A DNA stretch of 35,676 nucleotides from Bacteroidota bacterium (lineage in GTDB: Bacteria > Bacteroidota > Bacteroidia > AKYH767-A > 2013-40CM-41-45). Below the pieces are notes generated by a model that searched no databases, had not been told where the DNA came from, and was given only the letters and a program-made list of their open reading frames with translations. The stretch spans positions 1-35,676 of the forward strand of contig JAPLDA010000080.1 in assembly GCA_026391945.1 (NCBI GenBank). Reading direction: 5' to 3'. This document shows, piece after piece, positions 1-35,676 of this stretch; position 1 is the first letter of the stretch, and each line of letters starts with the position of its first letter. The translations under genes and the position numbers were made by a program.

Positions 1-174
1 AGCATGGGCCTTTTTTTCAGCGAGAAACACAGCAACTTTTTCAGCTTTCAAGTCAGGAGGGAACGATTCATCCACATCTCTTAACAACACCTCAAAATCA
101 ATTCCCATCTCCTTCAGTAGCTGTTGCCGGCGCGGTGAAGCGGAACATAAAACTATTTTCTTATCGTTGAACAT
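1..174 (-). CDS. maf: Maf family nucleotide pyrophosphatase, N-terminal part (cut by window edge)
   Basis: The minus strand from an ATG at 174 stays open to the window edge and gives 58 residues. It begins MFNDKKIVLCSASPRRQQLL, continues with a KEMGIDFEV stretch, and then has VDESFPP. The S-A-S-P-R-R signature and the following G-x-x-F...D-x-D-E pattern are typical of the N-terminus of Maf/Maf-like proteins, which hydrolyse non-canonical or modified nucleoside triphosphates in the cytoplasm. The usual family length is about 190 residues, so roughly two thirds is missing to the left of the window. In Bacteroidota maf often sits beside a UbiA prenyltransferase gene. Here that gene is at 6636-7562 on the same strand, with a plus-strand block in between. 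The family call is secure. The substrate cannot be told from this fragment. Confidence 0.88.
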   Translation of the reverse strand, partial: MFNDKKIVLCSASPRRQQLLKEMGIDFEVLLRDVDESFPPDLKAEKVAVFLAEKKAHA

Positions 175-188
175 AAAATTTCAGTTGC

Positions 189-196
189 CAAAGGTA
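189..196 (-). promoter_or_regulatory. Possible -7 element for maf
   Basis: The minus strand reads TACCTTTG here, an exact match to the Bacteroidota -7 consensus TAnnTTTG. It lies 14 bases upstream of the maf ATG at 174, which would leave a leader of about 10 bases. No TTTG or TTG sits at the usual 17-23 base spacing upstream, so the assignment rests on the -7 box alone. Confidence 0.3.
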
Positions 197-433
197 CCTG
201 AACACAGGCTATGATTCGCCGTCAACCTGTATTATTACCAACACCTGAAGTGTTGCAAAAATTAACCGGTCGACCCGGAACATAAAATTACTTAACCCCT
301 TTTTGCACAAAACACATTCACCCATTTTTCCTCCCACCAGCCGTTCCGGTTTGCAGGATCAAAAAAAATGCAGCGATAGGTTATCCCTATTAACTTTTTT
401 TTACTTTAGCACTTCGAAAAGAATCAATTGGCC

Positions 434-1561
434 ATGAAATTTTTTCCGGGTAAATTTTTATTGCTTGTTTTGCTGAACCAGCTTGTAGTATCAGCACAGG
501 CACAGAAACCGGAAGATTTCAAAATCCTGGATATCGATAACAAGAATGCGGTTTCATCCATCGAAATTTCTCCGGATAAAAAAACTCTCGCCATTGCAAC
601 TTCGGAATCTGCCATATTATTCTGGGATATCGAAAGTCAAAAGGTTATCCGGAAGATTAACCTTACAGGTTACCGACAGGGTCCGTACCTTGATTTTTCC
701 AATGACGGGAAATACCTTTTACTGCTTCAACAATTTTATACTGATTGGGCGCTTAACAAGGACCGGCCTTCGAAAGCCGAGGTGATGGAGGTTGCTACCG
801 GGAAAATCCTGGTCAGCAAAGACAGGGTTCACTGTGCCGCTATCACACCCGATAATCAATCACTTCTCGGACTATCCGGGAACGATGTGATTTTCTGGAA
901 TATTCAAAACGGGGAAGTTGAACGCAAGCTTACTCTGAAGGATGCGATGAATGCTGTGGCCATCAGTCCATCGGGTAACTTGCTGGTCATTTCACAGAAA
1001 CCGACTGCTGATGATCTTAAAAACATTCCTTCTGTCAGGGAAGATAAAAAAGCTGTTAAAGAAGCGCTGAAGTTTCGTGAAGTGGTCTATTTTTATGATG
1101 CAAAAACTTTTGAAAAAAGACTTGTCGTCAGTGATATTTTTGATATCGTTTTCAGCATGCGTTTCTCAGCAGACGGAAATTCACTCTATCTCTTCAACGC
1201 TCCCAATACTCATTTAAGAGCTTCCAGTGGAGCCGAACGAAATGGTTACATCCAGGCCGTGAATGTAGATGACGGAACATCCAGCCGTGTCATTTTTCCG
1301 ACCAGCGCCACAGAACCGCAGTATAAGGAAAGTCCCGACAGGCAGTTCTTTGCAGCCACTTCCATTGAATCCAGGTTCCGGGTACTGAATTCCGTGAATG
1401 TGTTTTACAGGGAAACCGGAAATACGTTTACAAAATTTGTCAATGACTTCCGTTTTACGGAGGACGTGCACACAGGCCGCGCATCGTTCGAATTCCTTCC
1501 CGATGGCAATACCATGATGATCGGCTATGGCTCCCGGCTTGCTCTTTGGAAATTTCAATAA
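434..1561 (+). CDS. Secreted WD40-like beta-propeller protein
   Basis: The 375-residue product starts with a signal peptide (MKFFPGK, a hydrophobic LLLVLL stretch, then SAQAQ). I take the ATG at 434 over the in-frame TTG at 428 because the signal peptide then begins with its lysine. The body has repeated propeller-blade motifs: ISPDKKTLAIA followed by ILFWDIE, ITPDNQSLLGL followed by VIFWNIQNGE, ISPSGNLLVIS, FSADGNSLYLF, and a closing FLPDGNTMMIG...LALWKFQ. Such WD40/YVTN-like propellers usually bind partners and have no catalytic role. It is the first gene of a same-strand run of five exported proteins and is separated from the next by 9 bases. The partner and function are unknown. Outer-membrane or periplasmic location is inferred from the signal peptide. 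Confidence 0.75.
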   Translation: MKFFPGKFLLLVLLNQLVVSAQAQKPEDFKILDIDNKNAVSSIEISPDKKTLAIATSESAILFWDIESQKVIRKINLTGYRQGPYLDFSNDGKYLLLLQQFYTDWALNKDRPSKAEVMEVATGKILVSKDRVHCAAITPDNQSLLGLSGNDVIFWNIQNGEVERKLTLKDAMNAVAISPSGNLLVISQKPTADDLKNIPSVREDKKAVKEALKFREVVYFYDAKTFEKRLVVSDIFDIVFSMRFSADGNSLYLFNAPNTHLRASSGAERNGYIQAVNVDDGTSSRVIFPTSATEPQYKESPDRQFFAATSIESRFRVLNSVNVFYRETGNTFTKFVNDFRFTEDVHTGRASFEFLPDGNTMMIGYGSRLALWKFQ

Positions 1562-1570
1562 CCTTTCAAC

Positions 1571-1930
1571 ATGAAAAAAATCAACGTACTGTTTATTCTT
1601 TTACTGGTCTTCTCCATCACAAAAGCCCAGAAGCCGTTCATTCAAAATTATGACGAGGTTGTCGCAAAGGCAACATCCGAACTTGACTCTTCCATGCAAT
1701 CGGGTGCCCTGAAAGAGTTTGCCGTCAAAAGCGGGATCAAGGGAGAATACATCATGGACATCACCATTCATGAAAGAGGAAAAGTGCTGACCGTCTATGC
1801 CGTTTCGAACGACACCGATGATCTGAAAATGCAAAACAGGCTCAAGGATTTTATCCGGACGATGGAGTTTGCTTTTAAAGTGACGAAAAATAAAAATTAT
1901 AAATTTCAATATACCTTTCATTTCAACTGA
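1571..1930 (+). CDS. Small secreted protein, possible TonB C-terminal-like fold
   Basis: This is a 119-residue protein with a clear signal peptide (MKKINVLFILLLVFSITKAQ). The mature part has a G-E-Y-I-M-D-I-T-I segment, then HERGKVLTVYAV, then a helix-like KDFIRTMEFAFK, and a last strand KFQYTFHFN. This order of strand, G-K-V turn, strand, helix with T-M and final strand resembles the TonB C-terminal domain, but there is no TonB membrane anchor or proline-rich linker. The resemblance is a pattern judgement, not a family assignment. The gene lies 9 bases after the WD40-like gene and 44 bases before the PQQ-like propeller gene, so it is probably co-transcribed with both. Confidence 0.6.
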   Translation: MKKINVLFILLLVFSITKAQKPFIQNYDEVVAKATSELDSSMQSGALKEFAVKSGIKGEYIMDITIHERGKVLTVYAVSNDTDDLKMQNRLKDFIRTMEFAFKVTKNKNYKFQYTFHFN

Positions 1931-1974
1931 ACAATTCATAAAACTCCAATATCAACTCTAACCCAAAAAACACA

Positions 1975-3618
1975 ATGAAAAAAATCATCCATTCCCTCGT
2001 GTTCCTCTTCACCTGTTCCGGCTTACATGCGCAACAGGAAATGAGTGAAGCATGGTCGACCAAACTCGATCATAAAATTGAAAACAACGGCCTGTCCGAT
2101 TCCAAAGGATTTTGTTATGGCAGCAGCGATAAAGAATTTTCTTTCGTTTCGAACGGCGATGGAAAAGTAGTATGGACAAAACGATTCAAGGACATTGCAA
2201 AAGGCATCAACAAAGTGGATGAGCAGATCCCGATGTGGGATGCAAACGTACTTTTTGTCTTTGACCGGAAGATGGGGAAAGATAAAACGGCATGCATTGA
2301 TCTTACGACCGGAGAATTTCTGTGGATGACTGACAAATACCAGGACCTGACGGATGAAAGCATCATCTACATACCGGAACTTGAATCGTTCGCGGTGACT
2401 ACCAAAACGGCGGTTACACTCATCAAGGCAAGAACAGGTGAAGAAGTATGGAGTACACAAAAATTCAAGGGTGTGGTAGGTGCATATACGTATATGAAAG
2501 AAGGTTACCTCGTCATGCTCAATTACAAACCAACCCTACTGGCCTCTTTGTTCTCCGGATTTAAAAACCAGATTGTAAAGATCAATGTAAAAAACGGAGA
2601 TGTGGTCTGGGACGAAACGTACATTGGCATCGTCGAGAAAAAAGCCGTGACACGCGAACCCCTCCCTTATATCAAAGTGGAGAACGGAAAAGTTTTTCTT
2701 TTCATGAATGGCATCCAGGTGTATGATTACAACACGGGAGCAAAACAATGGGCTGCTGCATTTGATGCGGATCAGAATGTGGTTTCTCCCCCATCGCATG
2801 CACGCCGTTTCGGATGTTATGGTGTGGTGGCTGAGCCGATCATTTCAGGTAATGATGTGTACGTGATTGACATGCTTGGAAAGAAAAAACAGTATATCAA
2901 GAAATACGATTTGAATTCCGGGAAGTTGCTCTGGACTTCTCCTGAAATTCCGGATGCAAAAGCATTGCCCGGAATGTACCTTGCCGGCAATACCGTTGTT
3001 CTCCAGATTGGCGGAATGGTGGAATGCCAGGCTTACACATGGGAGCAAAAAAGAAATCCTGACGGCAGCACCGAAATTCTTGAACGGTGGATGGTTTACC
3101 ACCGGAATGTAAAGCCTTACGGCGTACAGGCATATGATGCCACCAACGGGAAACAACTCTGGGAATCGGAGCGCTTCAAAAAAGGAATCACGAACGCATT
3201 TGTTTCCGGGAACAACATCATCGTGTGCAGCGGCAAAGCACTTTACGCACTTGATGTGACTTCAGGAAAGGAAACCTATGAAGTGGATCTGAAACCGGAT
3301 GACGTCAACCTTGCACAAAAAATTCTTGACTACAAAGACAAAGTCATTGTTGTCGGTGAGAAAGGTGTGGCCAGTCACAACAAATCCGATGGTAAAATGG
3401 TTTGCAGCGGCAGGTGGAAATCCGGCGAGTTCCGGGGCATGTACGGAAGCACGCTCCTGTTTGAGCGCGACAACAGCGATATTGCAGCATACGATGTGGA
3501 GAACTGCAAATTCAAATACTACGATGCAAGAAAAGGCTCCACTTCGAAATTGTCGAACGACGGCAAATTTGTTTATGTGTGGGAAAAGAAAACGATCAGC
3601 AAACTTTCCACCCAGTAA
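1975..3618 (+). CDS. Secreted PQQ-binding-like beta-propeller protein
   Basis: The 547-residue product has a signal peptide (MKKIIHSLVFLFTCSG...HAQQ). Along its length it carries recurrent blade motifs with a G-K/E-x-x-W core: GKVVWTKRF, TGEFLWMTD, TGEEVWSTQ, NGDVVWDET, TGAKQWAA, SGKLLWTSP and NGKQLWESE. This is the PQQ-like (PQQ_2) propeller pattern also seen in BamB-like proteins. None of the catalytic or cofactor residues of quinoprotein dehydrogenases is evident, so an enzymatic role is not supported. A protein-binding or scaffold role in the periplasm or outer membrane is likelier. It lies in the middle of the plus-strand block of exported proteins, and a hairpin with a T-run follows its stop. 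Confidence 0.75.
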   Translation: MKKIIHSLVFLFTCSGLHAQQEMSEAWSTKLDHKIENNGLSDSKGFCYGSSDKEFSFVSNGDGKVVWTKRFKDIAKGINKVDEQIPMWDANVLFVFDRKMGKDKTACIDLTTGEFLWMTDKYQDLTDESIIYIPELESFAVTTKTAVTLIKARTGEEVWSTQKFKGVVGAYTYMKEGYLVMLNYKPTLLASLFSGFKNQIVKINVKNGDVVWDETYIGIVEKKAVTREPLPYIKVENGKVFLFMNGIQVYDYNTGAKQWAAAFDADQNVVSPPSHARRFGCYGVVAEPIISGNDVYVIDMLGKKKQYIKKYDLNSGKLLWTSPEIPDAKALPGMYLAGNTVVLQIGGMVECQAYTWEQKRNPDGSTEILERWMVYHRNVKPYGVQAYDATNGKQLWESERFKKGITNAFVSGNNIIVCSGKALYALDVTSGKETYEVDLKPDDVNLAQKILDYKDKVIVVGEKGVASHNKSDGKMVCSGRWKSGEFRGMYGSTLLFERDNSDIAAYDVENCKFKYYDARKGSTSKLSNDGKFVYVWEKKTISKLSTQ

Positions 3619-3643
3619 AATTTAATATTCAATCATGCGTAAG

Positions 3644-3675
3644 AAGGATTTGGTAACCGTTATCAAATCCTTTTT
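3644..3675 (+). terminator. Rho-independent terminator or attenuator
   Basis: AAGGATTTG (3644-3652) pairs with CAAATCCTT (3664-3672). The inner bases extend the pairing towards a short loop, and T's run to 3675. It starts 26 bases after the stop of the PQQ-like gene and ends 22 bases before the next ATG at 3697. It could end the upstream transcript or act as a partial terminator inside a longer one. Confidence 0.65.
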
Positions 3676-3696
3676 CGCTTCCATATACTTCATAAA

Positions 3697-5670
3697 ATGA
3701 AAAAAATCATTCTTCCTGTATTGGCTGCATCCCTGCAAATTGCTTCAGGCCAGCAAGTGCAATGGGCAAACAAGATCATCAATTATTCTTCGCAGCAGGG
3801 CTATGAAGAATATTCCGGCAAACAGGCTCTCGGCGAACCGAACTCGATGCCTGACAAAGGATATTCTGCCACTGCATGGGCCCCGGCCACCGACGACAGG
3901 AAAGAATTTTTGCAGGCAGGATTTGCCAAACCCATGCGGATCAAACAAGTGATCATTGCGGAGAACAATGCACCGGGTGCCGTTTACAGGGTCGTGCTGT
4001 ATGATCCGCTCAACAATGAATACGAAGTATATAAACAGAAACCGGACACTACGCTTCATATCAAAAGCCGTTTCCTCCAGATCAAAATGGAAGAAACACC
4101 GTACGAAGTCGCTGCCGTTAAAATCAGCCTCGACTGCCGGGCTGTGGCAGGAATCAATCAGGTAGATGCCATTGGGATCGCCGACAACCTGGAAGAAATG
4201 AAAGCGGAAATAAAAATCGCCGGTAACCAGGATTATCTTTCCCAGCCGGAACGTTTGAATGAACATGTCAACACACCGTACGAGGAAGTGAACCCGGTGA
4301 TTTCACCGGATGGTAAGACACTTTTTTTCAACCGGAAAAATTTTCCTCCTCACGTGAATGACGATGAGATCTGGTATTCAGAACTCGATTCAAAAAATGA
4401 ATGGGGTCCTGCGAAACATTTTGCCGAACCCATCAATAACAAATATCACAATTTCGTTGCGTCCATCACCCCCGACGGAAACACCATGCTGCTCAACGGT
4501 CAGTACTTTAAAGAAGGAAGCACAGGTGTTGGATTTTCATTTTCACATCGCCTTCAGAACGGGTGGAGTTTTCCTGATAATGCAAGGGTGAAAAATTTCA
4601 TTAACAACGACCGGTACATTAACTTCTACCTGTCGAACGATGGAAAAAAAATATTCATGAACGTGAGAAGAAGTGATACGAAAGGGAATAGCGATTTGTA
4701 CGTCTCCTTTCTCCTGGACGACGGCTCCTGGTCTGAACCGAAAACACTCGGTGCCGAAATCAATACAACGGGCAGCGAATGCTGTGCTTTCCTCGCTGCG
4801 GACGATGTGACGTTATTTTATTCATCCGACGGAATGAACGGTTTTGGAAACAACGACATCTATGTATCGAGAAGACTGGATGACACGTGGCAGAAATGGA
4901 GTGCCCCGTTGAACATCGGTCTGCCGGTGAATTCAGACGGATGGGATGCCTACTACACGGTTCCGGCAAAAGGCGACTACGCCTACTTTGTCAGGAACGG
5001 CGACATCTACCGCATCCGTCTAAAGGCCGAAGAAAAACCAAAACCGGTGATCCTTGCCGAAGGAATTGTTTACAACCAGAAAACCAAAGAGTTTATTCCG
5101 GATGCAACGATCCGTTATGAATTTCTGAAAGACGGAACCGATGCCGGCATTGCGCGTACCAACCCGGTAAACGGCGAATACAAAATCATCCTGCCTTACG
5201 GACATGCGTATGGTTTCAGGGCGGAAGCGAAAGGATATGTTTCGGTGAACGACAACCTCGACGCAACCAAACTGAATGAGTACACGGAACTGAAACGTGA
5301 TTTGTACCTCGTCCCGGTTGAGAAAGGACAGATCATCCGGCTAAACAACATCTTTTTTGATTTTGCAAAATCAACATTGAAAGAAGAATCATTCCCGGAA
5401 CTGAACCGCGTCGTTAATTTCCTCCTGGACAATCCAACGGTTACCATTGAAATATCCGGCCACACTGATGCGGTCGGTTCAGAAAACGACAACCTGGTAT
5501 TATCAGGCAACCGGGCAAAATCGGTGATGGATTACCTCGCAGGGAAAGGAATCCTGCCATCGCGACTGGACTATAAAGGCTACGGTAAATCCTTGCCCGT
5601 TACCACAAACGAAACAGAAGAAGGAAGAGCAATGAACCGCAGGGTGGAATTTAAAATACTTCATCCATAA
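3697..5670 (+). CDS. PorE-like OmpA family protein with beta-propeller
   Basis: The 657-residue exported protein starts with MKKIILPVLAASLQIASGQQ. Residues about 20-165 look like a galactose-binding/discoidin-type jelly roll (sequence around YSGKQALGEPN). Residues about 190-445 carry PD40/WD40-like blades (VISPDGKTLFFNR, ITPDGNTMLLN, LSNDGKKIFMN, DDVTLFYSSDG). Residues about 450-540 resemble a carboxypeptidase-regulatory-like fold. Residues about 545-657 form an OmpA_C domain with GHTDAVGSENDN and LSGNRAKSV; the conserved Asp and Arg that bind diaminopimelate in peptidoglycan are present. This propeller, regulatory domain and OmpA order is that of the T9SS component PorE, except that PorE has TPRs at the N-terminus where this protein has a jelly-roll domain. 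A peptidoglycan-anchored envelope role is well supported. A T9SS role is only inference. Confidence 0.82.
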   Translation: MKKIILPVLAASLQIASGQQVQWANKIINYSSQQGYEEYSGKQALGEPNSMPDKGYSATAWAPATDDRKEFLQAGFAKPMRIKQVIIAENNAPGAVYRVVLYDPLNNEYEVYKQKPDTTLHIKSRFLQIKMEETPYEVAAVKISLDCRAVAGINQVDAIGIADNLEEMKAEIKIAGNQDYLSQPERLNEHVNTPYEEVNPVISPDGKTLFFNRKNFPPHVNDDEIWYSELDSKNEWGPAKHFAEPINNKYHNFVASITPDGNTMLLNGQYFKEGSTGVGFSFSHRLQNGWSFPDNARVKNFINNDRYINFYLSNDGKKIFMNVRRSDTKGNSDLYVSFLLDDGSWSEPKTLGAEINTTGSECCAFLAADDVTLFYSSDGMNGFGNNDIYVSRRLDDTWQKWSAPLNIGLPVNSDGWDAYYTVPAKGDYAYFVRNGDIYRIRLKAEEKPKPVILAEGIVYNQKTKEFIPDATIRYEFLKDGTDAGIARTNPVNGEYKIILPYGHAYGFRAEAKGYVSVNDNLDATKLNEYTELKRDLYLVPVEKGQIIRLNNIFFDFAKSTLKEESFPELNRVVNFLLDNPTVTIEISGHTDAVGSENDNLVLSGNRAKSVMDYLAGKGILPSRLDYKGYGKSLPVTTNETEEGRAMNRRVEFKILHP

Positions 5671-5699
5671 TCCGTATTTTTACAGCGACCTATCCTACT

Positions 5700-6605
5700 A
5701 TGAAAATCATTTTCCTTGCTCTTGCCGGCATCTCTTTTCTCGCCATCACGGCCACCGCGCGGTGTTCTGAAAACAGCGCCCTTATTCAATACCATTCGTT
5801 CAGCGCAGCACTGAATGAAAAATCGGATACACTCCGCAGGAAATATTTTTACAAATATGACCTGGAACTTAAAAAGGATGAAGTGGCATTAATCAAGTAT
5901 GCCTCTCTTGAATACGCAGTTTCGATTTATGCGAGAAGCACCTCCGGCGACACGCTGGGAAGCATCGAGATACCGAAATATTACAGCGACAAAGGAAGTC
6001 ATCTTGCTTTTCTCTTCAAACCTGCCGACAGCGGTCATTTTCAAATCCTGTTTACTTCCAAGGACAGCTTGGAGAAAGGAAAATTCACGGTTGACTACGC
6101 GATCTTTAATTCTTCTGAATCTGCATTTGACGACAACTGGGAATTCTGCCGGAAGCTGGATTACATCATGCAGCACAGCGCCACGGATTTTCAATTCATT
6201 GCCGGGGACAATTCAAAGGATTTTTCACTCACCAACACCCGAAACACCGACGTTTACCTCGTGACTCCTTCAGTCTGTGAGATTGAATATTTTACGAGTG
6301 ATGTATATGTCTGCGGCATTCTTGAAAAAATCAACCTTGAAAAATGTCACCAGAAAATGAAAGAACTGGATTATGAAATCAAACAGTGCCTCTCCCCTTC
6401 CTGGAAAATCACAGAGATGAAACGGGAAGATGTGAGGCCGCTTTACAGGGAACGGTTTGAGAAAGAAACAGATTATATTTTAACTGGGCTTGCGAAAGGC
6501 GACATGAACGAATACCATCGCGACCGGAATATCACTTACGTGGTGAGGCTTCTTGTGGAGAAAGATCTCCTGAGTGGCTATGATTTAAAAATCATCATTG
6601 AGTAA
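5700..6605 (+). CDS. Secreted protein of unknown function
   Basis: This 301-residue protein has a signal peptide (MKIIFLALAGISFLAITATA). The first half (to about residue 140) is strand-rich, with a KYDLELKKDEVALIKYA segment and LAFLFKPADSGHFQIL, which suggests a beta-sandwich. The second half is charged and more helical, with four cysteines between about residues 190 and 235 (SVCEIEY, VYVCGIL, KCHQK, KQCLS), and it ends KIIIE. I do not recognise a family. The ATG follows the stop of the PorE-like gene by 29 bases on the same strand, so it is probably the last gene of this transcription unit. It converges on the UbiA gene 30 bases downstream, and no clear hairpin lies between them. Confidence 0.6.
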   Translation: MKIIFLALAGISFLAITATARCSENSALIQYHSFSAALNEKSDTLRRKYFYKYDLELKKDEVALIKYASLEYAVSIYARSTSGDTLGSIEIPKYYSDKGSHLAFLFKPADSGHFQILFTSKDSLEKGKFTVDYAIFNSSESAFDDNWEFCRKLDYIMQHSATDFQFIAGDNSKDFSLTNTRNTDVYLVTPSVCEIEYFTSDVYVCGILEKINLEKCHQKMKELDYEIKQCLSPSWKITEMKREDVRPLYRERFEKETDYILTGLAKGDMNEYHRDRNITYVVRLLVEKDLLSGYDLKIIIE

Positions 6606-6635
6606 ACAAGCGCAATCCTTCCTCCTGTTATTTCC

Positions 6636-7562
6636 TCAACGTAAAAAATAATAATAAAAAGGGAGCAAAGAAAAAATCCCCAGCACCATGATGATTTTCA
6701 CAAACGTGCTGGCAAAGTGATAATCCTTTTTTTCTTCCGCAGAAACCACCAGGTAAGAAAGCGCCACCAATGGTATTTCAAAAATGGCAAGCAGGTTCCA
6801 GAAATTGATCACCTTGTTACCATAAAAATATTTTGAAAGAATATACGCCATCAACGTTGCCGTGACGATGATGAGAAACACCAGGATGTATTTGGTGGTT
6901 TTAATTCCGGCGATGATCGGCAACGACTTGCACTGGGCGCGCTCGTCACCATCCACATCTTCCATGTCTTTGATGATTTCCCGGATCAGCGAGAGAGCCA
7001 AAGCAAAAACCACGTACACCAGGAGGTATTCGAGGTTCGGGTAAAATGCAGGCTCGTACAAACCTACCAGCAACAACGACAAAGATGAGAGTAACGCGAC
7101 GATGAAATTCCCAATGAGAAAACGTTTTTTGTAATAAGACGCATACATCCACAGCGATCCCGCGGCAAACAGCGGTATGCACCCCATCACGGGTTTGTCG
7201 ATTTTCAATGAAAGATAAAACCCAATGATCACGCCTGCAGCGCTGAAAATATAAAACAGCATTTTTGCAGCCCCAACAGAAATCATTTTACCGATCACAT
7301 TTTTTCCGGGCTTATTGATTTCATCCATGTGCACATCAAACACATCGTTGATGATATTGCCGGCTGCAGCAATAAGAACGGTGGATAAAACCAGCAATAC
7401 AAATTCAATTTTACCGAGGTGAGAAGGAAAAATTCCCGTGTTGTTGTATTCCGTCTGGAACGCAGGAATCACCAGGCAATACCGCACCAATGCCTGTGAA
7501 ACGGCGATGATCAACAGGTTCGGTAGCCTCACTAAACGGGTGTATGCAAACACAGTTTTCAA
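6636..7562 (-). CDS. UbiA family prenyltransferase (geranylgeranylglycerol-phosphate geranylgeranyltransferase-like)
   Basis: The 308-residue integral membrane protein has many hydrophobic segments and both aspartate-rich motifs of the UbiA superfamily. These are N72-D73-x-x-D76-x-x-x-D80 (INDVFDVHMD) and D199-x-x-D202-x-x-x-D206 (KDMEDVDGD), which bind Mg2+ and the prenyl diphosphate. Bacteroidota homologues beside maf and DUF2520 genes are usually annotated as geranylgeranylglycerol-phosphate geranylgeranyltransferase. The true acceptor in bacteria is uncertain, and a quinone or other lipid acceptor is possible. The start is the first ATG, giving KTVFAYTRLVRLPNLL before the first membrane span. 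The 204-base gap to the upstream DUF2520 gene holds two simple-repeat tracts, so co-transcription is possible but not certain. Confidence 0.85.
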   Translation of the reverse strand: MKTVFAYTRLVRLPNLLIIAVSQALVRYCLVIPAFQTEYNNTGIFPSHLGKIEFVLLVLSTVLIAAAGNIINDVFDVHMDEINKPGKNVIGKMISVGAAKMLFYIFSAAGVIIGFYLSLKIDKPVMGCIPLFAAGSLWMYASYYKKRFLIGNFIVALLSSLSLLLVGLYEPAFYPNLEYLLVYVVFALALSLIREIIKDMEDVDGDERAQCKSLPIIAGIKTTKYILVFLIIVTATLMAYILSKYFYGNKVINFWNLLAIFEIPLVALSYLVVSAEEKKDYHFASTFVKIIMVLGIFSLLPFYYYFLR

Positions 7563-7578
7563 TTTCCAGGATTAAATA

Positions 7579-7610
7579 ATTTGAGAATTTGATGATTTGA
7601 GAATTTGAAA
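7579..7610. repeat. Octamer tandem tract, 4 units
   Basis: Four contiguous 8-base units read ATTTGAGA, ATTTGATG, ATTTGAGA and ATTTGAAA on the + strand. The tract starts 17 bases upstream of the UbiA start codon, inside its probable leader. Confidence 0.85.
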
Positions 7611-7634
7611 ATACTTAACAAAAAAAATCTGCTG

Positions 7635-7753
7635 CTCCATTCCTTCTTCCTTCTCCTTATTCCTTATTACTTATTACTTATTCTTTATTCTTTATTCTTT
7701 ATTCATTCTTCCTTATTCAATACTCCTTATTCTCCATTCCATATTCCTTCTTC
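7635..7753. repeat. Heptamer tandem tract, 17 units
   Basis: The + strand can be cut into 17 consecutive 7-base units without a break in phase. Most are variants of CTTATTC (CTTATTA, TTTATTC, CTTCTTC, CCTTCTT, TCCATTC). On the minus strand, the direction of transcription here, the consensus is GAATAAG. The tract fills most of the spacer between the DUF2520 stop at 7767 and the UbiA start at 7562. Copies are degenerate, so this is an old or selected tract and not a fresh microsatellite. Confidence 0.85.
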
Positions 7754-7766
7754 CAATAACGTCATT

Positions 7767-8540
7767 CTAAAACCTCACTCCATGCATCTCTTCAATACTT
7801 TCACTCATCAGTCTGTAAATTTCCCTGAATTGTTTTTTCGAGGAAAGCAGTTTCAGGTGTTCCTCCATTACGGTAGCATCGCCTCTTTTGGCCGGACCTG
7901 TCTGAATATCGCGCGGTGAATTCTTCCGTGCTTTTAAAGCCGTTTCATGCATCAGGGGATGAAGCATTTCCAATGAAATATTTTCCTTTGCCAGAATCGA
8001 TTCAGCAACAGAAAATAAATGATTGGTAAAATTATTTGCAAACACAGCAGCGAGGTGAATCCATTTTCTTTTTTCAGACGACAGGTAATGAACTTCTCCT
8101 GAAACCGATTTTGACAAGGAAGTTATTTTCGATTTGGCATGTTGATTATTCGCCTCGAGACAAAGCGGAACATTCCGGAATGAAACGGAATGTTTCTTTG
8201 AAAAAGTCTGAACCGGGTAGATGACACCAAAGTTCCTGAATTTTTTTTCGAACACATTGATCGGAACAGAGCCCGACGTATGGACGATGATTTTCCCTGT
8301 GATACCGAATGCAGCAAGGAACGGTTCAATGGCTTCATCGCGGAGAGCCACCACGTAAACATCGGCAGTGCCGGTGATCTCCGTGACATTCGTGGTAGGC
8401 GATGCAGAAAGTTTCTTTGCAAGCGTAGCGGCTGATGAATCGCTGCGGCTGTAAACCTGGAGAATGCTGTGCCCGGCGCGTTTCATCGCCTTCCCGAAAT
8501 GGGTGGCTACATTACCGGCTCCAATCAGTACGATTTTCAT
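7767..8540 (-). CDS. Rossmann-like / DUF2520 domain protein
   Basis: This 257-residue cytoplasmic protein has an N-terminal dinucleotide-binding fold: MKIVLIGAGNVATHFG contains the G-x-G-x-x-A turn, followed by Y-S-R-S at the end of strand 2, which would favour NADP(H) over NAD(H). Residues about 125-257 match the helical DUF2520 domain (HLAAVFANNFTNHL, HPLMHETALKA, TGPAKRGD). The overall plan is that of the F420/NADP-dependent and 6-phosphogluconate-like reductases, but the substrate is unknown. It lies 30 bases downstream of ccmF on the same strand. In many Bacteroidota it precedes a KdsC-type HAD phosphatase, a UbiA gene and maf. Here the HAD gene is absent. Confidence 0.85.
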   Translation of the reverse strand: MKIVLIGAGNVATHFGKAMKRAGHSILQVYSRSDSSAATLAKKLSASPTTNVTEITGTADVYVVALRDEAIEPFLAAFGITGKIIVHTSGSVPINVFEKKFRNFGVIYPVQTFSKKHSVSFRNVPLCLEANNQHAKSKITSLSKSVSGEVHYLSSEKRKWIHLAAVFANNFTNHLFSVAESILAKENISLEMLHPLMHETALKARKNSPRDIQTGPAKRGDATVMEEHLKLLSSKKQFREIYRLMSESIEEMHGVRF

Positions 8541-8570
8541 AATGAAAAAACTTTCCCCGAAATTAGTGAT

Positions 8571-10982
8571 TTATTTCCTCGCAATGCGTTTCCTGATGGC
8601 CATGATGCTGCCAACCATCATCAGGATGCAACCCATCCATAAAATATTGATGCCGGGAAATACAATGGCCTTCATGATGATGAATTCATGTTTGTTCGAT
8701 TTTTTTTCATTCACCGTCAATTCAATTTTCCCGGTGGAAGGATCAATCTGTGTGAAAGAAAATTTCAATCCGAGTTCATCCACTTTCGACTCCTTCGAAA
8801 ACACGTGAAGATTTTTGATCACAAAAACAGGAAGCGCGTGGTAGATGTCCTGCTTCATGTCTTCAATCCTAAGCTTCGCTCCTACAGCCACATCCGAATC
8901 GTTCATTCCGAATTCACTCCGGTTGATGTCGTTGGAAAGTCCTTCCAGGATAACAAAGCTGTTGCTGGTCATGAACGTATCACCGACAGCAACGGTGTGT
9001 GTTTTGGCAGGCTGATATTCGCCCGTTGAATTTTCATTGTCAGAATTATCCTGCTCCGCAAAAGTGATGTGCGTATAAATATCCCTCGTAAGAAAGCGCT
9101 GCGTAGATGGTTCCGATACATTTCCCATCCGGTCATTGGTTTGAACAATGGGATGAAGTTCGAACGCCTTTTCTTTCAGTCCGGTGGTCTTATTCCGTGT
9201 GAAATATTCAATGGTATAAATGACATTCACTCCCTTCCGCTCCTTTCCCTTGTACGTCACAAAATATTCTCCCATCGGAAGCGTGTCGGTTTTTTGTTCA
9301 ATGAAAATATTTTCCTGGTTGGGAAAATCCTTCCCCAGGTTCACATTTTTTACATTCTGTGAAATGACCTGTTGTTTTGAATTGGAGATGAGTGCTCCCA
9401 GTAAAATCATCCCGATCCCGATGTGAGCCACCGACGCACCGGAATGTTCCATCTTCCCATTCAGCACACGAAGGATGAAATCAAGATTGGCGAGAATGGC
9501 AAATACCGATGCGAAGAGCAAACCATAATAATGTACACGGTAATCACCAAGAAAAAAGGAAGCCCAAACGGTCACCAGCAGGGAAGCTATGAATGCCGGC
9601 AGTATTTTTTTCAGCACAACTTTTCCTTCGCTTTTCTTATAACGCAAAAACTGTCCGATGCCAATCAGCAGGCAAACAAAAATCGCCACCGGAATCTGCC
9701 AGCTGTTGTAGTGTTCGATTGGGTTTGGCGGCGGTGCAATGTTCGCATGAAAGATTTTATTCCATACAGGAATGGATGTGGTGGACGTAACCTGTATCGC
9801 ACCAATCAGCAAAATGAGCATGCCGATGAACATCCAGAATTCTCTCGAAGAAAGATGTTCGTCCTGTGACGAAGAGATCTGTTTATAATTTTTTACCAGC
9901 AGAACGATCGGCACAATGGAAAAGAAAGCCATGTAAATCAGCAAATGGCCGGTCATGCCGAGATCGGTGAACGCATGCACGGATGTATTTCCCAAAATAC
10001 CACTGCGCGTGAGGAACGTGGAATAAAGAATGAGGATGAACGTGAGTATGCTTAACAGGTAGCTCGATAAGACGGATGTTTTTTTATGTTTGAATACCAG
10101 CATCACGTGAGCTGCGCCCACCAAGGTCATCCAGGGAACAAGCGAAGCATTCTCCACCGGGTCCCATGCCCAGAAGCCGCCGAAACTCAGCGATTCATAA
10201 GCCCATGCAGCACCCATGAGGATGCCGGTTCCTAAAATCATGACGCCGAAAAAAGTCCAGGGCAATGCCGGGGTAATCCATTCCGTATACCTTTTCCTGA
10301 GCAATCCGGCCACAGCAAATGCAAACGGGATCACCGTAGAAGCGAAGCCAAGAAAAAGTGTCGGCGGATGAATGGTCATCCAGTAGTTCTGCAGCAACGG
10401 GTTCAATCCTCTTCCGTCTTTGAGCTGGCTTAAATAATCCGGCATTTTAATGAACGGGAAATTGGCAAAGTCCGGATGATCGCGAAGAAGCACAAACGGG
10501 TTGCTTCCGAACTTATGTCCGAACACCACCACACCGATGATCATGGAAACAAGAAATACCTGCACCATGCTAATCACCGCCATCACACCGGCTTCCCATT
10601 CGCCGCTCTTCCAGATGATGATCCACGACAGGATCGAATGCCAGAACATCCACAAAAGAAAACTTCCTTCCTGACCTTCCCAGAAACAGGAAAGAATATA
10701 TTTCAGCGGCATGATGCTGTTGGAGTGTTCCCATACATAATAATACTCCAACCGCTGGTTGAGGATTAGGTAAAACAAAAGACAAAAAATTCCGATGATG
10801 GAAAACGTATGAACGGCAAATGCTTTCCTCGCTAAATTTTTCCAGGAGATGTCATTCGTACGAAGCAGGAAGGCGTATGAAACGGCTGAAACCAAAGAAG
10901 CAACAAAGGCAACGATGATCAGCAGGTTTCCTGCTTTTCCCCAAAACAAATGTTCACCGATGTATTGAATGTCAGGTTGCAT
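8571..10982 (-). CDS. ccmF: Cytochrome c heme lyase subunit CcmF (CcmF/CcsA type)
   Basis: The 803-residue polytopic membrane protein holds the tryptophan-rich heme-handling WWD motif (FGGFWAWDPVENASLVPW, about residues 262-280) and conserved histidines in neighbouring loops (WMTIHPPTLFLG). Together with the CcmE-like protein encoded just upstream, it is expected to transfer heme to apocytochrome c outside the cytoplasmic membrane. The long C-terminal part (about residues 540-760) is a soluble periplasmic domain, followed by one last membrane span (GINILWMGCILMMVG). I start at the ATG at 10982 (MQPDIQYIGEHLFWG). The TTG at 10997 would only add five residues. It follows ccmE by 78 bases and precedes the DUF2520 gene by 30. 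Confidence 0.9.
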   Translation of the reverse strand: MQPDIQYIGEHLFWGKAGNLLIIVAFVASLVSAVSYAFLLRTNDISWKNLARKAFAVHTFSIIGIFCLLFYLILNQRLEYYYVWEHSNSIMPLKYILSCFWEGQEGSFLLWMFWHSILSWIIIWKSGEWEAGVMAVISMVQVFLVSMIIGVVVFGHKFGSNPFVLLRDHPDFANFPFIKMPDYLSQLKDGRGLNPLLQNYWMTIHPPTLFLGFASTVIPFAFAVAGLLRKRYTEWITPALPWTFFGVMILGTGILMGAAWAYESLSFGGFWAWDPVENASLVPWMTLVGAAHVMLVFKHKKTSVLSSYLLSILTFILILYSTFLTRSGILGNTSVHAFTDLGMTGHLLIYMAFFSIVPIVLLVKNYKQISSSQDEHLSSREFWMFIGMLILLIGAIQVTSTTSIPVWNKIFHANIAPPPNPIEHYNSWQIPVAIFVCLLIGIGQFLRYKKSEGKVVLKKILPAFIASLLVTVWASFFLGDYRVHYYGLLFASVFAILANLDFILRVLNGKMEHSGASVAHIGIGMILLGALISNSKQQVISQNVKNVNLGKDFPNQENIFIEQKTDTLPMGEYFVTYKGKERKGVNVIYTIEYFTRNKTTGLKEKAFELHPIVQTNDRMGNVSEPSTQRFLTRDIYTHITFAEQDNSDNENSTGEYQPAKTHTVAVGDTFMTSNSFVILEGLSNDINRSEFGMNDSDVAVGAKLRIEDMKQDIYHALPVFVIKNLHVFSKESKVDELGLKFSFTQIDPSTGKIELTVNEKKSNKHEFIIMKAIVFPGINILWMGCILMMVGSIMAIRKRIARK

Positions 10983-11060
10983 GGCTTCGGAAATCAACGT
11001 TTAGAAACAATAATATAAAAAAGAAAAATAGTCTTAAAATGAAAAATGATGCGGAAGAAA

Positions 11061-11462
11061 TTAACTTTTCACTCCAGCCTTCATATCCTCTTTGGGGTTG
11101 TTATATTTTGATGGGCATTTCATCAGCACATCGGAAGCATGGAATTCATCGCCGGCCATTTTCCCGATGAGCACAATCTGTTCCGACCGTTCAAAATCCT
11201 GTGGCTTGGTTTTGTTGAGCAATACCTTTCTTTCTTTCCCGTCCATATCCACAAGATAAAACGAAAACAAGTTGGCATCCACCTGTGGATTGTATTCCTG
11301 CGGTTTTTCTTTGTTGAGTTTCCCAACCACGTGATACACTTTTTTCGGGTGTTCAGCGGCAACGGAAAAAGATGCATACGTGCTCGAATCAGCCACGGTG
11401 CTTAAAATGGCAGCAACAGCAATGGCAATGATGACGATGGCAATGATGTGAGATTTCTTCAT
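11061..11462 (-). CDS. ccmE: Heme chaperone CcmE, CxxxY type
   Basis: The 133-residue protein has one N-terminal membrane anchor (MKKSHIIAIVIIAIAVAAI) and a periplasmic OB-fold domain typical of CcmE (VYHVVGKLN, FSFYLVDMDG, QIVLIGKM). The heme-attachment region is FHASDVLMKCPSKY, so the heme ligand position is Cys116 and the tyrosine is Tyr120 (C-x-x-x-Y). The classical E. coli protein has H-x-x-x-Y. Cys-type CcmE is known from Desulfovibrio and archaea. I start at the ATG at 11462 and not at the TTG at 11495, because the anchor then begins M-K-K-S and a promoter-like box lies between the two. The gene sits between the ccmD-like gene and ccmF. Confidence 0.9.
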   Translation of the reverse strand: MKKSHIIAIVIIAIAVAAILSTVADSSTYASFSVAAEHPKKVYHVVGKLNKEKPQEYNPQVDANLFSFYLVDMDGKERKVLLNKTKPQDFERSEQIVLIGKMAGDEFHASDVLMKCPSKYNNPKEDMKAGVKS

Positions 11463-11483
11463 GGCAATGTTGAAATTTAAACG

Positions 11484-11491
11484 CGAAGGTA
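11484..11491 (-). promoter_or_regulatory. Possible -7 element before ccmE
   Basis: The minus strand reads TACCTTCG, one base off TAnnTTTG, 21 bases upstream of the ccmE ATG. The 142-base gap before ccmE is the longest inside the ccm cluster, so a secondary promoter here is plausible. No good -33 box is visible. Confidence 0.25.
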
Positions 11492-11604
11492 ACACATTTA
11501 TTGGGAGAAAATCTGGAGACCGGGCTTAAGAAAATGTTAATGCAACGCTGTACACGATATCATCGGGTAACAGGAACAGAATGATAAAAACAAATTGCGG
11601 CAAT

Positions 11605-11838
11605 CTATTTTTTTTCGCCGATGGTCTTTTCAAGTCTCGACACCTTCCTGTCGATGCTGATCAGGAAAATAACGATGCCGGTAAAGACAACAGAAAGCAC
11701 GGCCACCACAACGTAAATTTTTCCGCTGGTATGGAACAGGTCAGCCATCTCCACGTCATTCGCTGATTGGGCCGAAGCAGAAATAGCGAACATCAGTAGA
11801 ATAAGAAATGAAAATATTGATTTGGTCAGAGCTTTCAT
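11605..11838 (-). CDS. CcmD-like small membrane protein
   Basis: This 77-residue protein has a signal-like N-terminus (MKALTKSIFSFLILLMFAISASAQ), a short outside segment, one membrane span (IYVVVAVLSVVFTGIVIFL) and a basic end (SIDRKVSRLEKTIGEKK). Size, topology and position between ccmC and ccmE match the CcmD role, which is to help release holo-CcmE from the CcmABC complex. CcmD proteins are very divergent, so position weighs more than sequence. A second hydrophobic segment or cleaved signal is unusual against the single-span E. coli CcmD, but I recall similar proteins in other Bacteroidota. It follows ccmC by 34 bases. Confidence 0.75.
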   Translation of the reverse strand: MKALTKSIFSFLILLMFAISASAQSANDVEMADLFHTSGKIYVVVAVLSVVFTGIVIFLISIDRKVSRLEKTIGEKK

Positions 11839-11872
11839 AGCGTATGATTTTTTTTAGTTTGAAACAAAATAG

Positions 11873-12529
11873 TTACCCGAATTGATTCGCAATTTTCCTG
11901 ATCCGCACGCGGATATTCACGATCCAAACAGCCATCAGCATCCAGCCAATGACGGCGGGATAAAAAACCATCCGCATGGTATTATCGAGATCATATCTTC
12001 CGAATCCCGGGTTTCCACCGTTGCCGGGGTGCAGGGAATCGGTAAGCCGTGGAAGAATCATGATGAATACCAGCATCAGTGAAAAAGCGAAAATGCTGTA
12101 CACCGCGCTGATGCGTGCACGTTTGTGTTCATCATCCATAGAACCTCTCAGGAGAATGTAAGCGAAATACACCAGCATGGAAGCAGCGGCTCCATTGAGT
12201 TTGGCGTCGTTCACCCACCAGGCGCCCCAGGTATTTTTCGCCCAGATACTGCCGGTAATCAACCCTAGAATTCCGAAAACAATTCCCACTCTCGCCGATT
12301 CTTCGGCAATGATATCATAATGCATGTCAGCTTTGCCGAGGTAACGGATTCCATTCACGAGAGAAACGATGAGGAGCATGATCATGCTGAACCACATGGT
12401 GACATGAAAAAATAAATTACGGATTGTTTCATGCAGGATCGGAAGCCTGGGCACATCGATCAGGAAACCTGCAACGATGGAGTACAGAACTAAAACGATT
12501 GCCGTTATTTTCCACCAGCTTATTTTCAT
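11873..12529 (-). CDS. ccmC: Heme exporter / heme-handling protein CcmC
   Basis: The 218-residue protein has six hydrophobic segments and the heme-handling loop TWGAWWVNDAKLNGAA (about residues 107-122). It is flanked by histidine-containing segments (LHETIRNLFFHVTMW, and LTDSLHPGNGG near residue 166). It should bind heme on the outer face of the membrane and load it onto CcmE. The loop differs from the classical W-W-x-W-D form because Asn stands in the last Trp position. The rest of the family pattern is intact and I believe this variant is frequent in Bacteroidota. The start is the first ATG, giving KISWWKITAIVLVLYS before the first span. The gene follows ccmB by 73 bases, with a heptamer tract in the gap. 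Confidence 0.88.
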   Translation of the reverse strand: MKISWWKITAIVLVLYSIVAGFLIDVPRLPILHETIRNLFFHVTMWFSMIMLLIVSLVNGIRYLGKADMHYDIIAEESARVGIVFGILGLITGSIWAKNTWGAWWVNDAKLNGAAASMLVYFAYILLRGSMDDEHKRARISAVYSIFAFSLMLVFIMILPRLTDSLHPGNGGNPGFGRYDLDNTMRMVFYPAVIGWMLMAVWIVNIRVRIRKIANQFG

Positions 12530-12532
12530 TTT

Positions 12533-12560
12533 GGATTTCGGATTTTAAATTTCGGATTGC
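12533..12560. repeat. Heptamer tandem tract, 4 units
   Basis: Four 7-base units read GGATTTC, GGATTTT, AAATTTC and GGATTGC on the + strand, 3 bases upstream of the ccmC start codon in the ccmB-ccmC spacer. Confidence 0.7.
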
Positions 12561-12602
12561 GTCTCGACATAGCGGTCCTTTGATTACAAGGGAAATGCCT
12601 TC

Positions 12603-13277
12603 TCATTCACGCCAAAGATATGGAAATAACAAAAACGAAAGCGCCACCACGAGGACATTCAAACCAAGAAGCATCACCATGAACTGGTAATTCACCGTGG
12701 CCGCCAAACCGTCGATGGCATTTTTTGAAAACCGGATGATGGTGATGAGCATGGGTATCAGGATCGGGAAACTGAGAATGGCCATGAGCGTGGTATTGTT
12801 CCCGGCTCTTGAAGCGATGGCCGAAATCATGGTCAGCACCGAAGCAAACCCGGCGCTGCCGAGCAGCAACCCGAGCATGAACATCGGCATATCCTGCACG
12901 ATGTTGCCGATGAACAAACTGTAGAATAATAAATTGATCAGGCTGATCAGCAGCATGAGCAACAGGTTGTAAATTATTTTTGAAAGAATCACCGACTGCG
13001 CGCTTGCAATCGTGTACATGTAAAGCTGCCGCCCGCGCGTTTCCTGCATGAAACTTTTGGCGACGGCATTCACGGCGGCAAATAAAAGTATGATCCAGAA
13101 CAACGCATTCCACACCGGCGGATCAATGATCTGTTTGAAGGAAAGATAACAGATGAACACCGTGGATGCCACGTACAACAACAAACCATTGAAAGCATAC
13201 TTCTGCTTCCACTCCAGCATGATTTCTTTGACGATCAGTGACTTTATTTCCTTCAGCATATATTTACCGGAAGCCAT
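12603..13277 (-). CDS. ccmB: Heme exporter membrane subunit CcmB
   Basis: The 224-residue protein has about six membrane spans (YAFNGLLLYVASTVFICYL, NALFWIILLFAAVNAVA, then four more) and the CcmB pattern F-M-Q-E-T-R-G-R-Q-L-Y near residues 76-86. CcmB is the permease partner of the ATPase CcmA. No ccmA lies in the window, so it must be elsewhere in the genome. The ATG at 13277 is used; an ATG at residue 7 (MLKEIKSL, at 13259) is an equally good start. It is the first ccm gene, 44 bases after the beta-CASP RNase gene. An overlapping 168-codon open frame on the same strand is a shadow. Confidence 0.88.
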   Translation of the reverse strand: MASGKYMLKEIKSLIVKEIMLEWKQKYAFNGLLLYVASTVFICYLSFKQIIDPPVWNALFWIILLFAAVNAVAKSFMQETRGRQLYMYTIASAQSVILSKIIYNLLLMLLISLINLLFYSLFIGNIVQDMPMFMLGLLLGSAGFASVLTMISAIASRAGNNTTLMAILSFPILIPMLITIIRFSKNAIDGLAATVNYQFMVMLLGLNVLVVALSFLLFPYLWRE

Positions 13278-13298
13278 CTCAAAATATTTTTTTTCCGG

Positions 13299-13319
13299 TT
13301 TTAACTTTTAACTTTTGAC
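13299..13319. repeat. Heptamer tandem tract, 3 units
   Basis: TTTTAAC, TTTTAAC and TTTTGAC follow each other on the + strand in the 44-base gap between the beta-CASP RNase stop and the ccmB start. A fourth diverged unit overlaps the stop codon at 13322. Confidence 0.65.
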
Positions 13320-13321
13320 TT

Positions 13322-14725
13322 TTATTCCAACTCCCATTCGCTTTTCATTTCCGGAATTTCAATTTCCCCGAAACCGGCTTTCATTAATTTCTCTCTCCAC
13401 TCCACCTGCACATCGTATTCGCCGTGAACAAGAAAAACTTTTTTTACTTCGTTTTTATTCTGGCAGGAAAGATACTCCAGCATTTCATTGTAATCAGCAT
13501 GGGCGCTGTATGAATTCATCACCTCCACGCGAGCCTTCACCTGGTACTCCTTTCCAAAAATCGAAACTTCCTTGTTGCCTGCCGCCAGCCTTCCTCCCAG
13601 GCTTCCCGGTGTACAATAGCCAACCATTAAAATCGTATTCGCCGGGTTGCCGATGTTGTTTTTGATGTGATGTTTTATCCTTCCGGCTTCCGCCATTCCG
13701 GAAGCTGAAATGATGATACACGGACCTTTCAGGTCATTCAACTTAATCGAGTCCTGTGCATTTTGAACATAATACAAATGATCGAAACCAAACGGATCTT
13801 TATCGGTTCTGAGTGCATGAAGCATGTCATCATTAAAACATTCCGGGTGCATGCGCATGATGCCGGTGGCATTGATGGAAAGCGGGCTGTCAACGTACAC
13901 ATTAATCAAAGGAAGCTTGTTCGCATTCTTCAGGTTGTTCAATGCATACACAATTTCCTGTGTCCTGCCGAGACTAAAAGCCGGGATAATAATCTTGCCT
14001 TTGTTTTCGACACAGGTTTCCATAATCACCTTCAGCAACTGGCTTTCGGTTTGTTCCTGCGATTCATGCAAACGGTTTCCATACGTCGATTCGCAGAGGA
14101 TGTAATCGGCCTGCGGAAAGGGTTCCGGGGCCTTCAGTATTTTATCAATCTTGCGCCCGATATCGCCGCTGAAAAAAATACGGAAGGTTTTATCATTCTC
14201 CCGGATGGTAAGATTCACTCCTCCTGCTCCCAGGATATGTCCTGAATCAGTTAACATGAACTGGATGTCACCGTTGATTTTAAAATTTTTCCGGTAAGGA
14301 ACCGTCACAAAATGATTCATCGCCTCATCCACATCCTTCATGGTGTAAATCGGTTCGATCAGTTCGCGTCCTTTCGCTTCACGTGCGCGGTTGATGTACT
14401 TCAGGTCATTTTCCTGGATGTGCGCTGTATCGGCCAGCATGATCACGCAGAGATCACGCGTGGCGGGAGTGCAATAAATATTTCCTTTGAAACCCTGTTT
14501 CACAAGATTCGGAATGTTACCCGAATGATCGATGTGGGCATGCGATAAAATCATGCAATCAATTTCAGAAGGATCGAAATTGAAATTCCGGTTCATCTCA
14601 TCCGTATCTGAACCATGACCCTGGAAAAAACCGCAATCGAGCAACAGCTTTTTGCCGTTGTTCAGCGTAACCATATGTTTGCTGCCGGTAACTGTGCGGG
14701 CCGCACCGTGAAAGGTTATTTTCAT
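13322..14725 (-). CDS. Metallo-beta-lactamase fold beta-CASP RNA-processing exonuclease/endonuclease
   Basis: The 467-residue cytoplasmic protein shows the complete MBL-beta-CASP set in order. Motif 2 is H62-x-H64-x-D66-H67 (SHAHIDHSG). Then come DSGHILGAGG, FSGDIGRK and the beta-CASP insertion signatures ESTYGNR, PAFSLGRTQEI, ISASGMAEAGRIKHH and SAHADYNEML, with VHGE near the C-terminus. These residues bind two zinc ions and cleave phosphodiester bonds in RNA. The relatives are YSH1/CPSF-73-like bacterial RNases such as TTHA0252. The length is normal for the family. The gene is the promoter-proximal member of the same-strand run into ccmB. Co-transcription is likely but no functional link to heme export is known. 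Confidence 0.9.
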   Translation of the reverse strand: MKITFHGAARTVTGSKHMVTLNNGKKLLLDCGFFQGHGSDTDEMNRNFNFDPSEIDCMILSHAHIDHSGNIPNLVKQGFKGNIYCTPATRDLCVIMLADTAHIQENDLKYINRAREAKGRELIEPIYTMKDVDEAMNHFVTVPYRKNFKINGDIQFMLTDSGHILGAGGVNLTIRENDKTFRIFFSGDIGRKIDKILKAPEPFPQADYILCESTYGNRLHESQEQTESQLLKVIMETCVENKGKIIIPAFSLGRTQEIVYALNNLKNANKLPLINVYVDSPLSINATGIMRMHPECFNDDMLHALRTDKDPFGFDHLYYVQNAQDSIKLNDLKGPCIIISASGMAEAGRIKHHIKNNIGNPANTILMVGYCTPGSLGGRLAAGNKEVSIFGKEYQVKARVEVMNSYSAHADYNEMLEYLSCQNKNEVKKVFLVHGEYDVQVEWREKLMKAGFGEIEIPEMKSEWELE

Positions 14726-15056
14726 TGAATGTTGTTATAAGTTTATTGTGTCTGTGTGCTGGCGTGCTACACCCGAATGCTTGCAAAATATTTTTTTGTT
14801 GGCCATGTGGAAGATTAATATTAATTTGGTTCTGGCACGCGGCCTTCTTTTCGATGCTACCAGCGAAGGCTTATGATCTGATTGTACATCGCAGCGTAGT
14901 CAGCTTTCACACAATCTTACTCACAAGACTACCTGAATGGGGGGAGACATTGTGATGATTCGTTCGTATAGAATGTCATTTTATACGTCCCATGTTTAAT
15001 CTTATTTTGTTTATACCTGTATAGTTTTCAACATATTACTGATAATATTTTATTCC
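14726..15056. other. Gene-free interval
   Basis: I find no convincing gene in these 331 bases. A 76-codon plus-strand open frame starting at 14725 has no recognisable similarity, and its early part overlaps the likely leader of the beta-CASP RNase gene. The interval marks the left border of the AT-rich block and ends at the palindrome at 15057. Confidence 0.5.
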
Positions 15057-15116
15057 TTAATTTTGCAAGAGGTCTATTGAAAAATAAATTTTCTATTAGA
15101 CATCTTGCAAAATTAA
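15057..15116. repeat. 60-bp palindrome with IS-end-like arms
   Basis: The arm 15057-15076 (TTAATTTTGCAAGAGGTCTA) matches the reverse complement of 15097-15116 at 19 of 20 positions, and weaker pairing (GAAAA with TTTTC) continues inward. The right arm overlaps the stop codon of the transposase remnant, as expected for a terminal inverted repeat of an IS. The left arm points the other way, so the structure looks like two element ends placed back to back. Confidence 0.75.
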
Positions 15117-15370
15117 CATAGCTCATAATTATATATACCAGCAATCAAATTCATCCGTAGGTCAAATCTTTTTCTTCGGTTCCTGTATCTCTCAGCTACA
15201 ATTCTGAATATTTTCTCCTTTTTAGTCAACGGATGATATTTGCTGCTCTTTTTCGGTATGCGTGCATTGGCGTGTAGCTTTTCAAATCCCTTGTAGCCTA
15301 AGTCGAGATCTACCTGTGTTGTCCGGGAAAATTTCATTTGACTTTTTTTGTACAACTCAAAATATAACAA
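15113..15370 (-). pseudogene. IS5-type (DDE_Tnp_4-like) transposase remnant
   Basis: The 85-codon frame encodes only the C-terminal part of a DDE transposase: D-L-G-Y-K-G-F-E-K-L-H, then IPKKSSKYHPLTKKEK, then AERYRNRRKRFDLRMNLIAG and a closing IYNYEL. Family members have about 20 residues between the K-E-K segment and the Y-R-N-R-R segment, with the catalytic Glu (R-x-x-x-E-H-type motif). Here KEK runs directly into IFRIVAERYRNRR, so that piece is deleted. The N-terminal two thirds with both Asp motifs is also missing. The true element sequence probably begins near residue 12. The residues before it belong to the junction with the disrupted gene at 15334-15606. It cannot be active. Confidence 0.8.
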
Positions 15371-15606
15371 CCATTAGTATAAAAAAGTAAATTTCCGGAA
15401 ACGTCCGAAATTAATCCATTGTTAAGGTGAAAATTCATGTCTCTATTTGTAGAATAAATGTTAGGAGTACCTGTAATGAAATCGATGTTTGTTGACCCTC
15501 CCATAATTGGCCCACCCATTAGCCAAAGATTATCTATACCACCTTGTGCAAGAGATATTATGGTTATTTTAAAAATAAATATTAGAAGAAATAGAATCCT
15601 TTTCAT
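15334..15606 (-). pseudogene. Truncated secreted protein, N-terminal piece broken at the IS remnant
   Basis: The frame encodes a signal peptide (MKRILFLLIFIFKITIISLAQ) and about 60 mature residues with NLWLMGG, F-I-T-G-T-P-N-I-Y and ISDVSGNLLFYTNG. These resemble the beginning of beta-propeller T9SS proteins, which include the neighbouring 524-residue protein (NIWVFPDS...IADSIGSLFCY). After YTNGCYIL the frame runs into the transposase remnant and stops. No continuation is visible beyond the palindrome. I interpret it as a neighbour-like gene whose 3' part was removed by IS insertion and deletion. It may still be translated as a short secreted peptide. Confidence 0.7.
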
Positions 15607-15730
15607 TAAATATTTTTAATATATTAGGAATTGTAAGTTCAACTAATAAGTTCAACTTTTTCTGAGAAGACTTGATTAGCTGTTTTGTACTTAAATTTCC
15701 TAATTGGTCTGTTATTGATTTTAGTTTGGA

Positions 15731-17305
15731 TTATTCTTTAACCAGTTTCACCGACAAAACTTTTTTCTTCTGCGTTACCACATGCACGAAATAAACCCCC
15801 GCTGGTTCATTACTCAGATTAAAGGAGGATGAAAAATATTTCTGATGCAAAACTTCCTTACCAAAAACATTTTGAACGGTTACTTCAGCAATTTTATCAT
15901 TCCCATCCTTCAGTTTCAAATTGAAAATTCCCGTAGTAGGATTCGGAAATACTTCAACTCCCTTTTCTTTTTCTGAGTGCGCAGTTTGAACGCTCATGAA
16001 TACCGTATCACAGGCACTGCCGGGCATTGGGCCTAAGTTGTAATATGGGATGTTGGGCATCTCACCTGTTACAAAATGGTTGCCCAGATCAAATGCCTGC
16101 CTTACATAATTACAACCAAAACCGGGAACATCAGGATTTTCTATCACATCAAGATGGTGAGTGTAGAAGGTATTGTACCAAGAACCATAATTTGATGTGA
16201 TTGGTATGTATATCTTACCATCAGGAGCTAATTTATGTTGAAAATATGTTGTTCCCTGGTGCATACCGGTATCAGGGTATTGATTCAGTAGTGTTTTTGA
16301 TGCAGGTATACTGGCTGCATTCAAATCCCATTGATAAATAACCATAACATCATACCAATTTGGAGAAACATAGATTATATTTCCATTTGGGGAGAATGAA
16401 CAATTATAATATTTGTATTCAAGATGAGAGGCATCTGCCAAATGTTCACCAATATCCCTAAAATTACTTAATAGCCCTGTGCATCTATCAAAATCAAAAA
16501 CATCAACACAACCATAGTAACCGCCAACCGCCATTAATTTAGTACCATCATTGGAAAAGATTAACTTTCCATAATAAAGACACGTATTGGGTGACCCAAT
16601 CGATTGTGTTCCCTGTAATGAAATACCGTATGGAGTCAACAGGAAATAGACATAAGCACCTAAGGTATAATCATAAGTAAAAACCCACCAATCTCTTCCA
16701 TTGGCGTGTTTAACAGACGCAAGCTTAAAAGAACTGAGCCCTCCCGTATAAATTAAACTATCTCTTATAATAAGATCTCCAAAACCATTATTAAGCGTTT
16801 TATTTACAATAGAAAAAAATAAGTGATAAATATTTGAATTAACGGAATCTATACCAATATGCATGAGTGTAATCAAAGAATCGCTGCCTGGAGAAGGCAA
16901 TAACAATGAAGTAAAATTCGGGTGCCCCTGTAAATTATGGCCATTCGGCATTACATTATGATTTCTGTCCCATACATACAATGCATGAAAAGACCATTCT
17001 GTAGCTGCTGCATAACAAAATAAACTCCCGATGCTGTCAGCAATTGTTGTTTGATTACCTCCTGGTAATCCCAAAGGCGATGGGCCAATTTTGGAAGTAA
17101 ATGTTACAGGGTTGACAGTATCATTAAAATCAATTCCAAGGCTATCTGGAAACACCCAAATATTTCCTTCCTTCTGAGCCTGCCCTGTAAAAAAGGACAA
17201 ACTCAGAGATAGAAAAATAAGGAACTGAAAAATGGACGATGAGACGATGAGATGATGAGACGAAGTCACTTTCCCCGGTTGCCGTTTCTCTTTTTTTATT
17301 TTCAT
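15731..17305 (-). CDS. T9SS type A sorting-domain protein with propeller-like body
   Basis: The 524-residue protein has a long N-region, a hydrophobic signal segment (FLIFLSLSLSFF) ending at GQAQ, and a body with NIWVFPDS, SNDGTKLMAVGG, FSPNGNIIYVS and LAPDGKIYIPI blade-like motifs, which suggest a propeller. Residues about 449-524 are a type A T9SS sorting tail: VEVFPNPTTGIF, a NVFGKEV turn, NEPAGVYFVHV and a lysine-rich end. It should cross the outer membrane by the type IX system and be anchored or released. Its ATG overlaps the stop of the upstream giant gene as ATGA, which points to translational coupling. The N-region before the signal is encoded partly by an octamer repeat (17238-17261), and no later ATG could replace this start. 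Confidence 0.85.
   Translation of the reverse strand: MKIKKEKRQPGKVTSSHHLIVSSSIFQFLIFLSLSLSFFTGQAQKEGNIWVFPDSLGIDFNDTVNPVTFTSKIGPSPLGLPGGNQTTIADSIGSLFCYAAATEWSFHALYVWDRNHNVMPNGHNLQGHPNFTSLLLPSPGSDSLITLMHIGIDSVNSNIYHLFFSIVNKTLNNGFGDLIIRDSLIYTGGLSSFKLASVKHANGRDWWVFTYDYTLGAYVYFLLTPYGISLQGTQSIGSPNTCLYYGKLIFSNDGTKLMAVGGYYGCVDVFDFDRCTGLLSNFRDIGEHLADASHLEYKYYNCSFSPNGNIIYVSPNWYDVMVIYQWDLNAASIPASKTLLNQYPDTGMHQGTTYFQHKLAPDGKIYIPITSNYGSWYNTFYTHHLDVIENPDVPGFGCNYVRQAFDLGNHFVTGEMPNIPYYNLGPMPGSACDTVFMSVQTAHSEKEKGVEVFPNPTTGIFNLKLKDGNDKIAEVTVQNVFGKEVLHQKYFSSSFNLSNEPAGVYFVHVVTQKKKVLSVKLVKE
17238..17261. repeat. Octamer tandem tract inside a signal-peptide coding region, 3 units
   Basis: GATGAGAC, GATGAGAT and GATGAGAC follow one another on the + strand. 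On the coding (minus) strand they encode part of the S-S-H-H-L-I-V-S-S-S segment before the hydrophobic core. Eight is not a multiple of three, so gain or loss of one unit would shift the frame. Confidence 0.75.
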
Positions 17306-20300
17306 CGCTCAATTACAATCTTGCTGCTCATGATGATTTCATTGTTTATGGAGAGCCGGCAAAAATACATACCGCAATCCGCACCGCTCATGTCAATATC
17401 ATGGATGCTTGTGCCTGGTTGCAAGGTATAAAATTTCTGCATGTTTCCTTTAGAGTCATAAATTTGAAGTATTCCCTTTTCATCTTCATTTAAGGAAAAA
17501 ACAAATTGCATAGTGCCGTTATTGGGGTTCGGTATAATGGTACCCTGGCGACGATTTTCACTTCCCTTAACTGAAGGGTGAAGGGCGGCCATTCGCTCGG
17601 TCTCACTACTGAAATCGTCCATGTCGATTCCGAGCATGACACGTGCTGCATACACGGCATTGCCGCCGCTCGACGGGTTCTGATAAGCGATATTGAGAAG
17701 GAGGTCTTTTTGTTCCTGACTAAACTTTTTAAAATCATAAACCTCCCTCGACCAGGTATCCAGATAGACTTCATTTACCTTTTTTGCATTGTCTTCTCCA
17801 AGGTTATCAGCGGTAATGAAGCTGTTGATAATTTTTGCCGACACCGTATCATCCTGCGCCATCAGGTCGGCGATCGTTTCCAATATCCCCGGGTTGGTGG
17901 TTTGCATGCTGTCGTAAAATACCTGCAGACTTTCATCATAAGAGGTACCAAGATTCATCAGTTCGTTATTATTTGCCAGCAACTTAAACGCATAGGTTTT
18001 GAGAGCATACTTTGCATCTTCCACTAAATTGTTATACGGGTTGAGTTCATTGGCAATGTTGTAGATATTAATTTCGGTACAATAAGGGTCACATGGCTTA
18101 TCACAACTTTGATTTGGATTAGAGCCACTAGTTCTTATAATTGATGTCCAAAATGGCATTATATAATTTGTGCCACCTGTACCATTAGTTGGATCAGGAT
18201 CATAGACTGGATCATTCATTCTAACATGCCAAATTGGAGGGGCTCCGGTGGTATTATTTTCAATATTCGACCAGCGGTCAGATGAATTATCCAAACTGAT
18301 CCATTCATTATCAGACGATTCAACACTAGAGCCTTGTGAACCTAAATTATTTCCAAGCTGTATATCAATTCCGGAAATGCAATGGATGAGATGATTGCAT
18401 AGGACTGCTTGAGCGATGGCATTATTGAAGAAATGCATACCGCGTCCCATTTTGGTTGTGCTGTTATTGGAAATTACAGCATCACCACTGCTCTCAACGG
18501 AAATACCAAAAACGTGCAGCCTTGATGTTGTCCCCGGATCACCTGTAAGTGTGCGCTCTACCGAGTTTCCTTTCACTATTAGTTTTGTAACTATACCTTG
18601 CGTTCTTATCCCATAATTTGCTAAGTTGCCTCCAGGTACAGCAAGATCAAGTCGAATGGTATTGGTACTAATCACGGTACTTACATCAATGCTCGTAGCT
18701 ATTATGCCACGTTTGTATTTAAAAATATAATTTTGATCTATTAGCAAATCGGTCGACAAATTAGCCGTTGTATTTCTCACCTGTATGGCATCACTGTTAA
18801 CGACATTCAAATGATGACTAAGGTCGTTAAAGGTATTATGACTAATAGTTACGTGCGCATCACTGATGTCTCTGTCAATAATTCCCTCACTGTAATTATC
18901 AAATGAGTTCCAGGTTGCAGATTGATCAACCCCTGTGTGATGCTCGTTAAGTATGGCCATCGTATTCCAGGTTGTACCCAAGAAAGTGGCGGGGTCAATT
19001 TTAAAGTTGTTATGGTCAACTGCTGTAGCAACTATTCCGCTGGTGTAAATCCCATTAGTACAGTTGAGGAAATCACAGCGTTCAGTAACTAAACCACCGC
19101 CCACTGTTAAAGAACAAGGATTCATCGGACTCCCCACAGCATAAATGGCATAGGCTTCATGGTCGCATTCCGTAGCGCCTGGAATATTTGGTACCGGCGG
19201 GTCGCATTGATTATAAATGTTAGCAAAATGACAATTCTTCACAGTTAAGTTGCCATCAATTTCACCAAACACTCCATAATACAGATCATCAAAAGTATTA
19301 AGCCCATAACCAGGGTTTCCAACAGGAATGTCCGAGGTATGGGTTAATCTTAATCCCGTAACAGCGTGTGTACCTGCATTAGGTGGCAACAGTAAATCCC
19401 CGCCATGAATGGTACTCCCATACATATCAAATAAATTAGAGGAGTTGAAATTGCGAAGATCAATTCCTACCTGGTTTTGAGTAAGAGTTGAATTCCGGAT
19501 TTCAATAGTAGCGCCTCCATCGTTATAGACTGCAGTTAAAGCATCCTGAATGGTGGAGTTACCTTGAATAATCAAGGTTGCTCCGGCATCAAGTTGAATT
19601 CCATTCCACATTTGAGTACAGGCATGTAAATAAGAAGAATTATCTACGAATAATGTTGCTCCATTTTGAACGACAATACTGACATTATGGGCAATTTCAA
19701 CATCAGATTGAATAATGCTGAAAGTGCCAGATGAGATCGTAATATCCGCATTTAACTCAACGACATCATTTGACCAGCCTCCTGAGTTATAGCCAGTAGG
19801 AGTCAAAATGTTTACGGTAGAGTTACTTCTGAAACAACAAGATGTGTTGATTGCTACCGTTGTAGGAGAATGAGAAGTTGATTTACAACCATTTGCATTG
19901 AAAATAGTAACGGAGTAATTTCCAGGGTTTGTTACATAAATTGTTTGTGTCATTGCTCCATTTGACCATAGGTAACTTGATGCTGAACTTGAAGATAATT
20001 CAACACTCCCACCGTTGCAAATTGAAGTACTTCCATTTACAGTAATAACCGGTGTTGGTGGGTTGGCATTTACTGTTATAGTAATTGTAGTATATGAAGA
20101 TTGACATCCGTTGGTACCAAAAATTGATACAGAGTAATTTCCAGGACTATTAACCGTAATGGATTGTGCATTTGAACCATTTGACCACAAATACCCATAA
20201 GCTGTACTTGATATAAGTACTACATTATCTCCTTGACAAATTGTGGTACCAGGGTTAGCTGTGATAATAGGAGTTGGAGGGGATGGAATTTCTGTTATTA

Positions 20301-23300
20301 CAGTAGGCGCAGATGTTGCCGTACAGCCATCAGCATTGATAATAGTAACAGAGTAACTTCCAGCACTGGAAACGGTAATGGATTGAGATATCGCAGAAGT
20401 AGACCATAAATAATATATAGCGGGGCTGGATGTTAAAGTAACGCTACTTCCAGTACAAATCACTGTGCTTCCGCTTGTACCAATTACAGGTGCCGAAGGA
20501 TTTGAGTTGACAATAACTGTTGTTGCCGCTGATGTTGCTGTGCAACCTGATGCATCTGTAACGGTTACCGAATAACTTCCTACTGTAGTCACCGTGATTG
20601 CTTGAGTCGTTGCTCCTGTCGACCACAGATAACTTGTCTCAGTGCTGGAAGTCAGTGTTACACTTCCACCTTGGCAGAAAGTTGTAGTACCACTTGCTGT
20701 AATCGTAGGCGTTGCAGGGGCAGGGGAATTAACCGTGACTGTTGTTGGTGCTGATGTCGCTGTACAACCTGATGCATTGGTAACAGTAACCGAATAATTT
20801 CCTGCTGTTGAAACGGTGATCGCTTGAGTTGCTTCTCCTGTCGACCACAGATAACTTATTGCAGCACTGGAGGTCAGTATAACACTTCCTCCCAGGCAGA
20901 ATGTTGTACTACTACCCGCAGTGATGGTTGGAGTTGCAGGATTGGAATTGACAGTAACTGTTGTTGAAGCTGAGGTTGCAGAACAACCACTTTGATCCGT
21001 AACAGTCACTGAATAACTGCCGGCAGATGAGATTGTAATGGACTGAAATATGCCTCCTGTTGACCATAAATAATCTGGCGCTGAACTTGAAGTAAGTGTT
21101 ACGCTATTTCCCTGGCATATCGATGTGCTTCCACTTGCTGTTATCATTGGAATGGATGGATTTGAATTGACAGTAACATAGATCGCGGATGAAATCGCTT
21201 CACAACCGGAAGCATCAGAAATCGTAACTGAATAATTCCCGGCAATGGTAACATTGATTGACTGCGTAGTTGCCCCGTTTGACCAGAGATAACCTGTTGC
21301 AGAACTGGATGTCAGTGTCACACTTCCATCCTGGCAGAATGTGGTAGCACCACTTGCTGTAATAGTTGGTGTGGCTGGAGCAGGATTTACCGTAACGTTA
21401 ATTGCTGAACTTGGTGCTGAACTACAACCGGCTGCATTATTTACAATCACGAAATAACTCCCGGAATTTGTAACAATTATTGATTGAGTAATTTCTCCTG
21501 TTGACCACAGATAACTCGAAGCAGGATCAGAAGTCAGTGTTACGCTACCCCCCTGACAGAATGTAGTGGCGCCACTTGCTGTTATGTTTGCAGTAGGAGA
21601 CGAAGGATCAGTGAGTGTTTGAGTAAGTGTCCATGTGCACGATGCACCCAGAGTAACAGTGCATGTGTAGGTTCCTGCCGGAAGATTAATCGCTGTTGCA
21701 GATGTTCCGCCAATCGGTGACCAGGAATAGGTTGCGCCGCCTATTGTTGAAACTGTAATGCTGCCATCATTTCCTCCAAGACAAGTAGGATTTGAAAAAG
21801 TTGTAACAACAGCCGCTAAAGGTGAGCAACCTGAAGGAACCGTGTAGGGAATTATGGTTGTCGAATAAGTAGTTGGAATAAATGTCGTACCGCAAGAAGT
21901 GGTTCCGGTAATGTTATCAATGATAAAATTGTAGTTATAATTGCCTTCGGTAACACATGCCGGATGGAACACAACATTGTAATGGAGATAAACACCATGT
22001 GTACCTGTTGCTAAATGATACAGATGATTCGAGTTGGCTACTAATAAGACGTTGTCAATGTCATTATAAGGATGTGATGTGAGTGTTGAAATGGGAATTG
22101 TTGTAATCAAACTAAAGTCGAGAGAATTTCTTACTTCAATATAGGAATAAGAACCAGTTGTCACCATCGCATATCCTGAAGGCGGGATTATATTGAATGT
22201 AGCTCCGGTCACTTCACCTAAATCTAAATTGACGATGTCAAAATCAATGCTAATGTCACAGGCAACACCAGTTGGCGCCGGGAAATGGTCATGAACATTT
22301 TGAACATACAGGCTTGAGTGTTCTGGTTGAATTGTTAATTCTGTTGATTGGTATAGGCAAGGAGTATAGCTATTGGCAAAATCACTTGCATTACCGTTTA
22401 ATGTTCCGGTTTTTAATGGATGGTAGCCATCACATGAATTTCCATAGTTGATATTAAAATGCACGAGATCATATTGAGTTTGACCGGTTCCACCGCTGCA
22501 CGTGAAATTTGATAAATTGAGTTGACAAATCACAGGTTTATGATTCAAATCTATCGCAGTCAAGTTAGAGCTATGAAAAAACATGCTGTTTAATTCATAA
22601 AGAGGAGGAGTTGATATTTGATTCACCACTGAGTAAGTAGGATTAACTGGCGTCAGATTATTAAAAGTTATACTGCTTCCGCTTGCGGCCGTAAAGTATG
22701 TCCAAAGGTTTGCGAATTCATAACCGGTACCGTCATGATCAAAGGTCAACGCCCCAATATTTAAATTATTTGAGGTGCCAATAAAAGGTAGGGTAGGAAA
22801 TGTAAATGACAGCCGATGAAATTCGCCATTATCATGAGCGTTATAATGAAATAAGCATGCTGTTGTTGAAGCGTTGTTACACAAATCAAGAGTTGATTGA
22901 CAAGCTCCATCAGGCGTGTAAGCGTGAGTGAGAATATTTACATCCGGAGGAGTTATGGTGTTGTCAATCGAAATATTTGCATTTGGATCATTATCTAAAT
23001 AATGATTGATGCGGTCATTGATCGGGCAACTTCTTGTCAGGTAAAGTACGAATCCCTGCCTTGGAATATTTCCACTTAATGGAGCCTTATCAACGGTCAA
23101 TGGCCAGGAACCGTCAGGCTGTACTGTTATGATATTGTCTGGCGAACCTTGTGTAACTGTAACTGAACAATTCGTTGGTGGGTTTGCTATTGATGGTGAG
23201 TTTGCACCTGGAAAATACCCAGAAGCTGACCAATCGGAGTTGGCGTAGCTTGCACGAGGATTCAAAGGATTATTCAAATTACCGGAGTCATAAAAAAACT

Positions 23301-26300
23301 CTCCATTGGGAACTCTGAAAGTTAACTGACTTGGCCATTTTGCAATGGGTCTGTATTCGATCGGAAAATCATCAGAGTTAGGAGACCCTCCCACAGCCTG
23401 TGTAAACAGAACATAACGCAATTCACTGGCATTTCCTGCATACGGAAAACCATAAGATTGGTCTGCCCAACCTGGCCCATATAAAGCATTCAAGAGGAGA
23501 GTCGTGGAAACTTTATAATAAGTTAAGTTTGTAGTAACCTGATCGCATGAGTACTGATTGTTAGTTGAATTATAATAGTAGCTAAAATCGCAGAGCGCCT
23601 GGAAATGATGAACACCATCTGAAATAACGCTCCCGCCATGATCATTGACTTTGAAATCACCATCAAATTTTAAATGGCATTTATATTGAAGAATAGAACT
23701 AAGAGAAACATAGGTTCCATTGTAAAGTAAAACCTGGAAATTCATATCTGGCTGAATTTCCAATGTTGATCCATTTGTTGAAAAATGATGAATAGCATTT
23801 GGAAATACGGATGTTTGTGAAGCACTGATTGGAACCTGAAAAGTTCCTACCTGGCTTGCATAAATTGAAGGTCCAACAGGGGTTACCTCGAGTGATCCCT
23901 TGTGAAAGTCAGAACCATCACCCTGAAAAGCAAGAAAATTTGCACCATTTAATGGAACATATTCTACATTAAAATTAAGTTGTGTGAGTGTATTAAGTCT
24001 TGTATCCGTAAGTTCCCCTTTGCAGGTAATATGAAGAATATCACAATCATAAAAATTTTCAAGGTCTTGTGATAAAGGACTCGGAAAATCAGTTCTGACC
24101 CGATGAGAAGTCGAATAATGTTCATAATCCCACTGATCAACCCATCCGTATGTTGTTCTTTCAAAAACAAAATCAGTTTTACCGGTACTAATGTCGCTGA
24201 CACAAGAGCCACCACAATGATTGGATAATGGCCAGTCCGTACAACCATAGGTTCTATAACAAGACGGACAAGTGGAGCAGACAGCTCGGAATTCTATTGA
24301 AATATCATCTGTTCCCCATGTTGATGCAGAACAATCTAACAAAAGATTAACATTGATAGAAACAAATGGAGAACTTGCTAATGTTGGATCTGTAATAGTA
24401 GACCAATCCAACGACACGTCCGTGGTTAATGCGCCAGAAACAGAAATAATATTCCATGCTAATGGAAATGCAGGAGTTAAAGTTCCCGGAGCAGATACAG
24501 TCGGAGGATTTGTTACATCAATACTATAATAATGAGGGAAATGCAAAACCGCCTCGTATGTGTGATTCGAACAAAGGTCGATGGGATTGCCTCCGGAACT
24601 ATTGGTAATAACCCAAGGTAGAGAGCCTGGAATTGCTGAAGCATCATTTAAGGTAAAACGAATTGGAATGGGATTAGTAGCTCCATCAACATCCGGACTA
24701 TGATCTGACCAAGCTACTGGATTACTGACGAAGTAATTTTCCATCCCCCAATTAACATCTGCTATCAAAGGAACTGGATTGATTGGATCGGCCATTTGAC
24801 ACATGGTGTTGTAAGTAATATGAAAATTCGGATCGGAAACAGATGAGAGAGAGAAAGCCGGTTGACTGCACAATTCAAGCGTAGCACATCCAATAAAATG
24901 AAAATCGTTTAGTGTGATATTAAACTGGTTTCCGTCAGGAAGAAAAATATATTGATTAGGAGTAGCAGGGTAGTTATTGTTTGTGTTAAGCACGTTATTC
25001 AAGCCAGGTATTGCTGATGTAAAAAAGGACGGATCAATTGTAATCAGTCCGGTTGTGTTTGAATAGGAATAACCACTGCCATTTGTCAAATTCACAAATT
25101 GAGTAGATGACCCAATAGTGATCGAAGAAAAATCGAAATAAATCGGGTTGATGCTAAATGATATCCCCGTAATTTCAACAGTGCCTGATCCTGGATGAGG
25201 GGAAGGAGCACTTCCATTACTTATTGTGACGGTGTAAGTCCCATTTGTACTGCAAGCGGTAACGTTATTAGATATTGCTGAAACAGTTAAAACCTGAGGT
25301 TCTGGTTGACAAATTACATTTAATGTAGCATCCATTGAAGCACATTCTGATGTTGCATCCGGTGTATGATCACAATGCACAGCAAGGTGATAAACGGTCG
25401 CATTATTTGGAATGGGATCGCAATCATAAATTTGGGTAACCCCTATTGTTTCTCTTATCAATATTTCCGTGCCGTTTCCAGGAAGTAAATAATCTGGCCC
25501 CGAAGACCCATTAGAAAACCGATAGCAATTACTAATTGGGACATAAATTCCGGGGGTGCCTTGAGATGTTCCATCAGAGAATATTATTTTTTGGCTTGTT
25601 GTCAATGGTGTGCTATTGTAAATTGCAAAAAGAGGAGAAGCTGTCGATGGATTTGGAGAATTAACGTCAATGGTTTCAATGGCTTCAATTTGCACATCTG
25701 GCTCAGGAGTAATATCAAGAGTAAAATAATTAACGATCCCTGAAGTAGGTTTTATTTTATAAAAACGTTTAACCTGATCATATCTTAAAAAATGGTCATT
25801 GTCATGTGATGGAATTGTTGTTCCGCCAATATTGGTCGATTCAAAAGAAACATGAGGGTGTTCAATGGGAACTAAAAGATAATTATCCGGGTCAGAATGG
25901 CCTACCCACGGATTGTTACTTTGAAAAACTGGGTTTGCAGGGTAAGTTTGTGTAGGAAAATAAACATGAACAGGAAGACTGGAAGAATTGTAATCACCGC
26001 AATCTGAAACATTGATATAAAAATGTACAGTTGCTAAATGCGCATTGTTGCCGGGAGGGTTTGTATATGTCTGAACATGATACATTGTTGCTGAAATTTG
26101 AATTACGTCAACAGCAGTATTTGGATTAGGGGCAAAATCAATTATTGATGCCCCATATGGAACTTCAACATATAACACATTTGAAAGATAATATCTTAAA
26201 TCATGGATTGTAACAGTCACATCTAAATCATGATTAATAGTTGAGGTTGAGGAAGGAAAACAACTTGAAAAATTTGAATAAGGATAACCTAAAGGCAACG

Positions 26301-26778
26301 AATAGCTGATTTCAATATGAATTGGATCAAAAGCTGCAACTTCGATTTCCGCCTGTGCACTTGTTTGTCTTGTTATCCTGAAAAAATAGGTTTGATTACT
26401 ATCAAGACGGCCTAAATCCAATGTTAAAGAATCATCAGCATGGTAATTCCATGAGTTAATACCAACTAGTGCTTGACTACTACCAGAAAATAACTCAACG
26501 CTTGAAATGGCAATGGGATTTTGAGTAGACATCCCAGGCTTAATTTTCATCCTGCAAACATTTCCATTCCCAATGATAGATAACCATAGTGTAGAATCTG
26601 AAACAGAAGTTGAGTGAAATATCTCAACTGAATCAATGGTGGTCACCAACGGATCACTGCTCGAATTTCCAGATGCTAAAGCAGGAATAGCTGTAGAGAG
26701 GATCAAAAGTGTAATCAAAATGAGAATGAAGAAATGACTTCCAAAAAAATGTATTACTACTTGTGATTTTTTTTTCAT
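17302..26778 (-). CDS. Giant T9SS surface protein (3158 residues) with Ig-like repeats and beta-helix
   Basis: Residues 1-35 are a signal peptide. Residues about 36-1655 form a long strand-rich, N/S/T-rich ectodomain with many scattered cysteines (for example CSTCPSCYRTYGC) and no family I recognise. Residues about 1655-1725 resemble one SprB repeat (NPTCLGGNDGSITV, then YSWSPIGG and LPAGTYTCTV). Residues about 1725-2311 are eight Ig-like repeats of about 73 residues. Residues about 2312-2760 look like a right-handed parallel beta-helix (NGATLFVDNSS, AGATLIIQGNSTI). About 2890-3050 is helical. Residues about 3076-3158 are the T9SS type A tail (IIPNPNNGTMQF, CGMYFCRLSI, KIVIER). Size and architecture suit an adhesin or gliding-type surface filament, but no ligand can be named. 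A strong promoter lies upstream and the next gene overlaps by ATGA. Confidence 0.9.
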   Translation of the reverse strand: MKKKSQVVIHFFGSHFFILILITLLILSTAIPALASGNSSSDPLVTTIDSVEIFHSTSVSDSTLWLSIIGNGNVCRMKIKPGMSTQNPIAISSVELFSGSSQALVGINSWNYHADDSLTLDLGRLDSNQTYFFRITRQTSAQAEIEVAAFDPIHIEISYSLPLGYPYSNFSSCFPSSTSTINHDLDVTVTIHDLRYYLSNVLYVEVPYGASIIDFAPNPNTAVDVIQISATMYHVQTYTNPPGNNAHLATVHFYINVSDCGDYNSSSLPVHVYFPTQTYPANPVFQSNNPWVGHSDPDNYLLVPIEHPHVSFESTNIGGTTIPSHDNDHFLRYDQVKRFYKIKPTSGIVNYFTLDITPEPDVQIEAIETIDVNSPNPSTASPLFAIYNSTPLTTSQKIIFSDGTSQGTPGIYVPISNCYRFSNGSSGPDYLLPGNGTEILIRETIGVTQIYDCDPIPNNATVYHLAVHCDHTPDATSECASMDATLNVICQPEPQVLTVSAISNNVTACSTNGTYTVTISNGSAPSPHPGSGTVEITGISFSINPIYFDFSSITIGSSTQFVNLTNGSGYSYSNTTGLITIDPSFFTSAIPGLNNVLNTNNNYPATPNQYIFLPDGNQFNITLNDFHFIGCATLELCSQPAFSLSSVSDPNFHITYNTMCQMADPINPVPLIADVNWGMENYFVSNPVAWSDHSPDVDGATNPIPIRFTLNDASAIPGSLPWVITNSSGGNPIDLCSNHTYEAVLHFPHYYSIDVTNPPTVSAPGTLTPAFPLAWNIISVSGALTTDVSLDWSTITDPTLASSPFVSINVNLLLDCSASTWGTDDISIEFRAVCSTCPSCYRTYGCTDWPLSNHCGGSCVSDISTGKTDFVFERTTYGWVDQWDYEHYSTSHRVRTDFPSPLSQDLENFYDCDILHITCKGELTDTRLNTLTQLNFNVEYVPLNGANFLAFQGDGSDFHKGSLEVTPVGPSIYASQVGTFQVPISASQTSVFPNAIHHFSTNGSTLEIQPDMNFQVLLYNGTYVSLSSILQYKCHLKFDGDFKVNDHGGSVISDGVHHFQALCDFSYYYNSTNNQYSCDQVTTNLTYYKVSTTLLLNALYGPGWADQSYGFPYAGNASELRYVLFTQAVGGSPNSDDFPIEYRPIAKWPSQLTFRVPNGEFFYDSGNLNNPLNPRASYANSDWSASGYFPGANSPSIANPPTNCSVTVTQGSPDNIITVQPDGSWPLTVDKAPLSGNIPRQGFVLYLTRSCPINDRINHYLDNDPNANISIDNTITPPDVNILTHAYTPDGACQSTLDLCNNASTTACLFHYNAHDNGEFHRLSFTFPTLPFIGTSNNLNIGALTFDHDGTGYEFANLWTYFTAASGSSITFNNLTPVNPTYSVVNQISTPPLYELNSMFFHSSNLTAIDLNHKPVICQLNLSNFTCSGGTGQTQYDLVHFNINYGNSCDGYHPLKTGTLNGNASDFANSYTPCLYQSTELTIQPEHSSLYVQNVHDHFPAPTGVACDISIDFDIVNLDLGEVTGATFNIIPPSGYAMVTTGSYSYIEVRNSLDFSLITTIPISTLTSHPYNDIDNVLLVANSNHLYHLATGTHGVYLHYNVVFHPACVTEGNYNYNFIIDNITGTTSCGTTFIPTTYSTTIIPYTVPSGCSPLAAVVTTFSNPTCLGGNDGSITVSTIGGATYSWSPIGGTSATAINLPAGTYTCTVTLGASCTWTLTQTLTDPSSPTANITASGATTFCQGGSVTLTSDPASSYLWSTGEITQSIIVTNSGSYFVIVNNAAGCSSAPSSAINVTVNPAPATPTITASGATTFCQDGSVTLTSSSATGYLWSNGATTQSINVTIAGNYSVTISDASGCEAISSAIYVTVNSNPSIPMITASGSTSICQGNSVTLTSSSAPDYLWSTGGIFQSITISSAGSYSVTVTDQSGCSATSASTTVTVNSNPATPTITAGSSTTFCLGGSVILTSSAAISYLWSTGEATQAITVSTAGNYSVTVTNASGCTATSAPTTVTVNSPAPATPTITASGTTTFCQGGSVTLTSSTETSYLWSTGATTQAITVTTVGSYSVTVTDASGCTATSAATTVIVNSNPSAPVIGTSGSTVICTGSSVTLTSSPAIYYLWSTSAISQSITVSSAGSYSVTIINADGCTATSAPTVITEIPSPPTPIITANPGTTICQGDNVVLISSTAYGYLWSNGSNAQSITVNSPGNYSVSIFGTNGCQSSYTTITITVNANPPTPVITVNGSTSICNGGSVELSSSSASSYLWSNGAMTQTIYVTNPGNYSVTIFNANGCKSTSHSPTTVAINTSCCFRSNSTVNILTPTGYNSGGWSNDVVELNADITISSGTFSIIQSDVEIAHNVSIVVQNGATLFVDNSSYLHACTQMWNGIQLDAGATLIIQGNSTIQDALTAVYNDGGATIEIRNSTLTQNQVGIDLRNFNSSNLFDMYGSTIHGGDLLLPPNAGTHAVTGLRLTHTSDIPVGNPGYGLNTFDDLYYGVFGEIDGNLTVKNCHFANIYNQCDPPVPNIPGATECDHEAYAIYAVGSPMNPCSLTVGGGLVTERCDFLNCTNGIYTSGIVATAVDHNNFKIDPATFLGTTWNTMAILNEHHTGVDQSATWNSFDNYSEGIIDRDISDAHVTISHNTFNDLSHHLNVVNSDAIQVRNTTANLSTDLLIDQNYIFKYKRGIIATSIDVSTVISTNTIRLDLAVPGGNLANYGIRTQGIVTKLIVKGNSVERTLTGDPGTTSRLHVFGISVESSGDAVISNNSTTKMGRGMHFFNNAIAQAVLCNHLIHCISGIDIQLGNNLGSQGSSVESSDNEWISLDNSSDRWSNIENNTTGAPPIWHVRMNDPVYDPDPTNGTGGTNYIMPFWTSIIRTSGSNPNQSCDKPCDPYCTEINIYNIANELNPYNNLVEDAKYALKTYAFKLLANNNELMNLGTSYDESLQVFYDSMQTTNPGILETIADLMAQDDTVSAKIINSFITADNLGEDNAKKVNEVYLDTWSREVYDFKKFSQEQKDLLLNIAYQNPSSGGNAVYAARVMLGIDMDDFSSETERMAALHPSVKGSENRRQGTIIPNPNNGTMQFVFSLNEDEKGILQIYDSKGNMQKFYTLQPGTSIHDIDMSGADCGMYFCRLSINNEIIMSSKIVIER
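19841..21606 (-). repeat. Eight tandem Ig-like repeats (about 219 bp each) within the giant gene
   Basis: Each 73-residue unit follows the pattern P-x-I-T-A-S-G-x-T-x-F/I-C-x-G-x-S-V-x-L-T-S-S, then Y-L-W-S-x-G, then T/S-Q-S-I-x-V, then A-G-x-Y-S-V-T-V and G-C-x-x-x-S. The two cysteines (F-C and G-C) recur in every unit and could pair. Units 2, 4 and 5 are closest to each other, and units 6 to 8 towards the C-terminus are more diverged. Confidence 0.88.
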
Positions 26779-26838
26779 GATAGCGTCGTTTTAGGATGAA
26801 AAAAGGAGTGTTATATTGTGTTTGTTATTATCAATCAT

Positions 26839-26870
26839 CAAACTTATTTGGATTCTTACTGGCTGGCAAA
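26839..26870 (-). promoter_or_regulatory. Promoter of the giant T9SS gene
   Basis: On the minus strand TTTG (26867-26870) is followed after 20 bases by TAAGTTTG (26839-26846). This is a full match to the Bacteroidota consensus TTTG-N19/20-TAnnTTTG. It predicts a transcript start near 26832 and a leader of about 55 bases before the ATG at 26778. Confidence 0.75.
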
Positions 26871-27430
26871 TCATTTTTATGAATTAATATACAAATCAAA
26901 AGAAAAATTTCTCGTCAATAAAAAGTCTGCCTCTTCAAAAGAAGAATCGACTTCAATAAGTACTCCAGAAACTGAATATTTTATGCTCGACCAAACGGCA
27001 TCAGTTTGTGTTTCAAACTTGCCGGAGCAAAGGAATGTGCGATTTATGTGTCCGTTCATTTAATGACGAATGATAAAATCATTAACTAATAAATCCAACC
27101 CCTCCCTTTAATACGTCCTCTATATCGCACAACAACAATAGGAATAATTTTAAGCTATCGCAATTAAAGTTTTCAACTATGAAATAATATCTTCTAATTA
27201 ACCAGATAATTCAGGGATGTAGCGAGCCCCCCCGTTCGGTAGTCTGTAGCGAAGGCCTGCACGGCAGCCACTACTCCTTGCGAAGCAAAAAACAATGATT
27301 AATAAACTTACAAATTCACGACAAGGCAGGTCACTCGCTATTCTAAATATAATTTTCCCGCTTAATCGGCAAATGATGTGAAATAAAATAGGCTGTGTGA
27401 TTTCCGCATCATTTCATCACAGGCATAAAA
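26871..27430. other. Gene-free interval with a short GC-rich patch
   Basis: No gene is convincing here. Short frames on both strands around 26818-27063 overlap the giant gene's promoter and match nothing I know. Most of the interval is AT-rich. A patch at about 27219-27290 is sharply GC-richer, holds a run of seven C's, and has two similar words, TGTAGCGAG and TGTAGCGAAG. It may be a remnant of an inserted sequence. Confidence 0.5.
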
Positions 27431-27462
27431 AGAAAAAACCCGAAGCATCCGCTCCGGGTTTT
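27431..27462 (-). terminator. Rho-independent terminator of the gene at 27502-28413
   Basis: Read on the minus strand, the arm at 27451-27460 pairs with that at 27437-27446 (10 pairs, with one G-T wobble) around the four-base loop GGAT. The stem is followed by a run of T's interrupted by one C. It lies about 40 bases past the stop codon at 27502. Confidence 0.85.
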
Positions 27463-27501
27463 GTTTCTACTCTCAATTGGAATAAGAGTTAAGAGACGGA
27501 G

Positions 27502-28413
27502 TTAAATCACCGGCACCATTTCAACATTCAGTTTTTCCAAATCACCGGCGCCAATCTTAACCTGTTTGCAGGTCTGTGTTACAAATCCCGCCACCTCAAT
27601 GGTAATGTCGTAGGTATCCGGCGAAATTTTCTTCTCATCGGCAACTCCGGCAGCATCCGTTGTAATCACCAAAGTTCCTTTACCCGAAACAGCCGTAATA
27701 GTAGCCCCCGCAATGGGTAAATGCGTATTCTTGTTCAGAATGGTAGCACGCAGTTCCGTGTAATTTGTTTTACCGTCAACTATTTTTCTGTTGTTAAAAT
27801 AATTCGAGTAAAACGCAGGCGCAGTCTCCTCGAACAAACCCATCAGTTTATCCAATTTTTTCTTTAGAATTTCCTGGTTGGCTTTTACCAGTTTTTTAAT
27901 ATCCTGCGTGGCAGTGGCAATCGTACTTCTTACATCACGCGGCATGGCAATCAGCACATCAAATTTTTTAATCGCCGTAGTCAGGCCGTCAATCATGGCC
28001 TGTGTCAGTCCGTAATTCGCCATCGATGCTAAGTTAGCAGAAGCAGCATCGCAAATTTTCTGGCAGCGGGCTTCTGCCAGCGTAGCTCGCGAATTCACGA
28101 TGTCGGTTACGCTAAAGTTCACGTTTTCATAAAGAGCGCTGTCGTTTTTGTCAGTGGCAAATGCCTGCAACGTACCTTTAACAATCATGGCAAGATCGGC
28201 CATGGTCAACTTTCTGTTCGTCTTGTCCTGTGAGTAACCTGTGGTAGCCGCCTGTTGATTTTGCAAGGCAACTTCAATGTTTGCATTGTTCGCCTTAAAC
28301 TGGTCGTAGGCATCACTGTAAACTTGTTGGTTCTGCCACACAAGAATACTGTTATCGCATTCAAGCTGCACGGCAAGGAACATGTTGTAAATACTGTTTT
28401 CTTTTTTGGTCAT
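27502..28413 (-). CDS. Protein with C-terminal carboxypeptidase-regulatory-like domain
   Basis: The 303-residue protein has no signal peptide. Residues about 1-210 are helical, rich in Gln, Asn, Ala and Lys, with coiled-coil-like stretches (IKKLVKANQEILKKKLDKLM). Residues about 218-303 fit a carboxypeptidase-regulatory-like (Ig-type) domain: LRATILNKNTHLPIAGATI, then TTDAAGVADE, Y-D-I-T-I-E-V-A-G-F and KLNVEMVPV. Such domains are common in Bacteroidota surface proteins, but a cytoplasmic or signal-independent version is less usual. I have a general memory of similar uncharacterised Bacteroidota proteins but cannot name the family. It stands alone, with its own terminator, and diverges from the repeat array and bshB1. 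Confidence 0.75.
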   Translation of the reverse strand: MTKKENSIYNMFLAVQLECDNSILVWQNQQVYSDAYDQFKANNANIEVALQNQQAATTGYSQDKTNRKLTMADLAMIVKGTLQAFATDKNDSALYENVNFSVTDIVNSRATLAEARCQKICDAASANLASMANYGLTQAMIDGLTTAIKKFDVLIAMPRDVRSTIATATQDIKKLVKANQEILKKKLDKLMGLFEETAPAFYSNYFNNRKIVDGKTNYTELRATILNKNTHLPIAGATITAVSGKGTLVITTDAAGVADEKKISPDTYDITIEVAGFVTQTCKQVKIGAGDLEKLNVEMVPVI

Positions 28414-28511
28414 GATTTTTTATTTTTTTTGGTTTAAATAGTTGCACACTTATACCTTCATCGTTTTCGCTCGTTGTAAAACAATTTCATTATTTCTTAC
28501 AAAAAATTCAC

Positions 28512-28538
28512 TTGTGCGAAATCGAAGCATATACTTTG
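28512..28538 (+). promoter_or_regulatory. Possible promoter reading into the 21-bp array and bshB1
   Basis: TTG (28512-28514) is followed after 17 bases by TACTTTG (28532-28538), which is one spacer base short of TAnnTTTG. If used, the transcript would carry the whole repeat array as its leader before the bshB1 ATG at 29056. Confidence 0.25.
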
Positions 28539-28566
28539 CGAATCCGCAGAATCGTTCTCTAACAGC

Positions 28567-28582
28567 CACTATATATATAGTG
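28567..28582. promoter_or_regulatory. 16-bp perfect palindrome
   Basis: CACTATATATATAGTG is its own reverse complement. It sits 34 bases before the first unit of the 21-bp array in the divergent region between the gene at 27502-28413 and bshB1. It could be a regulator site or only an AT-rich palindrome. Confidence 0.35.
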
Positions 28583-28615
28583 TATGTCCAATATCATTTT
28601 CATTCACCCAACAGT

Positions 28616-28993
28616 CAGACATCTACTTTGTCAGTCCAGCTATCTACTTTGTCAGTTCAACTATCTACTTTGTCAGGTCACTGTGTTCCGACGGAGCTCC
28701 ACTGTGTTCCGATCAACAGCCAGCCATCTGCTTTGTCAGTTCAGACATACACTTTGTCAGGTCATTTTCGATCTATCGAGTGTCAGCGTGTTCCGACGAA
28801 CCTCCACTGTGTTCCGACCAACAGTCAGACATCTACTTTGTCAGTTCAGACATACACTTTGTCAGGTCATTTTCGATCTATCAAGTGTCAGCGTGCTCCG
28901 ACAGAACTCCACTGTGTTCCGGCCAACAGCCAGTCATCTGCTTCACCAGGTCAATCACAATCTTTCATTTGCCAGCACGTTCCGAAAATTTCC
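28616..28993. repeat. Array of 18 contiguous 21-bp units with a 105-bp higher-order period
   Basis: The + strand divides without a gap into 18 units of exactly 21 bases, each beginning CA. Four unit classes recur: CATCTACTTTGTCAG-type, CATTTTCGATCTATC-type, CAGCGTGTTCCGAC-type and CACTGTGTTCCGAC-type. They recur in sets of five, giving a 105-base period (CAACAG anchors at 28609, 28714, 28819 and 28924). The sets at 28721-28825 and 28826-28930 differ at 9 of 105 positions. The first and last sets are more diverged. No TAA, TAG or TGA occurs anywhere on the + strand of the array. There are no unique spacers, so it is not a CRISPR array. Confidence 0.92.
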
Positions 28994-29055
28994 AATACAT
29001 CCCCGATTAGATTCCATTGCGTAAATTTACCCTGCTATTTAAAAATTCTAACTTT

Positions 29056-29772
29056 ATGAAACTCGACATCCTTGTTTTTGGCGCTCATCCCGATGATGCA
29101 GAACTTTCCTGCGGCGGAACCATTCTGAAACACGTGAGCCTTGGTAAAAAAGTCGGGCTGATCGACCTCACCGCCGGAGAACTCGGAACACGCGGCGATG
29201 CCGAAACAAGATCGAAAGAAGCTGCTGATGCAGCCAAAATCCTCGGCGTGGTCACAAGAGAGAATCTTCTTTTCGCCGACGGATTTTTTCAGAACGACAA
29301 AGAACACCAGTGGAAGGTTGCCGCATCCATCAGGAAATACAAACCCGAAATTATTTTATGCAACGCCGTTACCGACCGCCATCCCGATCATCCAAAGGCA
29401 GCAAAACTGGTGTCGGATGCTGCTTTCCTTGCCGGCTTGTTAAAAGTGGAAACCACAGATGTCGGCAATAAACAGGAACCATGGAAAACCAAAGCCGTGT
29501 ATCATTACATCCAGGATCGCTACATCAAACCTGATTTTGTCATCGACATTACAGAATTCATGGAGAAAAAAATGGAAGCGATCAAAGCGTACCGTTCGCA
29601 ATTTTATAACCCCGATTCTTCTGAACCTGAAACGGCCATATCATCAAAAGATTTCCTGGAATTTCTTCATGCGCGCTCGCGCGAATTTGGCCGACAGGTT
29701 CATGCCACCTACGCCGAAGGATTTACCACCGAACGATACCCCGGAGTCCATTCTTTATTTAACCTGGTATAG
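29056..29772 (+). CDS. bshB1: Bacillithiol biosynthesis deacetylase BshB1
   Basis: The 238-residue cytoplasmic enzyme belongs to the LmbE/PIG-L zinc deacetylases. It opens MKLDILVFGAHPDDAELSCG with the A-H11-P-D-D14-x-E motif and carries D107-R-H109-P-D-H112; the histidines and aspartates bind zinc and act in catalysis. The LTAGELGTRG and LLFADGFF segments are typical of BshB1, which removes the acetyl group from GlcNAc-malate to give GlcN-malate, the second step of bacillithiol synthesis. I start at the ATG at 29056; a TTG at 29017 would add an unlikely 13 residues. bshA and bshC are not in the window. The gene is monocistronic, with a strong terminator 20 bases after its stop, and the 21-bp array lies 62 bases upstream. 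Confidence 0.9.
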   Translation: MKLDILVFGAHPDDAELSCGGTILKHVSLGKKVGLIDLTAGELGTRGDAETRSKEAADAAKILGVVTRENLLFADGFFQNDKEHQWKVAASIRKYKPEIILCNAVTDRHPDHPKAAKLVSDAAFLAGLLKVETTDVGNKQEPWKTKAVYHYIQDRYIKPDFVIDITEFMEKKMEAIKAYRSQFYNPDSSEPETAISSKDFLEFLHARSREFGRQVHATYAEGFTTERYPGVHSLFNLV

Positions 29773-29782
29773 TTTCATCCAT

Positions 29783-29817
29783 AAAAAAAACCTCCCGGAA
29801 AATCCGGGAGGTTTTTT
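29783..29817. terminator. Bidirectional terminator between bshB1 and the T9SS BNR gene
   Basis: CCTCCCGGA (29791-29799) pairs perfectly with TCCGGGAGG (29803-29811) around AAA. Eight A's precede the stem and six T's follow it, so the hairpin has a T-run on either strand. It serves both bshB1 (+) and the convergent gene at 29839-31821 (-). Confidence 0.92.
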
Positions 29818-29838
29818 CTCAAATGAAAAAACTTGTAT

Positions 29839-31821
29839 TTATTCAATCGTCATTTTTCTTGTTACCACTTCATTGCCGGCTTTTACTTTGTACATGTAAA
29901 TTCCGGAAGAAAGTTTATGTGCATCAATAGTAAGCGTATGCATACCGGAATTCAGGTTCGAATACTTCGTCATCGAAATAACCTGTCCGAGTAAATTGCT
30001 CACTTCAACACTCACATCCGATGCCTTCTCAAGATTCACATCAATAGAAGTTGCTCCGCTGAACGGATTCGGGTAGTTGGCAGAAACAGAGAATGCATTT
30101 GTGTTAGCAACCGTTTGAACACCATTCGTAACACAACCGACTGTAAGAGGAGTAAGGGTATTGGTAGCCGGGAAATGAACATTGGCATTTTTTACATACC
30201 AGAAAGTAGTTGGCAAACCGGTAGACAATGCATCCTGCAATTGCTGGAAAACAACAGGAATGGAGAATGTAGTTCCTGTGCTGGCACTATCAATTACATA
30301 ATAAGAACCGTTTCCGTAAGTGCACAAACCGCTGGCATCAGCGTCATTGCGCGTCAGGTTCATGGTATCAGTCCAGAGATTGGTATTCACATCATAAGCG
30401 ATGGCATGTAAATCAGGAGATTTGTTATTGTGGCCATCTGCCTGGGTTCCATATTGCACAGTATCCGTATCGAACCAGCAGAAGAACAATTTGCTTCCAT
30501 CAGCATTCCTGGCTGCAAACGGACGACCATCCTGGTTGTTGGTAGGATTGGATGCAACGTTAGGATCTCCGAATGTTCCCCTGGAGGTAACCGGACGGTC
30601 AAGTTTCTGAACTTTCCAGGTACTTCCCTGGTCAGTCGTATAAATATCAAACATGCCCCATAAACTATCACCGGTATAAACAGAGAAGCCCTGAGAAAGA
30701 CAAATGCCGGTTAATACATGCAGGTTTCCACCAGCATCAACCACTACATCCTGATCGAAATTCAATCCATAAGATGCAGTACCACTTGGATCATTAGCTA
30801 AAACAGGATTCACTAATTTATATACGTCAATGATATCAGGACGGCCGGGACAGGCATTGGCCCAGTTCCAGTTAATTCCGCCGTCAGTTGTTTTAAGAAC
30901 AGAGAGATACAAAGTTGAGTCAGCGTAAATATCATAGATAGGATCATTATTCGTACTCATTGCAATGTAACCGGTTGAACCGAAATCATCAAAAGCAATA
31001 TCGAGATCAACAGGCTCACCAAGATCAGGATTCGTTGGCATGTAACGATGGTATTCTGTAAAATCATAATCTGAGTTGGTTGAATTCCAGACACCGTGAG
31101 TAATAACGATCGTATCCAGGAAGGTAGTATTTCCATCATTTGAATACATCTTCCCTACTTTCCAGATGTCGCCTGTGTATTTTACAGTGAACATATTATC
31201 CGGCCAGCAGATGTAAGCAAGGCTGTCGTAATGAAATGCGTGAGATGCTCCGCCCAGGTTTGATACTCCGTAATATCTGCCAAACCAGGTGGTGGCATTG
31301 ATGGCTGGGCCTTCAGCAGCCACATAACCATCTGTTGCCGTTGTGCCTAATCCCGGGTTAGCAAGCAACCCGCTCGGGTAACGTCCGCGGTGCAGGTTCG
31401 TTGAATCTCCGTAAACCGGACCCTGGTTACTGGACCAGGTATTGCCTCCGTCGGTCGAATAATCATACAGAATAAAGGAAGTGTTGTTTCCATAGATTGC
31501 CGGGTTGTTACGGTGAATAAAAGCAATGGAATTCAGATCCGGATCATACCAAAGATTGCTGTGAGCAATACCAAAACAACCAAGAGCACTGGCTGCATCA
31601 CCCAACTGGATGGTAGACTGAGTGTGATTTGTTCCTAACACTCCCCTTCTTTGATTCAGGAAGGTTTTCGGCAAAATAGACGAATGCGACTGAACCGGCT
31701 CCTTCACCAAAGACATTTTATTTGGCAGAGTCAACCTGTTCGATGGATTCAGCATCCTTCTTTGAGCGGTCACAGAAACAGCAAGTGTTACTGCAAGCGC
31801 GATAAGTAAACTTTTTTTCAT
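29839..31821 (-). CDS. T9SS type A secreted protein with BNR/Asp-box repeats
   Basis: The 660-residue protein has a signal peptide (MKKSLLIALAVTLAVSVTAQ) and a body with three Asp-box motifs, STDGGNTW (about residue 123), TTDGGINW (about 312) and TTDQGSTW (about 396). These mark sialidase-like or other multi-bladed propellers. The catalytic arginine triad of true sialidases cannot be confirmed by eye, so enzyme activity is not claimed. The C-terminal 80 residues are a T9SS type A tail (NYPNPFSGATSI, then NLLGQVI, SSGIYMYKV, TRKMTIE). It has its own promoter (31870-31900) and terminator and is a single-gene unit. A cell-surface or secreted location is well supported. Confidence 0.87.
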   Translation of the reverse strand: MKKSLLIALAVTLAVSVTAQRRMLNPSNRLTLPNKMSLVKEPVQSHSSILPKTFLNQRRGVLGTNHTQSTIQLGDAASALGCFGIAHSNLWYDPDLNSIAFIHRNNPAIYGNNTSFILYDYSTDGGNTWSSNQGPVYGDSTNLHRGRYPSGLLANPGLGTTATDGYVAAEGPAINATTWFGRYYGVSNLGGASHAFHYDSLAYICWPDNMFTVKYTGDIWKVGKMYSNDGNTTFLDTIVITHGVWNSTNSDYDFTEYHRYMPTNPDLGEPVDLDIAFDDFGSTGYIAMSTNNDPIYDIYADSTLYLSVLKTTDGGINWNWANACPGRPDIIDVYKLVNPVLANDPSGTASYGLNFDQDVVVDAGGNLHVLTGICLSQGFSVYTGDSLWGMFDIYTTDQGSTWKVQKLDRPVTSRGTFGDPNVASNPTNNQDGRPFAARNADGSKLFFCWFDTDTVQYGTQADGHNNKSPDLHAIAYDVNTNLWTDTMNLTRNDADASGLCTYGNGSYYVIDSASTGTTFSIPVVFQQLQDALSTGLPTTFWYVKNANVHFPATNTLTPLTVGCVTNGVQTVANTNAFSVSANYPNPFSGATSIDVNLEKASDVSVEVSNLLGQVISMTKYSNLNSGMHTLTIDAHKLSSGIYMYKVKAGNEVVTRKMTIE

Positions 31822-31869
31822 CTGATTATTGGTTTTAGTTAGACATTAATTGGTTTAGTATTGACCTGA

Positions 31870-31900
31870 CAAATTTATAGAAAGGATTGAATCATCCAAA
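31870..31900 (-). promoter_or_regulatory. Promoter of the T9SS BNR-repeat gene
   Basis: On the minus strand TTTG (31897-31900) is followed by 19 bases and TAAATTTG (31870-31877), a perfect fit to TTTG-N19-TAnnTTTG. The predicted start near 31863 gives a leader of about 40 bases. Confidence 0.8.
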
Positions 31901-32010
31901 ACAAATTGAAATAATATTACTCACAATAGGTCATTGGATTGTCAAAATCTATGACATTCATGAATTTATCGGCGAATCACCGGCAAACCGGCCTTATCAT
32001 ACACATTGAT

Positions 32011-33183
32011 TCAGGAAGGTTCTCCGAGTACCTGTTGGTACACGCCAAGGAATTTTTTGCTGACTGTTTCAGATGAAAACCTGCTGGCTGCAAATTGTTT
32101 TAGTTGATCCGGAGGATAGGATTTGAAAGTTCCCGTCATTTTTTTTATTGCGCTGATCAACTGTTCCCTGCTTCCCGGATCAATCAGTATTCCTGCGGCT
32201 TCATCAATGAATTCCTGCGGCCCGCCGCAACGGGTTGCAATCACCGGCTTGCCGCATGCAAGCGCTTCTGCACAGATCAGTGAAAACGTTTCAAAGTTGC
32301 TGTTCATCACAACGAAATCACATTGCATGATCGCATCATACACCTCTTTGTTCGATTTCACTCCGTGGAAGAAAACAACATCATCGAGTTGAAGGTTGCG
32401 CACAAGATCTTTCAACATCACTTCATCTTTTCCATGTCCGATGATATCGAGCTGAAGATTGGAATGATCCCGTCTCACTGCTGAAAATGCGCGAATGGTT
32501 CCGCTGATGTTTTTGATTTCATCCACGAGATCTGCAACTACAAGAATTCTGACTGGGCCGCCGGGCTGCTTTACTTTTTCATTCATTGCCGGGACTTCAA
32601 TGATATTCGGAATGATAAAAAAATCCGAATGCAATCCATGCTCCTTCATCTTCTCTTCGAGGAAACCCGAAACTGTGGTTACTGCGGAAGATTGTTTGAC
32701 AATGAACCGGGTAAACATCCGGGCAAATAAATTTTTCTCTGCAAATTTACCGGTGGCATACCCCGACCATTGCTCACTGATAATGTATTTTTCCCCTTTC
32801 GTTATTTTCAGCCACCATGCGATAACAGCCGGCCTCAAAAGAATGTAAGCATGAACCAAATCGTAGCCGCCGAAATTTTTCTGGATGATCTGCAATCCTT
32901 TCCTTGTTGCATTGAAATAACGAAATGCCTGGAACGGTTTGAATAAGATTCCCTTTTTTTTCCGGAAGTAAACCTGAACACAAACGTATCCAGGCTTTTC
33001 AGTGATGACCGTGTCGTATATTTTTTCTCCCGGCTTTTCATCGGCCATCACATGCAGCACGGCAACATCGGCTATTGCAGAAATGGCTTCCGCATGCTTG
33101 CTTACGAACACGGCGAACTGCGGATCATTGCGGTGCAAAAACCATTTGGTGATGAATAAAATCCGGTAACGTTTCTGTTCCAT
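32011..33183 (-). CDS. Glycosyltransferase family 4 protein
   Basis: The 390-residue GT-B fold protein starts RILFITKWFLHRNDPQFAVF, where the N-terminal domain of GT4 enzymes begins. It has YDLVHAYILLRPAV, then NIIEVP, and a C-terminal donor-binding domain with RILVVADLVDEIKNI, LDIIGHGKD, FHGVKSNKEV and the E-x7-E motif ETFSLICAEALACGKPVIA (about residues 295-315), followed by GGPQEFI. It would transfer a sugar from a nucleotide-sugar donor, probably for surface polysaccharide or glycolipid. It lacks the N-terminal features of BshA, so I do not link it to bacillithiol. It follows the copper ATPase gene by 29 bases on the same strand and is probably co-transcribed, though the functional link is unclear. 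Confidence 0.85.
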   Translation of the reverse strand: MEQKRYRILFITKWFLHRNDPQFAVFVSKHAEAISAIADVAVLHVMADEKPGEKIYDTVITEKPGYVCVQVYFRKKKGILFKPFQAFRYFNATRKGLQIIQKNFGGYDLVHAYILLRPAVIAWWLKITKGEKYIISEQWSGYATGKFAEKNLFARMFTRFIVKQSSAVTTVSGFLEEKMKEHGLHSDFFIIPNIIEVPAMNEKVKQPGGPVRILVVADLVDEIKNISGTIRAFSAVRRDHSNLQLDIIGHGKDEVMLKDLVRNLQLDDVVFFHGVKSNKEVYDAIMQCDFVVMNSNFETFSLICAEALACGKPVIATRCGGPQEFIDEAAGILIDPGSREQLISAIKKMTGTFKSYPPDQLKQFAASRFSSETVSKKFLGVYQQVLGEPS

Positions 33184-33212
33184 ATTCCAGCTTCAAACGT
33201 ATGGAAAAACAG

Positions 33213-35390
33213 TCAGAAAATTTTTTTTGTTTTCAGCCTGATTGAATTGCCGATGACCACTACGTCGCTGAATGCCATCGACAGCGCCCCGATCATCGGG
33301 TTCAGCATGCCGGCAGCGGCCACCGGGATGGCGAGTGCATTGTAGAAAAAAGCCCAGAATAAATTCTGCCGGATGGTGATCAGCGTATGTTTGCTGAGTT
33401 GGATCGCTTTCAAAAGAGTTCCCATATCGTGGCTGTGTAAAAGCACCACCTGCGCCGATTGAATGGCCACCTGCGTGGCGTTGCCCATGGAAACACCTAC
33501 CGTCGCTTTTGCCAGCGCAGGTGCATCGTTCACACCATCACCCACCATCGCTGTCGGAGAAAGGCTGCTCAGTTTTTCAATGATCGCCAGTTTTTCTTTT
33601 GGCAGTTGCTCACTGAAGGTTTCATCCATGCCAAGCTGAGCCGCCACCGAATCGCAGATTTTTTTCCTGTCACCGCTTACCATCACCGTCCGGATTCCAA
33701 GTTTTTTCAGCTGCACAATCAGTTCCTTTGCATCGTGCTTGATTTCATCTTCCAGATCAACGGTTGCAAGGAGTTCGTTGTTCTTCAGCACATAGACATG
33801 GTGTGATGCATCTTTGAAAAAATGTTTCACCATCTGGAAAGAGCCGGCACTGTAAAGATTTCCGTTTTCATCCGTTGCATTGATACCAATTCCTTTATCT
33901 TCTTCAATTTTTTTCCAGCGGACGAGAACGCTTTTACCGGCCGCCTCCCTGCATTCATTTACGAGTGACTTTGCCACAGGGTGAGAGGAATGCTGTTCCA
34001 GTGAAAAGAGCAGCGCCCGCACCGAATCTTCATCCGAATGAAACACTTCCATTTTCCGGATCCGGAAATTTCCCGTTGTGAGCGTACCGGTTTTATCAAA
34101 GACCACCGTTTTAATTCCGGCGAAACTCTCCAACGTACTTCCTCCTTTGATGAGGATGCCGTTTTTTGCCGCCCTCCCGATCCCGACCATCACAGCCGTT
34201 GGCGTAGCAAGTCCCATGGCGCACGGACAAGAAATCACCAGCACGGCGATGCTGCTCATGAGTGATTGCTGCATGGCAAAATGCAGAAGAAAAAAAGAAA
34301 CAATGAAAGTTACTACAGAAATGGCAACCACAACGGGAACAAATACAGCGCTTACCTTATCGCCTAACTTCTGAATCGGTGGTTTGCTGTTCTGAGCATT
34401 TTTAACCAACTCAATAATTTTTGCGAGCACTGTTTCACTCCCGACTTTTTCTGCTCTCATTTTCAGAGAACCGCTTTCCACAAGAGTACCGCCGATCACT
34501 TCATCGCCGGAATTTTTATTTGCCGGGATGCTTTCCCCGGTGATGATGGCTTCATTGATGGAAACATTTCCCCATGTAATCACTCCGTCAACAGGAATTT
34601 TATCACCGGTATTCACGAGCAGCAAGTCACCTTTTTTAATTTCGTTGATGCTGATTTCATCCACCTGTTCCTTTCCATTTCCCGTTGATTGTAACCGCTT
34701 TGCTTTTGATGGCTGAAGTTTCCCCAGGTCGTTGATGGCTGTCGTAGTTTGCTTCACCGACCGGTGTTCGATCAGGTTCCCCATCAACACAAGGGTGATG
34801 ATGGTGGCGGCCGTCTCATAAAAAAGGAAGTTGGCCGCTTCCGGTTTCCCATAATACATGAACGTTCCCGCCAGGCTGTAGATAAATGCAGAGCCCGAAC
34901 CAATGGCAATTAAAACATCCATGTTGGGAACGCCCGACCGGAGCGACATCCAGGCACTTCTGCCAAAGTGTTGAGCACCGATCATCATGACCGGTATGCA
35001 AAACAAAAGCTGGAACAATGGATGGTGCAGGAAGTGAAACGGCAGGATCATGTGAACCAAAAGGGGAACAGAAAAAAACAAACTCCAATAAAATTTCTTT
35101 TCGATGGGAGAAGAAGTGGCTGCCTCATGATGAGCGTGTCCATGGGGATCAAGGCTTTCAGTCAATGAAGTGGATGAACCCGGGGGATTCACGACATGGT
35201 ATCCCAAACTGTTGATATCCTTTACGGCCTTTTCAATCGTTCCGGAAGTTGTCTCACGAAAACTCACCTCGCCGGTAATAAAACTGACATTCACCTCATC
35301 CAGACCTTCTTTCTCAAGTACTTTTGTAACGGTGAGCGCACAATTGGTGCAGGTCATTCCTTCAACATTCAATATTATTTTGTTTTCCAT
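33213..35390 (-). CDS. Copper-type P1B ATPase
   Basis: The 725-residue pump has an N-terminal heavy-metal-associated domain (EGMTCTNCAL, C14-x-x-C17), a His-rich linker (HGHAHHEAA) and eight membrane spans. The transport motif CPC is near residue 385 (ISCPCAMGLATPTAV). The phosphorylation motif DKTGT is near 427, then SSHPVAKSL and GDGVNDAPALA near 615. These place it in the P1B-1 Cu(I) group (CopA/CopZ-type export). In the last membrane pair, YNALAIPVAAAG is standard, but the final segment has M-A-F-S-D where classical CopA has M-x-x-S-S. I believe this variant is common in Bacteroidota. It could export excess copper or supply copper to oxidases; no neighbour decides between them. Confidence 0.9.
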   Translation of the reverse strand: MENKIILNVEGMTCTNCALTVTKVLEKEGLDEVNVSFITGEVSFRETTSGTIEKAVKDINSLGYHVVNPPGSSTSLTESLDPHGHAHHEAATSSPIEKKFYWSLFFSVPLLVHMILPFHFLHHPLFQLLFCIPVMMIGAQHFGRSAWMSLRSGVPNMDVLIAIGSGSAFIYSLAGTFMYYGKPEAANFLFYETAATIITLVLMGNLIEHRSVKQTTTAINDLGKLQPSKAKRLQSTGNGKEQVDEISINEIKKGDLLLVNTGDKIPVDGVITWGNVSINEAIITGESIPANKNSGDEVIGGTLVESGSLKMRAEKVGSETVLAKIIELVKNAQNSKPPIQKLGDKVSAVFVPVVVAISVVTFIVSFFLLHFAMQQSLMSSIAVLVISCPCAMGLATPTAVMVGIGRAAKNGILIKGGSTLESFAGIKTVVFDKTGTLTTGNFRIRKMEVFHSDEDSVRALLFSLEQHSSHPVAKSLVNECREAAGKSVLVRWKKIEEDKGIGINATDENGNLYSAGSFQMVKHFFKDASHHVYVLKNNELLATVDLEDEIKHDAKELIVQLKKLGIRTVMVSGDRKKICDSVAAQLGMDETFSEQLPKEKLAIIEKLSSLSPTAMVGDGVNDAPALAKATVGVSMGNATQVAIQSAQVVLLHSHDMGTLLKAIQLSKHTLITIRQNLFWAFFYNALAIPVAAAGMLNPMIGALSMAFSDVVVIGNSIRLKTKKIF

Positions 35391-35475
35391 GGAAAAAAGT
35401 TGGCGTAAAGTTAGCGGAAATCATTCTTTCATGATGAGAAATAAATGAATAGACTCAAACTGAAAAATTATTCTG

Positions 35476-35505
35476 TTGTACAGATAAAATAAATGAATAT
35501 TTTTG
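35476..35505 (+). promoter_or_regulatory. Promoter for the tRNA-like repeats
   Basis: TTG (35476-35478, part of GTTG) is followed by 19 bases and TATTTTTG (35498-35505), an exact TAnnTTTG. The predicted start near 35512 is about 25 bases before the first tRNA-like unit, as expected for a stable-RNA promoter. Confidence 0.6.
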
Positions 35506-35537
35506 CATCCCGTTTCCGAAAACACCCGGAAATCAAA

Positions 35538-35676
35538 TGGTGGTTGTAGCTCAGTTGGTTTGACCCCTCCGATTGAAATCGGAGGGGTCGTGAGAAAGTA
35601 AAATATTAAATGGTGGTGGTAGCTCAGTTGGTTTGAGCACTCCGATTGAAATCGGAGGGGTCGTGAGAAAGTAAAA
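35538..35676 (+). repeat. Tandem 73-bp tRNA-like units (two visible, second cut by window edge)
   Basis: Unit 1 starts at 35538 and unit 2 at 35611; they differ at 3 of 66 comparable bases. Each begins like a tRNA 5' half: a GGTGGTTG or GGTGGTGG acceptor-like start, TA, D-arm GCTCAGTTGGTTTGAGC (in unit 2), then an anticodon-arm-like hairpin with TTGAAA at its tip. After GTGAG, where a T-arm with TTCRA should follow, both units switch to AAAGTAAAA. No T-arm or 3' acceptor strand is present, so neither unit is a complete tRNA. In unit 1 the D-stem is broken (GCTC against GACC) because the hairpin has become perfect. They may be tRNA-derived fragments or an assembly artefact at a contig end. Confidence 0.7.

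Follow-up and report, generated by a model that had tools for sequence, protein, structure and literature searches.

Plasmid iterons are direct repeats about 20 bp long whose spacing follows the turns of the helix; they are near-identical to one another and lie beside a replication initiator gene. REP/BIME elements are short palindromic repeats found between genes, which belong to one sequence family and may bind nucleoid proteins. Satellites between bacterial genes tend to be rare and to have assorted periods. In the portions of a prokaryotic satellite survey on which we draw, a satellite is defined as at least four tandem units of 10–200 nt, some of the arrays are intergenic, about 40% are unrelated in sequence to any other array, and arrays reach at most 89 per Mb (Subirana and Messeguer 2019; PMC6749651).

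The array described here lies at positions 28616–28993 (plus strand) of a stretch of 35,676 nucleotides, called the window below, which is one entire contig (G000:C81) of a 3.1-Mb Bacteroidota genome in 114 contigs. None of the relatives searched belongs to the genus of the source. The array consists of 18 units of 21 bp without indels, in the order A A A D E / A B C D E / A B C D E / A C D, and it stands where the earlier note had placed it, between a minus-strand gene and plus-strand bshB1. The former (27502–28413) encodes a 303-aa protein with a C-terminal carboxypeptidase-regulatory-like domain (CarboxypepD_reg, PF13620), of which relatives hold only distant homologues, and the latter (29056–29772) encodes the bacillithiol biosynthesis deacetylase of the PIG-L/BshB1 type, an identity backed by TIGR04001 (E 2.7e-90).

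The array resembles iterons in being made of direct repeats of about 20 bp in helical phase, but instead of a replication initiator its neighbours are bshB1 and the regulatory-like-domain protein, and, unlike iterons, the arrays of relatives are many per genome and unrelated to one another. As short intergenic repeats, with dyads in relatives, the arrays also recall REP/BIME elements; however, their sequences differ from array to array, and a dyad is lacking in the window array. CRISPR loci likewise consist of regularly spaced intergenic repeats, but there constant repeats alternate with unique spacers, whereas here the units directly adjoin one another, with no spacers, and come back in sets. 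With 18 regular units of 21 bp the array is a prokaryotic satellite in the sense of the survey, in whose portions used here no 21-bp-quantised class is named (PMC6749651). Our literature search turned up no account of 21-bp arrays in Bacteroidota, nor any paper on whether a lineage measures DNA in two-turn steps. The remark in the earlier note that it knew of no described element with this structure is roughly right for a 21-bp-quantised class, but intergenic prokaryotic satellites are known (PMC6749651).

Units, blocks and register of the array

All consecutive 21-mers from 28616 to 28993 fall in exact phase, as claimed from the sequence originally (18 units of exactly 21 bp, no indel), and every length change within the array is one of whole 21-bp units. 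The lag-21 autocorrelation, proposed at the same time as a check, gave an identity of 0.499 against 0.257 ± 0.025 for dinucleotide shuffles (z 9.6). At lag 105 the identity was 0.751 (z 18.1 against dinucleotide shuffles, about 0.26), and Tandem Repeats Finder reports a period of 105 with a score of 447. The higher-order structure is supported. Of the sets of five, ABCDE is complete twice, the first set being AAADE and the last being cut to A, C and D. Block 1 (AAADE, 28616–28720) is identical to block 2 (ABCDE, 28721–28825) at 78 of 105 positions (27 differences), while block 3 (ABCDE, 28826–28930) is identical to block 2 at 96 of 105 (9 differences). Block 4 (28931–28993), shortened to three units (A/B-like, C, D), is the most diverged. 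All four blocks lie on the plus strand, with the two interior blocks most alike and the most diverged units at the 3' edge.

A distance matrix divides the units into three families, A/B with eight units, D/E with seven and C with three. Similarity between the families is at chance level, approximately that of random sequence; the units are not a single repeat with gradual variation. As read from this anatomy, the array would have grown from 21-bp units, single ones being duplicated first (A-A-A, A-B, D-E) and a five-unit set afterwards, each change in copy number being a whole 21-bp step.

Unit copy number or order could also be wrong in this draft genome. Contigs of array-rich relatives often end inside arrays, indicating that short-read assembly struggles with such sequence; the window array, however, is internal to a 35.7-kb contig, many bases set its adjacent units apart, and its family orders would be hard to obtain from a collapsed or duplicated k-mer path. 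We regard an assembly artefact as highly improbable.

Every one of the 18 units starts with CA, and three columns, C1, A2 and C11, are invariant in 18 of 18 units, with no other column invariant. The spacing from C1/A2 to C11 is approximately one helical turn. When the families were slid against one another, a single register combination out of 441 reached three shared invariant columns, and this was the true register; column permutation gave a P of 1.35e-4 for the shared columns. P values for this CA...C skeleton range from about 1e-4 to 2e-3, in tests that are post hoc, concern one array and are mutually non-independent, and CA may be a single feature in the count. Homology of the families would mean that their other positions are saturated, which makes the three columns that survive look constrained; without homology, the common register must have another cause.

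It had been argued that a period of two helical turns makes every unit present the same face of the helix. This idea gains some support from the invariant columns about one turn apart and from a 10.5-bp harmonic in the conservation profile of the window array (0.41, p 0.002). In the arrays of relatives the 10.5-bp conservation harmonic is not enriched (p 0.35). Phased A/T bending across the wider group of arrays described below was rejected, as those arrays have no A/T harmonic at 10.5 bp. With the spacing conserved, and in this array also a CA...C skeleton about one turn apart, double-stranded DNA is the most likely level at which the constraint is exerted.

Coding, RNA and promoter signals in the spacer

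All three plus-strand frames are open over 28584–29011, the minus strand has no open frame, and none of 2000 column permutations kept the three plus frames open. Two open reading frames, 28442–29059 and 28584–29024, are present. These observations speak for a repeat-encoded peptide, which is among the roles listed in the earlier note, or for a plus-strand leader ORF made of heptad repeats. However, pN/pS is near or above 1 in every frame (1.06, 0.84 and 1.83), with no clear purifying selection in any of them, and Pfam gave no match above cut-off for an array-encoded peptide. An open frame is lacking altogether in 19 of 46 arrays of the class defined below, and a single coding frame does not predict three overlapping open ones. 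The peptide reading is not supported, and we consider it very improbable. The openness of all three plus frames over 28584–29011 is an observation in its own right, not accounted for by selection on any single frame.

The array sits in the spacer upstream of both flanking genes, and dyads occur in many of the relatives' arrays, as would fit a structured leader RNA or a riboregulator that acts on bshB1 or on the divergent gene. Against this, the fold of the array was not significant relative to shuffled sequence on either strand (z -0.64 and -0.44), and no Rfam family scored above its gathering score in the array. The window array contains no dyad, with a dyad z of -1.5 to -1.8, below the null, and an MFE z of +0.2/-0.7. 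Mismatches in the dyads of relatives are about equally often G-T (95) and A-C (80), which favours a role as DNA over a role as RNA of one strand. The Bacteroidota -7 element TAnnTTTG is absent from either strand of the spacer, a promoter scan gave two sigma-70-like sites versus 1.7 expected, and no recognised promoter was found for the array. None of 29 relatives has an array upstream of bshB1. The regulatory leader suggested earlier has no support in these results, and we judge an RNA role very unlikely.

A perfect 16-bp palindrome, CACTATATATATAGTG (28567–28582), had been placed at the array's edge. The palindrome is real, but it ends short of the array, 33 bp ahead of the first unit; it is among three perfect palindromes of at least 16 bp in the window.

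To the extent that sequence can show it, this array is an intergenic, non-coding minisatellite whose units keep an exact phase of two helical turns, and any constraint on it would act neither through RNA structure nor through a peptide.

Arrays in 21-bp steps among relatives

The window array is single-copy in its own genome and absent from 60 relatives; relatives show neither synteny of the spacer nor a conserved array position. It has no match in phages or plasmids, a 25-bp exact pattern gave none in viral contigs, and a mobile origin was rejected on the absence of such matches. It is the only array of period 21, 42 or 63 in the 911 kb sampled of the 3.1-Mb source genome, where other arrays have assorted periods (12, 14, 15, 24, 52, 61 bp and others). 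The same genome holds arrays of a 7-bp unit, one of them ATTCCTT-like at 7627–7768 of the window and further ones elsewhere (L049, L201, L205, L230). At the very end of the contig, 35535–35676, is a 73-bp tandem repeat of 1.9 copies with 95% matches, which carries a tRNA-like GGTAGCTCAGTTGGTT motif; ARAGORN reports no tRNA at this site.

The bshB1 loci of relatives carry further 21- and 42-bp arrays with unrelated unit sequences. In G006 (L052:4568-4714), a 21-bp array whose dyad is AAGGG...CCCTT follows bshB1 on its 3' side, a position not orthologous to that of the window array. Within the order, no fewer than four genomes have non-coding arrays at approximately 50–250 per Mb, with periods almost only of 21, 42, 63, 84 and 105 bp. 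Arrays of period 21, 42 or 63 number 18 in 72 kb in G014 (about 249 per Mb), 11 in 60 kb in G021 (about 183 per Mb), 2 in 28 kb in G017 and 11 in 213 kb in G006, these densities being rough and biased upward because several samples start at contig ends, often inside arrays. Across these four genomes, the period is a multiple of 21 in 52 of the 73 arrays with a period of at least 17 bp; the remainder mostly look like long coding repeats of 100–240 bp, as judged by eye from the sequence. At the thresholds of the density scan, no array in the sampled genomes had a fundamental period of 19, 20, 22 or 23, and 958 kb sampled from named Bacteroidota yielded no array of the 21-bp kind.

We defined in this analysis a class of 21-bp-quantised intergenic arrays, whose period is a multiple of 21 bp with the register kept, which are intergenic and non-coding, which frequently though not universally have a dyad in the unit, and which are many per genome. 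Most of its members lie between genes, and they occupy co-directional, divergent and convergent spacers at about background proportions. They are largely unrelated in sequence: three related pairs were found among 53 arrays, two of these being neighbours on one contig. Several 42-bp arrays have unrelated halves (lag-21 identity 0.14–0.27, lag-42 identity 0.64–0.70), meaning that the 21-bp step is kept without sequence repetition. Dyads are frequent in the units, with a mean MFE z of about -2.5 versus column-permuted arrays (38 arrays) and a class mean dyad z of 1.8. Orthologous spacers of the array-rich genus carried arrays with different units in 4 of 6 within-genus comparisons; this recurrence is only suggestive and not significant, as roughly one in three long spacers carries an array anyway.

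The densities in G014 and G021 (about 249 and 183 per Mb) compare with a maximum of 89 in the survey, with the qualification that detection methods differ and that our samples are biased upward (PMC6749651). Set beside the portions of the survey used here, the array-rich relatives appear exceptional in both density and their single quantised period, again subject to the difference in detection methods (PMC6749651). The window's own genome, unlike G014 and G021, is sparse in arrays.

The window array has the period (21 and 105 bp), the kept register and the intergenic, non-coding position of the class, but it has no dyad in its unit, and it stands alone in 911 kb of 3.1 Mb. Judged by period, register and relationship, it most likely belongs to the order's class, as a sparse member in its own genome. 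At the same time, its lack of a dyad and its isolation in the sampled third of the genome mean that a coincidental 21-bp period has substantial probability. The window array is a modest, and possibly a coincidental, pointer to the class, for which the arrays of relatives are the stronger evidence.

Were the period coincidental, this would be an ordinary minisatellite, 21 bp long by chance, produced by slippage and unequal recombination, functionless and unlinked to the arrays of relatives. Its single copy, its absence from the 60 relatives, a spacer without synteny and the minisatellites of various periods in the same genome all agree with such an origin, and the most diverged units at the 3' edge with the most similar blocks in the interior are the expectation for a decaying satellite. 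Two points speak against it: families in which change has otherwise reached saturation keep the CA N8 C skeleton in register, and relatives from the same family and order abound in arrays quantised at exactly 21 bp. We hold an ordinary minisatellite to be a distinctly possible reading.

The account that we prefer, and to which we give an even chance of being right as a whole, is of a minisatellite that changes in whole 21-bp steps, is likely a member of the class and is under constraint as double-stranded DNA. On this account, two-turn phasing might conceivably set the units on the same face for a coating, bending or recombination factor; no binding protein or factor acting as a 21-bp ruler was identified. 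More speculatively, this Bacteroidota lineage could possess a cellular process that measures DNA with a 21-bp, two-turn ruler and seeds, copies or maintains arrays between genes whatever their sequence, of which the window array would be a product phased by its in-register CA...C skeleton, an extension that we put forward tentatively and consider rather unlikely. If it is true that nearly all non-coding arrays of a lineage are built in 21-bp steps whatever their sequence, this would point to a protein or a copying process that measures two helical turns, and whether two turns are measured in this lineage is a question that can be tested directly.

Several of the relatives' arrays can be pointed to individually. 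Dense intergenic arrays of exactly 21 or 42 bp with unrelated units are seen in G014 (L053, L061, L062, L063), G021 (L171-L173) and G017 (L260), and arrays of the same kind in G006 (L052, L065, L066, L234, L235, L238-L240); examples of dyads in the arrays of these four genomes are TTTGGAGGTCTCCAA and TCCCTCGCAAGGGA. In a 42-bp array at L253:903-1121, only the arms TTGTATA...TATACAAC recur, while the loops and the remainder of the unit differ but keep a constant length, much as in a repeated operator. A 42-bp array in G044, which belongs to another order of the taxonomic class, has a near-perfect 20-bp palindrome, CATTCGCACATGTGCGAATG, in each unit (L189:307-599).
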